Source: Flagellimonas marinaquae
GTDB lineage: Bacteria; Bacteroidota; Bacteroidia; Flavobacteriales; Flavobacteriaceae
DNA: 64,000 nucleotides
Direction: 5' to 3'
NCBI RefSeq assembly: GCF_023716465.1
Contig: NZ_CP092415.1
Location: 2,581,501 to 2,645,500 of the forward strand
Position numbers and translations under genes: made by a program. Under the pieces are notes generated by a model. It searched no databases. It was not told the origin of the DNA and was given only the letters and a program-made list of their open reading frames with translations. Shown here piece after piece: positions 1 to 64,000 of the stretch. Numbering within the stretch: position 1 is the first letter of the stretch; each line of letters opens with the position of its first letter.

Positions 1-2
1 TG

Positions 3-182
3 GGTGAACGTTTGTTCAATTTTGGAATAAAATCTAAGCAATTGCGCTATAGTGCCGTTTGTGTGCATTTAGATCATAAACGAGGCTATAAAACGCCCGA
101 ATCCATTGCAAAGAACCAAGCCATACGTAAGGAGACCAGATCTAACAAATTGGTGTGGACGCACTATGGCATTACCAAATAA
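3..182 (+). CDS. Family 2 glycosyltransferase, C-terminal fragment cut by the window edge
   Basis: Only the last 59 codons are visible; the frame is open from base 3 to the TAA at 180-182. The tail carries GERLFNFGIKSKQLRYS followed by HLDHKRGYK. I know this pairing from the galactosyltransferase-like C-terminal part of bacterial family 2 glycosyltransferases, just after the catalytic region, so a sugar transferase for surface polysaccharide is likely. The substrate cannot be told. Its 3' end overlaps by 19 bases the 3' end of another glycosyltransferase on the opposite strand, which suggests both belong to a polysaccharide locus extending left of the window. Confidence 0.7.
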   Translation, partial: GERLFNFGIKSKQLRYSAVCVHLDHKRGYKTPESIAKNQAIRKETRSNKLVWTHYGITK

Positions 183-967
183 TAGGCCAGTTGATTCTTT
201 TTTTCCAACCTTTTTAATTCTCGGAACCTCTCCAAAACACCAAGGGCGTTTAAATAGCAAATAGTCCATCCTTTTTTGCCATCAAGAATTCCTAGGCGCA
301 AAATGTAGTGGTTAAAGAATTTCCACGCTGGCTTTATAATCATTAAAAGGTAGTTGAAGTGTTTTTCCCTATAAAAATCCTCTTTTGCTTTTAGTTGGCC
401 ATATTTCAACATTTTGCCCTTGTAGTCCTGATAGTCCTTGTAGCAATAATGGATAAGCTTTTCTTGGAGAATTCCAGATGTTCCATCGACAACCAAGGTT
501 TCGTGAACTATTTTTTTATCGGTGAAATGTGCTTTGCTTTTGCGGAACAATCTATAATTTTTGTCTGTTTGCCAACCGCTAAAGTTCAATCGCTCGTTTT
601 GGAACATAAACTGGCGGTAGAACCAATAGGCTTCATCTGCGTTTTCCTTATTGATGGTTTCAATAATTTCTGTTTGCAGACTTTTGGTCACAACTTCATC
701 TGCATCTAAAAACAAGACCCAATCATTAGAGGATTGCTTTAGCGCAAAGGATTTCTGTGCAGTAAAATTTTTAAATGGATTTTGAATTACCCTTACCTTC
801 GGATGGCTTAACAGATACTCGTATGTGCCGTCCGTACTGTAAGAGTCTACAACCACGATTTCATCAGTAAAAGAAACGGAATCGATACATTTCTCAATGT
901 ATCCAATTTCGTTATAGGTGATTATGAGTGCTGATAATTTTTGCTTTGGGGTGCGTAATCCAGCCAT
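164..967 (-). CDS. Family 2 glycosyltransferase, WaaE/KdtX-like
   Basis: A 267-residue cytoplasmic or membrane-associated GT-A fold enzyme that should move a sugar from a nucleotide donor to a lipid-linked or LPS-core acceptor. The N-terminus has the GT2 start ALIITYNE, then the nucleotide-binding VVVDSYSTDGT and the metal-binding LFLDADE (DxD-type) near residue 90. Length and layout match the short WaaE/KdtX-like branch, in which some members add glucose to the inner LPS core; that exact role is inference. The C-terminal third is basic and rich in aromatic residues, as expected for membrane contact. The ATG at 967 is preceded by a TAnnTTTG promoter element. The stop lies inside the convergent gene on the + strand. 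Confidence 0.85.
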   Translation of the reverse strand: MAGLRTPKQKLSALIITYNEIGYIEKCIDSVSFTDEIVVVDSYSTDGTYEYLLSHPKVRVIQNPFKNFTAQKSFALKQSSNDWVLFLDADEVVTKSLQTEIIETINKENADEAYWFYRQFMFQNERLNFSGWQTDKNYRLFRKSKAHFTDKKIVHETLVVDGTSGILQEKLIHYCYKDYQDYKGKMLKYGQLKAKEDFYREKHFNYLLMIIKPAWKFFNHYILRLGILDGKKGWTICYLNALGVLERFRELKRLEKKNQLAYYLVMP

Positions 968-995
968 ATTTATTGGTGTAGTGTTTTGGTGTTTA

Positions 996-1003
996 CAAAT
1001 CTA
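996..1003 (-). promoter_or_regulatory. Promoter -7 element for the WaaE-like glycosyltransferase
   Basis: On the - strand the bases read TAGATTTG, a full match to the Bacteroidota consensus TAnnTTTG. It sits 28 bases before the ATG at 967. No TTG stands at the usual -33 spacing, so only half the promoter is supported. Confidence 0.45.
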
Positions 1004-1130
1004 TAACAAAAAAAAGGCGTAAAAATTGTTTTGCCGTTTATTTTTCTTACAACAATCGACAACGACGTTTCCCTACCCGGTTTTTGTTAAAAATAGTTTT
1101 TGACATGTATTTAGTAGAGGCTGGAATAGT

Positions 1131-1169
1131 GTTTGGGTTGCTTTAATTTTAATAAAAAACAACCCAAAC
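1131..1169. repeat. Inverted repeat with 10-base perfect arms
   Basis: GTTTGGGTTG at 1131-1140 is the exact reverse complement of CAACCCAAAC at 1160-1169, with a 19-base AT-rich loop. It lies in the 254-base gap between the glycosyltransferase and dapD, downstream of dapD. No run of T follows on either strand, so a classical intrinsic terminator is not supported; a transcript 3'-end stabiliser is possible. Confidence 0.5.
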
Positions 1170-1221
1170 TGTATATTTTGATTCCGTTTTTTAAAAAATC
1201 AGAAGATCGGAACGCCTTGAT

Positions 1222-2037
1222 CTAAACTGCAACATTGTGCTCGCGCAAGGCATTGTTCAACGATGTTTTCTTGTCGGTGCTCTCCTTTCGTTTGCCAATG
1301 ATCAAGGCGCATGGCACTTGGTAATCTCCGGCAGGAAAATTTTTGGTGTAGCTGCCCGGTATCACAACCGATCTTGCGGGAACACGACCTTTCAGTTCAA
1401 CAGGCTCACTCCCTGTTACATCAATAATTTTCGTAGAAGCCGTTAAAACCACATTTGCTCCCAAAACAGCCTCCTTTTCAACACGGACCCCTTCCACAAC
1501 AATACATCTGGAGCCGATAAATGCATTGTCCTCAATAATTACTGGAGCAGCTTGCAATGGTTCTAAAACCCCACCGATACCTACACCACCACTTAAATGG
1601 ACGTTTTTACCAATTTGAGCACAACTGCCCACCGTGGCCCAAGTATCCACCATGGTCCCCTCGTCCACATAGGCACCAATGTTTACATAACTTGGCATTA
1701 AAATGGTTCCTTTGGAAATATAAGCTCCGTGCCTTGCCACGGCATGGGGTACCACACGAACACCTTTTTCTTTGTATCCTCTTTTCAAGGGAATCTTGTC
1801 GTGATATTCAAAAATACCAGCTTCGAGGACCTCCATTTTTTGTATGGGGAAGTATAGCACTACCGCTTTTTTTACCCATTCATTTATTTGCCAACCATTT
1901 TCCGTGGGTTCTGCGCATCGAAGCTCGCCAAGATCAATAAGGTCTATTACTTCTCTAATGGCCATCTGGGTCTTTTCGTCTTCCAATAATGATCTATTGT
2001 CCCATGCTTGCTCGATCAATGCTCTAAGTCCTGTCAT
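1222..2037 (-). CDS. dapD: 2,3,4,5-tetrahydropyridine-2,6-dicarboxylate N-succinyltransferase
   Basis: Transfers succinyl from succinyl-CoA to tetrahydrodipicolinate in the succinylase branch of the diaminopimelate/lysine pathway, so it feeds peptidoglycan and lysine synthesis. After an alpha-helical N-terminus (AWDNRSLL), the middle carries hexapeptide repeats of a left-handed beta-helix (ARHGAYISKGTILMPSYVNI, VGIGGVLEPLQ), with the family segment DNAFIGSRC. With the start at 2037 the protein has 271 residues, the usual length. An ATG 36 bases upstream would add an unusual hydrophobic leader and would lie before the TATCTTTG promoter element at 2055-2062, so I prefer 2037. Confidence 0.95.
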   Translation of the reverse strand: MTGLRALIEQAWDNRSLLEDEKTQMAIREVIDLIDLGELRCAEPTENGWQINEWVKKAVVLYFPIQKMEVLEAGIFEYHDKIPLKRGYKEKGVRVVPHAVARHGAYISKGTILMPSYVNIGAYVDEGTMVDTWATVGSCAQIGKNVHLSGGVGIGGVLEPLQAAPVIIEDNAFIGSRCIVVEGVRVEKEAVLGANVVLTASTKIIDVTGSEPVELKGRVPARSVVIPGSYTKNFPAGDYQVPCALIIGKRKESTDKKTSLNNALREHNVAV

Positions 2038-2054
2038 TTTTCTTAAAATTTTGA

Positions 2055-2062
2055 CAAAGATA
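2055..2062 (-). promoter_or_regulatory. Promoter -7 element for dapD
   Basis: The - strand reads TATCTTTG, a full TAnnTTTG match. Transcription would begin near 2048, about ten bases before the ATG at 2037. This decides the start: the upstream ATG at 2073 would not be on the transcript. Confidence 0.5.
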
Positions 2063-2116
2063 AGTGCCATCATATAATTATGGCCTCCATTTTTAAGGCT
2101 ATAACATATTTAAGGT

Positions 2117-2124
2117 TATTTTTG
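2117..2124 (+). promoter_or_regulatory. Promoter -7 element for ruvX
   Basis: TATTTTTG matches TAnnTTTG. It is 13 bases before the TTG start at 2138, implying a leader of only a few bases. Confidence 0.45.
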
Positions 2125-2137
2125 CCAAAAAGTTGTT

Positions 2138-2548
2138 TTGGCAAGAGTTTTGGCATTGGATTTTGGAAAAGTGCGTACGGGAATTGCGGTCACCGATGAG
2201 CTTCAGTTGATTGCCTCTGGATTGACCACCGTTGACACCAAGGACCTGTTAAAGTTTTTGGAAGACTATATAAAAAAGGAATCGGTGGAACGTTTTGTGG
2301 TGGGATTGCCCAAACAAATGGACAATACGGCCTCCGAGTCCGAAGCTCTCATCCAAGACTTCCTAAAGCAGTTGTCGGCCAAGTTTCCAGCTATGCCCGT
2401 TGAACGCCAAGATGAAAGGTTTACTTCTAAAATGGCATTCCAGTCCATGTTGGACAGTGGTATGAAAAAGAAGAAAAGAAGGGATAAGGCCTTGGTCGAT
2501 GAAATAAGCGCCACATTGATTTTGCAGGCCTATTTAAACAGATTTTAA
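2138..2548 (+). CDS. ruvX: Pre-16S rRNA nuclease / Holliday junction resolvase-like protein
   Basis: YqgF/RuvX family protein of 136 residues with an RNase H-like fold; in E. coli it processes the 5' end of 16S rRNA. The N-terminal LALDFGKVRTGIAV holds the first catalytic Asp, FVVGLPKQMDN is the second motif, and the C-terminal VDEISATLILQAYL holds the last acidic residues. The only usable start is TTG at 2138: the in-frame TAA at 2111 lies upstream and no ATG or GTG stands between. Three bases separate it from def, so the two genes are probably co-transcribed. Confidence 0.93.
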   Translation: MARVLALDFGKVRTGIAVTDELQLIASGLTTVDTKDLLKFLEDYIKKESVERFVVGLPKQMDNTASESEALIQDFLKQLSAKFPAMPVERQDERFTSKMAFQSMLDSGMKKKKRRDKALVDEISATLILQAYLNRF

Positions 2549-2551
2549 TTT

Positions 2552-3142
2552 ATGATTTTACCTATAGTAGCCTACGGAGACCCCGTTTTACGAAAAAAAG
2601 CGAAGGATATTGCATCCGATTATCCAAAGTTGGAAGAATTGATCGCCAACATGTGGGAGACCATGTACAATGCACATGGTGTTGGATTGGCAGCTCCACA
2701 AGTGGGACTTCCAATTCGAATTTTTATGGTAGATACCACCCCTTTTTCCGATGATGAGGATTTGAGCAAAGAAGAACAGGAGAAACTAAATGGTTTCAAA
2801 AAAGTCTTTATCAATGCCAAGATCGAGGAAGAGAACGGCAAGGAATGGGACTTTAACGAAGGTTGCTTGAGCATTCCCGACGTTCGGGAAGATGTAAAGC
2901 GAAAACCAGAAGTGACCATAACCTATTTGGACGAAGATTTTAAATCACGTACGGAAACGTTTGATGGGCTTTTGGCCAGAGTTATTCAGCACGAATACGA
3001 CCATATCGAAGGCATTCTGTTTACGGACAAACTATCGACCCTAAAAAAGCGACTTTTAAAAAACAGATTGGACAAAATATCCAAAGGGAAAATAAACGTT
3101 GACTACCGAATGCGGTTTCCCAATATCAAAAAAGCACGTTAA
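2552..3142 (+). CDS. def: Peptide deformylase
   Basis: Removes the N-formyl group from new polypeptides in the cytoplasm. All three family motifs are present: GVGLAAPQVG, EGCLSIP (metal Cys) and QHEYDH (two metal His and the catalytic Glu). At 196 residues it is slightly longer than the E. coli enzyme because of an acidic insert after the first motif (DDEDLSKEEQEKLNG), seen in Bacteroidota deformylases. It follows ruvX by three bases and precedes a DUF5606 gene. Confidence 0.97.
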   Translation: MILPIVAYGDPVLRKKAKDIASDYPKLEELIANMWETMYNAHGVGLAAPQVGLPIRIFMVDTTPFSDDEDLSKEEQEKLNGFKKVFINAKIEEENGKEWDFNEGCLSIPDVREDVKRKPEVTITYLDEDFKSRTETFDGLLARVIQHEYDHIEGILFTDKLSTLKKRLLKNRLDKISKGKINVDYRMRFPNIKKAR

Positions 3143-3168
3143 AAAAATCACTATTTGCGATAAAAACA

Positions 3169-3176
3169 TATTTTTG
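3169..3176 (+). promoter_or_regulatory. Promoter -7 element for the DUF5606 gene
   Basis: TATTTTTG matches TAnnTTTG and lies 21 bases before the ATG at 3198, so the gene probably has its own promoter in addition to any read-through from def. Confidence 0.45.
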
Positions 3177-3197
3177 CGCCCATAAATTACTATTTGA

Positions 3198-3641
3198 ATG
3201 GCATTAGACAAGATTTTATCTATTGGAGGTAAACCAGGACTTTACAAATTATTGACCCAAACCCGTGGTGGCTTTGTTGGCGAATCCCTATTGGATGGCA
3301 AACGTGTAACCGTTGGATTAAGAAGCAATGTAAGCGTGTTGTCCGAAATAGCCATTTACACCCTCGAGGAAGAGCTTCCGTTGAGGGAAGTGTTCCAAAA
3401 AATCAAAGAGAAAGAAGGAGGCAACAAAACATCGATCAGCCATAAGGCGGACAAAATCGAGTTGGAAGAGTATTTCTTCGAGGTACTGCCCAATTATGAT
3501 GAAGATCGTGTCTACGCCAGTGACATCAAAAAGATCATACAGTGGTACAACATCCTTCTTGACAATAATATCACCGATTTTGTCAAAGAAGAAGAGGATT
3601 CAGATGAACCTACTGTTTCTGCTTCACAAGACGAAGAATAA
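3198..3641 (+). CDS. DUF5606 domain protein, conserved in Bacteroidota
   Basis: A 147-residue cytoplasmic protein with no signal peptide or membrane segment. It opens MALDKILSIGGKPGLYKL and has the compact N-terminal region (residues 1-70) that I associate with DUF5606; the rest is helical and ends in an acidic tail (EEEDSDEP...). Its function is unknown to me. The position downstream of ruvX-def is common in Flavobacteriia, which hints at a link with translation or RNA maturation, but this is inference only. The next gene converges, with three bases between the stops. Confidence 0.8.
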   Translation: MALDKILSIGGKPGLYKLLTQTRGGFVGESLLDGKRVTVGLRSNVSVLSEIAIYTLEEELPLREVFQKIKEKEGGNKTSISHKADKIELEEYFFEVLPNYDEDRVYASDIKKIIQWYNILLDNNITDFVKEEEDSDEPTVSASQDEE

Positions 3642-3644
3642 CAA

Positions 3645-5222
3645 CTATTCCTTTTTCCAGTTCACCAATTTAGTTGGGTAATAATTGATCTGCATGGCTT
3701 CCAGATAGGGAACCTGTGCGGCCAAACGCTCTTTGTAGTCATCCCAATCAAGATGTTCGCTTGGAGACCATCCCAATTCCGCATATCCAATAAGTCTCGG
3801 AAAGGCCAAATATTCCAGCTCTTCACTATTGCTTATGGTTTCGGACCATAGGGGGGCTTCGATGCCAAGAATATTCTCTTCAGGAAGATTTTCTACATAA
3901 GTCCCAGGGTCCCATTTGTAGGCAATATCAACCGGAATGAGGCCTGCCCAATTCAGTCCATATTCAGATATGGAATCATACTTCATATCCAAATAGGCTT
4001 TTTTTGCTGGCGACATAATAACCTTTGAGCCATTTTCAATGGCTTTTAGGGCATATTCAGGTTTGTTCCAAAAATGAATCACTGAACTGGAATCAAGTTC
4101 TGCTTGTACTATTTCGTTCCAACCGACCATTCTTTTGTTGTGTTTCCGAACAATTTTTTGCACTTTTTCCACAAAGCGGATATAGTCACTTTTTTTGGTG
4201 GCATGGCTCTCATCTCCGCCAATGTGAAAATATGGACCGGGAGTCATGGCGGTAATTTCACCGATTACATCATCCAAAAAGCTATATACGGTATCTTTTT
4301 TTGTATCAAAAGAGCTGTAACCTACTCTCATGTCCGTTCTAATGCGTGGAGTTTCGGCATCTGGGGCATGTAAAAAGGGGTAGCTTAGGGATGCGGCGTT
4401 GGTGTGTCCGGGCATATCAATTTCCGGAATAATGGTAATATGTCTTTCCGCAGCATAGGCTACAATATCCTTAAACTGTTCTTGAGTGTAAAAACCACCT
4501 TCTCCACCGCCGACCTCGCTGGCGCCACCGATTTTGGTTAGCTTGGGCCAAGATTTAATTTCAATGCGCCAACCTTGGTCATCTGTTAGGTGCAGGTGCA
4601 GGGTGTTGAATTTGTAGTATGCAAGGGCGTCGATATATTTTTTGACTTCTTTTACGGTAAAAAAGTGCCGGGCCACATCCAACATGGAACCACGATATTC
4701 GAATCTGGGAGCGTCGATGATCTTTCCCGATGGAATTACCCAGATTGGGTGATCCGTTAATGTGTCATTACTTTTTTCAGGAATTAACTGACGCAATGTT
4801 TGTACGCCCCTGAACGCTCCGGCTGCAGTTTTGGCGTTCAATAAAATGGAATCCTTTTTAATGTAAATCTGATAAGCCTCTGGTCCCTTTAATTCCACAC
4901 TATCCGATTGATTGATGTAGATCAAGCGCTCCAATGTTCCTTCGGTAGCTGAATTTACGCCAATATGTAAACCGGTTTTGGACTTTATCTGCTCGGAAAG
5001 AAACTTTCCTACCTTTTCGAATCCCGCATCGGAGTTGGATGTAAAAATAGCTGTTCCAGCATCTAGGCCAAAAGCATATCCCGTAGAAATGGTTTTTATG
5101 GGCTTTGGGATTAAGGGAACACCCGCTAAATCTGTTTTAGGGAAATTAATTTCTTTTTTTTCGGTTTGGCATGCTGCTGCACAGAGCACGGAAACGAACA
5201 GTAGAATGGATCTATAAATCAC
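3645..5222 (-). CDS. Beta-N-acetylhexosaminidase lipoprotein, GH20
   Basis: A 525-residue exo-hexosaminidase that should remove terminal beta-GlcNAc/GalNAc from chitin or glycan fragments. It begins with a signal peptide ending in a lipobox (AAAC, Cys near residue 18), so it is a lipoprotein. Residues about 25-150 form the GH20b accessory domain; the catalytic barrel shows HLHLTDDQGWRIEI and HIGGDESH, the latter giving the catalytic Asp-Glu pair. The start is GTG at 5222: the frame is closed by TAG 18 bases upstream with no ATG between, and this start alone gives the full signal peptide. Eleven bases downstream of an SGNH hydrolase gene, so probably one operon. Confidence 0.93.
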   Translation of the reverse strand: MIYRSILLFVSVLCAAACQTEKKEINFPKTDLAGVPLIPKPIKTISTGYAFGLDAGTAIFTSNSDAGFEKVGKFLSEQIKSKTGLHIGVNSATEGTLERLIYINQSDSVELKGPEAYQIYIKKDSILLNAKTAAGAFRGVQTLRQLIPEKSNDTLTDHPIWVIPSGKIIDAPRFEYRGSMLDVARHFFTVKEVKKYIDALAYYKFNTLHLHLTDDQGWRIEIKSWPKLTKIGGASEVGGGEGGFYTQEQFKDIVAYAAERHITIIPEIDMPGHTNAASLSYPFLHAPDAETPRIRTDMRVGYSSFDTKKDTVYSFLDDVIGEITAMTPGPYFHIGGDESHATKKSDYIRFVEKVQKIVRKHNKRMVGWNEIVQAELDSSSVIHFWNKPEYALKAIENGSKVIMSPAKKAYLDMKYDSISEYGLNWAGLIPVDIAYKWDPGTYVENLPEENILGIEAPLWSETISNSEELEYLAFPRLIGYAELGWSPSEHLDWDDYKERLAAQVPYLEAMQINYYPTKLVNWKKE

Positions 5223-5232
5223 TTTTATTGTT

Positions 5233-5877
5233 TTAGTCTATGTAATCTTTTATGGCATTGTACCAGATGTCGTAGCCCTTGGAGTTCATGTGAAGCCCGT
5301 CTTCAATAAAAATGTCCTGTTTCACCTTTTTTTTGTCCAACATGGGGTGCCAAACATCAACAAAATCAATTCCACTGTTTTCTGCGGCCAATTTGTTGAG
5401 TTTACGATTTAAACGACGGTATTTTCCCCTAAACTTCCATCGAGAAATACTTGGCTTTGCAGAAATGAGTACAATCTCCATATTTGGTTTTTCTTGCCGG
5501 AGTGTTCGGAGAATGCCCTCTGCTTTTTTTATAACTTTTCTAGGACTTTTTCTTTCAAAAATATCGTTGTCACCTTCGTAGATAAAGACTTTTACAGGAT
5601 CGTAGTTTAAAATGAGTTCATCCAAATAAAGTTCGAGGTCCGAAAATTGAGAACCCCCAAAACCAGTATTTAGGACTTGATGCTCGGGAAAACGTTCTTG
5701 TAGATCTTTCCATAAACGAATACTGGAACTGCCTGTAAAAATAATGGTAGGTTTAGATGAATCCCAAAGAGAATCGTTTTTTTGCTGAACGGATTTTACT
5801 TCATTTTTAAAAGGATTATCGGTTTGCCCCAACATCGTCAACGGAAGTATGAGCAACGCAATAAATAGTTGTTTCAT
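5233..5877 (-). CDS. Secreted SGNH/GDSL-type hydrolase
   Basis: A 214-residue esterase-like protein with a cleavable signal peptide ending LTMLGQ. The SGNH blocks are all visible: FTGSSSIRLW (nucleophile Ser), NTGFGGS (oxyanion Gly), YEGDND (block III Asn) and EDGLHMN (catalytic Asp and His). This branch often removes acyl groups from carbohydrates or platelet-activating-factor-like lipids. Because it precedes the GH20 gene by 11 bases, de-O-acetylation of an amino-sugar glycan before hexosaminidase attack is a reasonable guess. Confidence 0.85.
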   Translation of the reverse strand: MKQLFIALLILPLTMLGQTDNPFKNEVKSVQQKNDSLWDSSKPTIIFTGSSSIRLWKDLQERFPEHQVLNTGFGGSQFSDLELYLDELILNYDPVKVFIYEGDNDIFERKSPRKVIKKAEGILRTLRQEKPNMEIVLISAKPSISRWKFRGKYRRLNRKLNKLAAENSGIDFVDVWHPMLDKKKVKQDIFIEDGLHMNSKGYDIWYNAIKDYID

Positions 5878-6007
5878 TCTACTGTATTTAGCCCAAAAAT
5901 GTCGTTGAATATAGTGATATTTTTCCGTAAGTCCTCTTTGTTGAAAAATAGAGGGACACTTTTCATAAGTAAATTTTTAGGATGAAATTTCAACCAACTG
6001 GACTTCG

Positions 6008-6015
6008 TATTTTTG
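6008..6015 (+). promoter_or_regulatory. Promoter -7 element for mazG
   Basis: TATTTTTG, a full TAnnTTTG match, 16 bases before the mazG ATG. Confidence 0.45.
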
Positions 6016-6031
6016 GTTAAAATCCAATACC

Positions 6032-6805
6032 ATGAACACAAGATCGGAACAATTGGCAGCTTTAGATCGCTTATTGACTATTATGGACGAACTGCGCGAA
6101 CAATGTCCATGGGATAAAAAGCAGACTATGCAAACACTTCGTCATTTAACGATCGAAGAAACCTATGAGTTGGGCGATGCCATTTTGGACAATGACCTTG
6201 AAGAAGTCAAAAAAGAACTGGGAGATATTTTATTGCACATTGTTTTTTATGCCAAAATAGGTTCGGAGACGCAGGATTTTGATATTGCCGATGTTGCCAA
6301 CGGAATTTGTGAGAAACTCATCAATAGGCACCCCCACATTTATGGCGATGTGAAGGTTGAAAATGAAGAGGAGGTAAAGCAAAATTGGGAAAATATCAAA
6401 CTAAAAGAAGGCAAAAAGAGTGTGCTAGAGGGAGTGCCCAATGGTCTACCATCCTTAGTCAAGGCCAACCGAATCCAAGATAAGGTAGCAGGAGTTGGGT
6501 TTGATTGGGAACATCCGGAACAGGTTTTTGAAAAGTTGAAAGAAGAACTGGGGGAACTTCAAGAAGAAGTGGAGGCCCATAATGCGGATAAAATGGAGTC
6601 CGAGTTTGGCGATGTGCTGTTTTCCATGGTGAACTATGCCCGTTTCTTGAAAATTAATCCAGAAAATGCGTTGGAGCGGACCAATAAAAAATTCATCAAA
6701 CGCTTTCAATATTTGGAACAAAAAGCCAAAGAGTTGGGGAAGACCATGAGCGATATGACCTTGGCCGAAATGGATGTGTTTTGGGAAGAGGCCAAACAGC
6801 TTTGA
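6032..6805 (+). CDS. mazG: Nucleoside triphosphate pyrophosphohydrolase MazG
   Basis: Hydrolyses nucleoside triphosphates to monophosphate and pyrophosphate, cleaning the nucleotide pool. The 257-residue length matches the two-domain E. coli type. The N-terminal domain has CPWDKKQTMQTL and the metal-binding pattern EETYE...EELGDILLH; the second half repeats the fold with KEELGELQEE and EFGDVLFSMVNYARF. Upstream, the SGNH gene diverges. The gap to the MATE gene is 82 bases and holds another promoter element, so mazG is probably monocistronic. Confidence 0.95.
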   Translation: MNTRSEQLAALDRLLTIMDELREQCPWDKKQTMQTLRHLTIEETYELGDAILDNDLEEVKKELGDILLHIVFYAKIGSETQDFDIADVANGICEKLINRHPHIYGDVKVENEEEVKQNWENIKLKEGKKSVLEGVPNGLPSLVKANRIQDKVAGVGFDWEHPEQVFEKLKEELGELQEEVEAHNADKMESEFGDVLFSMVNYARFLKINPENALERTNKKFIKRFQYLEQKAKELGKTMSDMTLAEMDVFWEEAKQL

Positions 6806-6857
6806 AAATTATCCATAATCTAAGTCAAAGATGGACAAAAATTATGGCCGATCTGGC

Positions 6858-6865
6858 TATATTTG
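6858..6865 (+). promoter_or_regulatory. Promoter -7 element for the MATE gene
   Basis: TATATTTG, a full TAnnTTTG match, 22 bases before the GTG start at 6888. Confidence 0.45.
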
Positions 6866-6887
6866 CCATCCTTTTTAATTATCCAAA

Positions 6888-8255
6888 GTGTTTCAAAACT
6901 ATACTAAAGAGTTTGCCTACAACCTAAGGTTGTCCTATCCTGTTATTTTGGGGATGTTGGGGCATACCTTTGTGGCTTTTGCCGACAATATTATGGTTGG
7001 GCAATTGGGTACCGCAGAGTTGGCAGCCGTTTCTTTGGGAAATAGCTTTGTGTTTGTAGCCATGTCGCTTGGCATAGGTTTTTCAACTGCGATTACGCCA
7101 TTGGTGGCAGAAGCCGATGGTGCAAAGGACCAAGCAGCAGGCAAAAGTGCCTTAAAACACGGTTTGGTACTTTGTACGGTACTAGGACTATCGCTATTTG
7201 GACTTATACAGATTTGTAAACCTCTGATCCATCATATGGAACAGCCTCCGGAAGTGGTGGAACTCGCTTTGCCTTACTTGGATCTGGTCGCTTTTTCCTT
7301 GGTGCCCTTGATCATGTTTCAGGCATTTAAACAATTTTCAGAAGGACTTTCCCAGACCAAATATCCCATGTATGCCACAATATTGGCAAATGCGGTGAAC
7401 ATAACCCTCAACTATTTGCTTATTTTCGGTTCCTTCGGATTTCCAAAATTGGGAATTGTCGGTGCTGCCGTTGGCACCTTGGTATCTCGTGTGATTATGG
7501 TTGCCTATATTTGGTATTTGCTCAAGCGTAAAAAGAAATTTGAATCCTATGTGACCCAATTCAATTTTAAGAAGATCGAGAAAAAAGTGATGCGTAAAAT
7601 CATCAGTTTAGGGTTTCCATCAGCTTTACAGATGTTTTTTGAAGTCGCCATTTTTACCGCTGCCATATGGTTGAGCGGTGTACTTGGTAAGAATGCCCAA
7701 GCCGCAAATCAAATTGCCCTGAACTTGAGTAGTATGACGTTTATGGTGGGAATGGGGCTGAGTGTTGCTGCAATGGTAAGGGTCGGTAACCAAAAAGGAT
7801 TGCGCAACCATAAAGATTTGAAGCGTATCGCAGAATCCATTTTTTTCTTGACCTTTATTTTGGAAGTGGTCTTTGCAGCTATTTTCTTGGTGGGTAGGCA
7901 TTGGTTCCCTACCATTTATTTGGATGTTGGCGATATTGCCAACCAAGCCGACAATACCGAAGTGATCATTGTTGCTGCCAAATTACTGTTGGTTGCTGCT
8001 TTTTTTCAGATTTCGGATGGACTTCAAGTAGTAGTATTGGGAGCCTTGCGCGGTTTGCAAGATGTGAAGATACCCACGCTCATCACTTTTATTGCGTATT
8101 GGTTGATAGGTTTTCCTATCAGTTATTATTTGGGATTGCACACCGATTTGGAAAGCACAGGAATTTGGATTGGACTTTTATCGGGACTTACGGCATCGGC
8201 GGTAATGTTGTATCTTCGATTTAACTTTTTGACCAAGAAATTGATTACACAATAA
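6888..8255 (+). CDS. MATE family efflux transporter
   Basis: A 455-residue inner-membrane antiporter that exports drugs or metabolites using Na+ or H+. Two homologous halves of six hydrophobic segments are evident; near the N-terminus stands SYPVILGMLGHTFVAFADN and then VGQLGTAELAAVSLGN, the MATE signature region. The start codon is GTG at 6888; it gives the usual short cytoplasmic N-terminus (MFQNYTKEF) and fits the promoter element upstream. Substrate unknown. Thirty-five bases separate it from the next small gene. Confidence 0.93.
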   Translation: MFQNYTKEFAYNLRLSYPVILGMLGHTFVAFADNIMVGQLGTAELAAVSLGNSFVFVAMSLGIGFSTAITPLVAEADGAKDQAAGKSALKHGLVLCTVLGLSLFGLIQICKPLIHHMEQPPEVVELALPYLDLVAFSLVPLIMFQAFKQFSEGLSQTKYPMYATILANAVNITLNYLLIFGSFGFPKLGIVGAAVGTLVSRVIMVAYIWYLLKRKKKFESYVTQFNFKKIEKKVMRKIISLGFPSALQMFFEVAIFTAAIWLSGVLGKNAQAANQIALNLSSMTFMVGMGLSVAAMVRVGNQKGLRNHKDLKRIAESIFFLTFILEVVFAAIFLVGRHWFPTIYLDVGDIANQADNTEVIIVAAKLLLVAAFFQISDGLQVVVLGALRGLQDVKIPTLITFIAYWLIGFPISYYLGLHTDLESTGIWIGLLSGLTASAVMLYLRFNFLTKKLITQ

Positions 8256-8290
8256 GACGAATTCCAAGATTGGAATCAAAATAAGAACAC

Positions 8291-8518
8291 ATGGAACTAC
8301 CTAAATTTTTATTGGCCGATAATACCGATCATCCCGAGGCCATCTTTATTGTCCATACCGAGTACCCGAGATTTATTATCAACCTAGAAAATGATGAAGT
8401 GGAATGGATGGAGGAATTTTCTAAAGAAGATGAGGCCGATCTAATGGATGAAACTGAAAATCTGGTCGAGGCGGCAACGGCATTTTACGATAGGGAAGTT
8501 TCCAGATACGACTCGTAA
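8291..8518 (+). CDS. Small acidic conserved protein of Flavobacteriia
   Basis: A 75-residue soluble acidic protein, opening MELPKFLLADNTDHPEAIF and containing PRFIINLENDEVEWMEEF. I recognise the pattern as a conserved hypothetical protein in Flavobacteriia but know no function. Its stop (TAA) shares one base with the ATG of the PAP2 gene (TAATG), so translation of the two is probably coupled and they form one operon with the GT39 gene. Confidence 0.75.
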   Translation: MELPKFLLADNTDHPEAIFIVHTEYPRFIINLENDEVEWMEEFSKEDEADLMDETENLVEAATAFYDREVSRYDS

Positions 8519-9087
8519 TGCTCGAACAACTGCTGCAATACGATAAGGACTTGTTTTTGTTCCTGAACGGATTGGGAACGGAGACTTGGGATGGTTTTTG
8601 GATGTTTATGACCAAGACCAGAAACTCGGCCCCGCTCTATATTCTATTACTTTATTTATCCTATCGAACGTTTGGGTGGAAAGGAACCGGGATAATTTTG
8701 GTGTCCATCGCATTGTTGATTACCTGTACCGACCAATTGTCCAACTTTTTTAAATACGGTATTGGTCGTTTGCGACCATGCCACGAACCCGAGGTGAGTA
8801 GTGTAATGCGCTTGGTGAAAAGTTATTGTGGAGGTCAATTCGGGTATTTTTCTGCCCATGCCGCCAACTCGTTCGGACCGGCCATTTTCTTTACAGTTTT
8901 GTTCAGGAACAAAGTGAAATACATTGCTTGGGTATTACTGCTTTGGGCCTGCATTGTGGCCTATAGCCGCATTTATATTGGTGTGCACTATCCGTTGGAT
9001 GTGCTGACCGGTGCTTTGGTCGGGTCGCTCTTTGGATGGTTATGGGCCAAGTTGGCTATATTTGCTTTCCAAAAAACAGTGGTATGA
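8518..9087 (+). CDS. PAP2 family membrane phosphatase
   Basis: A 189-residue integral membrane phosphatase with about five or six segments. The family motifs are present: C1 KYGIGRLRP, C2 reduced to FSAHAANS (the catalytic His kept, but without the usual PSGH), and C3 SRIYIGVHYPLD with the second His and Asp. Enzymes of this size act on undecaprenyl pyrophosphate or other lipid phosphates at the outer face of the inner membrane. It overlaps the GT39 gene by four bases (ATGA), which suggests that both handle polyprenyl-linked sugars. Confidence 0.9.
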   Translation: MLEQLLQYDKDLFLFLNGLGTETWDGFWMFMTKTRNSAPLYILLLYLSYRTFGWKGTGIILVSIALLITCTDQLSNFFKYGIGRLRPCHEPEVSSVMRLVKSYCGGQFGYFSAHAANSFGPAIFFTVLFRNKVKYIAWVLLLWACIVAYSRIYIGVHYPLDVLTGALVGSLFGWLWAKLAIFAFQKTVV

Positions 9088-10742
9088 TCTCAACTGCCAG
9101 ATACTGGTTTTACATTGCGCTGATCGTGTTGGTGTACTTTATTGGAATGTTCGCAACCTTGTTCGAGAACGATTCGGCCCAGTTTGCGGTTATGGCCATG
9201 CGAATGGTGCAGGAAAACGACTTTCTAAGCCTTTTTAAAGGCCCCGAGGAGTATCTGGACAAGCCTCATATGCACTACTGGTTGGCCGCAATTTCCTTTA
9301 AGATATTTGGAATTCACGATTGGGCGTATCGCATTCCCGGTATTTTATCCACTTTGTTGGGCGCCTATAGTTGCTACGGTCTGGGAAAATTGCTCTACAA
9401 TAAAGATGTGGGTCGTTTTGCCTCATTGATTTTTATGACGGCCCAGACCATCGTCTTGGCCAACATTGATGTCCGAACCGATGCCGTTTTAACTGGATTT
9501 ACAATATTCTCCATTTGGCAATTGGCCACATATATCGAAAAAGGAACACTAAAAAGTATTGCTTTGGGTGCTTTGGGAGCGGGTATGGCTTTTTCCACTA
9601 AAGGACAGATTGCCCTCGTGGTCATTGGAATTTCTATACTCTGCCATTTGGCCTATACCCGAAAGTGGGAACGATTGCTCCATTGGAAGTTATTGGTGGC
9701 CCTTCTTGTTTTTGGTTTGACGATAACCCCGATGTTATATGCCTATTATCATCAATTTGATTTGCACCCCGAGAAAGTAATTCGTGGTAAGGATAACCGC
9801 AGCGGTATCTTCTTTATTTTTTGGGAACAAAGTTTTGAGCGGATGAGTGGCGAGGGCGTTGGGAAGAACAGTAGCGACTTTTTCTTTTTTTTCCACACCT
9901 TTTTGTGGGTGTTCTTGCCTTGGACGGTCCTTGCTTTGGTTGGTTATTGGATAAAAGTGAAAGCCTTTTGGGAAATCAAGTTCTCCTACAAAACCAATAT
10001 GGAATTTTTGACCGTGGGTGGAATTTCAATTTTGTTCCTGCTCATTAGCTTTGCGCAATTTAAATTGCCGCATTACATGAATGTGTTAATGCCTTTATAT
10101 GCAATTTTATCTGCGGGTTTCCTGTATGTTTTACATCAGCAGGAAAAATTGAAGATGGCAAAGGTGATACTCGGAATCCAATATTTTATATTGGGATTGG
10201 TAGTTGTCTTTACCTTATTGATAAGTTTTACTGTTTTCCAATTGGAACATTGGTATGGCTATGCATTCTTGTTGCTGGCACTAGGTATGGTGGTTTATTT
10301 TGTTCAAAAAAGGGAAGTTGTCTACGCCAAGATTGTTACCGTTGCCATTTTTAGCTCAGTTTTATTGAATGGTTTTATGAATGCCCATTTCTATCCAAAA
10401 TTACTCGAATACCAAGGAGGTTCTAATATGGCACAGCAGGTAAAGGAGAGGAATATTCCCGTGGATGACATTTATAAAATTAACGAAAGACATACCTGGG
10501 CTTTGGATTTTTATAATCAAAATCCTGTCAATATTGTTTCCACTTCAGATTTGAAGAACATGAAGGATATTTGGGTATATGCTACCGATAAAGAACTGGA
10601 ACTATTGAAAAAAAACGGAATTGCTTGGGATAATGAAATAACTGTGGACCAATTTCGTATTACCAGATTACAGATCAAGTTTTTGAATCCCGAATCGCGC
10701 AAAGAAAAGTTGAATAAAATGCACTTGGTGCTTCTAAATTAG
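9084..10742 (+). CDS. GT39/ArnT-like membrane glycosyltransferase
   Basis: A 552-residue polytopic enzyme of the PMT_2/ArnT kind, which takes a sugar from a polyprenyl-phosphate donor on the periplasmic side and puts it on a lipid or protein. The first periplasmic loop has FENDSAQFAVMA (catalytic-type Asp) and the conserved DKPHMHYW; about ten to twelve membrane segments follow, then a C-terminal soluble tail. I take ATG 9084, which overlaps the PAP2 stop as ATGA; the frame is open 48 bases further upstream, but only inside the PAP2 gene. The stop overlaps by four bases the stop of the flippase-like gene opposite. Confidence 0.9.
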   Translation: MISTARYWFYIALIVLVYFIGMFATLFENDSAQFAVMAMRMVQENDFLSLFKGPEEYLDKPHMHYWLAAISFKIFGIHDWAYRIPGILSTLLGAYSCYGLGKLLYNKDVGRFASLIFMTAQTIVLANIDVRTDAVLTGFTIFSIWQLATYIEKGTLKSIALGALGAGMAFSTKGQIALVVIGISILCHLAYTRKWERLLHWKLLVALLVFGLTITPMLYAYYHQFDLHPEKVIRGKDNRSGIFFIFWEQSFERMSGEGVGKNSSDFFFFFHTFLWVFLPWTVLALVGYWIKVKAFWEIKFSYKTNMEFLTVGGISILFLLISFAQFKLPHYMNVLMPLYAILSAGFLYVLHQQEKLKMAKVILGIQYFILGLVVVFTLLISFTVFQLEHWYGYAFLLLALGMVVYFVQKREVVYAKIVTVAIFSSVLLNGFMNAHFYPKLLEYQGGSNMAQQVKERNIPVDDIYKINERHTWALDFYNQNPVNIVSTSDLKNMKDIWVYATDKELELLKKNGIAWDNEITVDQFRITRLQIKFLNPESRKEKLNKMHLVLLN

Positions 10743-11611
10743 TCCACAGATTCCAGCTGTGGCTTTTTAAAGTGGTAGATTACACCAAAAAGGGAGGTGA
10801 GTGCCGTAATCAAAAAGAAGGTGAAACTGATGCCAATGGAAGTGCTCTCATCCAGTCCCAGCCATTTTGCTCCATATAAAAAAGTAACCTCTCTACTTCC
10901 AATTCCCCCAATCGTTAATGGAATTACGGAAACGATGGAAGATACTAAGAAAACAAATAGGTATTCAATGAAGTCCATATCAACGGACAAAGATTTCAAA
11001 ACAAAAAGAACGCAGACCAACTGTGCCAATTGAACCAGAGCGGAAAAGCTAACGGATTTCCAAAATACGGGCAGGGTAGAGGTGAAAAATATCTTGTTTA
11101 CAAACCAAAATGCCACAACACTCAACGGAATGGCAGCTACAATCAACCAGAAAAAACTTTGGAAAAACTCATTTTTGGAAAGCAAAGCAAGCACGCAGGC
11201 ATAAATAAAAAGTAACAGCATCCCGCTTAAACGGTCCAGCAATAAACTGGACACTACTTTTTTGGTGCCAGGTTGATACACTTTTTGAATTACGTAGCCT
11301 TTGTAAGCATCGCCACCAATACCTCCCGGTAAAAAGAGGTTGTAGAACATGCCCAGCAGATACAGCTTTAGGTTGCTTAATTGAGACACTTTTGCACCCA
11401 TCTGATGGAAATACAAGTTGGTTCTAAAGGCTGAAATTATTTTCGAAAGCACAAAAAACAACAAGGCCAAGAATAAATAAAGAGGCTCGCTTTTTTTTAA
11501 GGTCTGGACTACATCCTTCAACTCTATTTTGGTGAAAATAAAGTAAATCAGTACCGCACTAACAATAATTTTTAGGGCAGTAATTAGCTTTTTACGCAGC
11601 TTTTCCGTCAC
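10739..11611 (-). CDS. Flippase-like membrane protein, LPG-synthase TM family (UPF0104)
   Basis: A 290-residue protein with about seven to eight membrane segments, of the family named after the transmembrane half of lysylphosphatidylglycerol synthase. The family hallmark LFLPGGIGGDAYKGY is present near residue 90, and a second conserved stretch, PLTIGGIGSREV, near residue 235. Such proteins are found beside polyprenyl-phosphate glycosyltransferases and are proposed to move lipids across the membrane. The start is GTG at 11611, inside the end of the GT2 gene (20-base overlap), so the two are translationally coupled. Confidence 0.88.
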   Translation of the reverse strand: MTEKLRKKLITALKIIVSAVLIYFIFTKIELKDVVQTLKKSEPLYLFLALLFFVLSKIISAFRTNLYFHQMGAKVSQLSNLKLYLLGMFYNLFLPGGIGGDAYKGYVIQKVYQPGTKKVVSSLLLDRLSGMLLLFIYACVLALLSKNEFFQSFFWLIVAAIPLSVVAFWFVNKIFFTSTLPVFWKSVSFSALVQLAQLVCVLFVLKSLSVDMDFIEYLFVFLVSSIVSVIPLTIGGIGSREVTFLYGAKWLGLDESTSIGISFTFFLITALTSLFGVIYHFKKPQLESVD

Positions 11612-12554
11612 CTATACTTATTTTTTTGATGCGATATGGTCTTTTCTGTTGCGATTCGTAGTAGGTACGGATCAAGAGCTCCATTACAATGCCAATGGTA
11701 AACAGTTGAATTCCCCCAACAATGAACATCATTCCAAAAATAAGTAAGGGTCTGGTTCCAATATCTTGATCAAACCCTAGTTTAACGATCAATAGATAAA
11801 TATTGATAAAAATCCCGAGGATGACCAACAAAACCCCGAAGATTCCGAAAAGGTGAATGGGGCGTTGGAAGTATTTTCTAATGAAAAGTAGCAGCATCAT
11901 ATCGGCCACAACTTTAAAAACACGCTCCAAACCATATTTGGAAACCCCGGCGTGCCTTGCATGATGCTTTACAGGCACCTGTTTGATCTGTGCACCTTCC
12001 AAGTGGGCTAAAAGCGTGATAAAACGGTGCATTTCACCGTATAAATTCAAACTTTTTGCAATATCCTTGGTGAAAACCTTGAGCGCACAGCCGTTATCTT
12101 TAATATCCAATTTAGTCACTCTCCGTACCAAAAAGTTGGCAATCTTAGAAGGTATTTTTTTAACCAACGAATCTTTTCTTTTCTGACGGATTCCCGTTAC
12201 CACATCGTATTCTTCGGTTATGGCAAACGATAACATTTGTGGAATGTCGGATGGATCGTTTTGCAGATCACCATCCATGGTAATGATGTATTCGCCCTCG
12301 GCATAATCAATTCCGGCGGCAAGGGCCAAACTTTGGCCATAGTTCTTTTTCAACTCGATCAAATGAACCTTTTTATCATTCATTTCCTTGACCTTCTGAC
12401 GGGTTTTATCCGTAGAAAAATCATCTACATAAATGATTTGATAGTTATACCCATCAAGGCTTTCATTGATTTTTTCGGTCAAAAGAACCACATTGTCCTC
12501 CTCGTTGTACAAAGGAACCACTATGGATAAAAGGGAATCGGTGACGGTGTTCAT
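11592..12554 (-). CDS. Polyprenyl-phosphate glycosyltransferase, DPM/ArnC-like GT2
   Basis: A 320-residue GT2 enzyme that should transfer a sugar from a nucleotide donor to undecaprenyl phosphate on the cytoplasmic side. The catalytic domain has SIVVPLYNEEDNV, YVDDFSTDKT and ITMDGDLQNDP (the DxD-type motif), followed by two C-terminal membrane helices (about residues 230-250 and 265-290), as in ArnC and GtrB. With the overlapping flippase-like gene and the facing GT39 gene it makes a plausible set: charge the carrier, flip it, transfer the sugar. The sugar and acceptor are unknown. Confidence 0.92.
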   Translation of the reverse strand: MNTVTDSLLSIVVPLYNEEDNVVLLTEKINESLDGYNYQIIYVDDFSTDKTRQKVKEMNDKKVHLIELKKNYGQSLALAAGIDYAEGEYIITMDGDLQNDPSDIPQMLSFAITEEYDVVTGIRQKRKDSLVKKIPSKIANFLVRRVTKLDIKDNGCALKVFTKDIAKSLNLYGEMHRFITLLAHLEGAQIKQVPVKHHARHAGVSKYGLERVFKVVADMMLLLFIRKYFQRPIHLFGIFGVLLVILGIFINIYLLIVKLGFDQDIGTRPLLIFGMMFIVGGIQLFTIGIVMELLIRTYYESQQKRPYRIKKISIGDGKAA

Positions 12555-12589
12555 TCAGTATAAAATCTGTGCAAATTTATTGCTTTTAT

Positions 12590-13633
12590 TTAAAGTTCCT
12601 CGGTAATCTTGTCCAATAGGAGTTTTGCAGCGTAGAACGGTGATATTTTGTTCTCTTCGATTTCTATCAAGAACTTGGCCTGTTCTTTTTTAAAGGTTTC
12701 TTTTTGATGGAAAAATTGTTTAATGTATTCGTCCACGGTCTGAAGGAACCAGTTTTTGTTTTGGAGTTGTCGATTCTTTTCAAAAAAGCCATTTTTCCTA
12801 TTGTGCTCTACAAATCGCTGCACCATTTCCCAGATTTCTTCAATTCCTGTTTTCTCCATTGCGGAACACTTCATTACTTTGGGTGTCCACCCATTGGCTT
12901 TTGGAGGGTAAAGATGTAAGGCTCTGGAAAACTCTGTCATGGCCAGCTTGGCATGTTCCAAATTGCTGCCATCCGCTTTGTTGATGGCAATGGCATCGGC
13001 CATTTCCATAATGCCCCGTTTTATACCCTGTAGCTCGTCGCCAGCACCAGATAATTTCAATAAAAGGAAAAAATCGACCATACTGTGAACGGCAATTTCG
13101 CTTTGTCCAACACCAACGGTTTCTACCAAAATAACATTGTAGCCAGCGGCTTCACAAAGAATAATACTTTCTCGGGTCTTTTGCGCAACACCGCCCAAGG
13201 ATGTTCCGGATGGTGATGGGCGGATAAAAGCATTCGAATCTTTGGCCAAAGTTTCCATTCGGGTTTTGTCCCCCAAAATACTTCCTTTGCTCAATGAGCT
13301 CGTAGGGTCTACGGCGAGAACGGCTACTTTGTTGCCCTGTTCGGTCAAGGTTGTTCCCAAAGATTCGATAAAGGAGCTTTTGCCCACTCCGGGAACCCCT
13401 GTGATTCCTAAACGAATGCTGTTCGTAGGTCGGGCCAAGCATTTTTCAATTACGGTATTGGCTTTTTCAAAATGCGCTGGTCTTGTGCTTTCCAACAGCG
13501 TTATGGCCTTGGCAAGCATGGCCTTGTTTCCATTAAAAATACCTTGGGCCAAGACATCGGCAGAAAGTTCTTGTTTTCTGAGCGCCTTAATTCTGGAAAT
13601 AGTGTCCACGGGTGTCTTATTATCGTCTGCCAA
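12590..13633 (-). CDS. meaB: Methylmalonyl-CoA mutase-associated GTPase MeaB
   Basis: A 347-residue G3E-family GTPase (ArgK/MeaB/YgfD) that guards cobalamin loading of methylmalonyl-CoA mutase. Visible are the Walker A motif GVPGVGKSS, AVDPTSSLSKGSILGDKTRM, VETVGVGQSE (Walker B/switch region) and the base-specificity motif NKAD. The C-terminus is the usual dimerisation arm. The start appears to be TTG at 13633; no ATG or GTG is found nearby and the next Met is about 35 codons inside. The mutase itself is not in the window, but a PduO cobalamin adenosyltransferase stands at 24 kb. Confidence 0.93.
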   Translation of the reverse strand: MADDNKTPVDTISRIKALRKQELSADVLAQGIFNGNKAMLAKAITLLESTRPAHFEKANTVIEKCLARPTNSIRLGITGVPGVGKSSFIESLGTTLTEQGNKVAVLAVDPTSSLSKGSILGDKTRMETLAKDSNAFIRPSPSGTSLGGVAQKTRESIILCEAAGYNVILVETVGVGQSEIAVHSMVDFFLLLKLSGAGDELQGIKRGIMEMADAIAINKADGSNLEHAKLAMTEFSRALHLYPPKANGWTPKVMKCSAMEKTGIEEIWEMVQRFVEHNRKNGFFEKNRQLQNKNWFLQTVDEYIKQFFHQKETFKKEQAKFLIEIEENKISPFYAAKLLLDKITEEL

Positions 13634-13799
13634 GAGTACGTTTCTAATGTTTGTACGAATTTATAAAGATTTTGCGGGTTTAAGTGAACTCACAAAAGGA
13701 ATAGCGATTACTTTTTGGTTTACCCATTTCACAAAAATTTAATATCCAATTAATCGGACTTACGCCTACAATTTGGTACCTTATTCGTAAAATGATCGA

Positions 13800-13823
13800 G
13801 CACCGAACCGGTGCCGGTTTTTT
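13800..13823 (+). promoter_or_regulatory. Terminator-like hairpin in the leader of ohr
   Basis: GCACCG (13800-13805), loop AAC and CGGTGC (13809-13814), then CGG and six T at 13818-13823. The hairpin lies 25 bases before the ohr ATG and faces the same way, so it could attenuate ohr. A TACAATTTG element (one base longer than the -7 consensus) near 13768 would put it inside the leader. Confidence 0.4.
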
Positions 13824-13847
13824 ACGAACCTATAAACATTTTAAAAG

Positions 13848-14273
13848 ATGAAGACTATTTTTGAGGCCAAGGCCACCAATACAGGGGGAAGAGCAGGACA
13901 TGTAACGAGTGAGGACGGCGTTTTGGATTTTGATATCAGTATGCCCAATTCCAATGGTAAACCTGATCCTAAATCCACAAATCCCGAAGAACTGTTTGCC
14001 GCGGCTTACTCCACATGTTATGCCGGAGCTGTAGAGGCCGTTGCAAAAATGCATAAAGTGGAAGATTTGGGCGATTTTAGTGTAACTGCTATCGTAGCAT
14101 TGAACAAAGAGGAAGAAGGTTTTTTTCTTGAGGTTACTTTGGACACCTATTTGCCCACTGTGGATAAGGAAATGGGGGAGACCATTATTAATGAAGCTCA
14201 CGAAATGTGCCCGTACAGCAAGGCCACAAGAGATAATATTACCGTTCACTTAAATTTATTGATGGACGAATAA
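13848..14273 (+). CDS. ohr: Organic hydroperoxide resistance protein, Ohr branch of OsmC
   Basis: A 141-residue thiol peroxidase that reduces organic hydroperoxides in the cytoplasm. The two redox cysteines are in AAYSTCYAGA and HEMCPYSKATR, the exact settings of the Ohr branch, and NPEELFAAAYS supplies the conserved Glu. The N-terminal GGRAGHVTSEDGVLDF is also typical and carries the active-site Arg. A hairpin followed by T lies just upstream and a strong terminator just downstream, so the gene is transcribed alone. No OhrR/MarR regulator gene is adjacent. Confidence 0.93.
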   Translation: MKTIFEAKATNTGGRAGHVTSEDGVLDFDISMPNSNGKPDPKSTNPEELFAAAYSTCYAGAVEAVAKMHKVEDLGDFSVTAIVALNKEEEGFFLEVTLDTYLPTVDKEMGETIINEAHEMCPYSKATRDNITVHLNLLMDE

Positions 14274-14295
14274 ATTAAGTAACTTTTTAATTATG

Positions 14296-14329
14296 AGCCC
14301 TGTTGATGATAATCGACGGGGCTTTTTTG
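14296..14329 (+). terminator. Intrinsic terminator after ohr
   Basis: Arms 14296-14307 and 14312-14323 pair over 12 bases (two G-U pairs) with loop GATA and are followed by a run of T to 14328. The strength and position suit termination of ohr. Confidence 0.85.
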
Positions 14330-14356
14330 TTAAAATTAAATCAAAAACACCCTAAT

Positions 14357-14370
14357 TTGCAACGTTGCAA
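14357..14370. promoter_or_regulatory. 14-base perfect palindrome ahead of the ECF sigma gene
   Basis: TTGCAACGTTGCAA is its own reverse complement. It lies between the ohr terminator and the sigma-factor coding region, close to a near-consensus TAATTTG element (14353-14359). A repressor or autoregulatory operator is possible; no known regulator can be named from the sequence. Confidence 0.4.
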
Positions 14371-14962
14371 TTTTTGCATCGTCCTTATTACAGTAACAAC
14401 TAAAAAACCAAACATAGAACCGAGTACGCTCCATATTGAGCTCGTTGAAAAGTGCAAGGCCAACGACCGCAATGCACAGATGCAACTGTACCGTCAGTAT
14501 TGCGATGGCATGTTCTGCGTGGCCATGCGCTTTCTTAAGAACACGGACGATGCTGAAGATGTGCTGCAGGATTCGTTCATAAAAGCTTTTCAACGAATTG
14601 GTCAATTTAAGGGAGATGTCACTTTTGGGGCCTGGTTAAAGAGAATTGTGGTGAACGGAAGTATCGATTATTTAAAATCGAAACACCAGCGAACGGTGGA
14701 GCTGAACGAAAGTTATCTGCAAGTGGCAGAGGAAGATGATTGGTCTGTAGAAGAAGGTATTTCCATGGAACAGGTAAATCAGGCCATCGAGGAACTGCCA
14801 TCCAAATATAAATATGTTGTCCAGTTGTTTTTGGTAGAAGGGTACGACCATTCGGAGATATCGAAAATATTGGCAATTACCGAAACGGCATCCAGAACCC
14901 GATTGCTCAGGGGAAAGGCACAATTAAAGGAAAAATTAAAAGATATGGCTTATGGCACGTGA
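14357..14962 (+). CDS. ECF-type RNA polymerase sigma factor
   Basis: Group 4 sigma-70 factor that redirects RNA polymerase, probably to an envelope-stress regulon. Region 2 shows MRFLKNTDDAEDVLQDSFIKAF and AWLKRIVVNGSIDYL; region 4 shows the helix-turn-helix LPSKYKYVVQLFLVEGYDHSEISKIL. The start is uncertain. The frame runs back to an ATG at 14303, but that lies inside the ohr terminator. I give the TTG at 14357; homology suggests translation could begin near 14414, where the codon is ATA. It overlaps the anti-sigma gene by 11 bases. Confidence 0.88.
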   Translation: MQRCNFCIVLITVTTKKPNIEPSTLHIELVEKCKANDRNAQMQLYRQYCDGMFCVAMRFLKNTDDAEDVLQDSFIKAFQRIGQFKGDVTFGAWLKRIVVNGSIDYLKSKHQRTVELNESYLQVAEEDDWSVEEGISMEQVNQAIEELPSKYKYVVQLFLVEGYDHSEISKILAITETASRTRLLRGKAQLKEKLKDMAYGT

Positions 14963-15548
14963 TCTTAGAAAAATGTTCGAAAAAGAGAGGGAGCGGAGAC
15001 ACTTCCAAATGAAGCAAGGGCATGAAGACCGATTTTTTGCGAAGCTGGAAGAGGAACTGCCCCAGGTTCCACCCAAGAAAAAGGTTATCTCCCTTTGGAT
15101 GCAGATTGCGGCATCTGTTGTAATAATCTTGGGATTGGCTTTATTTTATTTTAATGATACACCGGTTGATCCTGTAGAAAAGGTAACGGTTGTGGATCGA
15201 GAGAATGCTGACAAAGAAAGGCAAGGTATCTCACTGGGGGATTTATCGCCGGATCTTAAAAAAATCGAGACCTATTACACAACCAATATTAATTTGCAAT
15301 TGGCCGATTTGGCCGATGACCCAGGAAATAAAGAGTTGGTGGAGAGTTATATGGATCGTTTGGCGGAACTCAACACGGAATACCAAAGACTGAACGCGGA
15401 GCTGAACCAATTGGGACCCAATGATCAAACTATAAGCGCCTTGATCAATAATTTACAACTAAGGCTGCAGTTGCTGCAAAAATTAAAATCAAAGTTGAAT
15501 CAATTAAAATCATCAAAAAATGAACAGGAATCATCAAATATTGTTTAG
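14952..15548 (+). CDS. Probable membrane anti-sigma factor
   Basis: A 198-residue protein with one membrane segment (about residues 46-66, ISLWMQIAASVVIILGLALF). The cytoplasmic N-terminus is short, charged and helical (MARDLRKMFEKERERRHFQM), which would bind the sigma factor; the periplasmic part is a predicted coiled coil rich in Leu, Asn and Gln. I see no classical zinc HxxxCxxC motif, so this is assigned by topology and by its 11-base overlap with the ECF gene. The Leu-rich C-terminus overlaps the next gene by 29 bases, so the three genes form a tightly coupled operon. Confidence 0.7.
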   Translation: MARDLRKMFEKERERRHFQMKQGHEDRFFAKLEEELPQVPPKKKVISLWMQIAASVVIILGLALFYFNDTPVDPVEKVTVVDRENADKERQGISLGDLSPDLKKIETYYTTNINLQLADLADDPGNKELVESYMDRLAELNTEYQRLNAELNQLGPNDQTISALINNLQLRLQLLQKLKSKLNQLKSSKNEQESSNIV

Positions 15549-16968
15549 TGGATTCCTTCTTGCCATGGTCGGGTTCTCCTGCCATGCGCAAGAAAATTCC
15601 AAAACCTACAAGGAAACCTTTAATGTAAACAAGGATACCGAAATCAATATTAGTACCAGTTACGCCGATATTGAATTTGAGACTTGGAGCAAAGATCAGG
15701 TCGAAATTACCGCCGTAATCGAATTGGAAGGTGTGGCAGATGACGAAGCACAGTCATATTTTGATAAAGATCGGGTAAAAATTATGGGGAACAGCCAGGA
15801 AATTGAGATCAGTACCCAAGGAGCTAGCCCCTATGCATTTGATTTTAGGACAGTAAATATAGATATTCCCGATATTCCCTCGGTAGCTGAGATCATTGAG
15901 CATGTGGAAATCCCGGAAATTATTATCCCAGAAATTGCAATGATACCCTCTATGCCGCCCTTGCCTCCCCTGCCGCCCATCGAATTTGATTACGATGCTT
16001 TTAAGAAAGACGGGGATAAGTATATGAAGGAATGGAAAAAGGAGTTCGATAAAACATTCGATAAGGAATATAAAGAGCGTTTTGAGGAATGGGGCAAAGA
16101 GATGGAAAAAATGGCGGAGGAACGCGATGCCCAAAGAGAGGAACTACGTGAAGAGCGGGAGAAGATGAGGGAAGAACGCGAAAAAGTTCGAGAAGAGATG
16201 CACGAAAGATTGCGCGAACAACGCGAGGAAATGCGTGCGCAGCGGGAAGAGTTACGGGCAGAACAGGCGGAGCTGAGAAAACAACTCAGAGAGGAAGCCC
16301 GAACCATACATGGAAGCCCAAATGTGTTCTACTTCTCTTCCGATGGAAAACATAAAGAGTACAAAGTCAAAAAACGAATAATCATTAAAATGCCCAAGTA
16401 CATTAAACTGAACATGAATGTACGCCACGGGGAGGTAAAATTGGCGGAGAATGCCAAAAACATCAATGCAAGCTTGTCTTACGCAAGCTTGCTGGCCTCC
16501 ACAATAGATGGGGCAAACACCGACATACGGGTATCATATTCCCCGGTAACGGTTAAAAACTGGAACTACGGTAGCTTAAGTACCGACTATTCGGAAAAGG
16601 TTAATCTAAAAGAGGTGAACGAACTAAAGCTCAAATCCGTTTCGTCCAATGTGGTGATCGGTAGATTGGCCAGTAAGGCCATGGTTACCAATACCTTTGG
16701 CTTATTGCAAATAGATGGAATAGCCGATAGTTTTAATTCAGTGGATATCTCTATGGAAAATGGTGAACTGGATTGTAAACTGCCCCAAACTGCTTATGTT
16801 ATTACCGTGAACGAGAACACGTCTGGGTTCAAATACCCAGAAACGTTAAAATTAAGTTCTACAAAAAAGTACGGTGGAAATTTACATACCGGCTATAATA
16901 TCCATAAGCAAGATGGCAAGACCATCAAAATCAACTCTAAATTCAGCGAGGTGGTTCTCAAGGATTGA
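15520..16968 (+). CDS. Exported DUF4097-like protein with a long charged helix
   Basis: A 482-residue exported protein. Residues 1-24 are a signal peptide with probable cleavage after CHAQ. Residues about 30-100 are a beta-strand region with STSYADIEFETWSKDQ, as in DUF4097-type proteins. Residues 141-153 are proline-rich (MPPLPPLPP). Residues about 157-262 are an almost uninterrupted run of Glu/Arg/Lys with some Met and Gln, predicted as a single alpha-helix or coiled coil. Residues 275-482 return to beta-strand repeats. As last gene of the ECF operon it may be the periplasmic sensor or effector; its molecular role is unknown. Confidence 0.8.
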   Translation: MNRNHQILFSGFLLAMVGFSCHAQENSKTYKETFNVNKDTEINISTSYADIEFETWSKDQVEITAVIELEGVADDEAQSYFDKDRVKIMGNSQEIEISTQGASPYAFDFRTVNIDIPDIPSVAEIIEHVEIPEIIIPEIAMIPSMPPLPPLPPIEFDYDAFKKDGDKYMKEWKKEFDKTFDKEYKERFEEWGKEMEKMAEERDAQREELREEREKMREEREKVREEMHERLREQREEMRAQREELRAEQAELRKQLREEARTIHGSPNVFYFSSDGKHKEYKVKKRIIIKMPKYIKLNMNVRHGEVKLAENAKNINASLSYASLLASTIDGANTDIRVSYSPVTVKNWNYGSLSTDYSEKVNLKEVNELKLKSVSSNVVIGRLASKAMVTNTFGLLQIDGIADSFNSVDISMENGELDCKLPQTAYVITVNENTSGFKYPETLKLSSTKKYGGNLHTGYNIHKQDGKTIKINSKFSEVVLKD

Positions 16969-17071
16969 TTTTTGTTGTATTACCATTAAATAGAATCACC
17001 TATACCAACAAGGCAGTCTCAATCATATTTATTTTCTTCTGCATTGGCCGGCCAACTATCCCACCCATCGC

Positions 17072-17767
17072 TTAATGAGCATCTTCCTTTAAGTAAGACT
17101 GAAAGTTTTCCTTGAAACGGTTCAATCTGGGAACCGAAACATTACGGATATAACTGTTGTTCGGATTACGCCTCTCATAATCCTGATGGTATTCTTCCGC
17201 TCTGTAGAATTTATCAAAAACCTTTACTTCGGTCACAATGGTGCGTTCGCCATAAACATTTTCGGCCTCCAATGCACCAATGTAATCTTTGATGATTTTC
17301 TTCTCCTTTTCGTTTTTATAAAAAGCAATGGAACGGTATTGTGCGCCACGGTCGGGTCCCTGTCGGTTTAGGGTGGTTGGGTCGTGAGAACCAAAAAACA
17401 CCTGTACCAGTTGGGTAAACGATATTATTTTTGGGTCGTAGTATATTTCCACGGCCTCGGCATGGGAGGTTCTACCATAAGAAACTTGCTCGTAGGTCGG
17501 GTTTTTCTCCGTCCCGCCCGAATACCCGGAATACACTTCTTTAACACCCTTTACACTTTCAAAAATAGCTTCAACGCACCAAAAGCACCCACTTGCAAAG
17601 TAGGCCGTCTCATAATTTTTAAGTTGGTCGGCACTTAAACTTGTTTTTACTGAATGCGTGATTTGTTCTTTTTGTGCAATTTCCTGATTATCGGATTTGG
17701 TTTTGGATTGGCAACTTAAGGAAGCCAAAATTAACAGGGTCAGAAATGTAGTTTTCACAATGTTCAT
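17072..17767 (-). CDS. msrA: Peptide-methionine (S)-S-oxide reductase, exported
   Basis: Repairs methionine-S-sulfoxide in proteins. The catalytic segment is ASGCFWCVEAIFESVKGV, followed by the family motifs GYSGGTEKNPTYEQV and HAEAVEIYYD. At 231 residues it is longer than cytoplasmic MsrA because of an N-terminal leader ending LASLSC, which I read as a lipoprotein signal (the -3 position is not ideal), so it probably acts in the periplasm. Three further family features, GAQYRSIAFY, EEYHQDY and the basic tail, are intact. Monocistronic by spacing, 104 bases from the ECF operon, with which it converges. Confidence 0.94.
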   Translation of the reverse strand: MNIVKTTFLTLLILASLSCQSKTKSDNQEIAQKEQITHSVKTSLSADQLKNYETAYFASGCFWCVEAIFESVKGVKEVYSGYSGGTEKNPTYEQVSYGRTSHAEAVEIYYDPKIISFTQLVQVFFGSHDPTTLNRQGPDRGAQYRSIAFYKNEKEKKIIKDYIGALEAENVYGERTIVTEVKVFDKFYRAEEYHQDYERRNPNNSYIRNVSVPRLNRFKENFQSYLKEDAH

Positions 17768-18168
17768 TTTAGTTTCTTGTTTAGTTGTAATAAGATAGGA
17801 ACTATTACTGAAAAGGGCGTTAAAAAATGTTAATCGCTTTAATTTACTTCACAGTTGGGTAGTTTGTAGATAAGTTCAGGATTACAAAACGATGTTGTTA
17901 TTTCTTACGCACTATACTAAAAATATAATCTTTTTCCTACAAATAACTTATTGGTCCTCAGTAAGTTGCAATGGAGCTAAAAGCGAAATCATCGATGAAA
18001 TGCACATGCGTTCGGTATGTTGTTTTTGACCTTAAAAACCGTTGTCGAGGATAAAATGCACTTTATCTGAAAAAAAAATATTCACCGAAGGAAAAACGTC
18101 ATTGACCGATGGAAATCCAGTTAAGCTTGTTTGCGAAAGTAATTTTACATCGTAAAACAATCGGAACT
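17768..18168. other. Non-coding interval between msrA and the small exported protein gene
   Basis: About 400 bases with no supported gene. It should hold the divergent promoters of msrA and of the small gene at 18169. For the latter TTG at 18102-18104, 17 bases, then TAAGCTTG at 18122-18129 is a one-mismatch promoter. A short inverted repeat, GATAAA (18050-18055) and TTTATC (18062-18067), precedes a run of A. No RNA gene is recognisable. Confidence 0.5.
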
Positions 18169-18405
18169 ATGAAGACAATTTTCACCATCATCGCAATCGC
18201 TTTTTTCGGAACTATGGCATCTGCCCAGAACATTTCCAAAGAAACTAAAGTGGATGTTATCACTGAAGGTGTTGAGTTGAACATAGAAATCAACAATAGC
18301 ATCAGAAAGGATAGACAAATGGTAAGATTGTACAAGTTTAAGAACTCACGTATCAAAAAAGAACTTTCTTTTAAAACAAAAAGAAACAAGTCTAAATTGG
18401 CCTAA
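18169..18405 (+). CDS. Small exported basic protein
   Basis: A 78-residue protein with a clear signal peptide (MKTIFTIIAIAFFGTMASAQ, cleavage after AQ), leaving a mature chain of about 58 residues. The mature part has VITEGVELNIEINNSI and a strongly basic end (KKELSFKTKRNKSKLA). I recognise the general pattern from Flavobacteriia but know no function. The frame is open back to 18109, but the ATG at 18169 gives the signal peptide directly. It is followed five bases later by a 30-codon membrane ORF, and both end at a strong terminator. Confidence 0.75.
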   Translation: MKTIFTIIAIAFFGTMASAQNISKETKVDVITEGVELNIEINNSIRKDRQMVRLYKFKNSRIKKELSFKTKRNKSKLA

Positions 18406-18410
18406 TCACC

Positions 18411-18503
18411 ATGTTTGCATTTATAATTCCTTTTATTTTGATTTTTGGTGTTGCGTTTGTTCTGGCGACCATAGCATTCTCCTTTAGACAAAGGAAATCT
18501 TAG
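18411..18503 (+). CDS. 30-residue single-span membrane microprotein
   Basis: ATG at 18411 to TAG at 18501-18503. Residues 3-24 form one hydrophobic segment (FAFIIPFILIFGVAFVLATI), ending in a short basic tail FRQRKS, the usual N-out/C-in positive-inside pattern. It starts five bases after the stop of the small exported protein and lies before the terminator at 18537, so it would be co-transcribed. No homology is known to me; the evidence is composition, position and topology. Confidence 0.55.
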   Translation: MFAFIIPFILIFGVAFVLATIAFSFRQRKS

Positions 18504-18536
18504 AATGAGAAACTTTAGAGACGAAAAATAATGAAG

Positions 18537-18560
18537 AGGTCGGTTTTACCGACCTTTTTA
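18537..18560 (+). terminator. Intrinsic terminator after the two small genes
   Basis: AGGTCGGT (18537-18544) and ACCGACCT (18548-18555) pair perfectly over eight bases with loop TTT, followed by T-rich sequence. It ends the small-gene transcript before the convergent histidine kinase. Confidence 0.85.
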
Positions 18561-18570
18561 TATAAATACC

Positions 18571-19791
18571 CTAGTGATCTACCGAGTTGAACTGCTCGAT
18601 TACTTCTTCAAACTCAATGGAGTAATGTGTTCCCTGTTTTGCGTAATCCCTGGTAATTGACCCTCTAAGCTGCCGGGCCAAATTGTAAATCAGTTTTAAA
18701 CCGAGTGAATTGGAAGTTTTTGGATTGATTTCCTCGGAATATCCAATACCATTGTCCCCTAAGTACATTTTATAACGGTTATCGCCAATTTTGTCCACAG
18801 ATACGTGGATTTCCCCATTCTGGACCCCTGCAATACCATATTTTAAGGCATTGGTAATGGTTTCGTTGATTATAAGTCCAAGGGGGATTATGGTATCGAT
18901 ACTTAATTTATAGTTTTTAATATCTAAATCTACCTTTACATCGGTACCGCTTCCCTTTACCGAACGTACCAGATAATCACAAAGTTCTTGTACGTATGGT
19001 TTTAATTCTATTTTTGAAAGATAATCGTCTCGCTTGTACAGCATCTCGTGTACCATGGCCATGGATACCACACGATTTTGACTGCTTTTGATGATATTAC
19101 TGATCTTGTCATCGTCGATTGCCCTGGACTGTAGGCTCAACAGACTGGAAACCGTTTGAAGATTGTTTTTTACCCGGTGGTGCACTTCTTTTAACAAAGT
19201 CTCCTTTTCTGCAATACGGTCTTGAATTTCGTTTCTGGATTTGTACAGGCGATGGTGGGCCCTGAGTAAATTCTTGCCAAAGACACCTCCCAAAAGATAT
19301 ACTGCAAAAACGGCACTTAAATAGGCGAACCAGCTCCTTGACTGCATTGGAACGGTATTTTCCGAAATTCTGAAATCACCGGTATCATAGAGAAAGAGCA
19401 AAGTGAGCACGGCCAGATTGATTATTAGATATAACTGGCCGAATACCTTAGTGGTTACATATCCTGCAAAAACGATAATGGCGAGAACAAAAATAAATGG
19501 GCTTTGAATCCCTCCACTGTACATGGTGATCACAATGGCACCGATCATGGAGAGGATAGATGTAAAATTATAGGTCAGCACCAAATTTTTATGCTGCCGG
19601 TATAAAAGTGTGTTTGTTAAGTTGATTGCGGCATAACCTATAAAGGTATAGGTGATAACTCCATCTATATCCAAAAAGAAATAGCAGACCAAGCCAAAAA
19701 CGGCAGCAAAGAAGGATGAGTTGTAATTTACCTTTAGTATCAAATCAATCTTATCTTGTAACCTGTATGTATCCTTATTAGGAATTCTCAT
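18571..19791 (-). CDS. Membrane sensor histidine kinase, HisKA_2 type
   Basis: A 406-residue kinase. Residues about 25-180 hold six hydrophobic segments with no periplasmic domain. A linker helix leads to the HisKA_2 dimerisation domain with LLKEVHHRVKNNLQTVSSLL (phospho-acceptor His in VHHRVKNN), then the ATPase domain with the N-box NETITNALKYG, G1 DNGIGYS and the G2 segment SLGLKL. This is the class that often works with LytTR or ECF/PhyR-type partners, but no response regulator is adjacent, so it is an orphan here. It is flanked by terminators and is probably monocistronic. Confidence 0.93.
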   Translation of the reverse strand: MRIPNKDTYRLQDKIDLILKVNYNSSFFAAVFGLVCYFFLDIDGVITYTFIGYAAINLTNTLLYRQHKNLVLTYNFTSILSMIGAIVITMYSGGIQSPFIFVLAIIVFAGYVTTKVFGQLYLIINLAVLTLLFLYDTGDFRISENTVPMQSRSWFAYLSAVFAVYLLGGVFGKNLLRAHHRLYKSRNEIQDRIAEKETLLKEVHHRVKNNLQTVSSLLSLQSRAIDDDKISNIIKSSQNRVVSMAMVHEMLYKRDDYLSKIELKPYVQELCDYLVRSVKGSGTDVKVDLDIKNYKLSIDTIIPLGLIINETITNALKYGIAGVQNGEIHVSVDKIGDNRYKMYLGDNGIGYSEEINPKTSNSLGLKLIYNLARQLRGSITRDYAKQGTHYSIEFEEVIEQFNSVDH

Positions 19792-19895
19792 ATGCTGTGC
19801 GTGAATGTCCCTCTATTGCCTAAAGTTGAATATGCTTGCAAAAAGGTAGCTTAATGGGGTGTTTATTGCTGTAAATCTAATTATGTTTTTTATAT

Positions 19896-19927
19896 AAAAA
19901 AAGTGGCAGCTATATTAACTGCCACTT
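19896..19927 (-). terminator. Intrinsic terminator after secA
   Basis: Arms 19901-19909 and 19919-19927 pair perfectly over nine bases. Read on the - strand the hairpin is followed by TTTTT, so it terminates secA. Confidence 0.88.
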
Positions 19928-19949
19928 TGTGGTTTTTTAGACGGGTTTT

Positions 19950-22900
19950 TTAGTCGTTGACCAGTACCCATTCTCCTTTATCTATCAGGGGTTCAGCCTG
20001 TTTGAATTTCACTGTTTTGCTTTCACCGGACATCACGTTTTTAATGGTGACCCTTTCGTTTCGCCCAATTTTTGGTTTTTCCCGCACAATGGTCTCGGTT
20101 ATTTGCGGTCTTTGACCTTGTGTTTGGCCTGCGGCCCTGTTCTGTGCTGCAAGCTCATCGCTGTTAGGAATCTCTTCTTTTGTTGTTTGAAGTTTTTCTT
20201 TGGGCCTGCGAACTGTTCGAGCTTCCTGGATTTGATTGGTGTTTTCGGAAGGCAATTCGCCTTTGAAGAGGAACGAGATGACTTCTTTGTTCACCTTGTC
20301 CATCATTTCCTTGAAAAGTTCAAATGCTTCGAACTTATAGATCAACAAGGGGTCTTTTTGCTCGTGAACCGCCAATTGTACGGACTGTTTTAATTCGTCC
20401 ATTTTACGCAAATGCGTTTTCCACGAATCGTCGATGATGGCCAATGTGATGTTCTTCTCAAAATCCGTGATCAACTGTTTTCCATCGGTATTGTAAGCCT
20501 TTTCCAAATTGGTAACAACGTTCAAGGATTTGATTCCATCCGTAAAGGGAACTACAATACGTTCAAATTTGTTGGCCTCATCTTCATATACTTTTTTGAT
20601 GACCTGGAAGGCGACCGTGGCGCTACGTTCCATTTTTTCTTTGTAGTACTTATAGGCCTCATCGTTGACTTTAGTGGCAATTTGCTGAAAGCTCATTTTC
20701 TTGAATTCCTCTTCATTGATAGGCGAGGTAATGGAGAAATATTTGATGAGCTCGAACTCAAAGTTTTTGTAGTCATCCGCCATTTTGTTGGTCTCGGCGA
20801 TAGCTTCACAGGTATCGTAGATCATATTGGCGATATCCACTTTTAAGCGCTCACCTTCCAATGCGTGCCTTCTTCTCTTGTAGATGACCTCACGTTGGGC
20901 GTTCATTACATCATCATACTCCAACAAACGTTTACGGATACCAAAGTTGTTCTCCTCCACTTTTTTCTGGGCACGCTCAATGGATTTGGTCATCATGGAG
21001 TGCTGAATCACTTCTCCGTCTTCCAAGCCCATACGGTCCATCATTTTGGCCACACGGTCCGATCCGAACAATCGCATTAAATTGTCTTCCAAAGACACGT
21101 AGAACTGTGAACTTCCCGGGTCTCCTTGGCGACCGGAACGACCTCTTAACTGTCGGTCCACACGTCTGGAATCGTGGCGTTCTGTACCGATGATCGCCAA
21201 ACCTCCGGCCTCTTTTACTTCTGGAGATAATTTAATATCCGTACCCCTACCGGCCATATTGGTTGCTATCGTTACCACGCCACCTTTACCGGCTTCTGCC
21301 ACGATATCGGCTTCTTTTTTATGGAGTTTTGCGTTCAGCACATTGTGGGGCACTTTACGAACACTCAATAATTTGGACAGTAATTCGGATATTTCTACAG
21401 AGGTGGTACCGATCAATACAGGTCGTCCTGCTTGAGATAGTTTTGTAACCTCTTCTATAATGGCGTTATATTTTTCTCGCTTGGTCTTATAGATCAAATC
21501 GTGCCTATCGTCTCGGGCAATGGGTCTGTTGGTGGGAATTTCCATTACATCCAACTCATAGATTTCCCAAAATTCTCCTGCTTCCGTCACCGCTGTACCT
21601 GTCATACCAGAAAGCTTGTTGTACATTCTAAAGTAGTTCTGGAGGGTAATGGTGGCAAAAGTCTGGGTCATGGCCTCGATTTTTACGTTCTCCTTGGCCT
21701 CGATGGCTTGGTGGAGTCCGTCCGAGTATCTACGCCCGTCCATAATACGGCCCGTTTGCTCGTCCACGATCATTACCTTATTGTTCATTACCACATACTC
21801 CACATCTTTTTCGAATAGGGTATAGGCTTTCAACAACTGGGTCATGGTATGGATACGTTCGCTTTTTACGGCAAAATCCTTGAAAAGTTCTTCTTTGAGC
21901 TCAGCTTCTTTTTCGATTTCCAGCCCTTGGTTTTCGATTTTTGCTATTTCACTGCCAATATCTGGCATCACAAAAAACTCTTTGTCCTGATCGGTGGAAA
22001 TGGATTCCACTCCTTTATCGGTCAACTCGATCTGGTTGTTTTTTTCATCGATTACAAACAATAGGTCCTCATCCACTTTTGGCATTTCCCTATTGTTGTC
22101 CTGCATGTAAAAGTTTTCGGTTTTCTGAAGCAGCTGTTTTACTCCTTCTTCACTCAAAAACTTAATAAGGGCCTTATTTTTTGGTAGTCCACGATGTACC
22201 CGAAGCAAAAGGAACCCTCCTTCTTTGGTGTTTCCTTCCTTGATCAATTTTTTGGCCTCGGCCAGTACTCCGGTAAGGTGCTGTCGCTGTTGTTGTACAA
22301 TATTGGCTACTTGTGGTTTTAGTTCGTTGAACTCGTGGCGATCGCCTTCGGGAACGGGTCCTGAAATGATCAAAGGGGTACGGGCATCATCTATCAATAC
22401 CGAATCTACCTCATCCACAATGGCGTAATGGTGTGGTCGCTGTACCAGATCATCTGGAGTGTGGGCCATATTGTCGCGGAGGTAATCAAACCCAAACTCG
22501 TTATTTGTTCCGTAAGTGATATCTGCGTTGTAAGCCGCTCTACGTCCGTCGGAATTGGGCGTGTGCTTGTCTATACAATCTACGGATAGGCCATGGAACT
22601 CAAAAATAGGTGCCATCCAAGTACTGTCCCTTTTGGCAAGATAATCGTTCACCGTTACCAAATGCGCTCCTTTTCCTGCAAGTGCATTTAAGTAGAGTGG
22701 GAGAGTGGCGACCAATGTTTTACCTTCACCGGTTTGCATCTCGGCAATTTTACCTTGATGTAGCGCAATACCGCCTATTAGCTGTACATCGTAATGTACC
22801 ATATCCCAGGTTACCTCTTTTCCTGCGGCATCCCATGAATTTTGCCAAACGGCCTTGTCCCCTTCCAAGGAAACATAATCCTTATCGCCGGATAATGCTC

Positions 22901-23312
22901 TGTCAAACTCGCTGGCAGTAACGGTTATGGTTTTGTTGGCAGCAAAACGTTTAGCTGTTTCCTTAACTACGGCAAAGGCTTCGGGAAGTATCTCGTTCAA
23001 CGTTTTTTCGGAAATTTTGTAGGCTTCCTCGTTCAGTTTGTCTATTTCGGCATAGATTTCCTCGTTACGGTCTATATCGGAAGAATTTTCCACTTCTGCC
23101 TGTAGTTCGGCAATTTTATCGTTTATTTCTTTACAGTCTTCGGCGATTTTGGCCTTAAAGGATACTGTTTTTTGTCTAAGTTCGTCATGCGATAGGCCTT
23201 CTAGCTGTTGCTCAAAGGATTTTATCTCTTTTACCAAGGGTTGTAAAGATTTTACATCCTTCTCCGATTTGTCTCCAACAAAAACCTTTAGTACGGAATT
23301 AATAAAACTCAT
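19950..23312 (-). CDS. secA: Preprotein translocase ATPase SecA
   Basis: Motor of the Sec export pathway, 1120 residues, the long Bacteroidota form with inserts in the nucleotide-binding and preprotein-binding region (acidic stretch around residues 340-480). Motifs: [14 protein letters not shown] (Walker A), [20 protein letters not shown] (Walker B and the SecA signature), [12 protein letters not shown] and [15 protein letters not shown] of helicase domain 2. The C-terminus ends [20 protein letters not shown]... with no Cys/His zinc finger. A full TAATTTTG promoter element lies at 23387 and a terminator follows the gene, so it is transcribed alone. Confidence 0.97.
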
Positions 23313-23386
23313 GAAATGTTTTTTCTATTGATTGTCAAAAGCTGTTCCATTGATGGGATTACGATGGAATTCTTTCGCTAGGCTGT

Positions 23387-23394
23387 CAAAATTA
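23387..23394 (-). promoter_or_regulatory. Promoter -7 element for secA
   Basis: The - strand reads TAATTTTG, a full TAnnTTTG match, 75 bases before the secA ATG. It abuts the terminator of the upstream DUF2795 gene. Confidence 0.5.
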
Positions 23395-23397
23395 CAT

Positions 23398-23426
23398 AAA
23401 AAAAAGCCTCAATAGAGACTTTTTTA
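23398..23426 (-). terminator. Intrinsic terminator after the DUF2795 gene
   Basis: On the - strand AAGTCTC, loop TATT, GAGGCTT (one G-U pair) is flanked by A and T runs, giving a long stem followed by T. It separates the DUF2795 gene from secA. Confidence 0.75.
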
Positions 23427-23448
23427 ATGTGGTTTGTGTTTTTAGGAT

Positions 23449-23673
23449 TTAATATTCGTCCTCGTTCCAGAGGTAATCTTCCTCGGTGGGATAATCGGGC
23501 CAGATTTCCTCAATTGACTCATATATTTCTCCTCCTTCTTCTTCCATAGATTGTAAATTCTCTACAACTTCCAGGGGAGCTCCAGTTCGAATCGCGTAAT
23601 CTATCAGTTCGTCTTTGGTTGCTGGCCAAGGCGCATCACTTAAATATGAAGCTAGTTCTAACGTCCAGTACAT
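23449..23673 (-). CDS. DUF2795 family protein
   Basis: A 74-residue acidic soluble protein. The first 45 residues (MYWTLELASYLSDAPWPATK, then DELIDYAIRTGAPLEVVENL) form the DUF2795 fold, known from many bacteria with no settled function; the tail is acidic and ends DYLWNEDEY. The frame is open to 23703, but the promoter at 23701-23730 places transcription start near 23694, and family members begin MYWTLEL, so I start at 23673. It has its own promoter and terminator. Confidence 0.88.
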   Translation of the reverse strand: MYWTLELASYLSDAPWPATKDELIDYAIRTGAPLEVVENLQSMEEEGGEIYESIEEIWPDYPTEEDYLWNEDEY

Positions 23674-23700
23674 AGTAACGGTTTGATTTATAATTTTTTG

Positions 23701-23730
23701 CAAAAATAATTTTTAAACCCAATTTGTCAA
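23701..23730 (-). promoter_or_regulatory. Complete promoter for the DUF2795 gene
   Basis: On the - strand TTG (23728-23730), 19 bases, TATTTTTG (23701-23708). Both elements and the spacing fit the Bacteroidota housekeeping consensus; this is the best-formed promoter in the window. Confidence 0.7.
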
Positions 23731-23795
23731 GTAAAAACACAATTATTTAAAAATTATTTTGTGGTTAACAAAACAATTAGGGTAAAAAAGCGAAT

Positions 23796-24356
23796 TTATT
23801 GGTCCAATTTCTCGGGAATCCATTTTATTTCCTTCGCGTTTAAATCCTTCGACAATTTGCGTGCCAATACGAACAAATAATCGGATAATCGGTTAATATA
23901 TGATAGTAAGTTGTCCGGTACGGGTTCATTTTCATGTAAGTAAGAAATCAATCTTTCCCCCCGGCGGCAAACGGTTCTCGCAATATGACAGTATGACACT
24001 GTTGTATGCCCTCCCGGAAGTATAAAATGTGTCATTTCTGGAAGAGCTTCGTTCATTTTGTCCATTTCTTTCTCCAAAAATTCTATATCCCCGGTACTTA
24101 TGCGCGGAATTTTTAACCTATTGTCCTTGTTTGGCTCTGTGGCCAAAATAGAACCCACGGTAAATAATTTCTCTTGGATCTGGGTCAATGTTTGTTTTGA
24201 GCGCACATCCATTTCTTGATCGCGCAATAGTCCCAAATAGGAGTTGAGTTCGTCTATGGTACCATAACTCTCTATTCTTACGTGGTGTTTGGGTACCCGT
24301 GTGCCGGTAAATAAAGATGTTTTTCCCTTATCTCCAGTTTTGGTGTAGATCTTCAT
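23796..24356 (-). CDS. Cob(I)alamin adenosyltransferase, PduO type
   Basis: Transfers the adenosyl group of ATP to cob(I)alamin to make coenzyme B12, 186 residues. The N-terminal KIYTKTGDKGKTSLFTG is the ATP-binding motif; SYGTIDELNSYLGL and HIARTVCRRGER (catalytic Arg region) follow, then SYINRLSDYLFVLAR. The enzyme would supply methylmalonyl-CoA mutase, whose chaperone MeaB is encoded at 12.6 kb. Downstream, 92 bases run to the DUF2795 promoter; upstream is a small membrane protein gene. Confidence 0.94.
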   Translation of the reverse strand: MKIYTKTGDKGKTSLFTGTRVPKHHVRIESYGTIDELNSYLGLLRDQEMDVRSKQTLTQIQEKLFTVGSILATEPNKDNRLKIPRISTGDIEFLEKEMDKMNEALPEMTHFILPGGHTTVSYCHIARTVCRRGERLISYLHENEPVPDNLLSYINRLSDYLFVLARKLSKDLNAKEIKWIPEKLDQ

Positions 24357-24363
24357 TTTTTCT

Positions 24364-24384
24364 GTAGTCAGTAGTCAGTAGTCA
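24364..24384. repeat. Three tandem copies of GTAGTCA
   Basis: The 7-base unit GTAGTCA occurs three times without interruption immediately upstream of the adenosyltransferase ATG. Its origin may be slippage; a regulatory role is not supported. Confidence 0.7.
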
Positions 24385-24428
24385 GGGATGTTTACCTATA
24401 TCTCTGGCTATTAATAATGGTCAATTGA

Positions 24429-24590
24429 TTATTGTTTGTTGTTCTTGTCGTGTTGGCGTTTACCCTCCATAAATTTTCGGGACTTTCTTCGTTTTGTAGC
24501 TTTTTTGTTTCTGTACAAAACAACCAGATAAATAAGTCCCAAGACAGCAAGTACGTACCAAATGGTGTTATCTGTCGCAATATTTTCCAT
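24429..24590 (-). CDS. 53-residue single-span membrane protein
   Basis: ATG at 24590 to TAA at 24429. The sequence starts MENIATDNTIWYVLAVLGLI, has one membrane helix (about residues 10-26) and a long basic tail (YRNKKATKRRKSRKF, MEGKRQHD). A short-tail basic membrane anchor of this kind recurs in Flavobacteriia as an unnamed conserved ORF, as far as I recall. It lies 17 bases after the shortened methyltransferase gene and about 70 bases before the adenosyltransferase, on the same strand. Function unknown. Confidence 0.7.
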   Translation of the reverse strand: MENIATDNTIWYVLAVLGLIYLVVLYRNKKATKRRKSRKFMEGKRQHDKNNKQ

Positions 24591-24607
24591 AACCTAAAAT
24601 TACCGCT

Positions 24608-25108
24608 TTAAATTCGAATCGTAAAATGTTCCTTTACCTGTTCCCTGCGTATGGATATAAGACCACAATGGTACATGTCTATGCTCACGGTAATTTCGGG
24701 CTGGGCAATCAATCGGTGCCATAGGTTCAAACTTTCTTTACATTTATAAATGGAATCGATTAAAATAATACTGTTGTTCCGCAAAGTTTCTTCGGAAAAC
24801 ATTTTTTTAAAGGAGGCAGTATCCAATCCGTCCACAAAAAGAAGATGGATTATCTTTTTATCGAATTGAGTTTCACCAAAATGTTGTCTTACCAAATCTT
24901 GGATTTCAGGTTTGTCCGGTATTGAGATGCTTTCAAATTTGAAATAAGCTATGGTCTTGAGCAAAATATTGATACTCCTGTTCCGGTCGAGTCTTTTTTT
25001 GGAATAAAGACATTTGGTCACATAATTGTACACAAAAGGGGAGTGCACGCCATGCTCATTTGTGGATTTAACTAAGAATTTTAGGTATGAAACAACTCGA
25101 AACCACAT
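24608..25108 (-). CDS. Shortened relative of a class I SAM methyltransferase, probably without activity
   Basis: 166 residues. The first 35 (YLKFLVKSTNEHGVHSPFVY) and the last 70 (LLFVDGLD, IILIDSIY, ISIRREQVKEHF) resemble the two ends of a flavobacterial methyltransferase family of about 240-260 residues that I know from memory. The middle third, which should hold the SAM motif I (LEIGTSLG-like), is missing or rewritten: KTIAYFKFESISIPDKP stands where it would be. The frame is intact, so this may be a fixed, non-catalytic derivative. The ATG at 25108 comes two bases after the stop of the ABC-F gene. Confidence 0.65.
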   Translation of the reverse strand: MWFRVVSYLKFLVKSTNEHGVHSPFVYNYVTKCLYSKKRLDRNRSINILLKTIAYFKFESISIPDKPEIQDLVRQHFGETQFDKKIIHLLFVDGLDTASFKKMFSEETLRNNSIILIDSIYKCKESLNLWHRLIAQPEITVSIDMYHCGLISIRREQVKEHFTIRI

Positions 25109-25110
25109 CT

Positions 25111-26982
25111 TTACCCTTCTAAAATGGAAGAAAGTTCGAACCAACGTTCTGTTTTTTGCTCAATGGTATCGGTTATTTCTTTGAGCTCTTTGGAAAGATC
25201 GGCTATTTCGCCTCCATCCAAATCGGGGTCGGTGAACTTGTTCTGGAACTCAACCTTTTTCTCTTCCAATTTTTGAATGTCCTTCTCCAATTGTTTGTAT
25301 TCCTTTTGTTCCGAATAGGAAAGTTTTCCCCCACTGGTGTCTCTCCAATTATTTTCTGTTTTTTCTATCGAGTTTGTTTTGTTCTCCCGTTCCTCGATTA
25401 CCTTGCTGTTTTCGTAGATTCGGTAGTCCGAATAGTTTCCGGGGAAATCTTCAATAACTCCTTCTCCTCTAAAAACAAAGAGGTGATCTACGATTTTATC
25501 CATAAAATAACGGTCGTGCGAAACCACGATCAAACAGCCGGGAAAATCCAACAAAAAACTTTCCAGAACATTAAGTGTAACAATATCTAGATCGTTGGTG
25601 GGCTCATCCAGAATAAGAAAATTAGGATTTTGAATCAGGACAGTACATAAATACAATCGTTTGCGTTCACCACCGCTCAATTTTTCGACAAAATCGTATT
25701 GTTTTTTACGATCAAATAGAAAGCGTTCCAATAATTGTTGTGCGGAAATCTGTCGTCCTTTTTTTAAAGGAATGTAATCCCCAAACTCTCGAATTACGTC
25801 AATAACCTTTTGGCCATCCTTATCTGGAATTCCTTTTTGGGTGTAATAACCAAATCTTAAAGTGTCCCCGACCACAACCTTTCCGTTATCTACATCCTCG
25901 TTTTGGGTAATGATGTTCAAAAAAGTAGATTTTCCAGTTCCGTTCTTGCCAATAATGCCCACCCGTTCACCTTTGGTGAAGTTATAGTCGAACTTGTCCA
26001 GTATTTTTTTATCTCCGTATGATTTGGAAATGTTATGAAGCTCCAAAATTTTACTGCCCAAGCGCTCCATATTTAGCTCTAATTGGACTTCGTGCTCTGT
26101 TCGGCGTTGATGTGCACGTTTTTTGATCTCTGCAAAATCATCGATACGGGATTTGGATTTTGTGGTACGGGCCTTGGGTTGCCTTCGCATCCAATCCAGC
26201 TCTTTTTTGTAGAGCATTTTGGTCTTTTGTTGCTCTACTGCTTCGCGCTCCAATCGAGATTCTTTTTCGGTAAGGTAATATGAATAGTTGCCTTTATAGG
26301 TGTAAAGCTGGTTATTGTCCAATTCAATGATCTCGTTACAAACCCTGTCCAAAAAGTATCGATCATGGGTCACCATAAACAGCGTAATGCTCTCTTTTGC
26401 AAAATAAGCCTCCAACCATTCGATCATTTCTAGGTCCAAGTGGTTGGTCGGCTCGTCCAAAATCAACAAATCGGGTTTGTTGAGCAAGGCATTGGCCAGG
26501 GCCAAACGCTTCTTTTGTCCGCCCGAAAGTGTGCTTACTTTAGCGTCGAGGTTGGAAAGTTGTAATTGGAAAAGTATTTGCTTGTACTGGGTTTCAAAAT
26601 CCCAGGCATTAAGGCGTTCCATTGCTTCGAAGGCCTTTTGGTATTGGTCTGCGTTATCGGGGTTTTCCACCGCTTTTTCGTATGCGGCAATTACTTTTAG
26701 GATTTCGTTATCCGTAGTAAATATGGTCTGTTCAATGGTTAAGTTGGGATTTAGGTCCGGCTCTTGTTCCAAAAAAGAGACTTTAATGCCTTTGCGGGTG
26801 GTCACCTGACCGGTTTCGGAGGTATCCTTTCCCGACATAATATTGAGAATAGAGGTTTTTCCACTTCCATTTTTGGCAATCAATGCAATCTTTTGGTCTT
26901 TATTGATTCCAAAGGAAATATCCGAGAAGAGCACCAGTTCTCCATAGGATTTTGATATGTTTTCGACCGTTAATAAGTTCAT
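25111..26982 (-). CDS. ABC-F family ATPase, Uup-like
   Basis: A 623-residue soluble ATPase with two ABC domains and no membrane part, of the ribosome-associated ABC-F class. Domain 1: AKNGSGKTS (Walker A), LSGGQKKRLALANALL and LLILDEPTNHLDLEM. The linker is basic and helical (KELDWMRRQPKARTTKSKSR). Domain 2: GKNGTGKST, LSGGERKRLYL and LILDEPTNDLDIV. Residues about 530-623 are a C-terminal coiled coil, as in Uup, which is linked to ribosome or DNA-junction binding. Probably first gene of a run with the shortened methyltransferase. Confidence 0.93.
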   Translation of the reverse strand: MNLLTVENISKSYGELVLFSDISFGINKDQKIALIAKNGSGKTSILNIMSGKDTSETGQVTTRKGIKVSFLEQEPDLNPNLTIEQTIFTTDNEILKVIAAYEKAVENPDNADQYQKAFEAMERLNAWDFETQYKQILFQLQLSNLDAKVSTLSGGQKKRLALANALLNKPDLLILDEPTNHLDLEMIEWLEAYFAKESITLFMVTHDRYFLDRVCNEIIELDNNQLYTYKGNYSYYLTEKESRLEREAVEQQKTKMLYKKELDWMRRQPKARTTKSKSRIDDFAEIKKRAHQRRTEHEVQLELNMERLGSKILELHNISKSYGDKKILDKFDYNFTKGERVGIIGKNGTGKSTFLNIITQNEDVDNGKVVVGDTLRFGYYTQKGIPDKDGQKVIDVIREFGDYIPLKKGRQISAQQLLERFLFDRKKQYDFVEKLSGGERKRLYLCTVLIQNPNFLILDEPTNDLDIVTLNVLESFLLDFPGCLIVVSHDRYFMDKIVDHLFVFRGEGVIEDFPGNYSDYRIYENSKVIEERENKTNSIEKTENNWRDTSGGKLSYSEQKEYKQLEKDIQKLEEKKVEFQNKFTDPDLDGGEIADLSKELKEITDTIEQKTERWFELSSILEG

Positions 26983-27003
26983 GGATGTTTTTTGAGTGCC
27001 AAT

Positions 27004-28173
27004 CTACAATTTGGAATACTTGATCATATACAAGTATCGGATGACCAGGGTCAAAAGTAAAGGAATAAGTACAGGTGAAAAAATCTGAACTTTGATAATC
27101 CATAATAAAAGAACTAGGACTATCAAACTTAGGGCAAACCATAGATATTTTGTGCCCCATTTTGGAATGTTATCCTGAAAAACGAATACAAACGCAACTC
27201 CTAAATTTATCGGGAAAGCCCATAGTATGTTGTAATTATAAGGTGTGGAGGTGTGATCTGCCGCTACCCATAACAAGAAAAGGAAGGTGCCGGCCAATCC
27301 GGAAATGAACAACAGGGTAAAGTCCAACCAGCGGCTTCGTGTCTTATGTTTGTTGTCGAAATAGGTGATGATGGCCGTAAACGCCAAGAGCAACATAAAC
27401 CAGAACAAAGGAGAGAGCGGAAAAAAACCACTTTGCGAGTGTTCGTTATAATCCAAAATGGTGCGCTCCCTCTTGACCAGGGGTTTCCCGTTCAGGGTAG
27501 TATGTCGTAGTTGTTCCATGGCATAGTAGGGCAAGAACATATGTTCCTGTACGGTTGCCTGTCTGTCCACAGGGGATCCAAAGGCCAGGTCTATGCCGAA
27601 CATGGACCAGGTATTTACATTTAAGAATTGCCTTACCAATTGCCGAAAAGTATATCGTTTCTCCAGATATGATCCATCGAATACCACAGCATCTCCAAAT
27701 TGTTCTTTTAAAATATCTCCGGTAATACTGGAGCAGTTGTTCAATAGAGGGTCGTACAGGTAATCTCGGTTTTCGGGGAGATAGTTTTCTTCAAAAAATG
27801 CAAGGAGTTGGTTGCGTTGTTCAAGGTTTAAATCTAGAACTTGCTCTTTTACCCATCTTTTTTCCAACTCATATTCAAACAAAAACGACTCAAAACTTCT
27901 TCGGGAAAGGGAATAGATCATCCTTCCCTTGGTAAAATTTAAATAAAAATTGGGTTGGTTAAAGTCAAAAGTACCGTAGTTGTAGACAACATCAATCCCT
28001 AAAACCGAATCCTGTACCCGAAATGCGCTATGTCCAAATGCATAATATAGTACATCGCCCCCTGCACATGTTAAAAGACTTACTTTGGAATTTTCCGATA
28101 GCTGTGGTGCTTGGGAGAAAACAAAATTCCCTGTAATGAGAAATAAAGATAAAAGAAGAAATATCTTTTTCAT
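27004..28173 (-). CDS. Lnb-like protein (DUF4105) with C-terminal membrane domain
   Basis: 389 residues: a signal peptide ending NFVFSQ, a periplasmic domain to about residue 250, then five or six membrane segments. The N-terminal domain has LLTCAGGDVLYYAFGHSAF and LLNNCSSITGDIL; the conserved His and Cys make it a DUF4105 (Pfam PF13387) member, NlpC/P60-like. This family has recently been linked in Bacteroides to lipoprotein N-acylation (Lnb); I transfer that only as a hypothesis. The gene diverges from pssA and lies 21 bases before the ABC-F gene. Confidence 0.82.
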   Translation of the reverse strand: MKKIFLLLSLFLITGNFVFSQAPQLSENSKVSLLTCAGGDVLYYAFGHSAFRVQDSVLGIDVVYNYGTFDFNQPNFYLNFTKGRMIYSLSRRSFESFLFEYELEKRWVKEQVLDLNLEQRNQLLAFFEENYLPENRDYLYDPLLNNCSSITGDILKEQFGDAVVFDGSYLEKRYTFRQLVRQFLNVNTWSMFGIDLAFGSPVDRQATVQEHMFLPYYAMEQLRHTTLNGKPLVKRERTILDYNEHSQSGFFPLSPLFWFMLLLAFTAIITYFDNKHKTRSRWLDFTLLFISGLAGTFLFLLWVAADHTSTPYNYNILWAFPINLGVAFVFVFQDNIPKWGTKYLWFALSLIVLVLLLWIIKVQIFSPVLIPLLLTLVIRYLYMIKYSKL

Positions 28174-28227
28174 TCTGATCGTTATCAGCGCAAATATCTA
28201 AATAAAAACGACTCGGTCCACCATACG

Positions 28228-28259
28228 TTGCCAACAGTTTATTTTTTCCACTATTTTTA
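28228..28259 (+). promoter_or_regulatory. Promoter for pssA
   Basis: TTG at 28228-28230, 21 bases, then TATTTTTA (28252-28259), one mismatch to TAnnTTTG, 16 bases before the pssA ATG. Confidence 0.5.
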
Positions 28260-28274
28260 CGCAAATCCAATTTC

Positions 28275-29006
28275 ATGAAGTCCTATATTCCCAACTTTTT
28301 GACACTCCTCAACGTTTTGAGCGGATGCATAGCCACCGTCTTTGCCGTTTTAAATCACTTGGAGTGGGCCGCACTTTTTGTATTTATCGGGATTTTCTTC
28401 GATTTTTTTGATGGCTTGGCCGCCCGAGCATTAAATGTGCAGAGTGATATTGGTATTCAGTTGGATTCTTTGGCCGATGTAATTACCAGTGGTCTTGTGC
28501 CCGGGGTGGTTATGTTTCAACTATTGAGTATGGCGGAAAGGGGTGGCTGGAACCTTGGGTTTATTGGCCATGATGCCGAACTGACCTTATTGCCATTTGT
28601 TGGTTTTGCCATTACATTGGCATCTGCGTACCGGTTGGCCAAATTTAATGTGGACGAGAACCAAGTCTCTTCCTTTGTTGGTCTCCCTACTCCAGCAAAT
28701 GCCTTGTTGATTCTTTCGCTGCCCATGATTCTTATGTATCATGATAACGAAACCTTGAACAACATTATCTTAAATCCATGGTTTTTAGTGATCATTACAG
28801 TGATCAGCACCTATTTATTGAATTCTCCCATTAAATTGTTTGCCCTAAAATTTAAGAACGGAAGCTTTAAGGATAATGGTATTCGATATTTGTTCTTGAT
28901 CGGGAGTTTGGTGTTATTGTTGACCCTACGTTTTTTGGCAATACCCTTGATTATCTTTATTTATATTTTGATGTCTCTCATCGATGGAGGAGGAAAAACA
29001 ACATAA
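28275..29006 (+). CDS. pssA: CDP-diacylglycerol-serine O-phosphatidyltransferase
   Basis: Makes phosphatidylserine, the precursor of phosphatidylethanolamine, in the inner membrane. The CDP-alcohol phosphotransferase signature is complete, from DFFDGLAARALN to GIQLDSLADV with its three conserved Asp residues. 243 residues and six to eight membrane segments match the Bacillus-type PssA. The last 23 bases overlap the start of a small PH-like membrane protein, so translation of the two is coupled. No psd gene is in view. Confidence 0.95.
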   Translation: MKSYIPNFLTLLNVLSGCIATVFAVLNHLEWAALFVFIGIFFDFFDGLAARALNVQSDIGIQLDSLADVITSGLVPGVVMFQLLSMAERGGWNLGFIGHDAELTLLPFVGFAITLASAYRLAKFNVDENQVSSFVGLPTPANALLILSLPMILMYHDNETLNNIILNPWFLVIITVISTYLLNSPIKLFALKFKNGSFKDNGIRYLFLIGSLVLLLTLRFLAIPLIIFIYILMSLIDGGGKTT

Positions 29007-29454
29007 GGACGTATTTGATGGTTCCACGGAAGCTGTGGTGTGTCCATCCAAAGTGGGGCTAGAGTTATTGATACCTGTTCTATTGATTTTTGGTATCGGG
29101 ATAGTTGGTTCTTTTGGGGAGAGTAGTCTGATCGGTGTGATAATTCAGTTTGCCATTATGCTGGTCTTTGTACTTCTTTTTTTCTCCATTTCCTATACAG
29201 TTTCGGATGAAATATTAACGGTGACCTCTTTATTTGTGGTCAAAAAGAATATACCGATCAAGGACATAACACGAATAGTGGAATCGAACAATCCGATCAG
29301 TGCCCCTGCGGCATCTTTGAGCCGGTTGGAAGTATACTACGGTAAATACAGCAGTATGGTAATCTCACCTAAGGATAAAATGCGATTTATTAAGCATTTA
29401 ACACGCCTCTCTCCAACCATTCAAGTGGAGCTTAAAAAGAGAAATAAAAAATAA
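28984..29454 (+). CDS. Membrane-anchored PH-like domain protein
   Basis: 156 residues. Two hydrophobic segments (about residues 27-45 and 50-70) form an N-terminal hairpin; the cytoplasmic C-terminal half (YTVSDEILTVTSLFVVKKNI, then IPIKDITRIVES) has the beta-strand pattern of bacterial PH (bPH/DUF1200-like) domains, ending in a lysine-rich tail. Function unknown. The gene starts inside pssA, which points to a part in membrane lipid homeostasis by context only. Its stop is three bases from the lptB stop on the other strand. Confidence 0.75.
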   Translation: MEEEKQHKDVFDGSTEAVVCPSKVGLELLIPVLLIFGIGIVGSFGESSLIGVIIQFAIMLVFVLLFFSISYTVSDEILTVTSLFVVKKNIPIKDITRIVESNNPISAPAASLSRLEVYYGKYSSMVISPKDKMRFIKHLTRLSPTIQVELKKRNKK

Positions 29455-29456
29455 GC

Positions 29457-30197
29457 TTAAAAGTCGAGCTTCTTTTTTCGAAGTTCAAAGTTTTGCCCCA
29501 GATACACTTTCCGGACCATTTCGTCAACGGCAAGTTCCTCGGGAACTCCGGCCTTTAGAATGCCGCCTTCGAACATTAAGTACGAGCGTTCGGTAATGGC
29601 CAAAGTTTCCTGCACATTATGGTCGGTGATCAGGATGCCAATGTTCTTGTTTTTTAATTGGGCCACGATGCGCTGAATGTCCTCTACCGCAACAGGGTCA
29701 ACCCCGGCAAAGGGCTCGTCCAATAAAATAAATTTAGGGTCTGTGGCCAGTGCGCGGGCTATCTCGGTACGGCGACGTTCGCCCCCGGACAGCAAATCCC
29801 CACGGTTTTTACGTATATGCCCCAGACCAAATTCATCGATCAGGGACTCCATCTTCATGTGTTGTTCTTTTTTGCTCAATTTGGTAAGCTGCAACACACT
29901 CAATATATTTTTTTCTATGCTGAGTTTTCGGAAGACCGATGCTTCTTGGGCTAAATAGCCAATTCCATGCTGTGCCCTTTTGTACATGGGGAAGCTAGTG
30001 ATATCCGTACTGTCCAGGTAGATGTTTCCGCCATTCGGTTTAATAAGTCCCACGATCATGTAGAACGATGTGGTCTTACCTGCCCCATTGGGCCCCAATA
30101 GTCCAACAATTTCACCCTGATTGACCTCGAGCGATATGCCTTTGACAACTTTTCGGCCTCGATAGGCCTTCATAATATTTTCTGCGCGTAGCTTCAT
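29457..30197 (-). CDS. lptB: LPS export ABC transporter ATPase LptB
   Basis: The 246-residue cytoplasmic ATPase that powers the LptBFGC bridge moving LPS to the outer membrane. Walker [18 protein letters not shown], signature [15 protein letters not shown], Walker [14 protein letters not shown] and the switch His in ITDHNVQET agree exactly with LptB rather than other ABC ATPases. It is the last gene of the run kdsD-tatC-AhpD-like-lptB; pairing with kdsD recalls the E. coli kdsD-kdsC-lptCAB order. Confidence 0.96.
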
Positions 30198-30254
30198 AGG
30201 AATTTGCCAAAACTAAACATATTCTTTTTTTAGTGAATGGTCTTTTGGATTTTT

Positions 30255-30608
30255 TTAAGCTTCGCTCTCCTCCAAATCTTCCCAAAACTCATACGCTCGT
30301 CGTAAATGCGGAATCACTATGGTTCCGCCTACCAAAGTGGCTATGCCCAAGGTTTCCATAACTTCTTCTTTATTGGCCCCTGCATTTTTGGAGCTTTCGA
30401 GGTGGTATTTCACACAATCGTCACATCGCAGCACGGCCGAGGCGACCAGACCCAGCAATTCTTTGGTCTTTACATCCAGTGCGCCTTCCATATAGGCGTT
30501 GGTGTCCAGGTTGAAGATACGCTTTATGAGCTTGTTGTTCTCTGCGAGCAGCTTATCGTTCATATTGGCGCGATATGCATTGAACTCTTCTACTTTATTA
30601 TTTGCCAT
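30255..30608 (-). CDS. Carboxymuconolactone decarboxylase / AhpD-like protein
   Basis: 117 residues, all helical, of the AhpD-like fold. The redox motif RCDDCVKYHLESSKNAGA has the CxxC and the following His found in AhpD-type proteins, so a peroxidase or disulfide-reductase function is more likely than decarboxylation. The N-terminus overlaps the end of tatC by 11 bases, so it is translated from the same mRNA. Why a thiol enzyme sits between tatC and lptB is unclear; partner proteins are not encoded nearby. Confidence 0.88.
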   Translation of the reverse strand: MANNKVEEFNAYRANMNDKLLAENNKLIKRIFNLDTNAYMEGALDVKTKELLGLVASAVLRCDDCVKYHLESSKNAGANKEEVMETLGIATLVGGTIVIPHLRRAYEFWEDLEESEA

Positions 30609-31440
30609 TTTTTGTAGCTTTTACTTTTCTAGCTTCGCTTTTTACTACCATTTTTGATATAAATATGCTTACCTGGTACAAAATCAATACAGGAATACAT
30701 ACAATGATTTGGCTGGTTACATCGGGAGGGGTAATGATCGCCGATAAAATCAGAATGATCACCAAAGCTATTTTTCTATACTTTTTGAGGATTTCGGGGG
30801 TTACCAGTCCAACTTTGGTCAAGAAAAATATTACAATGGGCAACTCAAACATGATCCCGCAAGCGATTACGGAGGCCCTGACCGTTCCAATGTAAGAAGC
30901 CAGGTCGATTTCGTTCAATACTTCCTTACTGACCTGGTACGACCCCAAAAAGTTGATGGAAAGCGGGGCAACAATGTAGTATCCGAACAATACACCAAGG
31001 AAAAACAATCCCGAAGCCGTTATAATGAACCCTTTTGAATGTTTTCTTTCGTTTTCGTAGAGTCCGGGGCTGATAAATTTCCACAACTCCCACAAAATAT
31101 ATGGAAATCCGAGAATTACGCCCGCCCAGATAGAGGTCCAGATGTGTGCGGAGAATTGACCGGCCATCAATCTACTTTGAATGGTGAACGGGATTTCGTC
31201 GCCACAAAATTCCGAATCTACCCCGAACAACTTTCCTATATTACAGAAAAATTGATAGGTTGGGAAGTCCATGTTCTTTGGGCCGAACAAGATAGTATCA
31301 AAAATAAAGCCTCTAAAAACAAAGGCGACACACGCAATTATGACCACGGCCAATGTGGATCGGACCAAGTGCCAGCGCAATTCTTCCAAATGGTCCAAAA
31401 AGGACATTTCGTCTGGGTTTTTTCTCTCTTTTTTAGACAT
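30598..31440 (-). CDS. tatC: Sec-independent protein translocase TatC
   Basis: Receptor subunit of the twin-arginine translocon, exporting folded proteins. 280 residues with six membrane helices; the N-terminal MSFLDHLEELRWHLVRS is the conserved signal-peptide-binding region (with the Glu pair), and later SPGLYENERKHSKGF and FELPIVIFFL fit the family. An insertion near residue 60-100 (FFCNIGKLFGVDSEFCGD) is common in Bacteroidota. The ATG shares a base with the kdsD stop (TAATG). No tatA is in the window. Confidence 0.96.
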   Translation of the reverse strand: MSKKERKNPDEMSFLDHLEELRWHLVRSTLAVVIIACVAFVFRGFIFDTILFGPKNMDFPTYQFFCNIGKLFGVDSEFCGDEIPFTIQSRLMAGQFSAHIWTSIWAGVILGFPYILWELWKFISPGLYENERKHSKGFIITASGLFFLGVLFGYYIVAPLSINFLGSYQVSKEVLNEIDLASYIGTVRASVIACGIMFELPIVIFFLTKVGLVTPEILKKYRKIALVIILILSAIITPPDVTSQIIVCIPVLILYQVSIFISKMVVKSEARKVKATKNGK

Positions 31441-32405
31441 TATAGGATTCCCTCGTTTATAAGGTTATGGATATGGACTACGCCGGCATACGAATCACCG
31501 TCAAAGGCCAATAGTTGCGATATGCTCTGTTCTTGTAACATTTTAAGGGCCTTAACGGCCAAAGTATCCACATCTATTGTTTTGGGATTGGAGGTCATGA
31601 TGTCCCTTGCGGTAAGTCCGCTTATATTGTCGTATTTGCTCAACATCCTCCTAACATCGCCATCGGTAACGATTCCTACCACTTTGTCCTTGTCCATAAC
31701 GGCGGTAACACCCAACATTTTTTCGGAGATTTCGACGATTACATCCTTTACTTTGGTATTTACGTCCACTTGCGGTTTTTGATTGTTGAGCACAATATCG
31801 GCCACCCGTAAATATAATTTTTTGCCCAAAGCCCCACCAGGATGGTACTTGGCAAAATCGGTGCTGCTGAATCCTTTAAGCTCCAATAAACAAATGGCCA
31901 GTGCGTCACCGACCGCCATTTGGGCCGAAGTACTGGTTGTGGGTGCTAAATTATTGGGGCATGCCTCTTTCTCCACGTAGGTGTTGAGCACAAAATCTGC
32001 TTGTTTGGCTAAAACGGAATCCATGTTTCCTGTAATTCCTATCAATTTGTGGTTGCCCGCCTTAATTAGGGGCAATAAGGCTTTAATTTCTGGTGTGTTC
32101 CCGCTCTGAGAAAGGCATATGACCACATCATTTTGTTGAATAGTGCCCAAATCCCCGTGTATGGCATCGGCGGCATGCATAAAAATTGCAGGTGTGCCAG
32201 TAGAATTTAAGGTTGCTACAATTTTTGATGCAATTATGGCGCTTTTACCAATGCCGGAAACTACGACTCTTCCATCGGATTCAAGTATATGCTGAACCGC
32301 TTGTTCAAAATGGTCGTCCAACAGACCTATTAAATTTGCAATGGCCTTGCTCTCTATTTCAAGGGTCCGCTTTGCTATGGATAAAATTGACTTTTTGTCG
32401 TTCAA
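31440..32405 (-). CDS. kdsD: Arabinose-5-phosphate isomerase, KdsD/KpsF/GutQ family
   Basis: Converts ribulose 5-phosphate to arabinose 5-phosphate, first step of Kdo synthesis for LPS. 321 residues: a SIS domain (about 35-170, VVVSGIGKSAIIASKI, ICLSQSGNTPEI, LAPTTSTSAQMAVGDAL) followed by two CBS domains (about 205-320, VGIVTDGDVRRM). The start appears to be TTG at 32405; no better start codon stands near. It heads an overlapping run with tatC, the AhpD-like gene and lptB. Confidence 0.94.
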   Translation of the reverse strand: MNDKKSILSIAKRTLEIESKAIANLIGLLDDHFEQAVQHILESDGRVVVSGIGKSAIIASKIVATLNSTGTPAIFMHAADAIHGDLGTIQQNDVVICLSQSGNTPEIKALLPLIKAGNHKLIGITGNMDSVLAKQADFVLNTYVEKEACPNNLAPTTSTSAQMAVGDALAICLLELKGFSSTDFAKYHPGGALGKKLYLRVADIVLNNQKPQVDVNTKVKDVIVEISEKMLGVTAVMDKDKVVGIVTDGDVRRMLSKYDNISGLTARDIMTSNPKTIDVDTLAVKALKMLQEQSISQLLAFDGDSYAGVVHIHNLINEGIL

Positions 32406-32589
32406 AGTAATTAACGGATTAACTGATTGTATTCCTAAAAGAATGTGTTATATTTAAGTTTACAAAACTAATCAAACTATCTTATACAGACTATTTCGAA
32501 AATGATATTGGATTTAACTGTATTGGTATTGTTTAATAAAAGCTTCAACTACCTTTTAGGTTGTTTGTAATAAATTGAAAAATGCGGAA

Positions 32590-34791
32590 ATGAGCCTAAC
32601 GAACACTGATTTGCATTCCTCGCTCAAAAAATATTTTGGTTTCTCAAAGTTTAAAGGATTACAAGAAGGTGTGATCCAAAACATTCTAAGTGATAACGAT
32701 ACTTTTGTGATTATGCCCACGGGAGGAGGCAAATCCCTCTGTTACCAATTGCCGGCATTAATGAAAGAGGGGACCGCCATTGTGGTTTCCCCATTGATCG
32801 CCCTTATGAAAAACCAGGTCGATGCCATTCGCGGAATATCCGAACAACATGGAATAGCCCATGTGTTAAATTCTTCCCTGACCAAGACCGAGGTAAAACA
32901 AGTAAAGCAGGACATAGTAAATGGGGTTACCAAATTGCTCTATGTGGCTCCGGAATCACTGACCAAGGAAGAAAATGTGGAGTTTTTAAGAAAGGTCAAA
33001 CTTTCTTTTGTGGCGGTGGATGAGGCTCATTGTATATCCGAGTGGGGCCACGACTTTAGGCCCGAATACCGAAATTTAAGAGGAATTATAAATCGATTGG
33101 GAGATAATATTCCCATAATCGGCCTAACCGCTACGGCAACACCAAAGGTGCAAGAGGATATTATTAAAAATTTGGGCATGACGGATGCCAAGGTATTCAA
33201 AGCATCGTTCAATAGGCCCAATCTATTTTACGAAGTACGTCCCAAAACCAAGAATGTGGATGCCGATATTATCCGTTTTGTTAAACAAAATCAGGGTAAA
33301 TCTGGTATAATTTATTGTTTGAGCAGAAAACGTGTAGAAGAATTGGCACAAGTGCTTCAGGTAAACGGGGTAAGTGCCGTGCCCTACCATGCAGGCTTCG
33401 ATGCCAAGACACGTTCCAAGTATCAAGATATGTTCTTAATGGAGGAAGTGGATGTGGTTGTTGCTACGATTGCTTTTGGAATGGGAATCGACAAGCCGGA
33501 TGTCCGATTTGTGATCCATCACGATATTCCAAAAAGTATAGAAAGTTATTATCAGGAAACTGGTCGTGCAGGTAGGGATGGGGGCGAAGGGCACTGTTTG
33601 GCCTATTACGCCTATAAAGATGTGGAAAAACTGGAAAAATTCATGTCCGGTAAACCTGTGGCGGAACAAGAGATCGGTAATGCCCTGCTTCAAGAAATTG
33701 TGGCTTATGCCGAAACCTCTATGTCCCGTAGAAAATTTATACTACACTATTTCGGTGAGGATTTTGACGAAGTGAACGGTGAAGGCGCCGATATGGACGA
33801 TAACTCCCGAAACCCAAAACCTAAAGAAGAGGCCAAAGCGGAAGTAACCAAATTATTGCACGTGGTAAAGGAAACCAAGGAGAAATTCAAGACCAAAGAA
33901 ATTGTCCGTATCCTGGTGGGCAAAACCAATGCGATGATCTCCTCCCATAAAACCGATGAGAAAGAATTTTTTGGAATAGGAAAAGAACAGGACAAAACAT
34001 TTTGGATGGCTTTAACGCGCCAAGTTTTGGTGGCAGGTCTCTTAAAAAAGGAAATCGAGCAATACGGAATCCTGCATTTAACAGAAAACGGCAAAAAGTT
34101 TTTGGACAATCCAGAATCTTTTATGATGACCAAAGATCATGTGTATTCCAAGGATGATACAGGAAATATAGTCGTTCCTGAAAAATCCAATGGAGCCGTT
34201 GCAGACGAAAACTTGTTGAAATTGCTCAAAGATCTAAGGAAAAGGGAAGCTCAAAAAAGAGAAGTTCCTCCATTTGTAGTCTTTCAAGACCCCTCACTGG
34301 AAGATATGTCCCTTAAGTACCCAGTGACCATGCAGGAAATAATAAATATTCAGGGTGTTGGCGAGGGCAAGGCAAAAAAATATGGTAAACCGTTCGTAGA
34401 CCTTATTTCCAAATATGTGGATGAGAACGAAATTACCAGGCCGGACGATCTTGTAGTGAAAAGCACGGGTGCCAATTCGGGTTTAAAACTGTACGTAATT
34501 CAGAGTGTGGATAGAAAATTGCCCTTGGACGATATTGCATCGGCAAAAGGGCTGGAGCTTCCCGAACTTATCAAAGAAATGGAGCAGATCGTGTTCAGTG
34601 GTACCAAGTTGAACATTGGTTACTGGATAGATGAAATTCTGGATGAAGACCAACAAGAAGAAATCCATGATTACTTTCTTGATGCGGATACCGATTCCAT
34701 TTCGGCTGCCGTAGATGAGTTTGATGGTGATTACGAGGACGAGGAGCTGCGTTTGTACCGTCTAAAATTTATAAGTGAAGTGGCGAATTAA
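32590..34791 (+). CDS. recQ: RecQ-type DNA helicase without the zinc-binding cysteines
   Basis: 3'-5' DNA helicase of recombination repair, 733 residues from the ATG at 32590 (an in-frame TTG at 32575 is less likely). Motifs: PTGGGKSLCYQLPA (I), VDEAHCISEWGHDFRP (II), GLTATATP (III), and YYQETGRAGRDG (VI). A winged-helix region and an HRDC-like segment (about 570-640, ITMQEIINIQGVGEG-type) follow. In RecQ proteins four Cys bind zinc around residues 370-400; here the matching stretch is SMSRRKFILHYFGEDFDEVN followed by GEGADMDDN, with no Cys at all. The stop overlaps the opposite gene by four bases. Confidence 0.93.
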   Translation: MSLTNTDLHSSLKKYFGFSKFKGLQEGVIQNILSDNDTFVIMPTGGGKSLCYQLPALMKEGTAIVVSPLIALMKNQVDAIRGISEQHGIAHVLNSSLTKTEVKQVKQDIVNGVTKLLYVAPESLTKEENVEFLRKVKLSFVAVDEAHCISEWGHDFRPEYRNLRGIINRLGDNIPIIGLTATATPKVQEDIIKNLGMTDAKVFKASFNRPNLFYEVRPKTKNVDADIIRFVKQNQGKSGIIYCLSRKRVEELAQVLQVNGVSAVPYHAGFDAKTRSKYQDMFLMEEVDVVVATIAFGMGIDKPDVRFVIHHDIPKSIESYYQETGRAGRDGGEGHCLAYYAYKDVEKLEKFMSGKPVAEQEIGNALLQEIVAYAETSMSRRKFILHYFGEDFDEVNGEGADMDDNSRNPKPKEEAKAEVTKLLHVVKETKEKFKTKEIVRILVGKTNAMISSHKTDEKEFFGIGKEQDKTFWMALTRQVLVAGLLKKEIEQYGILHLTENGKKFLDNPESFMMTKDHVYSKDDTGNIVVPEKSNGAVADENLLKLLKDLRKREAQKREVPPFVVFQDPSLEDMSLKYPVTMQEIINIQGVGEGKAKKYGKPFVDLISKYVDENEITRPDDLVVKSTGANSGLKLYVIQSVDRKLPLDDIASAKGLELPELIKEMEQIVFSGTKLNIGYWIDEILDEDQQEEIHDYFLDADTDSISAAVDEFDGDYEDEELRLYRLKFISEVAN

Positions 34792-35099
34792 AATTCGCCA
34801 CTAAATTCTCCTGTTGTGATCATGGCCACAATAAATCCAAAGTAAAGAATTGTGAGCACCAAATAGATCAAGGCGATCACCAACCCTATGTATGACAGTA
34901 TTTTTCCTGTTTTTACATTACTGAAGTCCGTATAACTTTCTGGATTTTGGTGGTAAAGATTACTTGCGGATTTAGCTTTTGAAAGGCCAATAATACTAAA
35001 TATGGCTCCCAGTGGGCCACAGCAGAACAAAGTGCCGACAATGGAGAGTATCCCCATTGTCAACACTGTACTTGCCCCGGGTAAGGGTTGTTGGTTCAT
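34788..35099 (-). CDS. CCC-motif small membrane protein, copy 1
   Basis: 103 residues with a short Gln/Pro-rich N-terminus and three membrane segments. The first helix carries GTLFCCGPLGAIFSIIGLSKA; a linker with ENPESYTDF-like sequence (LYHQNPESYTDFSNVKTGKI) separates it from the last helices. The same plan appears in the next gene, so the two are paralogs. The family, called CCC-motif membrane protein in Bacteroidota, has no known role. Its stop codon overlaps the recQ stop (TTAA). Confidence 0.75.
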   Translation of the reverse strand: MNQQPLPGASTVLTMGILSIVGTLFCCGPLGAIFSIIGLSKAKSASNLYHQNPESYTDFSNVKTGKILSYIGLVIALIYLVLTILYFGFIVAMITTGEFSGEF

Positions 35100-35108
35100 A
35101 TGTTGATT

Positions 35109-35435
35109 TTATTGATATTGTTCAAGAATTTCTTGCATTCTTTGCGGGTCCTGTAGGGCATCCCATCCAAAAGCAGATATGGCCCATAGGGACATTAAGA
35201 GATAAAGCACATTTAGTACAATACCGATAATGGAGAGTATTCTACCGGTTTTAACGGATTGTACACCATCGTACATTTCTGGGTTTTCGGCATAAAGTTT
35301 CAATGCTTTGTTGGCCAATATTAAACCAATAACACCAAAAATTAGACCGATTACCCCGTAGCAGCAACAGGTAACTATCGATATAATACCGAATACCATG
35401 ATCAGCGTTGCATTTGGAAGTTTTTGTTGTTCCAT
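35109..35435 (-). CDS. CCC-motif small membrane protein, copy 2
   Basis: 108 residues; IVTCCCYGVIGLIFGVIGLI holds three consecutive cysteines, followed by YAENPEMYDGVQSVKTGRIL and two more membrane segments. It is paralogous to the downstream neighbour: the linker pattern NPExY...VKTG is the same. Nine bases separate the two genes and 12 separate it from the DUF2752 gene, so all three are probably co-transcribed. Function unknown. Confidence 0.78.
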   Translation of the reverse strand: MEQQKLPNATLIMVFGIISIVTCCCYGVIGLIFGVIGLILANKALKLYAENPEMYDGVQSVKTGRILSIIGIVLNVLYLLMSLWAISAFGWDALQDPQRMQEILEQYQ

Positions 35436-35447
35436 AATCTAAAGATT

Positions 35448-35768
35448 TTAATTAAAAAGGTTATTCATTTTTATGATGTAACTTACTATGATGGTACCCG
35501 CTGTAAACAACAACAAAAACCATTTTACCTGCTGTGCATGTTTAAAACTAAAAAAGATGTTTGCCAGTAAAAAAACGAGTAGCGCAACAATGGGATAAAT
35601 GGCCGGGTACATATAAAATGCAGCTATAAAATCACCATGTAGGAGCAGATCCACGGCACGTTGCATACCACAACCGGGACAATCCACGCCCAATAACTTT
35701 TTATTAAGGCAAGGTAACATGTAGTCCTTCAGGTCAATGGCGAATATGGTTGGTGTTAGGTACATCAT
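35448..35768 (-). CDS. DUF2752 membrane protein
   Basis: About 107 residues. The core LGVDCPGCGMQRAVDLLLHG is the DUF2752 signature, followed by two or three membrane segments and an Asn/Lys-rich end. The longest frame opens at a GTG at 35837, but a TATTTTTC promoter-like element (- strand, 35783-35790) would start transcription below it; the ATG at 35768 fits and 35720 is also possible. First gene of a run with two CCC-motif proteins: three small membrane proteins with clustered Cys. Function unknown. Confidence 0.78.
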   Translation of the reverse strand: MMYLTPTIFAIDLKDYMLPCLNKKLLGVDCPGCGMQRAVDLLLHGDFIAAFYMYPAIYPIVALLVFLLANIFFSFKHAQQVKWFLLLFTAGTIIVSYIIKMNNLFN

Positions 35769-35794
35769 AGACTGTGGTGGCCGAAAAATACTAT

Positions 35795-35802
35795 TATTTT
35801 TG
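35795..35802 (+). promoter_or_regulatory. Promoter -7 element for the Smr gene
   Basis: TATTTTTG, a full TAnnTTTG match, 46 bases before the ATG at 35849. It is back to back with a weaker element serving the DUF2752 run. Confidence 0.45.
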
Positions 35803-35848
35803 TATTCAGGTTTAATTTTTACATCATTTTTTACCACAGAAATTAAAT

Positions 35849-36391
35849 ATGGGCAAATTTTTAAAAGGAGACAAGGTGGAGGTTTTGGACGAAGCCATAG
35901 CGGGCATTGTTCAACAGGTTGAAGGTGATGAGGTTGCCATACTTACGGATGATGGGTTCCCCATGCGATTTATGTCCCACGACCTTGTAAAGATCGAGGG
36001 GGACATTACTGTATCCAATTTTGAAGCTGCTCAAGTCAAAAAACAGAAAGAACTGCCCAAAAAAAGAACTTCACCTGTATTGAGGCCCAAAGAGCGAAGC
36101 GCACCGAAAATGGAAGTGGACCTGCATATTCATCAATTGGTAAAATCGAGCAAGGGCATGAGCAATTACGATATGCTAAATATCCAGTTGGAGACCGCGA
36201 AGAGTCAGTTGGATTTTGCCATTCGAAAACGTATTCAAAAAGTAGTTTTTATACATGGTGTGGGCGAGGGGGTGCTCAAGGAAGAGCTGCATTACCTTTT
36301 TAATAGGTTCGAAAACCTAAAATTTTACGATGCCGATTACCAAAAATATGGTTTGGGCGCAACCGAAGTTTACATTTACCAGAACGCTTAA
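35849..36391 (+). CDS. Smr-domain protein, MutS2 C-terminal type
   Basis: 180 residues. The N-terminal 60 residues form a small beta-barrel-like region (KGDKVEVLDEAIAGIVQQVE); the C-terminal Smr domain has the expected MEVDLHIHQL, FIHGVGEGVLKEEL and KYGLGATEVYI motifs. Smr domains are endonucleases or RNA-binding modules, found alone or at the end of MutS2; here it is stand-alone, without the MutS part. The substrate (DNA nick or stalled mRNA) cannot be told. The stop overlaps by four bases that of the lipoprotein gene opposite. Confidence 0.88.
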   Translation: MGKFLKGDKVEVLDEAIAGIVQQVEGDEVAILTDDGFPMRFMSHDLVKIEGDITVSNFEAAQVKKQKELPKKRTSPVLRPKERSAPKMEVDLHIHQLVKSSKGMSNYDMLNIQLETAKSQLDFAIRKRIQKVVFIHGVGEGVLKEELHYLFNRFENLKFYDADYQKYGLGATEVYIYQNA

Positions 36392-36909
36392 TCGGGAACA
36401 TTGGTGGTTACCTCGCCAAATTCACTTATCGCAATATTGGTGATCCGTTCCCCGCTGTCGGTCACAAAAGAAATTCCACTTAAACTTATGGTGTGCAAAA
36501 ATGATGATGCATCATCGGGATCAACAATGGTTTCAATGATCACAGAGCCATCTTCTGCTTCGACCTCATCAATAACAGTGGGTTGTGCGGGCGGAATATC
36601 GCTGCAGAAATAATCGCTGTCCACATCATCGGAAAAAACTCGGTAAGTGATCTGGGATTGACCGGGCACAGTACTTTCGGTGGTAACCGTTTCCCCGGCA
36701 ACGCCATTGTTCAAAACTCCACTTTGGAGTTCCAAAATCAAGGACTCACTTTCATTTATCTTAAAAAGAATGTTCTTGGCGTCGGTTGTTGGGTCGGAGC
36801 AGTAATCCAAAGTTACACTGTCAAAATCAATGGTCTCGATTTCAAGGTCGCCATCACTGCAAGAAAGTAGAGCTCCAAAACAAAGAAAGGGAAAGAAAAT
36901 TTTTCTCAT
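36388..36909 (-). CDS. Lipoprotein of unknown function
   Basis: 173 residues. The signal ends with the lipobox LLSC, and the following SDGDLE is rich in acidic residues, as in the surface-export signal described for Bacteroidota lipoproteins, so it may be shown on the cell surface. The mature part is acidic, beta-rich and contains three further Cys (YCSDP, YFCSD). I recognise no family. The gene faces away from the cysteine desulfurase gene. Confidence 0.7.
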   Translation of the reverse strand: MRKIFFPFLCFGALLSCSDGDLEIETIDFDSVTLDYCSDPTTDAKNILFKINESESLILELQSGVLNNGVAGETVTTESTVPGQSQITYRVFSDDVDSDYFCSDIPPAQPTVIDEVEAEDGSVIIETIVDPDDASSFLHTISLSGISFVTDSGERITNIAISEFGEVTTNVPD

Positions 36910-36985
36910 GCGCCAAATTTAATGCAATTCCATTTTAATACCCCAATTCCCGAGCTTACTTTAAAAGAAATTAACTTAATTCGTG

Positions 36986-36993
36986 TACTTTTA
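36986..36993 (+). promoter_or_regulatory. Likely -7 element for the cysteine desulfurase gene
   Basis: TACTTTTA, one mismatch to TAnnTTTG, 24 bases before the ATG at 37018. It argues against the open frame extending back to 36922. Confidence 0.35.
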
Positions 36994-37017
36994 CACCCGT
37001 TTAAAGTAAAATCAACC

Positions 37018-38166
37018 ATGCAAAAAGTCTATCTGGATAATGCTGCTACCACGCAGGTTAGAAAAGAAGTGATCGAGCGAATGCAAGAGGCATTGGCACA
37101 GTTTTATGGAAACCCTTCTTCCACCCACAGTTTTGGGAGATCGGCCAAAACAGCTGTTGAACAGGCCAGAAAGACCATTGCAAAAACGTTGAATGCCCAT
37201 CCCTCCGAAATTATTTTCACCTCTGGAGGAACAGAGGCGGACAATATGATTTTGAGATGTGCGGTGAGGGATCTGGATGTTGAGACCATAATCACATCTA
37301 AAATTGAGCACCATGCCGTCTTACATACAGTAGAAGAGCTCGAAAAAGAGTACGGTATCAATGTCTGGTACGTGGATCTGGACGAAAATGGCAACCCTAA
37401 AATGGATCATTTGGAGAGCCTGCTCAACAAGAGCGATTCCAAAAAGTTGGTAAGCTTAATGCATGTAAACAACGAAATAGGCAATATATTGGATATTGGC
37501 ACTGTTGGCGAACTTTGTAAGGCAAATAAAGCTCTTTTTCATTCCGATACGGTGCAATCCATTGGGCATTACCCTTGGGATGTACAAAATGTAAATATTG
37601 ATTTTATGACGGCGGCTGCCCACAAATTCCATGGGCCCAAAGGAATAGGGTTTGCCTTTATCCGAAAAAATTCCGGATTAAAGCCATTGATTTTTGGTGG
37701 TTCCCAAGAACGCGGTTTTAGGGCAGGGACCGAGCCTTTCCATAATATTGTTGGGTTGGAAGAGGCTTTTATTAGGGCATACGAGAACATAGAGGAAGAA
37801 ACAGAGGCTATTAAATCGCTTAAACAATACTTTTTGGAAAAGCTCAAACAAGAAATTCCCGATGCGTTGTGCAATGGGCTTTCTGGAGATTTGGAGAAAA
37901 GTACCTACACCTTGGCCAACGTGCGCTTACCTTTTGATAAACAGAAAGGTCTAATGTTGCTTTTCCATTTGGATATGAAAGGTATTGCTTGTTCCAAGGG
38001 GAGTGCCTGTCAATCAGGTAGTAGTCAAGGATCCCATGTGCTCAACGAAATTCTTGAGTGGGAAGAACAGGAGAAGCCCAGTCTTCGTTTTTCTTTTTCC
38101 ATGTACAATACCAGGGAAGAAATAGATTATACCGTTCAGGTCCTCAAAGAGTTTGCGAACAGTTAA
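37018..38166 (+). CDS. Cysteine desulfurase, NifS/IscS type
   Basis: PLP enzyme of 382 residues that takes sulfur from cysteine for Fe-S clusters or tRNA thiolation. It starts MQKVYLDNAATTQVRKEV; the PLP-Lys lies in AAAHKFHGPKGIGF and the active-site Cys in GIACSKGSACQSGSS, in a long flexible loop as in group I enzymes. SLMHVNNEIGN and VQSIGHYPWD are also family features. No iscU, mnmA or SUF gene is adjacent, so its sulfur acceptor is unknown. Confidence 0.94.
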   Translation: MQKVYLDNAATTQVRKEVIERMQEALAQFYGNPSSTHSFGRSAKTAVEQARKTIAKTLNAHPSEIIFTSGGTEADNMILRCAVRDLDVETIITSKIEHHAVLHTVEELEKEYGINVWYVDLDENGNPKMDHLESLLNKSDSKKLVSLMHVNNEIGNILDIGTVGELCKANKALFHSDTVQSIGHYPWDVQNVNIDFMTAAAHKFHGPKGIGFAFIRKNSGLKPLIFGGSQERGFRAGTEPFHNIVGLEEAFIRAYENIEEETEAIKSLKQYFLEKLKQEIPDALCNGLSGDLEKSTYTLANVRLPFDKQKGLMLLFHLDMKGIACSKGSACQSGSSQGSHVLNEILEWEEQEKPSLRFSFSMYNTREEIDYTVQVLKEFANS

Positions 38167-38175
38167 AAAGGATAA

Positions 38176-38823
38176 TTAATTACGGTTCTTGCGTTTTTCT
38201 CTGTCGTAAGGAAATTTTCGGGAGGCGGTCTTCATCATTTTATCGATGAGTTCGGTGGTGTTTTTACCTGTTTTTTTGGAAATGGCGTTTTCGTACTTCC
38301 AAAGGAGTTTGCCGGTTTCGCCATCGCTTATTTTTACACCGATTCTGCCATAGTTGGCATTTCCGCTAAAGTAGTCCAAAATGCTAAAATCCGTAGGTAC
38401 GCCTTCGGATAATAAAATGTTCAGGTTTAGGTTGCCGCTGATAATGCCATCTACATCCAAAACTTCGCACAATTCCTTGGTGGTGTAGGTATCAATGTTG
38501 GTGTAATCGATATCGTTTTGGGCCAATATGGCATTGGTGTTGTTTATATTCTGAAAATCCACATTGAATTTTTTGCGCTTTTTGCGTTTGGAAAAATAGG
38601 TCTCCAATGCATTTTGTACCGCGTACCCTTCTTTTTCTGCCAAAATCTTGAGGTCTTCACTATCTACCGTTTCCTCCAATTCCAAATGGGCAATAAATGG
38701 AATTATGGCCAAAACCTCGTGGTTACTGGTAAGTTGGTCAAACCTGATGTTTTCATAAATGTTCTTTTGGGCGGACATAATGCCTGTTATCAAAAGAATA
38801 ACTACGAAGACAATTTTTTTCAT
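38176..38823 (-). CDS. Exported protein, possibly of the CsgG/LpoB-like fold
   Basis: 215 residues with a signal peptide ending IMSAQ. The mature part reads as alternating strands and helices: LAIIPFIAHLELEE, a helical NALETYFSKRKKRKKF segment, AILAQNDIDYTNI, and LCEVLDVDGIISGNLN. The pattern 'IPF ... Asp-Gly-Ile-Ile-Ser-Gly' resembles CsgG/LpoB/TolB-N type proteins, an inference from rhythm only. The C-terminus is basic. Stops within ten bases of the cysteine desulfurase gene. Confidence 0.6.
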   Translation of the reverse strand: MKKIVFVVILLITGIMSAQKNIYENIRFDQLTSNHEVLAIIPFIAHLELEETVDSEDLKILAEKEGYAVQNALETYFSKRKKRKKFNVDFQNINNTNAILAQNDIDYTNIDTYTTKELCEVLDVDGIISGNLNLNILLSEGVPTDFSILDYFSGNANYGRIGVKISDGETGKLLWKYENAISKKTGKNTTELIDKMMKTASRKFPYDREKRKNRN

Positions 38824-38959
38824 GGATCAATATTTAATTCAACACCTATGTAAAAGGTTTGGCATACTTTAAAAAATAATTCTGGTTGATTAGGTCTTTG
38901 AGCTTGAAAAAGGTCAACAAATAATTGTACTTGATTATTTTTCGAATGCAAAAATACGC

Positions 38960-40651
38960 CTATTTCCTGAAAAACTTGGTACTAAATATAGTGGAGTTGC
39001 CCACATTGTCCGTAACCGTAACTATGAGGTCGCATTCCGTGTCGTTGGTTATATTGTCCTCAAAATTATAGGTAATGGTGTTTGTCTTTGGTTCGTATTC
39101 CATCAAAATCCATTTTCCGTTCAATGTGGCGGAATAACTATCTATTCCACTAAGGTCATCGGAAATAAGTAGACTCAAGTAATTGTAGTTGCTGAGCCAT
39201 TGCTTTTCCTTGAAGTTCTTTGGTCTAATGGTAGGAGGAATACTGTCCTTGACAAGGGTGTATGTGCCCAAAGTCCGCGTTCGGGTGGTGAAAGAACCGT
39301 CTCTCTTGTAGGTTTTTGAATAAGATGGTCTCTTTTTGCTGTCCAGATGGGCAATGAACATTTGTTTTCGTTCTTCCTTGGTATATTTTGATGGGTCGAA
39401 ACTGATCGTGAAATTTCGGTGTGCCGCAACGCTGTTGTTGTGTATGGTAATGGTGTCGGTTCCTTTTTGAAGGTCGATATAGAAATCTTCATAAAACGTG
39501 CTAGCGGGAAAAAATACTTTTGCAGCGCCCAAATCAAAGTTATTGGGCTTATTGGCTATCAAGAAATTATCTGTAGGGTCATTTTTCTTGGCAATTTTCT
39601 CCTCTTGCATTTTGCCTTCCACGGGAATTATGAGTTTGGTAGTGTTACCGGCCAGATCAGAAATAAGGATTTCCACAGTATAGGACAGACCTTCGATAAT
39701 CTCAATTTTACCATCATTATAAAGGGACTTGTAAATACTTAAATGGTTATAGGGCTCTTTAAAGCACTTTTGAATGCGCTGTCTGTGGTTATAAAAGTGG
39801 GCGTAATCGATTAAAGTGTTGATGTACCGTGTTTCGCCGAACGAGAAAGTGTCAAAGTCGAATTCAGAATAAACCTTGCCGTTTACGGTTTGTTTTACGG
39901 CATATACGCCATTTTTATTGGCGGCCATATCCAAACGGTCAAAGCTATTGATGCCGAACCCGATTGTACCGACCGCCGTTACCTTATCGGCCAAAAAAGA
40001 CCCGTCTGCTTGTTTTTTATAATTCAATTGAATTTTTTCTGCACTCTGATTTACCAATGCACCCTTGGCCAGTGGGTATGCAAAAAGTCCCAGCAAAGTC
40101 GGGTCTGTGGCATCCCTTACTTCGTAACCATAGAGCAGGGGATTGGTAGGTTTTCCGTTTACACTGTTTCGAATCTCAAAATGTAGATGGGGCCCTGCGG
40201 ACCCTCCCGTGTTACCGGAAAATGCGATAATATCTCCTTTCGCTACTTTTAACTCTCCATAATCGGGGAACATTTCAACCTCGAAAGACTGCTTTTGGTA
40301 CTGCACTTTTTTTACGTACTTCTCTATTTCTGGCCCAAATTTTTGAAGGTGGGCATAAACAGACATATGTCCATTGGGATGCGCAACGTACAGTGCCTTA
40401 CCGTAGCCCCAATGCGAGATTTTGATGCGGGTTACCGTGCCATCTTCGATAGCGTAAACCGGGAGGCCTTCCCTTTGTTGGGTCTTAAGGTCCATACCGG
40501 AGTGGAAATGGTTGGAACGTAGTTCACCAAAGGTGCCGGAAAGTACCAAGGGGATGTCCAATGGGGAACGAAATGTGTTTTGCGGATATTTTTCTTGTGC
40601 AGCTAGATAAATTGCAAATAAAAAGAAGGCTAAAAATAGTGTTCTACGCAT
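38960..40651 (-). CDS. M23 family metallopeptidase, secreted
   Basis: 563 residues with a signal peptide ending YLAAQ. Near the N-terminus is a complete LytM domain (about residues 40-165): NHFHSGMDLKTQ with metal His and Asp, and GPHLHFEIRN with HxH. Such enzymes cut peptidoglycan cross-bridges in the periplasm. The remaining 390 residues are beta-rich, with Ig-like blocks (ISDLAGNTTKLIIPV, VTDNVGNSTIFSTKFF), suggesting wall or surface contact. A CGAAAGTA element (40673-40680, - strand TACTTTCG) may be the -7 box. Confidence 0.9.
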   Translation of the reverse strand: MRRTLFLAFFLFAIYLAAQEKYPQNTFRSPLDIPLVLSGTFGELRSNHFHSGMDLKTQQREGLPVYAIEDGTVTRIKISHWGYGKALYVAHPNGHMSVYAHLQKFGPEIEKYVKKVQYQKQSFEVEMFPDYGELKVAKGDIIAFSGNTGGSAGPHLHFEIRNSVNGKPTNPLLYGYEVRDATDPTLLGLFAYPLAKGALVNQSAEKIQLNYKKQADGSFLADKVTAVGTIGFGINSFDRLDMAANKNGVYAVKQTVNGKVYSEFDFDTFSFGETRYINTLIDYAHFYNHRQRIQKCFKEPYNHLSIYKSLYNDGKIEIIEGLSYTVEILISDLAGNTTKLIIPVEGKMQEEKIAKKNDPTDNFLIANKPNNFDLGAAKVFFPASTFYEDFYIDLQKGTDTITIHNNSVAAHRNFTISFDPSKYTKEERKQMFIAHLDSKKRPSYSKTYKRDGSFTTRTRTLGTYTLVKDSIPPTIRPKNFKEKQWLSNYNYLSLLISDDLSGIDSYSATLNGKWILMEYEPKTNTITYNFEDNITNDTECDLIVTVTDNVGNSTIFSTKFFRK

Positions 40652-40762
40652 AAAAGATCAGTAATTCTATTACGAAAGTAACCAATGTTTTGTTTTAAGA
40701 AAAGATTTAACGCAACAGCTCTAAAGCTTTGGTAAACGGAACAAGAATAAATGTAAAAAGTA

Positions 40763-40793
40763 TTGCGAGGTTGTCCTAGGTTGGTTAACTTTG
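40763..40793 (+). promoter_or_regulatory. Promoter for the coiled-coil-zapA transcript
   Basis: TTG at 40763-40765, 20 bases, then TAACTTTG (40786-40793), a complete consensus match. Transcription would start near 40799, about 20 bases before the ATG. Confidence 0.65.
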
Positions 40794-40819
40794 TGTAATA
40801 CGTATTGTTGTTTGCATAT

Positions 40820-41110
40820 ATGAGCGAACTTGTTGAGATTGTGGATTCTTTGGAGAACAAGGTGAGCAAACTGCTGCACAAAATGGAGCTGTTGCACCAA
40901 TTGAACGCTAATTTAAAGCTTGAATTGGAACATCTAAAGGATGAAAACAAACTCAAGGACGACGCTCTGAACCAATGGGAGGAGAAGTACGATTCCCTTA
41001 AAATGGCAAACACGATGCTGGGTAGTAATACGAGTAAAACAGAAGCTAAGCTCAAGATAAATACATTGATTCGCGAACTTGATGTTTGCATAGCCAAACT
41101 AGCGGATTGA
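40820..41110 (+). CDS. Small coiled-coil protein upstream of zapA
   Basis: 96 residues, nearly all one coiled coil: LVEIVDSLENKVSKLLHKME with Leu at heptad positions, then a linker with Asn/Ser/Thr and a terminal helix KINTLIRELDVCIAKL. The start is ATG 40820, matching the promoter upstream; an in-frame TTG at 40805 is nearer the predicted start site. By its position 14 bases before zapA and its coiled-coil nature it is a candidate division-ring accessory protein, like ZapB of E. coli, but no sequence homology is claimed. Confidence 0.72.
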   Translation: MSELVEIVDSLENKVSKLLHKMELLHQLNANLKLELEHLKDENKLKDDALNQWEEKYDSLKMANTMLGSNTSKTEAKLKINTLIRELDVCIAKLAD

Positions 41111-41124
41111 TTAGTTACAGAAAT

Positions 41125-41418
41125 ATGAACGAGAAGCTCAAAATAAAGCTTTCCATTGCCGATAGGGTATATCCATTGACCATAGACCCCAAGCAAGAAG
41201 AAGGATTGCGGAAGGCGGCCAAGAACATTGAAAACCTGGCCAAAAAGTTTGAGCAAAATTATGCAGTTCGGGACAAGCAAGATGTATTGGCCATGTGTGC
41301 CCTACAATTTGCATCCAAAATTGAGCAGAGTGGGATAGATCGTTCTGAAAATGCGGAAGCAGCCATGCAAAGGCTCAGGGCATTGGATGAACTGGTACAT
41401 TCCAAACTGGGAGAATAA
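41125..41418 (+). CDS. zapA: Cell division protein ZapA
   Basis: 97 residues; the N-terminal LKIKLSIADRVYPLTIDPKQ is the ZapA globular domain and EEGLRKAAKNIENLAKKFEQ begins the coiled-coil helix that makes tetramers and bundles FtsZ. MCALQFASKIEQ and ALDELVHSKL follow. The frame is open to 41086, but that region overlaps the upstream gene; ATG 41125 gives the normal family length. A structured RNA lies just downstream, as 6S RNA does after zapA in gammaproteobacteria. Confidence 0.9.
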   Translation: MNEKLKIKLSIADRVYPLTIDPKQEEGLRKAAKNIENLAKKFEQNYAVRDKQDVLAMCALQFASKIEQSGIDRSENAEAAMQRLRALDELVHSKLGE

Positions 41419-41439
41419 GTTCTTTTAAATAAAATAATG

Positions 41440-41615
41440 TTACTGCCCACATAGGTAATATTTTTTGACAAACTCAACACTATTATAATTCAAAAGGGTG
41501 AGTTTAGATTGTAAAAGCAGGCCCTACTTGCATAGGGATCCTTGATCAGTCTGTTAGCCCTAAACCTGTAATTTGGAGTTTGTACAAAACTTCAGCCTAT
41601 GTGGGCTTTTTTTTT
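41440..41615 (+). ncRNA. Probable 6S RNA (6S-Flavo type)
   Basis: A non-coding interval between zapA and rny folds into one long interrupted hairpin. The ends pair perfectly: GCCCACATAGG (41445-41455) with CCTATGTGGGC (41596-41606), followed by nine T (41607-41615). Inside, ACAAACTC (41468-41475) pairs with GAGTTTGT (41576-41583), and CCCTA...TAGGG form an apical hairpin at about 41522-41537. A rod of about 175 bases with a terminator at its base, next to zapA, is what 6S RNA, the RNA polymerase sigma-A holoenzyme inhibitor, looks like. I assign it from structure and context, not from a database match. Confidence 0.65.
41596..41615 (+). terminator. T-run terminator closing the structured RNA
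   Basis: The right arm CCTATGTGGGC is followed by nine T. The stem's left arm is at 41445, so the terminator hairpin is also the closing stem of the RNA. Confidence 0.7.
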
Positions 41616-41633
41616 AACTAAACACAAACAAAC

Positions 41634-43205
41634 ATGGATAATATCGTAGTAATTGCTGTCGCAGCTGTTGTAGGGCTTGCCATTGGCTTTTCAATTGCAA
41701 AGATAATGGAGAAAGGCAAAGCGTCCAAGACCATTGCAGGGGCAAAAAAGGAAGCTGCCGATATCATAAAAGAAGCAAAGAAAGAAGGAGAGGGCATAAA
41801 AAAGGACAAAATTTTCCAGGCAAAGGAAAAATTTTTGGAACTGAAGGCCGAACATGAAAAAGTTATAATCAATAAGGACAAGAAAATTGCCGAGGCCGAA
41901 AAGAGAACTAGGGACAAAGAGTCCCAAGTGAGCAGTGAGTTGGCCAAAAATAAAAAGTTGAACGACCAACTTCAGGGCAAAATACAAGAAGTATCCCACA
42001 AGAGTGAAATTCTTGATAAAAAGCAGGCCGAAGTCGAAAAACTACACAAGAGCCAAGTACAACAGTTGGAAGTGATATCCGGGCTATCTGCAGAAGATGC
42101 TAAGGCCCAGTTATTGGAGTCATTAAAGGAAACCGCGAAGAGCGATGCCATGGCCTATCTTCAAAATACTATGGAAGAGGCCAAACTGACCGCACAGCAG
42201 GAGGCTCGAAAGATTGTAGTAAACACTATTCAACGAATCGGTACGGAGGAAGCAGTAGAAAATTGTGTGTCCGTGTTTAATTTGGAGTCCGACGATGTAA
42301 AAGGACGCATAATCGGTAGGGAAGGACGAAATATTCGTGCTTTGGAATCGGCGACCGGAGTGGAAATTATTGTGGACGATACTCCAGAAGCAATTATTTT
42401 ATCCTGTTTTGATTCCGTTAGAAGGGAAGTGGCCCGTTTGTCCCTGCACAGATTGGTGACAGATGGACGAATTCACCCAGCACGTATAGAAGAGGTTGTG
42501 AAAAAAACCGAAAAGCAAATTAATGAAGAGATTGCTGAAATAGGGAAACGTACCGTAATAGATTTGGGTATCCATGGCCTTCATCCAGAACTGATCAAAG
42601 CGGTAGGACGTATGAAGTATAGATCTTCGTACGGTCAAAACTTGTTACAGCACTCCAGAGAAGTTGCCAAGCTCTGTGGGGTAATGGCCGCCGAACTTGG
42701 CCTAAACCCTAAATTGGCGAAAAGGGCCGGACTTTTGCACGATATAGGTAAAGTACCAATGGCCGAAGTGGAGGTGGAGACCCCTCACGCGATCTTAGGT
42801 ATGCAATGGGCACAGAAATATGGTGAAAAAGAGGAAGTATGCAACGCTATCGGAGCTCACCACGACGAAGTTGAAATGACTACTTTAATATCTCCCATTG
42901 TTCAAGTTTGTGATGCGATCAGTGGTGCCCGACCAGGTGCAAGGAGACAGGTTTTGGACTCGTACATACAGCGACTAAAGGATTTGGAAGATATCGCCTT
43001 CGGCTTTCATGGGGTGCAAAAAGCATATGCCATACAAGCTGGTAGGGAACTTCGTGTAATCGTGGAAAGTGAGAAAGTGAACGACGATAAAGCCGCCGAG
43101 CTATCTTTCGAAATCTCACAAAAAATACAGACCGATATGACCTATCCGGGTCAAGTTAAGGTAACCGTGATCAGGGAAACCAGATCGGTAAACGTTGCCA
43201 AATAA
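41634..43205 (+). CDS. rny: Ribonuclease Y
   Basis: Membrane-anchored endoribonuclease that starts mRNA decay. 523 residues: an N-terminal membrane helix ([18 protein letters not shown]), a long Lys/Glu-rich coiled coil (about 30-175), a KH domain ([19 protein letters not shown]) and an HD domain with [15 protein letters not shown] and [11 protein letters not shown], the catalytic metal site. Length and order are as in Bacillus. It comes directly after the probable 6S RNA, so two regulators of RNA levels are neighbours. Confidence 0.97.
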
Positions 43206-43282
43206 GATTAACTGACAATTATCATACTTTTCAACCTCGTATTGGGGTAACTTGATTACATATAATTAAAACAATTGAAAAG

Positions 43283-43705
43283 ATGAAAATTGGTGTGCCC
43301 GTTTCTCAAATAATGACCAAGAACCTGGTCACATTGAGCACCAAAGATGATTTGGTGACCGCTGAACGACTTTTTAAAAAACATAACATAAGACATATTC
43401 CTGTTGTGGATGGTGAAAATATAAAGGGCATGCTGAGCCTTACCGACTTAATGCGGATCAGTTTTGCCGACGCCATTGATGAACATGAGGAAGTGGTGGA
43501 TACCATTGTGTACAATATGTTTACTATTCCTCAGGTAATGGTAAGCAATTTGGTGAGCGTAGACCCCAATGCGACCATTAAGGAAGTCGCACAGATATTG
43601 GCAAATAGGGAATTCCATGCATTGCCCGTAGTGGAGGGCGATAAACTAAAAGGAATTGTGACGACCACCGACTTGATCCAGTACTTTTTAAGGGGATTGG
43701 ATTAA
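43283..43705 (+). CDS. Stand-alone CBS-pair protein
   Basis: 140 residues made of two CBS domains (about 8-60 and 75-135): VSQIMTKNLVTLSTKDDLVT, HIPVVDGENIKGMLSLTD, then MVSNLVSVDPNATIKEVAQI and IVTTTDLIQYFL. CBS pairs bind adenine nucleotides and act as energy sensors; the target enzyme is unknown. It has no fused catalytic domain, and its position after rny is suggestive only. An imperfect TACTTTTC promoter element stands in the 77-base gap. Confidence 0.85.
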   Translation: MKIGVPVSQIMTKNLVTLSTKDDLVTAERLFKKHNIRHIPVVDGENIKGMLSLTDLMRISFADAIDEHEEVVDTIVYNMFTIPQVMVSNLVSVDPNATIKEVAQILANREFHALPVVEGDKLKGIVTTTDLIQYFLRGLD

Positions 43706-43734
43706 AAGTGATCAAAAGTTTTGTGGATGGAATT

Positions 43735-43757
43735 GAGTAAGGGTCAATCCCTTACTC
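43735..43757. repeat. Hairpin between the CBS and DUF349 genes
   Basis: GAGTAAGGG and CCCTTACTC pair perfectly over nine bases with loop TCAAT. The right arm contains the stop codon of the DUF349 gene. No T run follows on either strand, but the place between two convergent stops suggests a shared transcript end. Confidence 0.5.
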
Positions 43758-45800
43758 TTCCTCACCGCCATCGGATTCTTCCTCCGCTTCGGATTCTTTG
43801 TTGAGTTTGTGTTCCAGGATATTAAGATTCTTCATTTTTTCCTTCCAAGTCTGGAGTGCATCTTTTTGTTTGTTCAATTTTTGAACGACCTCCTTCACCA
43901 AGGGGTTGTCCTCAGAATCACCAGAGAAAAATTGAAGATTGTTCTCCAATTGTCGTATTTCCGATTTGACTTCGTCTATTTTACGTTTCACAAAAACACG
44001 CTCGTTGCCAATGGCATGGTTATCTTCAGTTTTTGCAAGTTCTTGAACCTTGTTCCCATATTTAAGTAATTCGGATTCTTGTTTGCCAATGCCCAATTTC
44101 TTGAAGAGGGCATCGATTATTTTATTGAACTTGCTGTTGATGTGTTTCTTGTTGTATGGAATTCGGCCATATTGTTTCCATTCGGTCAAAAATGCCTTTA
44201 GATCTTCTAAATCCTTCTTTTTATCACCACTTAACTGGAATGCCTTAAGGCGGTCCAAACATGCGCTCTTCTTTTTAAAGTTCTCGAATTCCGCATTGTG
44301 TTCATCATTCTTTTCGGCGTGTAAACGATCAAAGTAATGATTACAGGCATCCTTAAACTCTTTCCAGATTTTATCGGAATACTTTCTGGGCACATGGCCT
44401 ATTTTCTTCCAATCGCGCTGGATACGTTTCATTTGCGGGGTAACCTCCGCCCAATCATCACTATCTTTTAAAGAAATCGCCAAATCCAACAATTCTTTTT
44501 TCTTTTCCAGATTTACTTGCTGCTCTTTTTTCTGGTTCTTGTAAAAAGCATTTTTGTTCCTATTGAATTTGCGAACGGTTTCCTTAAAATAGCTCCAAGT
44601 TTCTTCGTTCACCTTTTGAGGGACCCTGCCAGCTTTAAAGAACGCGTCGCGTAAGGCCTCCACCTCTTTGATCTGTTGTTGGATTCCTCGATGGTTGTTC
44701 GCTACATTCTCAGCTATTTGAGCAATGGAAGCGATTATTTCGTGCTTTTTTTCTAGGTTTTTTTCATAGACTTTCTCCAGTTCTTGGAAATGTTCCTGCC
44801 TACGTTGGTGCATGGCTTTGGTGGCGTTGCTGAACTTTTCCCAAATTTCCTCCCTATGCTCTTTGGCCACCGGGCCAACATCTTCTTTCCAGATTTTGTG
44901 AAGTGTCTGCAATTCCCTGAACGCTTTGTTCAAATCCGGTTCGGCGACCAAAGCTTCGGCGCGTTCTACCAATTTTTGTTTTTCCTCAAGATTGTGTTTA
45001 AAGTCAAGATCACGTAGCTCACGGTTGAGGTGCAAAAAATCGTAAAAGATCTCCATATGGTGGTGATACGTTCGCCAAACATCGTTGTAGTTGGCACGTG
45101 GCACCGGCCCTGCATTTTTCCAGCGGTTTTGTAGGTCTTTAAAGTTATTGTAGGTCGTATTGATATCTTCTTCGATATCTATTAATCCCTTTAGTTCCTC
45201 AATGATGTTCAAACGCTTGTTAAGGTTGTCCTTCAGGGATTGGTCTAAATTTTTATAGTATTGATCGCGTTTTTCCCGGTAGTCGGAATATACTTCGTTG
45301 AATTGCCTTTTGGCAACAGAGTTGTACCTAAAATCAATTTCGTTGCCACCCTTGGCTATGAACTCTTCTTTCTTTTCATCCAGAAACTCCTGAAACTTTT
45401 GATCAAATTCATATTTAATGGAACTTACATGCTTGTGGATGGCCTGTACTTTTTCATTTTTTACCAAGCGTTGTAATTCGCCCACCAAATTTTCCATGGA
45501 CATGGAGTGGTAGTCCAACATGGGAATGGTGTGCCGCTTTTCGTTTTCCGTATCTTCGGCATCCTCCGCATTGGATTCATCGATTTCATCTAAATGTTCA
45601 TTGGAATCGTCCGTTTTGTCATCTTCGGTGGCCTGTTGGGATTCGTTATCCGGTTGTTCCTTGGCTTCACTTTCAGATGTAACTTCCCCGGTCGTTTTTG
45701 GTTCGGCTTGTGCGCTTTCTTCCAATTGACCTTTGTTGTTTTCGGACGTTTCCTCTATTCCACCTTCAGCATGCTGAAGTTTACCATCGTTTTCCTGCAT
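43752..45800 (-). CDS. DUF349 repeat protein with acidic N-terminus
   Basis: About 682 residues from the ATG at 45800 (the longer frame back to 45842 has no support). The first 110 residues are low-complexity and very acidic (EDDKTDDSNEHLDEIDES-like). The rest is helical repeats of DUF349, each with a pattern such as LQNRWKNAGPVPRANYNDVW or MKRIQRDWKKIGHVPRKYSD, about six times. The family is widespread in Bacteroidota and seems to be a nucleic-acid- or partner-binding helical scaffold, but its function is not known. Cytoplasmic: no signal peptide. Confidence 0.85.
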   Translation of the reverse strand: MQENDGKLQHAEGGIEETSENNKGQLEESAQAEPKTTGEVTSESEAKEQPDNESQQATEDDKTDDSNEHLDEIDESNAEDAEDTENEKRHTIPMLDYHSMSMENLVGELQRLVKNEKVQAIHKHVSSIKYEFDQKFQEFLDEKKEEFIAKGGNEIDFRYNSVAKRQFNEVYSDYREKRDQYYKNLDQSLKDNLNKRLNIIEELKGLIDIEEDINTTYNNFKDLQNRWKNAGPVPRANYNDVWRTYHHHMEIFYDFLHLNRELRDLDFKHNLEEKQKLVERAEALVAEPDLNKAFRELQTLHKIWKEDVGPVAKEHREEIWEKFSNATKAMHQRRQEHFQELEKVYEKNLEKKHEIIASIAQIAENVANNHRGIQQQIKEVEALRDAFFKAGRVPQKVNEETWSYFKETVRKFNRNKNAFYKNQKKEQQVNLEKKKELLDLAISLKDSDDWAEVTPQMKRIQRDWKKIGHVPRKYSDKIWKEFKDACNHYFDRLHAEKNDEHNAEFENFKKKSACLDRLKAFQLSGDKKKDLEDLKAFLTEWKQYGRIPYNKKHINSKFNKIIDALFKKLGIGKQESELLKYGNKVQELAKTEDNHAIGNERVFVKRKIDEVKSEIRQLENNLQFFSGDSEDNPLVKEVVQKLNKQKDALQTWKEKMKNLNILEHKLNKESEAEEESDGGEEE

Positions 45801-45942
45801 TAGTAGCGTATTTAGCTGTTGATTGATGAAAATTATAGCCAATTTAACAACTTAATCGTCTAATCCCAAAAGTATTGATTCTTCTTTTAGTGAATTTCAG
45901 GAATCTGTGGTTGGCAGTGAACTGTATATTGATGAATGTTTC

Positions 45943-46674
45943 TTAGGCATTGTTCCAGATTTCCCAAGCTTTTTCAGCTTGCCCTTCCAACATTTTTAAT
46001 CCATTGCAAATGGTGGCCCCTTGCGATTCTCCCTTGGATAAAAAAGCTGTTTTCTCCGGATTATAGATAAGGTCGTACAGCAAATGTCCGGCCCCGATGT
46101 GCTTATAGGGCAGTTTTGGTTTGTCTTCGATATCGGGGTAAGTGCCCAGCGGTGTACAATTGATTATAAGCTGATTATCTTTTATAACCTGTTCATTTAG
46201 CTCCTCGTAAGTATATTGATTTTGCTTTTTGTGCCGGGACACAAAAGTGTTGGCAATACCAAGCTCGTTCAAAACAAAGCGTATAGCTTTGGATGCGCCA
46301 CCTGTTCCCAAGATCAATGCATTTTTATGGTGCGGTCTAAGATAAGGCTCGAGCGATTTTTGAAAGCCATAGGCGTCCGTATTGAAACCTTTTAGTCCGC
46401 TGGGGGAAAATTGAATAGTGTTCACGGCACCTATTTTTTCGGCTTTTGGGTCCAATTCATCCAAAAATGGGATAACAGCTTGTTTATAAGGAATGGTAAC
46501 ATTTAGACCTGTAAGGTGATCTTGGGCCAATACGCTACTGAACTCATCAATGTCCTGGAGGTCAAAGTTTTCGTAACTATGGTCTAAAAGCCCTAGTTCT
46601 TCGAATTTTTTTGCAAAATATCCTTCAGAAAAAGAATAGGATATATTTTTACCTAGCAGCCCGAATCTTTTCAT
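45943..46674 (-). CDS. aroE: Shikimate dehydrogenase
   Basis: NADPH-dependent step of the shikimate pathway, 243 residues from ATG 46674. Substrate residues: GKNISYSFSEGYF, NVTIPYKQAV (catalytic Lys) and NTDAYGF (catalytic Asp). The dinucleotide-binding motif ILGTGGASKAIRF is a normal Rossmann glycine motif; the GxGGxx-Lys-Arg replacement of the usual NRT segment with VSRHKKQ is ordinary variation. Its start overlaps the end of the DUF368 gene by 26 bases, and a longer upstream frame (46725) would overlap more. Confidence 0.92.
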   Translation of the reverse strand: MKRFGLLGKNISYSFSEGYFAKKFEELGLLDHSYENFDLQDIDEFSSVLAQDHLTGLNVTIPYKQAVIPFLDELDPKAEKIGAVNTIQFSPSGLKGFNTDAYGFQKSLEPYLRPHHKNALILGTGGASKAIRFVLNELGIANTFVSRHKKQNQYTYEELNEQVIKDNQLIINCTPLGTYPDIEDKPKLPYKHIGAGHLLYDLIYNPEKTAFLSKGESQGATICNGLKMLEGQAEKAWEIWNNA

Positions 46675-47695
46675 TTTTCTCTCTGTTTTTGCCATACCAA
46701 TCCAGTAGTAATAATACCAAAACACCCAATATTATAAAAAGTATGGCCCACCATGTTTCCGGAGAGCCTATCCGTGGTAAAAAGCGTTCGTAGTTCAAAA
46801 TTATTTTATCTCCATTGGAGTCCAGTAAGGGCGTGCCTGTTCCGTTCAATTTAAAAATGGTTCTTTTCCATGGCCAAAGCACGCCCAAAGAGCCGGTTAT
46901 AAAGCCGAGCAATACAGCAGTCGTGGTGGCCTTAAAATGTTTGAGGACATAACTGAGCAAATGCGAAAAAGTTACCAAACCCGCGGCTGAGCCCAGGGTG
47001 AAAACACCTAAGATCTTTAAGATCTTTATACGTTCTGGATTTTTTACAAAGCTAAAATCTCCCGAGAAAACCTCCGCAAAAGTATCATAGAGTGCATTCA
47101 CGGAATCGACCAAAAGCAGCACATAATTGCCCAATAATATTAAGATAAAAGAACCGGATAGCCCGGGCAGGGTCATTCCGGAAACACTTATAATTCCGCA
47201 GATAAAGATAAATGCCAAATTATCGTTCTCTTTTGCCGGACTTAAAAAACTGATGGACAACCCGATGACCAAACCTATGGTTCCGGCTATTATGGTCCGT
47301 TTGTTCCATGGGGCAAAATCTTTACCTATATAGTAAATGGAACCGATTACCATTCCAAAAAATGTGGCCCAAACAAAGAGTTCGTTGTGGTCCAAGAGGT
47401 AATCCAAAACTCTGGAAACACTAAAATAACTGACCAGCATTCCGAATATCAGTAAACCTAAAAACCTTGCATTGGTATATTGGAAAAAGCTTTTGAACCT
47501 TCCATTAAAGAAAAGTTTGAGCGCTTTTGAATTTAGTTTTTGAAGGGAATAGATAAATTCCTCATAAAAACCGGCGACAAAAGCGACAATGCCTCCAGAA
47601 ACCCCTGGGACCTTGTTGGCAGCACCCATGCAGAGACCTTTTACGACCAAGAAAAAGTTATCCAGAAATGTTCTAGGTTGATGCATTTGCCCCAT
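46649..47695 (-). CDS. DUF368 undecaprenyl-phosphate translocase-like protein, copy 1
   Basis: 348 residues with about ten membrane segments. MGAANKVPGVSGGIVAFVAG near the start and LPGLSGSFILILLGNY further on are the two inverted-repeat motifs of DUF368. DUF368 proteins (PopT) were recently shown to recycle undecaprenyl phosphate across the inner membrane in cell-wall synthesis, together with or instead of DedA-type UptA. A C-terminal insert around residue 280 (LNGTGTPLLDSNGDK) is special to this copy. It overlaps aroE and lies ten bases from its paralog. Confidence 0.85.
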   Translation of the reverse strand: MGQMHQPRTFLDNFFLVVKGLCMGAANKVPGVSGGIVAFVAGFYEEFIYSLQKLNSKALKLFFNGRFKSFFQYTNARFLGLLIFGMLVSYFSVSRVLDYLLDHNELFVWATFFGMVIGSIYYIGKDFAPWNKRTIIAGTIGLVIGLSISFLSPAKENDNLAFIFICGIISVSGMTLPGLSGSFILILLGNYVLLLVDSVNALYDTFAEVFSGDFSFVKNPERIKILKILGVFTLGSAAGLVTFSHLLSYVLKHFKATTTAVLLGFITGSLGVLWPWKRTIFKLNGTGTPLLDSNGDKIILNYERFLPRIGSPETWWAILFIILGVLVLLLLDWYGKNREKNEKIRAAR

Positions 47696-47705
47696 CCGTT
47701 TTTAC

Positions 47706-48623
47706 TTACTTTTTAGAAGCTGATCTTTCTAAGATAAAAATAAGCGAAAAACCTAGTACGGCCAGAATAATGGCAAGCATTAATTTATTGTCACCTTCAA
47801 AAGTTCCCGGAAGCACATTTACATCATCTACAACAATGATCTTTTCTCCAAAGGTTTTGGTCTCCAATACTTTTTTCCAGGGCCAAATTTTATTTAGGGA
47901 GCCCAAAATAAAACCGGTCAATAAGGCCAGTGTTATGTTTTTGTAGTGGTTGAACATCCATTTGAGCAAGCGTGCAAAGCTCAAAAGCCCAAAAATTGCC
48001 CCAACGCCCACGGTTAGTATTATTTTGATGTCCCTTTCGTGGACTGCGTCCAAAATGGTCTTGTAGGAGCCCAAGAGCACTAGAATAAAGGCTCCGGAAA
48101 TCCCGGGCAAAATCATGGCGCAAATGGCCAATGCCCCAGATAGGAAAAGAAATGGGAGGCTCTCCACATTGTTGTTTACGGGCAATTCTGTGATAAAATA
48201 GGCTAATACCGAACCAGCAATAAAAACGAGTATGGATCCCAGGTTCCATTTGGTAATTTCTTTGGCCACCATAAAAATGGATGCGACCACCAGGCCAAAG
48301 AAAAACGACCAGAGCAAGATCGGTTCGTTCTCCAAGAGCCAGCTTAGGAATTTTGCTAAAGAGAGTACACTAATAAAGATCCCAAGAAAAAGTGACGCGA
48401 GAAAATTTCCGTTGATTTTGTTCCAGACTGCCTTTGCCCCATCTTTACGGAACAAGGGTACAAGAGAAAGGTTTATATTGTTTATGGAAGTGATGAGTTC
48501 TTCATAAATCCCGGAAATAAAGGCAATGGTTCCTCCGGAAACTCCCGGGACCACATCTGCGGCACCCATGGCCATTCCTTTAAGCATTATAAATACGTAG
48601 TCCAGTATACGACGTGCTTGCAT
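47706..48623 (-). CDS. DUF368 undecaprenyl-phosphate translocase-like protein, copy 2
   Basis: About 305 residues from ATG 48623, with ten hydrophobic segments. MGAADVVPGVSGGTIAFISG and LPGISGAFILVLLGSY match copy 1 almost exactly. The frame is open to 48689, but that end overlaps the TPR gene and has no hydrophobic start, so I choose 48623, 20 bases after the TPR stop. Two tandem copies imply duplication; their differing C-termini suggest some division of labour. Confidence 0.85.
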   Translation of the reverse strand: MQARRILDYVFIMLKGMAMGAADVVPGVSGGTIAFISGIYEELITSINNINLSLVPLFRKDGAKAVWNKINGNFLASLFLGIFISVLSLAKFLSWLLENEPILLWSFFFGLVVASIFMVAKEITKWNLGSILVFIAGSVLAYFITELPVNNNVESLPFLFLSGALAICAMILPGISGAFILVLLGSYKTILDAVHERDIKIILTVGVGAIFGLLSFARLLKWMFNHYKNITLALLTGFILGSLNKIWPWKKVLETKTFGEKIIVVDDVNVLPGTFEGDNKLMLAIILAVLGFSLIFILERSASKK

Positions 48624-48643
48624 ATTATTGATTAATATACGGG

Positions 48644-50044
48644 CTACTTGGTTGTCTTCTTTATTTTGGAAACCAATGCTTTCACCCAATCTACTTCAAT
48701 GAATTCTGGGAATTCCTTCTCAAACTGCCGCAATTTACCAATATCAATTTTCATAGCCTTGGATAAGATGATTTTTGCTTCGCCCAAGTCGTTGTTTTTT
48801 AAATGAAGTCCCGCTAACTTATAAGTTAGCTCTGAGTTGTCCGGGTAAAATTCCAAACCTTGGATCAGTACTTGGATGGCCGAGTTGTAATCCCCGATTT
48901 TACTGAGCACCTCTGCCCAGTTTTTCCAAGTAAGTAACTCATAATTTCCCAGTTCTACAGCTTGTTTGTAGGCAAAATCGGCTTCGTCAAAATTATTCAT
49001 GGCGAAATAAATCTTGGCGGCCTTTTTCCAGTACTTTGGATTTTCACCATCTATATTTATTGCTTTGTTTATGTAGTGCAGTGCCTTTACGTAGTTTTTT
49101 TGGCCAAAATGGAAATCGGTAATGGCCAACCATCCCTTGTCCAATAAAGGGTCTTCGTGTACGGTGTGATAATAGTAATATTTGGCCAAATCAAAATTGC
49201 CCAATTTTTCATGGCATTTTCCCAAGCGTAAAAACGCATACGAGGTTGGGTCATCCATGGAAATGGTGGACTCGTAATTTTCGATCGCTTCGTTGTACCT
49301 GCCCAACTTTTCCAACACTTTGCCTTTTTCAAAATATGCGCCAATGAAGGAATCGTCCGAGATAACGGCAAAGTCAAAAGCGGTAAGGGCTTCCAAGTAT
49401 AAATTTTTGGCCAAGTACATTTTTCCGAGTTGGTGCCAGGCGACTTCACAATAGGGATTGCGATCCAAATAATCGTTCAAATAATAAATACAACCATCAA
49501 AATCTTCTAAGAATTCAAAACAATACACAACATTGTACAGGGACGAGTAATCTTGGTCGTCTATTTCTACACAGCGCATAAAGCTAAGTTTAGCCTGCTC
49601 GTAATTATCCATAAATAGATACTCCATTCCCAATAGGGAATGTATATCGAAGGAGTGCTCCGTAATGTGCAGTGCTTCAAGCAAGAGGTTTACAGCCTCT
49701 TGGTGCTTGTCTTGCTTGGACCTGATATTGGCCCGTTGGATGTAAATTTCCTCGTTGGCCACATTAATGGTCTGGATTTCGTCCAGAAGGGTTTCAGCGG
49801 CCTCGAACTTATCCTCAAAGGCCAATACTTCCACTCTTAAAAGTTTAAGTTCCATGGAATTGGGATGCTGTTCCAGCCCGATTTGGATGGCCTTCTTTCC
49901 CAAAGCAATCTTGCCATTGTTTAAGTAATGATGAATAATTTCCTCAAAGTCCTCCGCATCAAAGAAATAGACGTCATCCGTCTTGAGCATGGACTCAAAT
50001 TTGTGTATGGATTTGTCTGGATATTCGTTAGATTCTAACGCCAT
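48644..50044 (-). CDS. Tetratricopeptide repeat protein
   Basis: 466 residues, almost wholly made of helical TPR-like repeats from about residue 35 on; clear units include AIENYESTISMDDPTSYAFL, GAYFEKGKVLEKLGRYNEA and ALHYINKAINIDGENPKYWK. No signal peptide or membrane segment, so it is a cytoplasmic scaffold. The first 35 residues are acidic. It is probably transcribed with the two DUF368 genes and aroE (spacing 20, 10 and an overlap), a scaffold upstream of lipid carrier recycling. Partner unknown. Confidence 0.88.
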   Translation of the reverse strand: MALESNEYPDKSIHKFESMLKTDDVYFFDAEDFEEIIHHYLNNGKIALGKKAIQIGLEQHPNSMELKLLRVEVLAFEDKFEAAETLLDEIQTINVANEEIYIQRANIRSKQDKHQEAVNLLLEALHITEHSFDIHSLLGMEYLFMDNYEQAKLSFMRCVEIDDQDYSSLYNVVYCFEFLEDFDGCIYYLNDYLDRNPYCEVAWHQLGKMYLAKNLYLEALTAFDFAVISDDSFIGAYFEKGKVLEKLGRYNEAIENYESTISMDDPTSYAFLRLGKCHEKLGNFDLAKYYYYHTVHEDPLLDKGWLAITDFHFGQKNYVKALHYINKAINIDGENPKYWKKAAKIYFAMNNFDEADFAYKQAVELGNYELLTWKNWAEVLSKIGDYNSAIQVLIQGLEFYPDNSELTYKLAGLHLKNNDLGEAKIILSKAMKIDIGKLRQFEKEFPEFIEVDWVKALVSKIKKTTK

Positions 50045-50130
50045 AGGAACGTTTTTGGTTGAACTATGGACTTAAAATTAACCTTTTGTGGTTCTGTTCA
50101 AGTCCGATTTTGGGGTATGTTATCAACAAA

Positions 50131-51327
50131 TTAGTTAACAGTATTGGGTCGGTAGCTATTTAAAATACTGATAATATGGTCGCAACCTTCTTCGATTTCT
50201 TTCATGGAAATGGTGAGCGGAGGCGATATTCTCACAGCTTTTGGCTCAAATAATAGCCAGAAGAGTATCAAACCTTTTTTGGCCGCTTCAAGAATTAGAT
50301 AATCGGTAACATCCTTGTTTTGCATAATGGGGGCGAGCATAAGGCCCTTCCCCCGAATTTCTTTGATCAAAGGGTGCTTTAATAATTTACGGAACAGTTT
50401 TTCTTTGGCCAATGTTTGATGGATAAGGTCCGTTTCGGTAATTTCTTTTAAGGTGGCCAAACTGGCGGCGGCAATTACTGGATTGCCCCCAAAAGTGGTA
50501 ATATGCCCCAACTTTGGATTGTCTTTAAGGTCTGCCATGATCTGTTTGGAGGCTACAAAGGCGCCAACGGGAAGACCCGATGCCATTCCTTTGCCGATGA
50601 CCAAGATGTCCGGAGTACAATTGTAATGCTCAAAAGCGAACAATTTACCGGTTCGACCAAACCCGGGCTGTATTTCGTCCAATATAAGTAATGCCCCAAC
50701 CTTATTACAGCGGGCCCTTACTTTTTCTAAATAATCATTTTTCGGTACTATAAATCCTGCTCCTCCTTGAATGGTCTCCAATGCCACTGCGGCAGTTTTT
50801 TCTGTAATTTTGCTTAGATCTTCTTCATTGTTAAAATGAACAAACCTTATATCCGGAATCAAAGGTCGGAACGGACTTTTTCGTTCTTCGAGCCCCATTA
50901 GGCTTAAACTGCCCATGGTATTCCCGTGATAGGCATTTTTGGCCGCAATTATTTCTGAACGACCGGTGTGCCTGCGTGCCAATTTTAGGGCTCCTTCCAT
51001 AGCTTCTGTACCCGAGTTGACCAGATAAGTGGTGTTCAAATTACTTGGAAGGAGGGAAGAGAGCAGCTTGGAGAATTCCACGGCTGGTTTTTGTACATAT
51101 TCGCCGTACACCATAACATGCATGTATTCGTCCAGTTGTGCCTTTATGGCACCAACCACTTTGGGGTGGCAATGCCCCAAACTACAGGCCGATACGCCTG
51201 CTACAAAATCCAAATGGGCATTGCCATCGGTATCGTAAACATAGCTCCCTTTGGCATGCGAAACTTCCAAGGCCAATGGATGCGGTGTGGTTTGGGCTTG
51301 GTATGTAAAGAAATCTTTTTTAGACAT
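50131..51327 (-). CDS. Class III PLP aminotransferase
   Basis: 398 residues with the fold I ornithine/acetylornithine-like family motifs: LDFVAGVSACSLGHCHP, LVNSGTEAMEGALKLAR, AKNAYHGNTMGSLSL, LILDEIQPGFGRTGKLFA and the PLP-Lys in VIGKGMASGLPVGAF. The substrate cannot be fixed from sequence; no arginine, GABA or biotin genes are adjacent. Its ATG shares a base with the OstA-like stop (TAATG), so it is translated with an LPS-transport gene, which I read as chance operon sharing. Confidence 0.88.
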   Translation of the reverse strand: MSKKDFFTYQAQTTPHPLALEVSHAKGSYVYDTDGNAHLDFVAGVSACSLGHCHPKVVGAIKAQLDEYMHVMVYGEYVQKPAVEFSKLLSSLLPSNLNTTYLVNSGTEAMEGALKLARRHTGRSEIIAAKNAYHGNTMGSLSLMGLEERKSPFRPLIPDIRFVHFNNEEDLSKITEKTAAVALETIQGGAGFIVPKNDYLEKVRARCNKVGALLILDEIQPGFGRTGKLFAFEHYNCTPDILVIGKGMASGLPVGAFVASKQIMADLKDNPKLGHITTFGGNPVIAAASLATLKEITETDLIHQTLAKEKLFRKLLKHPLIKEIRGKGLMLAPIMQNKDVTDYLILEAAKKGLILFWLLFEPKAVRISPPLTISMKEIEEGCDHIISILNSYRPNTVN

Positions 51328-53024
51328 TATGGGGTTTGCGCTTTCTTTTTTAGCGTGGGCTGTTTGGGTTTTACCGCCTTGGTGTTGGGGGCGGTAATGG
51401 GGTCGTTCTCGTTGTTTTGCCTTTCGTTTTCTTCGGCATCGATATCAATGGGATTTTCTATGCCCCGGATCTTTACCAATTCGATATTGTTATCGTCCTC
51501 ATCAAAAATTTCCTCTTTGGACATGATTCGTTCATCGCCACGCCAAACAAAGCCTTTTAGTTTACGGCTCTCTACTGGCAAATCGGTCTCGGGGAATATA
51601 TCCCCATCTGGATTTACAAAGAAGGTGATGTCCTCGATATCGTTATCGGCCATTAGGAGCCTAATTTTACTGCAAATCGTCTTGTCTATTCCAATCAGCT
51701 CTTCATCGTCGTTGTAGACATAATAGATTACCTCGGTATTTTGGACCAGGTCGATTATTTTAAGTTCGTTTTCTATGAACTTGCCGTACAGATTTTTTCC
51801 TTTGGCCTGATTGTAACCCGTTCCACTTATAGTATCCAGCGAAATAATGAAAGCGTTTTCGATCACCTTTAGGGAATCCAGTTTATCGGTCTCCATGTCG
51901 GATATCAAATGGATGCTATCTCCGGTAATCTGGTTGTCCACATTCCATAAAATGGGGTCGGTGATCAGTTCGGTAATTCCTGTTCTTTCATCAAAATGGA
52001 TGGAATCCGACTTACCGCTCAAATCGGTTTTGTAAAACTTGGCATTTCTGAATGCCCTGATGATGCGCTCTTCCTCTTTGCCGGTTACCATTAAGGTGTC
52101 GCCATGCATGTAAAGTGAATCTTTTTGTACCAGATTGATGGAAACTGCCCTTTTGGTGGCAAAAACGGAATCCTTTGCTTTGTGCACTTCGGCATAGTGT
52201 GCTTTGATCACCCCATTGTTGATAGTGTCCGTGATCTTGATATTGTTGGTGGCCGAGGCAAATTCGGTAGCCTTATCAAAATAAATGCTGTCCCCCTCGA
52301 TGATCTTGTTGTCGTAATCGATTCGGGTGTTCTTTATGCCGTAGCCCTGTTCAATTTTGGTGTCGTAGAAACCGCGCTCACAATAGATTTTATATTCCTC
52401 TCCCGTAATGGTGGAAGGCCCATACATATAGGCATTTTTGGAGGTGGTGTAGTAGTCCAGTTGCTCCGAATCGATAATGTAATCCGGATTGTCTATGTGC
52501 ACCTTGCGCTGGAACTGGTATTTTTTGGGTGTCATAAAATACGTGCCGATTATGCTCGTGAGCACATTGGCGGAATCTATAACCTTGCCTCCGGCATTGT
52601 AGTATGCTTTCTGTTTTTCCCTATCAAAATAAAGGGTATCCGTGGTCAACGTCATTTGGCCATTGGTAAGGTCTACTTTCTCCCAAGCTTTGGCCAGTTT
52701 GGTGTTGCCATCATAATCCATTTTGCCACTGTTCATTTCTATGGAATCCCCTTGTTGCAATCGAATATTTCCAATGGCTTTTAATCGATTCTCTTCCGCA
52801 TAAAATATGGCAATATCACACCAAAGGTCGGAACCTTGGTGTTCAAACTGTACTTGTCGCTCATCATCCTTGCTAAAAATCGATGCACCTGGAAACTGGG
52901 CCTCATCTTTGGTAAAGTTGGCCCCGTAAACAATGTTTATTTGTCTTCCTTCCTTGGGTTGGTTTTGTTGTGCGAAAACACCAAAAGTCAGAAGCGATAA
53001 AATGAAAAATAAAATACTTTTCAA
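51327..53024 (-). CDS. OstA-like exported protein (LptA-type)
   Basis: 565 residues with a signal peptide ending FGVFAQ. The mature part repeats LptA/OstA-like beta-jellyroll segments: GNIRLQQGDSIEMNSGKMDY, TDTLYFDREKQKAYYNAGGK, SDSIHFDERTGITELITDPI. LptA bridges the periplasm and carries LPS to the outer membrane; this long Bacteroidota form may be the functional equivalent, fitting lptB and kdsD in this window. The N-terminal stretch has four spaced Tyr/Asp repeats. The start appears to be TTG at 53024, with a complete promoter at 53042-53073. Confidence 0.85.
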   Translation of the reverse strand: MKSILFFILSLLTFGVFAQQNQPKEGRQINIVYGANFTKDEAQFPGASIFSKDDERQVQFEHQGSDLWCDIAIFYAEENRLKAIGNIRLQQGDSIEMNSGKMDYDGNTKLAKAWEKVDLTNGQMTLTTDTLYFDREKQKAYYNAGGKVIDSANVLTSIIGTYFMTPKKYQFQRKVHIDNPDYIIDSEQLDYYTTSKNAYMYGPSTITGEEYKIYCERGFYDTKIEQGYGIKNTRIDYDNKIIEGDSIYFDKATEFASATNNIKITDTINNGVIKAHYAEVHKAKDSVFATKRAVSINLVQKDSLYMHGDTLMVTGKEEERIIRAFRNAKFYKTDLSGKSDSIHFDERTGITELITDPILWNVDNQITGDSIHLISDMETDKLDSLKVIENAFIISLDTISGTGYNQAKGKNLYGKFIENELKIIDLVQNTEVIYYVYNDDEELIGIDKTICSKIRLLMADNDIEDITFFVNPDGDIFPETDLPVESRKLKGFVWRGDERIMSKEEIFDEDDNNIELVKIRGIENPIDIDAEENERQNNENDPITAPNTKAVKPKQPTLKKKAQTP

Positions 53025-53041
53025 ATGCGTTTAATTTTGGT

Positions 53042-53073
53042 CAAAAGTAGGATTTTTAGCTGAAGTGGCACAA
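53042..53073 (-). promoter_or_regulatory. Promoter for the OstA-like gene
   Basis: On the - strand TTG (53071-53073), 21 bases, then TACTTTTG (53042-53049), a full consensus match. Transcription would start near 53035, about 11 bases before the TTG start codon. Confidence 0.65.
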
Positions 53074-53314
53074 ATCGTTTAGAAAGCTTTGGCAATTCAC
53101 CACAAGCTGAACGTCACATCTTGTTGGTCTGAAGATTTGAACCATGGCATAAAAGAAGGTGTTAAGGAAAATCCGAAGGAGGCTAATATAGACCATGAAA
53201 CAACTTAAATACTTCTGAAAAATAAAATCATCCAAGATTTCAGCAATACTTTAAGCTTATGTGCCAAAATCCTGAATGATCCTAAAATGGTCTTTGAGTG
53301 CCAAAGCCAGATAT

Positions 53315-53339
53315 CCGTTGGGAACAAAGGGCCCAACGG
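53315..53339. repeat. Inverted repeat downstream of dps
   Basis: CCGTTGGG (53315-53322) and CCCAACGG (53332-53339) pair perfectly over eight bases with a nine-base loop. There is no T run, so it is not a classical terminator, but its place 20 bases past the dps stop suits a 3'-end structure. Confidence 0.5.
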
Positions 53340-53358
53340 CAATTCTGTGAGCTGGGGT

Positions 53359-53838
53359 CTATTTGTTTAAAAATGCGGAGTACATCCAAACCAATTTCTC
53401 CTGTTCTCTAATGTAATCGCTCATCAATGCCCCTGTGCCTTCGTCGTTGGATTCACCGGCCATTTCCAAAAGTTCTCTTTCCAATGGAAGCAATACTTTG
53501 TATCCATCCAATATGGCCTGAACGGCGTCTTTTCCACCGGATACATTTTTGGAGGCCTTTATCTTGGAGATTCCCGAATAATCTTCATAATTGTGCAGGG
53601 GTGTAAACCCTAAGGTCAAGATTCTTTCGGCTATTTCATCGATTTTCTCCAAAGAGTCGTTGTACAGATCTTCGAATTTTGCATGTAGTTCAAAGAATTT
53701 TTCGCCCTTGATGTTCCAATGGAAACCACGTGCGTTCATGTAAAATATCTGATAGTTTGCCAACAGTTCGTTCAGCTTGTCGGATAGCTCTTTGGAAGCT
53801 CTGTTGTCCAGTCCTATTTGATTTAATTTATCTGTCAT
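53359..53838 (-). CDS. dps: Dps-family ferritin-like protein
   Basis: Iron-oxidising, DNA-protecting dodecamer protein of 159 residues. The ferroxidase ligands are ordered as in Dps: GFHWNIKGEKFFELHAKFED (His, His, Glu/Asp), then SLEKIDEIAERIL (Asp and Glu). NARGFHWN is the Dps signature. The N-terminus is short, without the Lys-rich DNA-binding tail of E. coli Dps, so iron storage and peroxide removal are the safer roles. The promoter has a CRP/FNR-type dyad near -41. Confidence 0.93.
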   Translation of the reverse strand: MTDKLNQIGLDNRASKELSDKLNELLANYQIFYMNARGFHWNIKGEKFFELHAKFEDLYNDSLEKIDEIAERILTLGFTPLHNYEDYSGISKIKASKNVSGGKDAVQAILDGYKVLLPLERELLEMAGESNDEGTGALMSDYIREQEKLVWMYSAFLNK

Positions 53839-53860
53839 AACTTCTTATTTTTATTTGGTA

Positions 53861-53868
53861 CAAAGTTA
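53861..53868 (-). promoter_or_regulatory. Promoter -7 element for dps
   Basis: The - strand reads TAACTTTG, a full TAnnTTTG match. No TTG occurs at the -33 position; a CRP/FNR-type dyad stands there instead, as in an activator-dependent promoter. Confidence 0.55.
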
Positions 53869-53889
53869 CGGATTTTGCCAAGTATCATC

Positions 53890-53905
53890 TGTGATTTAAG
53901 TCACA
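53890..53905. promoter_or_regulatory. CRP/FNR-type dyad upstream of dps
   Basis: TGTGATTTAAGTCACA: perfect half-sites TGTGA and TCACA with a six-base spacer. Its centre is about 41 bases before the predicted dps transcription start, the class II activator position. No crp/fnr-family gene is in the window. Confidence 0.5.
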
Positions 53906-53909
53906 TAGG

Positions 53910-56027
53910 CTACTCGTTTTCTTTTAGTAAACTAATGGCAAAGCCTCCCCCTTCGGCAAGTTTTATGTTGAGGATTGAATTTTTATTTACTTCTATATTC
54001 TCTATGTCGATTGCAGTAGGGTCGGTCCTAAAATTTGCACTTTCGGCATCCTTATAAATAATGGCTTTGTAACTACTGGTCTCGTCCAAAAAATCAAAAT
54101 CAACAGTTAGTTCCCTAGCGTTTTCATCCGTAATACCGCCAACAAACCAATTTCCGGTTCCATGTTCTTTGCGTGCAATGGTAACGTAGTCACCAACTTC
54201 TCCATTTAGCACTTCTGTTCGGTCCCAATCTACCCCGACGTCCCTAATAAATTGGAACGCTGGTTGATTTTCATAATTTTCGGGCAGATCGCATGCCATT
54301 TGCACGGGACTGTAGATTACCACATAAAGAGCCAACTGTTGGGCAATGGTGGTGCTGACCCTGTTATTTTCTTTTGTAGGGAGTTCAATATCAAAAACAC
54401 CGGGTGTAAAATCTATAGGTCCTGCCAACATTCGTGTAAAAGCAACAATGGGCAAATGTTCTGCAGGGTTGCCACCATCGGCAGACCAGGCATTAAATTC
54501 TTGGCCTCTTAATCCTTCCCTGGAAATGGCATTTGGGTATGTTCTTCGTATTCCTGTTGCTTTTATAGGTTCGTGGGCATTTATGGCTATGTTGTATTTG
54601 GCCGCTGTTTCCAATACTTTTCTATAATGATTAACCATCCATTGTCCGTGGTGGTACTCGCCTTTTGGAATTATTTTCCCTACATAGCCGGTTTTTACGG
54701 AATGTATGCCCAATTGGTTCATTAACTGATAGGCAGTGTCCAACTGCTGCTCATAGGTTCGGGGCGCTGCCGAAGTTTCGTGGTGCATTATCAATTCCAC
54801 TCCATTTTCTTTGGCGTATTTGTTAAGTCCCTCCAGATCATAATCGGGGTAGGGCGTTACAAAATCGAAGACCCCTTCGCGGTCTTCAAAACCTATCCAA
54901 TGCTCCCATCCTGTATTCCAGCCTTCCACCAATATACCTTTAATGTTGTTTTTTGCAGCAAAGTCGATGTAGCGTTTTGTATTTTCGGTTGTTGCGCCAT
55001 GTTTCCCGGTAGGTTTGGCATCTTCCGTAAATGTGTTCATGTCTTGCGAGCCTGCATAGTCCCAGGTGGATTTGCCCAGGTGCATCTCCCACCAGATACC
55101 GACGTATTTTTTTGGTTCGAACCAATCTACACTGCCCAATTTATTGGGTTCGTTGAGATTAACGATCAATTTGGATTCGATAAGTTCCGTGGCCTTGTCC
55201 GCAATTTGAACTGTTCGCCAAGGTGTTTTAAAGGGAAGCGCCCTTTTTACTTTGTGGCCGAGTCGATCGGAACCTACCAGCTCACTGGTCAATAGTAAAG
55301 ATGTATTGTCCACTTTTAAGGTCATGCCGGCATAATTGGTCAGGTTGGCTTCGTGGAAACTCAGGTGCAGTCCATCTTTGTTTCGCAGGGTTACTGGTGT
55401 ATTTACCGCATTTTCTGGAATATAGGTCTGTGCAAGGTCAGGGTGGTTTCTTTTGGAAATGGCATCTATCTCAGAAACCAGAGAGGTGTTATAACGGTGT
55501 TCGTAGATATCCCAATCCCCTGGAATCCACCATGCCGTATAGTCCTCTGTGAGCTGAAATTGGGTGTTTTCGTCCATTATTGCCACGCTGTCCACGCCTT
55601 GTTGTGGTAAAAACTCATACCGGAAACCTACACCATCATCATAAGCCCTAAAATAGATGTTGAATTTACGGTTTGGGGCTTGGGTCTCTTCGAGCTCAAC
55701 TTTGAGTTCGTTGTATTGGTTCACAACCTCTTTTTGCTCCCCCCAGGGCATTTCCCAAGTCTCATCTACCGTGGTTGTGGTTGAATTGATAATGCCCAGA
55801 TTTCCGTTCAAGGATTTTTGATTTTTGAAATCAAAACCAATCAAAGAGGAATCGATAACAGTTTTGTTGTTATGATTCACCACATACAATGGATTGCCGT
55901 TCTCCGATAGAAAAAACTCTATGGAGTTGGTTCCTTTTGGAGATGCAACGGAAAGTGATTTTGGCTCTTTCTTTTGGCAGGAAACAAGACTTGCCAGTAC
56001 TAATAGCAGGGTCAATATTTTGTTCAT
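53910..56027 (-). CDS. GH97 alpha-glucosidase lipoprotein
   Basis: 705 residues of the SusB family. A signal peptide ends with the lipobox LVSC, so it is a lipoprotein. Residues about 25-290 form the beta-sandwich domain, 290-600 the barrel, and the rest a beta domain. The residues aligned with the catalytic Glu of inverting SusB are visible in LIMHHETSA, INAHEPIKATG and LRGQEFNAW, so the inverting mechanism is expected. Substrates are maltose-type oligosaccharides. No SusC/SusD pair, sensor or other carbohydrate gene is adjacent, so it stands alone. Confidence 0.92.
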   Translation of the reverse strand: MNKILTLLLVLASLVSCQKKEPKSLSVASPKGTNSIEFFLSENGNPLYVVNHNNKTVIDSSLIGFDFKNQKSLNGNLGIINSTTTTVDETWEMPWGEQKEVVNQYNELKVELEETQAPNRKFNIYFRAYDDGVGFRYEFLPQQGVDSVAIMDENTQFQLTEDYTAWWIPGDWDIYEHRYNTSLVSEIDAISKRNHPDLAQTYIPENAVNTPVTLRNKDGLHLSFHEANLTNYAGMTLKVDNTSLLLTSELVGSDRLGHKVKRALPFKTPWRTVQIADKATELIESKLIVNLNEPNKLGSVDWFEPKKYVGIWWEMHLGKSTWDYAGSQDMNTFTEDAKPTGKHGATTENTKRYIDFAAKNNIKGILVEGWNTGWEHWIGFEDREGVFDFVTPYPDYDLEGLNKYAKENGVELIMHHETSAAPRTYEQQLDTAYQLMNQLGIHSVKTGYVGKIIPKGEYHHGQWMVNHYRKVLETAAKYNIAINAHEPIKATGIRRTYPNAISREGLRGQEFNAWSADGGNPAEHLPIVAFTRMLAGPIDFTPGVFDIELPTKENNRVSTTIAQQLALYVVIYSPVQMACDLPENYENQPAFQFIRDVGVDWDRTEVLNGEVGDYVTIARKEHGTGNWFVGGITDENARELTVDFDFLDETSSYKAIIYKDAESANFRTDPTAIDIENIEVNKNSILNIKLAEGGGFAISLLKENE

Positions 56028-56127
56028 GGTAATGATATTTAGTCAATTGCATTTGAGTAGGAGTATGATGTCCGTGATGGAACAACCGGACTATTAAATT
56101 ACTCAAAAATGAACAAAAAACCGAGTC

Positions 56128-57396
56128 TTACCTATGAATAGTTTGAAGCCTGTCCGGACCTACGGATACTATTTTAATGGGTACGTTCAACTGCTCTTCC
56201 AAGAACCCGATATATTCGTTCAGGGTATTAGGTATATCCTCTGCCTTGGACAATTTGGTAAGGTCCTGGGACCATCCTTTCAATTCCGTGTACACAGGAG
56301 TAACGTACTCTTTCTCTATGTTGTAGGGCAAATGCTGTATTTGCTCTCCTTTATAGGAGTAGGCCGTACATACTTTAATGGATTCAAAGCCACTAAGAAC
56401 GTCTGCTTTCATCATCATTAGTTCTGTTACACCATTAATTTGAACAGCATATTTTAGGGCTACCAGATCTAACCATCCACAACGACGTGGTCTTCCTGTT
56501 GTTGCGCCGAATTCGTTGCCTATTTTGGCCATTTTGGCACCGTCCTCATCAAAAAGTTCAGTAGGGAACGGGCCGCTTCCCACACGGGTGGTGTAGGCTT
56601 TAAAAATTCCCAAAACACGCTTAATGTTGTTTGGGGCAACACCTAATCCTGTGCACGCTCCGGCGGCGGTAGTATTCGAGGATGTTACAAAAGGGTAGGT
56701 TCCAAAATCGATGTCCAAGAGGGAGCCTTGAGCACCTTCGGCCAAAATCTTTTTGCCTTCGGCCTGCGCTTTGAAAATGTATTCCTCGCTATCTATAAAG
56801 GTCAATTTTTTCAATGTTTCAACACCTTCACAGAATTCTGCCTCCAATTCTTCCAGATTATACTGGATATCTACATCGTAAAAATCGATCATGGCCTCGT
56901 GCTTGTCGGCAAGGGCACGGTATTTTGTTTTCCAATCATCGAACTCCAAATCGCCAACACGCATTCCATTACGGCCTGTTTTGTCCATGTAGGTAGGACC
57001 AATACCCTTTAAAGTGGAACCGATTTTTGCTTTTCCTTTGGATGCTTCGGAAGCGGCATCCAACAAACGATGGGTTGGAAGAATCAGGTGTGCTTTTCGA
57101 GAAATGAACAGTTTGGACTCGATATCGATATTGAATTTTTCGAGATTGTCCAGTTCTTTTTTAAAGATAACGGGGTCTATGACGACTCCGTTCCCCACTA
57201 TATTGATCGCATTTTTATGAAAAATCCCAGAGGGAATCGTATGCAAAACGTGCTTAATACCATCAAACTCCAAGGTGTGGCCTGCATTGGGCCCTCCTTG
57301 AAAACGGGCTATAATATCGTATTCCTTGGTAAGTACATCAACAATTTTTCCTTTTCCTTCGTCTCCCCATTGGAGTCCAAGCAATAAATCTACCAT
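56128..57396 (-). CDS. purA: Adenylosuccinate synthase
   Basis: Makes adenylosuccinate from IMP, Asp and GTP in AMP synthesis. 422 residues with the GTP-binding P-loop LQWGDEGKGKIVDVLT, the catalytic His segment PNAGHTLEF, GIGPTYMDKTGRNGMR and GATTGRPRRCGWLD. Length and motifs are complete. It lies 12 bases after fur and shares an apparent transcript with fur and relA/spoT, so purine nucleotide supply, iron and the stringent response are coded together. Confidence 0.97.
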   Translation of the reverse strand: MVDLLLGLQWGDEGKGKIVDVLTKEYDIIARFQGGPNAGHTLEFDGIKHVLHTIPSGIFHKNAINIVGNGVVIDPVIFKKELDNLEKFNIDIESKLFISRKAHLILPTHRLLDAASEASKGKAKIGSTLKGIGPTYMDKTGRNGMRVGDLEFDDWKTKYRALADKHEAMIDFYDVDIQYNLEELEAEFCEGVETLKKLTFIDSEEYIFKAQAEGKKILAEGAQGSLLDIDFGTYPFVTSSNTTAAGACTGLGVAPNNIKRVLGIFKAYTTRVGSGPFPTELFDEDGAKMAKIGNEFGATTGRPRRCGWLDLVALKYAVQINGVTELMMMKADVLSGFESIKVCTAYSYKGEQIQHLPYNIEKEYVTPVYTELKGWSQDLTKLSKAEDIPNTLNEYIGFLEEQLNVPIKIVSVGPDRLQTIHR

Positions 57397-57408
57397 GTAA
57401 TATGTGGG

Positions 57409-57864
57409 TTATTCGGTTAGGTTTTCTTCTTTGTTTCGAGTTCCGTAGAAATATAAGGAGTGATTATTGATTTTAATGTCAAAAACCTCCTCAATGGTTT
57501 TTTTGATGGATTGGATACGTGGGTCACAGAACTCCACTACCTCTCCTGTATCGGTTAGGATAACATGATCGTGCTGACGATCAAAATAAGACTTTTCGTA
57601 TTGTGCCTGGTTTTTGCCGAATTGGTGCTTGCGAACCAGTTTGCTCTCCAACAAAAGTTCTATGGTGTTGTACAATGTGGCCCGGCTTACCCTATAGTTT
57701 TTTGTCTTCATTTTGATGTAAAGGGATTCTACGTCAAAATGGTCGTCGCTTTCATAAATTTCCTGTAAAATGGCGTAGCGCTCAGGAGTTTTGCGGTGTC
57801 CTTTCTCCTCTAGGAACGAGGTGAACACATTTTTTACAATTTCCTGATTTTTGTTGTTTCCCAT
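57409..57864 (-). CDS. fur: Fur-family metalloregulator
   Basis: 151 residues from ATG 57864 (an upstream in-frame ATG at 57876 is too near the predicted transcription start). The N-terminal winged helix has [15 protein letters not shown] and [17 protein letters not shown], and [11 protein letters not shown] is the metal site. Only one Cys (VEFCDPRIQ) is present; the structural CxxC pairs of E. coli Fur (usually near LDCGKV) are replaced by LTDTGEV, so the zinc structural site is absent. Whether it senses iron, manganese or peroxide cannot be told. A TACCTTTG promoter element is at 57887. Confidence 0.92.
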
Positions 57865-57886
57865 GGCTTTCTGCATAGCTAATGCA

Positions 57887-57894
57887 CAAAGGTA
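57887..57894 (-). promoter_or_regulatory. Promoter -7 element for fur-purA
   Basis: The - strand reads TACCTTTG, a full TAnnTTTG match, about 23 bases before the ATG at 57864. It suggests that fur and purA have a promoter within the longer relA-led run. Confidence 0.5.
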
Positions 57895-57904
57895 CAGTTA
57901 AAAA

Positions 57905-60109
57905 TTAAATTCTTGTTACTTTATCTATTCCTTCAACTTGCTTTAAACGGTTCATCAGTCGTTTAAGGATATTATTGTTTTTGACCACGAGCGTTATCTT
58001 TCCTTTAAAGGTGCCTCCGTCCGCACTAAAGTTGAGGTTTCGCATGTTTACATGCATGTTTTCCGATATGATCTTGGTAATATCCTGTACCAATCCCATG
58101 TTGTCGATACCGGTTATTTGAATATCCACAGAAAACTCTTCTTGGGAAGAATCTATCCACTTGGCACTTATAATTCTGTAGGCATAATTGGATTGTAGCG
58201 ATATGGCGTTCGGGCAATTCTTTTTGTGTACTTTAATGCCATCGTTAACACTTACAAATCCAAACACCTCATCTCCGGGAATTGGATTGCAGCATTGCGA
58301 GAGTTTATAGTTGAGCCTTTCCTCTTCCTTGCCGAATACTAGTAGGTCGTATTTGGTGGTGATCTCGTTTTTATCTACATCTTTTGGTGTAGGGGTTCTT
58401 CGGATTTTGTTTTTGAAGAAATTGATAAATGCATTATGGTAGGATGATGAAAAATCCTTGAGCTTTTCGTTGTCGATAACACCGATACCGACACGATAGA
58501 AAAGGTCCAAGCTTGTTTTTAGCTTGAAAAAGGTCACCAATTTGTTGACGGTGTCCTCGTTCAGGTTTATTTTTTGGGCCTTTAACTTTCGTCGCAATAT
58601 TTCCTTTCCTTCTGCCGCGACCTCTTTTTTCTCTTCGCTCAACGACGATTTAATTTTGGAGCGAGCTCTTGCTGTTTGCGCATAATCCAACCAACTTTGA
58701 GTAGGTTTGGCACTTTCCGAGGTAATGATCTCCACTTGATCACCGCTCCTGAGTTTTGTGCCCAACGGGACCAGCTTTCCGTTTACACGGGCTCCACGGG
58801 TCTTTAATCCTACTTCGGTATGGATGTTAAACGCAAAGTCAAGGGCGGTGGCACCTTTGGGCATCGATTTTAAATCTCCTTTGGGTGTAAAAACAAAAAT
58901 TTCCTTGGCATAAAGGTTCAGTTTAAATTCCTCGACAAAGTCGACAGCATTGCCATTGGCATTTTCAAGTGCTTCCTGTAGTTTGTTTAGCCATTCTTCT
59001 ATGCCTTGTTCCTTTTGGTTGCCGTGTTTGTACTTAAAGTGCGCAGCATAGCCTTTTTCTGCAATTTCGTGCATACGCTCACTACGAATCTGAACTTCTA
59101 CCCATTTTCCTTTTGGCCCCATTACCGTTATATGCAGAGCTTCGTACCCTGTGGATTTGGGAGAGGTGATCCAATCCCTAAGTCGAATCGGGTTTGGGGT
59201 AAAGTGATCGGTAACTATGGAGTAGATTTTCCAAGCCAGGAATTTTTCGTTCTTGCGATCGGATTTGTAGATGATCCGAATTGCGAACTTATCGTAGACT
59301 TCATCAAAAGTTACATTTTGAGTCTTCATCTTTTTACGGATGGAGAAAATGGATTTCATTCTACCTTTGATGTAGTAATTAAGACCTTCTTTGTCCAGCG
59401 ATGTCCGGATAACATTGGCAAAGTCTTCGATATAGGCCAAGCTTTCCTCTTCGGTGTCCTCTATTTTTGCTTGGATATCGTTGTAAACCTCTGGCTCTGT
59501 ATACTTTAAAGAGAGGTCCTCAAGATGGGTTTTAATATTGTAAAGCCCAATTCTGTGCGCCAGGGGCGCATAAATATATAGTGTTTCGGAAGCAATCTTT
59601 ACCTGTTTGTGTTCCGGCATGGAATCCATGGTGAGCATGTTGTGGTACCGGTCCGCGATTTTGATAATGATTACACGGACATCGTCATGAAGCGTCAACA
59701 GCATTTTTCTAAAGTTCTCTGCTTGTTGACTTATGTCCTTATCTTTTTTTAAGTGGGCGATCTTGGTGAGCCCGTCCACGATCCGCGCCACTGTCTCGCC
59801 GAACATACGCTCAATATCGTCCAGTGTATAGGCCGTGTCCTCTACAACATCGTGCAGTAGGGCAGAGGCGATGGAAACAGCATCCAGACCAATTTCCGAA
59901 GCTACAATTTTGGCAACGGCAATAGGGTGAAAAATATAGGCCTCACCGGATTTTCGTCGTTGATCCTTATGGGCATCTACGGCCACATCGAATGCAGATC
60001 GAATCAATTTCTTGTCCTCGTCCGTCAGTGTTTGGTAGCTAATGCGAAGTAATTCTTTGTACTGCTTCGCAATTTGCTTGTTTTCTTTTTCAATCGCAGC
60101 CTCTGTCAT
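57905..60109 (-). CDS. relA/spoT: Bifunctional (p)ppGpp synthetase/hydrolase, RelA/SpoT family
   Basis: 734 residues controlling the stringent response. Domains in order: HD hydrolase (about 45-150, SALLHDVVEDTAYT, with the intact HD pair), synthetase (about 230-350, with YYIKGRMKSIFSIRKKMK and STGYEALHITVMGPKG), TGS (about 400-460, FVFTPKGDLKSMPKGATALD), and ACT (about 660-734, ITGIDNMGLVQDITKIIS). A conserved-Cys zinc finger-like region (SQCCNPIPGDEV) precedes ACT. Both catalytic domains look active. It shares a strand with fur and purA. Confidence 0.97.
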   Translation of the reverse strand: MTEAAIEKENKQIAKQYKELLRISYQTLTDEDKKLIRSAFDVAVDAHKDQRRKSGEAYIFHPIAVAKIVASEIGLDAVSIASALLHDVVEDTAYTLDDIERMFGETVARIVDGLTKIAHLKKDKDISQQAENFRKMLLTLHDDVRVIIIKIADRYHNMLTMDSMPEHKQVKIASETLYIYAPLAHRIGLYNIKTHLEDLSLKYTEPEVYNDIQAKIEDTEEESLAYIEDFANVIRTSLDKEGLNYYIKGRMKSIFSIRKKMKTQNVTFDEVYDKFAIRIIYKSDRKNEKFLAWKIYSIVTDHFTPNPIRLRDWITSPKSTGYEALHITVMGPKGKWVEVQIRSERMHEIAEKGYAAHFKYKHGNQKEQGIEEWLNKLQEALENANGNAVDFVEEFKLNLYAKEIFVFTPKGDLKSMPKGATALDFAFNIHTEVGLKTRGARVNGKLVPLGTKLRSGDQVEIITSESAKPTQSWLDYAQTARARSKIKSSLSEEKKEVAAEGKEILRRKLKAQKINLNEDTVNKLVTFFKLKTSLDLFYRVGIGVIDNEKLKDFSSSYHNAFINFFKNKIRRTPTPKDVDKNEITTKYDLLVFGKEEERLNYKLSQCCNPIPGDEVFGFVSVNDGIKVHKKNCPNAISLQSNYAYRIISAKWIDSSQEEFSVDIQITGIDNMGLVQDITKIISENMHVNMRNLNFSADGGTFKGKITLVVKNNNILKRLMNRLKQVEGIDKVTRI

Positions 60110-60153
60110 AGTATATTAAATTTACTACAATCTTAAATTTTAAACAACAAAAT

Positions 60154-61386
60154 CTATGCCTTTAGGTTTCGGATACGTTCAATTAAAGGTGGATGTGAGT
60201 AGTGGACAAAAACGTAGGCCGGATGTGGGGTGAGGTTGCTCAGACTTTTTTTGGACAACTTTTTTAAAGATGAGATCAATGGGGATGCGGCAAATGTACG
60301 TTTTGCAAAATTATCTGCTTGGAATTCGAATCTCCTCGATAAATAGTTCATGATCAACCCGGTTATTTCGGAAATAGGGCTATATAATAAGGCAAACCCG
60401 ACCAAAGCGGCATGAAAACTTGGTGTGGATACGCCAATGGCCAAGGATATTTCTGGATGGTTGATGAACAACGATAGGATAAAAAGCGTAACACCTGTAG
60501 TGAATAACGATGCAAAAAGATTTGCAATAATATGTTTTCGTTTGTAATGGCCAACCTCATGGGCCAGGACTGCCACTATTTCATCCTCGTTCAAATCGTT
60601 GATCAAGGTGTCGAACAGGGTAATGCGCTTTTCTTTTCCAAATCCCGAAAAATAGGCATTTGCTTTTGTGGAACGTTTGGAGCCATCTATTACAAATATA
60701 TTTTGAAGCTCAAAACCCACCTTTTTTGCATAATCCTCAATGGATTTTTTTAGACTGCCCTCTTCAAGTGGGGTCTGTTTGTTGAACAGTGGTACGATCA
60801 ACCGGCTGTAGAACAGATTAATGAACAAAATAAAGACCCCGACAGCTACCCACATAAAGATCCAAAAATTTCGGCCTGTAGATATGTAGAAAAGTATAAA
60901 TAATGCCAGCATACCTCCTCCCAGAACCAAAGTGAGCAGAGTCCCTTTTATTTTATCTGACAAAAAAGTGGATTTAGTGGTTTTGTTAAAGCCATATTCC
61001 CCTTCGATCACAAAAGTTTTGTAATACGAAAAAGGGAGTCCCAAAAGTGCGCTACCGAACATTATAATTCCAAAAAACAGCAATGCCATGGGAATGGTAT
61101 CTTCGGTAATGGAACGGGTCAATCGATCTACCCATTCAAATCCACCAAGGACTAAAAAATATACGGTCAGTACAAGGGAAAAGCCATCGGAGATAAGACC
61201 AAATTTGTAGTTGGCCCGTTTATATTGTTGTGATTTTCGATACTCGGTTTCGTCAAAGACATCGGCCAGTTCGGGAGGTAATGTGGACTGGAAACGCTTG
61301 GCATTCAGATATTCCAGGAACTGGTGTGCCAGATATTGGGTTACTAGAATCGCAAGGATCGCATAAAAGAGTGTATTTTTTTCCAT
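60154..61386 (-). CDS. M48 membrane metalloprotease, Ste24-like
   Basis: 410 residues with about seven membrane segments, of the Ste24/CAAX-protease type. The zinc site is AVLAHEVGHYKRKHI, with the third ligand Glu in FEFQADNFA. The N-terminal half carries the peptidase M48 N-terminal region (FGFNKTTKSTFLSDKIKG). In bacteria such enzymes remove misfolded membrane or lipoprotein substrates. It starts three bases after the trmH-like gene, so they are co-transcribed, and the relA/spoT gene follows after 44 bases. Confidence 0.92.
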   Translation of the reverse strand: MEKNTLFYAILAILVTQYLAHQFLEYLNAKRFQSTLPPELADVFDETEYRKSQQYKRANYKFGLISDGFSLVLTVYFLVLGGFEWVDRLTRSITEDTIPMALLFFGIIMFGSALLGLPFSYYKTFVIEGEYGFNKTTKSTFLSDKIKGTLLTLVLGGGMLALFILFYISTGRNFWIFMWVAVGVFILFINLFYSRLIVPLFNKQTPLEEGSLKKSIEDYAKKVGFELQNIFVIDGSKRSTKANAYFSGFGKEKRITLFDTLINDLNEDEIVAVLAHEVGHYKRKHIIANLFASLFTTGVTLFILSLFINHPEISLAIGVSTPSFHAALVGFALLYSPISEITGLIMNYLSRRFEFQADNFAKRTFAASPLISSLKKLSKKSLSNLTPHPAYVFVHYSHPPLIERIRNLKA

Positions 61387-61389
61387 AGC

Positions 61390-62190
61390 TTAAAATCCGC
61401 GCTGGCGCTTCGCTTCAAATATAAGTATTGCAGCGGATACCGAAACATTCATGGAGTCTATTTCCCCTTGCATCGGAATAATTATGTTTTGGTCGGAATT
61501 TTGGAGCCATGTATCGGTGAGTCCAGTGGCCTCCGTACCCATAACTAGGGCAGAGGCTCCTGTAAAATCACAATCCACATAATTTTTGGAAGCGGTCAAT
61601 GCGGCACAATAAATTTTGATTTGGTTGGTCTGTAAAAAAGAAATGATCTGGTCCGTTGTACCCATGCCAATTTGATTGGTAAAAAGGCAACCAACACTGG
61701 ATCGGATTATGTTCGGACCATATAGGTCGGATTTGGGGTTTGCTATTAAAACGGCATCTACAGCAGCGGCGTCGGCCGTGCGTAAAAGTGCGCCAATGTT
61801 TCCAGGTTTTTCTGGAGCTTCGGCCACGAGAACCAAAGGTGTGTTGTTCGTAAAGGTAATGTTCTGCAATGCATGGTCCTTTACACTCATCAGGGCGATT
61901 ACACCCTCGGTGGTACCACGGTGCGCAATTTTAGCGTAGACATTTTCGGATATTTCTATAATTTCCGGGCAAGCGTCCTTGGTGAGCGTATCAATAGAAG
62001 GGTTGTTCAAAATTTCAGGACAAAAAAGAAGGGTCTGCATGGTATAACCGCCCTTTAGGGCCAACGCTATTTCCCTTTGCCCTTCAACGATAAAAAGCCC
62101 GCTCTTTTTTCGTTCACGGGATTTTTCTTTGAGCTGCATAATTCTTTTCACCAAAGAATTTTGGGTGCTGCTTATGAGTTTAACTTCCAT
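61390..62190 (-). CDS. SpoU/TrmH-family RNA 2'-O-methyltransferase
   Basis: 266 residues. An N-terminal substrate-binding domain (KLISSTQNSLVKRIMQLKEK, then GLFIVEGQREIALAL) is followed by the knotted SPOUT domain with motif 1 EAPEKPGNIGALLRTADA, motif 2 ALVMGTEATGLTD and motif 3 IPMQGEIDSMNVSVSAAI. The layout is that of TrmH-like rRNA or tRNA ribose methyltransferases; the target base is unknown. First gene of a run with the M48 protease; a TATTTTTA element (- strand, 62198-62205) may be its -7 box. Confidence 0.92.
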   Translation of the reverse strand: MEVKLISSTQNSLVKRIMQLKEKSRERKKSGLFIVEGQREIALALKGGYTMQTLLFCPEILNNPSIDTLTKDACPEIIEISENVYAKIAHRGTTEGVIALMSVKDHALQNITFTNNTPLVLVAEAPEKPGNIGALLRTADAAAVDAVLIANPKSDLYGPNIIRSSVGCLFTNQIGMGTTDQIISFLQTNQIKIYCAALTASKNYVDCDFTGASALVMGTEATGLTDTWLQNSDQNIIIPMQGEIDSMNVSVSAAILIFEAKRQRGF

Positions 62191-62267
62191 AGATCGGTAA
62201 AAATAGATATTCCTGTAATTATAATAAGAGGTTTTCGACCAACTAGCTTAATTATAAACTGTAAACC

Positions 62268-63071
62268 ATGAACAAATTAACCATCCTATTACTTTTACTG
62301 GCTCTATCTGCCTGTAAACAAAGCACAAAAACCAAAGAGATCCAAACACCGGTAAAGCAAGTGGTCTCAGAACACGAAGCAAATTACCCAGAGGCCCTAG
62401 CAAAGGTTTTCGATGCGCATGGAGGACTAGAGCAGTGGAAAGCGCAACGTACATTGTCTTTTGTTCTTCCGAAACCAGAGCGACCAGAAACGCATACAGT
62501 AGATTTATGGACAAGAATGGATCGAATCGATACCGATGTTGTGACCATGGGCTTTGACGGAGAGCAAGCATGGTTGTTGGATAGCGATGAAAACTACAAG
62601 GGAGATGTAGGCTTCTATCATAATTTAATGTTCTATTTCTATGCGATGCCCTTTGTTTTGGCAGATGATGGTATCATGTATTCGGAAACCAAGGATTTGC
62701 AATATGGGGGCAAAAGTTATCCTGGGGTTAAGATCGGGTATAAGAATGGAGTTGGTGCCTCATCTAAAGATGAGTATTTTATCCATTTTGATGCGAACAC
62801 ACATAAAATGACCTGGTTGGGCTATACGGTGACCTATCGTTCTGGGGAGAGCTCCGATAATGTGAGATGGATAAATTATAACGATTGGCAATCCGTAAAC
62901 GGTTTGCAATTGCCCAGGACAATTACCTGGTATAAACATGAGGGAGATACTATTTTAGAGCCTGCAAGTACCGTAAGTTTTGAGGAAGTTACATTAAGTG
63001 AGCAAGTAAAGCCTGCATCATTTTACTTCAAACCGGATGAAGGCCAATATGTGGATGTAAAATTAAATTAA
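62268..63071 (+). CDS. DUF6503 family lipoprotein
   Basis: 267 residues with a lipoprotein signal ending LSAC. The mature part resembles DUF6503, a Bacteroidota beta-rich family: AKVFDAHGGLEQWKAQRTLS at the start, WTRMDRIDTDVVTMGFDGEQ, and the C-terminal strands with WINYNDWQSVNGLQLPRTIT. Function unknown; the shape recalls lipid-binding outer-membrane proteins. It diverges from the trmH-like gene and ends at a strong bidirectional terminator. Confidence 0.8.
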   Translation: MNKLTILLLLLALSACKQSTKTKEIQTPVKQVVSEHEANYPEALAKVFDAHGGLEQWKAQRTLSFVLPKPERPETHTVDLWTRMDRIDTDVVTMGFDGEQAWLLDSDENYKGDVGFYHNLMFYFYAMPFVLADDGIMYSETKDLQYGGKSYPGVKIGYKNGVGASSKDEYFIHFDANTHKMTWLGYTVTYRSGESSDNVRWINYNDWQSVNGLQLPRTITWYKHEGDTILEPASTVSFEEVTLSEQVKPASFYFKPDEGQYVDVKLN

Positions 63072-63102
63072 AAAAAAGGCGCTCATTTGAGCGCCTTTTT
63101 TA
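63071..63102. terminator. Bidirectional intrinsic terminator
   Basis: Arms AAGGCGCTC and GAGCGCCTT around the loop ATTT, embedded in A and T runs on both sides. It serves the DUF6503 gene on + and the amidohydrolase on -. Confidence 0.9.
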
Positions 63103-63108
63103 TTTGGT

Positions 63109-64000
63109 TTATTGTCCTGTTTTTTCCCTATCGTATTTTTCCATATATCTTTTCCATAATTCAGTTTGGTGTGTTTCCAAGGAAACGTCCCTACCATCAA
63201 TATATGCTTTGGAAAGTTTATTGGTGCGCATGTCCAACGCATCCCCTTCGGAAATGAACAAAGTGGCGCTCTTGCCTTCCTCTAAGGTCCCGTACCTGTC
63301 ATCGATCCCTAAGATCTTAGCTGTGTTGCCTGTAATCAATTGAAGTGCTGTTTCTTTGTCCAGGCCTTGCGCTACGGTTTGACCTGCATAAAATGCAAGA
63401 TTCCTGGTTTGGAAATTGGCCGCGTCCTCATTTTGTAATCCCACCAGCAGTCCTGCATCCAGCAATAGTTTTGGCAATTTGTACGTGATATCGTAATCGT
63501 CGTCATCAAAATTGGGCAGGGAGTGGGTACGACCTACAAGCACAGGAATGTTGTGTGATTTTAACAGGTCGGCAATTTTATTGGCTCGGTATCCGCCAAT
63601 GATCACCACATTCTTAACCCCCATGTCCTTGGACAACAAAACGGCATCTGTAATCTCCTTTTCACCATCGGCATGTATGTAAAGGCGTTGAGACCCATCA
63701 AATAGTCCTTGCATGGCTGCAAACGGTAGGTTTTTCTCTTTTCCGCCTGCTTTGCCATAAGCAATGGAGTTAAGAAAGAACATTTTTATGTCCTCCATCT
63801 CCTTGCCATACTCTTTATTGGGGATAAACCCTCTTTCTTCGCCCATCCACCATCGGCCTCTTCTAAAAAAGTTCGGCCAGTTCAAATGGATTCCATCATC
63901 TGTTTTAATGGAGGCGTCCTCCCAGTTCCATGCATCGAACTGAACAATGCTTGAGGTGCCGGAGATGGTCCCTCCCTGAGGGGTGACTTGTCCGATCAAT
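63109..64000 (-). CDS. Amidohydrolase family protein, C-terminal part (cut by window edge)
   Basis: Only the last 296 or so codons are visible and the frame runs out of the window. The tail contains IHADGEKEITDAVLL (a metal-site His segment), VIIGGYRANKIADLL, LVGLQNEDAANFQTRN and ALQLITGNTAKILGIDDRYG, TLEEGKSATLFIS, the end typical of imidazolonepropionase-like amidohydrolases, where the LI/ITxNxAKxLGI region closes the barrel and the beta domain follows. The active-site metal His-x-His lies outside. A signal peptide, if present, is also outside. The substrate is unknown. Confidence 0.88.
   Translation of the reverse strand, partial: LIGQVTPQGGTISGTSSIVQFDAWNWEDASIKTDDGIHLNWPNFFRRGRWWMGEERGFIPNKEYGKEMEDIKMFFLNSIAYGKAGGKEKNLPFAAMQGLFDGSQRLYIHADGEKEITDAVLLSKDMGVKNVVIIGGYRANKIADLLKSHNIPVLVGRTHSLPNFDDDDYDITYKLPKLLLDAGLLVGLQNEDAANFQTRNLAFYAGQTVAQGLDKETALQLITGNTAKILGIDDRYGTLEEGKSATLFISEGDALDMRTNKLSKAYIDGRDVSLETHQTELWKRYMEKYDREKTGQ

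Follow-up and report, generated by a model that had tools for sequence, protein, structure and literature searches.

Promoter mimicry, with release by a product RNA, is the established mode of action of 6S RNA in other bacteria. The E. coli 6S gene, ssrS, has promoters of its own. The boxA element, for its part, is known from rRNA, from phage and from a few mRNAs.

The proteobacterial 6S locus has the order zapB-zapA-ssrS followed by fau or EVE, with zapB present in many species (PMC7641849). The 6S-Flavo family (Rfam RF01685) was described by Weinberg et al. in 2010 (PMC2864571), 6S transcripts have been reported in F. psychrophilum (PMC9723704), and there is evidence for 6S with product RNAs in B. 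thetaiotaomicron (PMC7366714). The gammaproteobacterial boxA consensus is GYTCTTTAANA (PMC5725501); the boxA survey in that paper did not, according to its authors, consider non-coding RNAs. During rRNA synthesis, boxA is proposed to retain boxC close to the exit channel while the polymerase travels on to the trailer, and the boxA-boxC spacing is 18 or 19 nt in 98% of enteric rRNA leaders (PMC10250234).

The window, by which we mean the whole 64-kb stretch of DNA analysed here, comes from a genome of the Allomuricauda/Flagellimonas (Muricauda) group; its RNase Y is 97% identical to that of A. profundi. A sequence-only reading had proposed a probable 6S RNA in the gap between zapA and rny and had set a covariance-model search as the test beforehand. 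The search returned a significant match: positions 41472-41581 of the + strand fit RF01685 with 102.8 bits against a curated cut-off of 85 bits (E 5.6e-17), over all positions 1-108 of the 108-nt model, and 6S-Flavo was the sole RNA family above its cut-off in an Rfam scan of the window. The same reading had cited an Rfam family for Bacteroidota 6S under two names, of which 6S-Flavo is correct and Flavo-1 belongs to a different motif, RF01705. The general 6S/SsrS model RF00013 scored 30.2 bits over 41441-41611, below its cut-off of 46.4 (E 0.00026 in 601 bases), and RF01693 (Bacteroidales-1) reached 25 bits, below its cut-off of 60. The gap element is very probably a 6S RNA in both identity and function. 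The RNA at 41441-41612 is as such already catalogued and is an ordinary 6S for its family. The features of the locus are the following.

40786-40793, + strand: sigma-A type -7 box TAACTTTG, a perfect TAnnTTTG, the proposed only promoter of zapB-zapA-6S-rny
40820-41110, + strand: zapB-like coiled-coil gene, name tentative (PF06005, 21.9 bits, below the cut-off of 31.5)
41125-41418, + strand: zapA (PF05164, 64.9 bits, E 8.5e-18)
41419-41429, + strand: boxA-like element GTTCTTTTAAA, directly 3' of the zapA stop, with conserved GTTCTTT
41441-41612, + strand: 6S-Flavo RNA of about 172 nt (RF01685 core, 133-genus alignment, covariation), its probable ends taken from conservation
41445-41456, + strand: closing helix, 5' arm, pairing with 41595-41606 and lying outside the Rfam model
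41476-41495, + strand: 5' side of the central bubble, candidate product-RNA start site, with invariant AAC at 41476-41478
41562-41575, + strand: 3' side of the central bubble (alignment, covariation)
41595-41606, + strand: closing helix, 3' arm (alignment, covariation), which together with the U-run has the form of an intrinsic terminator
41607-41615, + strand: U-run, 127-132 of 133 genera having T at each position from 41607 to 41612
41634-43205, + strand: rny, encoding RNase Y (PF12072 RNase_Y_N, E 4e-34; PF01966 HD, 4.8e-18; PF00013 KH)

The Pfam matches confirm both flanks of the RNA, which had been placed between zapA and rny and directly before RNase Y. The position next to zapA had been likened to that in gammaproteobacteria, and rightly so: the order in E. 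coli K-12 is zapA-ssrS-fau (PMC7641849). The window RNA and proteobacterial ssrS have in common a rod with a central bubble and zapA as upstream neighbour, whereas downstream lies fau or EVE in proteobacteria and rny in the window. Moreover, E. coli has no GTTCTTT between zapA and ssrS, whereas the window has the boxA-like GTTCTTTTAAA. E. coli K-12 also has no zapB beside zapA; the zapB-like gene of the window is below the Pfam cut-off. Compared with RF01685 itself, the window RNA is a member, but the model represents only the core, so that the closing helix, the U-run and the upstream element lie outside it.

The rod described from the letters alone proved real in its parts. The RNA fold of 41430-41630 (-58.6 kcal/mol) is far from chance, with a mean of -38.1 for shuffled sequences, a z-score of -4.93 and none of 200 shuffles equally stable. 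The 11-base closing stem is found at 41445-41456/41595-41606 as 11 Watson-Crick pairs plus one U-G, the inner 8-base stem as a run of eight pairs (41468-41475 with 41576-41583), the CCCTA/TAGGG hairpin at 41522-41526 with 41533-41537, and the T-run as nine T at 41607-41615.

The family, which the named relatives of the window place as Flavobacteriaceae, was represented by 149 genomes, one per genus, and all counts given in this study were taken over related genomes and are not independent events. RF01685 matches 146 of the 149, 135 of them above the cut-off, and the three genomes without a match are 66-80% complete. The family alignment used 136 of the 146 loci, of which 133 could be anchored. 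It omits six loci without a full zapA-rny gap (L057, L078, L079, L111, L116, L145) and four found in a later search (L094, L097, L100, L103), and three more were excluded when the U-run anchor was not found (L089, L152, L158). Across the 133 genera the conserved span begins at about 41441 (TACTGCC) and ends at the U-run, with a median length of 171 nt. Covariation was assessed in alignment A1, consisting of 53 of 60 picked rows, one misaligned row of 113 nt (L159) and six long rows (L059, L065, L074, L126, L128, L129) being left out.

Conservation of the paired arms in related genomes, whose absence the sequence-only reading would have counted as a refutation, is evident in this alignment. In the closing helix, 9 of the 12 pairs are changed on both sides and 97.3% of cells are paired, with compensatory changes across the 53 genera; helices 1, 2, 4, 5, 6 and 7 are paired in 91.6-99.6% of cells. 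Thirty-five pairs show double changes against a shuffle mean of 26.2, and the covariation score of the whole rod is 0.358, compared with 0.193 for shuffled partners and 0.043-0.102 for slid ones. The single outermost apical pair is paired in 23.1% of cells. A chance fold in the gap, for which nothing speaks beyond its AT-richness, is refuted by the z-score of the fold, the Rfam match and the compensatory changes, and we assign it a negligible probability.

The minimum free energy structure also places a helix inside the bubble (41482-41487, helix 3), but only 46.6% of cells are paired there; the helix is not conserved, as expected if the bubble is open, and was removed from the model. All 133 genera share the unpaired AAC at 41476-41478. 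Such invariance would suit a product-RNA start site, and in the window the product RNA may start at about 5'-GUUGAGUUUGUC. If the RNA works like other 6S RNAs, its rod would imitate an open promoter, sigma-A RNA polymerase would bind the central bubble and so be kept off real promoters, and the enzyme would be freed on copying a short product RNA from the 5' side of the bubble. As a possible mimic of the -7 box within the bubble, TAATTTGG at 41569 was considered and dropped: it is a 5-of-6 match in the window, and the family consensus there is T-rich.

The gene order is nearly constant in the family. The 6S RNA has zapA before it and rny after it in 140 of the 146 genomes, and zapA is upstream in 145, the contig ending before zapA in the remaining one. 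Five genomes have zapA upstream with rny not found within the fetched stretch. From the U-run to the start of rny, the median distance is 22 nt (n=133). The gap measures 281-419 nt at five loci (L018, L020, L052, L054, L061), where additional sequence with hairpins separates rny from the 6S U-run; this additional sequence might contain a promoter for rny there.

We then looked at promoters. The sigma-A -7 box is TAnnTTTG (PMC9723704), and it occurs within 80 nt upstream of zapB in all 132 family genomes with an identified zapB, against a shuffle mean of 19.4. Further downstream the box is no commoner than chance predicts: it occurs in 4 of 133 over the 105 nt preceding the boxA-like element (shuffle mean 5.6), in 1 of 133 over the last 45 nt ahead of the RNA (2.3) and in 17 of 133 within 6S (28.1). 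Nor is it clearly enriched in the stretch that begins at the U-run and reaches 60 nt into rny, where 15 of 130 have it against a shuffle mean of 9.6 (sd 2.8, maximum 19). By its nature, this test is blind to alternative-sigma promoters before 6S or rny. From the distribution of the box we consider it probable that 6S lacks an own sigma-A promoter and that its transcription starts at the promoter before zapB, rny being reached by read-through past the U-run. The locus would accordingly form one operon, zapB-zapA-boxA-6S-rny. The simplest reading is a single zapB-zapA-6S-rny transcript from which 6S is cut out, while some polymerases terminate at the U-run. The box at 40786-40793 would serve well as a reference promoter in this family.

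Immediately 3' of the zapA stop codon, the form kept in the family is GTTCTTT(A/T)AAATA. The exact GTTCTTT is present within 60 nt upstream of the RNA in 105 of 133 genera (shuffle mean 1.76), and 18 of the 28 genera without it are one base off. In 103 of the 105 genera carrying it, GTTCTTT sits 19-25 nt before the RNA. The window element GTTCTTTTAAA has one mismatch, at position 8, to the gammaproteobacterial GYTCTTTAANA, and the commonest family form, GTTCTTTAAAATAA (29 of 105), fits that consensus. A second copy of GTTCTTTTAAA at 27702 falls within a coding region of the opposite strand and is expected by chance.

These features are open to a different explanation, namely that the RNA is an ordinary 6S-Flavo with its own promoter. 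GTTCTTT(A)AAATA would then be a promoter element, recognized by a sigma-A variant or another sigma, about 20 nt before the RNA rather than boxA, and the gene order would have no regulatory meaning. The fixed distance of 19-25 nt in the family is promoter-like, and E. coli ssrS provides a precedent. On the other hand, GTTCTTT is unlike the sigma boxes named in PMC9723704.

Of 86 class loci read, 84 have zapA ahead of rny, and the gaps range from 5 to 668 nt; 60 of 80 additional class rny loci were fetched. A full-RNA model, R1, matches 21 of the 26 loci with gaps longer than 180 nt, each within the gap (E <= 0.014), missing L185, L197, L306, L309 and L345, and none of the shorter-gap loci rises above 13 bits in the gap. 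R1 did not detect the 15 RF00013 loci given to it. An Rfam scan of 20 long-gap loci gave nothing above any cut-off. A second full-length model, R2, was built from 33 training rows (alignment A2, with six wrong-strand rows, was discarded); its E-values are rough owing to a short calibration. R2 matches 48 of 119 class genomes, of which 17 gave training rows and 31 are non-training, and short-gap loci score at most 19.1 bits with it. The Rfam models exceed their cut-offs in 4 of these 119 genomes: 1 with RF01685, 3 with RF01693 and none with RF00013. With a threshold of E 0.001, the counts become 4, 7 and 0. The full-length model thus finds 6S in many class genomes missed by the Rfam models, which should help annotation. 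In the 71 class genomes without an R2 match, 6S is either lost or still unseen.

Two comparisons bear on the reliability of R2. RF01693 detects seven genomes at E <= 0.001. One of them (G160) is an R2 training genome; five of the other six are recovered by R2 at matching coordinates, and G368, a strong RF01693 match, is missed. Among the three class genomes in which RF01693 (6S-Bacteroidales) exceeds its cut-off, two are matched at the same coordinates by R2, a model built without that family, G368 again being the exception. R2 also overlaps 15 of 15 RF00013 matches in other classes of the phylum, none in training (21.7-42.3 bits; one partial, E 0.034), only one of which passes the RF00013 cut-off. 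All 15 have the order zapA-6S-rny; in four of them ZapA was checked with Pfam and confirmed each time. That zapA-6S is common to Bacteroidota and Proteobacteria suggests a very old link of division genes with 6S, one that might predate the split of the two phyla.

By place, coordinates and a check for ZapA divide the 48 R2 matches into 26 with zapA-6S-rny, three with zapA-6S and no rny found beside (G359, G380, G430) and 19 elsewhere. G359 and G430 have no rny match anywhere; in G380 the contig ends soon after 6S, and its missing rny may be an assembly break. No common second home for 6S away from rny emerged among 25 loci, beyond same-family pairs. The relocated matches with the lowest scores (under about 57 bits), most of which have no GTTCTTT upstream, may be false positives; the one in G434 is an exception, being confirmed by RF01693.

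The relocated copies also speak to the idea that the rod is mainly a cis-acting attenuator or stability element in a read-through leader of rny mRNA and not a free RNA. Such a leader would fit the short distance between U-run and rny, where no sigma-A box is enriched. Against it, the RNA is kept without rny found adjacent in 5 of 146 family genomes and, in the class, in the 3 zapA-linked and 19 relocated of the 48, and it matches a trans-acting 6S family. We regard this explanation as very improbable.

Returning to the boxA-like element, GTTCTTT occurs within 100 nt upstream of the RNA in 19 of 23 class zapA-6S-rny loci (shuffle 0.25), and in none of the 23 downstream or antisense. The 23 omit L109 (sister of L108), L312 and L317; with them the count is 20 of 26. 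The three zapA-linked loci without rny beside all have it. At the relocated copies, it is upstream in 8 of 19 and absent in 11 of 19 (shuffle 0.51), with 0 of 19 downstream and 0 of 19 antisense; this set omits L110 (G183, outside the class sample, no element) and the second matches L389 and L396. In some cases, then, GTTCTTT has relocated together with the RNA. The RF01693 copies L387 and L394, away from zapA, lack it upstream. Promoter boxes upstream of relocated copies were not used, being just 5-of-6 matches without a control. Four relocated loci, L382 and L385 of family f47 and L386 and L388 of family f50, have GTTCTTT 24-29 nt upstream and family-specific neighbours.

Across the class, GTTCTTT sits 10 to 112 nt before the RNA, a variable distance that speaks against a promoter element. 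A spacer between the element and the RNA that would become constant once its hairpins are collapsed was not found (30 class loci, mean 16.3, sd 5.7; shuffled 14.7, sd 4.5). Twenty of the longer class spacers fold better than shuffles, with a mean z of -3.17 and 13 of 20 below -2. Beyond the class, a locus of another class (L165) carries AAGTTCTTTAAAATAC. In Chlorobi-like loci L166-L179 and E. coli ssrS, no GTTCTTT was found in the 60 nt or gap before the RNA, except for an unaligned one in L172.

A comparison with rRNA leaders cuts both ways. We read 29 of 30 rRNA loci, L414 having no 16S anchor. Of 26 rRNA loci with a boxA-type match, 25 have that match between a TAnnTTTG box and 16S, a count without a shuffle control; because the element is downstream of the TAnnTTTG box there, it is transcribed, which argues against its being a promoter. 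In other orders, GTTCTTT is found in the leaders of 21 of 23 loci, likewise without a shuffle control. However, the rRNA leaders of the window's own family have exact GTTCTTT in 0 of 4, which favours an own promoter for 6S; they read GTTCATATACATATTG in three loci and GTTCGTAGACATATTG in one. In another family of the window's order, GTTCTTT is found in 0 of 2 leaders, two operons of one genome reading GTTCGTTTGAAA. Because its rRNA leaders lack GTTCTTT, the link between the 6S element and boxA is weakest in the window's family. Among class 6S elements, GTTCTTTTACATA and GTTCTTTACATA are intermediate between the two forms, and a lineage-specific change of boxA in the rRNA leaders of the window's family is possible. 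The family leaders L399, L406, L398 and L422 read GTTCATATACATATTG or GTTCGTAGACATATTG, and those of other orders GTTCTTTGAAAATATT.

On balance, we favour reading the GTTCTTT right after zapA as boxA, with polymerase entering the untranslated 6S stretch in an rRNA-type NusB/S10 complex. An own promoter built on GTTCTTT remains, in our estimate, a real but rather doubtful alternative. In the favoured reading, boxA would protect the untranslated 6S stretch from Rho. The 6S locus and the rRNA leader with its leader-trailer helix resemble each other in a GYTCTTTAANA-type word that has the 5' arm of a long-range closing helix about 19 nt downstream, but boxA of rRNA and suhB precedes 16S rRNA or an mRNA, whereas the window element precedes a small regulatory RNA (PMC5725501, PMC10250234). 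GTTCTTT is separated from the closing helix by a median of 19 nt in the family (sd 1.5, n=105); the likeness of this spacing to the enteric 18-19 nt is a lead and not a test, the ends of boxA being defined differently.

By analogy with the proposal for rRNA, boxA tethered to the polymerase could hold the 5' arm at the exit channel while the roughly 140 nt up to the 3' arm are transcribed. The closing helix would thereby form in time for folding and termination. This role of tethering is more speculative than boxA identity, and we offer it as a conjecture. The closing duplex has a median of -18.0 kcal/mol versus -5.2 for a local hairpin (132 sequences). In 40 of the 132 sequences, a local hairpin of -6 kcal/mol or below adjoins the U-run, and termination may therefore not depend on the closing helix. 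The window hairpin AGCC-TATGTG-GGCT (about 41594-41607), considered as a conserved switch against the closing helix, is not a family trait.

Taken as a whole, we put forward tentatively that 6S RNA of Bacteroidia, in its ancestral place, is made like rRNA: at the end of a zapB-zapA operon and without a promoter of its own, its 5' arm held by boxA and Nus factors, with a closing helix that matures the RNA and terminates transcription before RNase Y. If this is true, division proteins, a global polymerase inhibitor and a main mRNA-decay enzyme would be under one 6S-repressible sigma-A promoter, and the sharing of that promoter by zapBA, 6S and RNase Y would constitute a testable feedback circuit. 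BoxA on a 6S gene would likewise be a new target of the Nus complex, linking 6S to ribosome synthesis.

Unlike the RNA itself, the proposed boxA and operon architecture looks new. Among the matches listed in the open literature, a scope that excludes the 6S survey of Wehner et al. 2014, we found no description of a boxA-like leader, a missing own promoter or the order zapA-6S-rny in Bacteroidota. Within the same scope, 6S RNA, zapA and Bacteroidetes together led to the proteobacterial case only, as far as the sources were available, and boxA and 6S RNA together appeared, at the level of the listing, only under titles on other subjects.

Several class loci are of interest in their own right. 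In family f66, L185 and L197 have gaps of 216 and 195 nt with no R1 or R2 match, and their relative L187 has a gap of 72 nt; the two longer gaps hold either a diverged 6S or a different element. G408 has two R2 matches (L392 and L396, 54.7 and 38.6 bits) whose immediate upstream sequences resemble each other; they may represent a repeat instead of 6S. Finally, L312, L317 and L323 of family f3 have weak R2 matches of 33-45 bits in the zapA-rny gap, in AT-rich rods that are likely diverged 6S.
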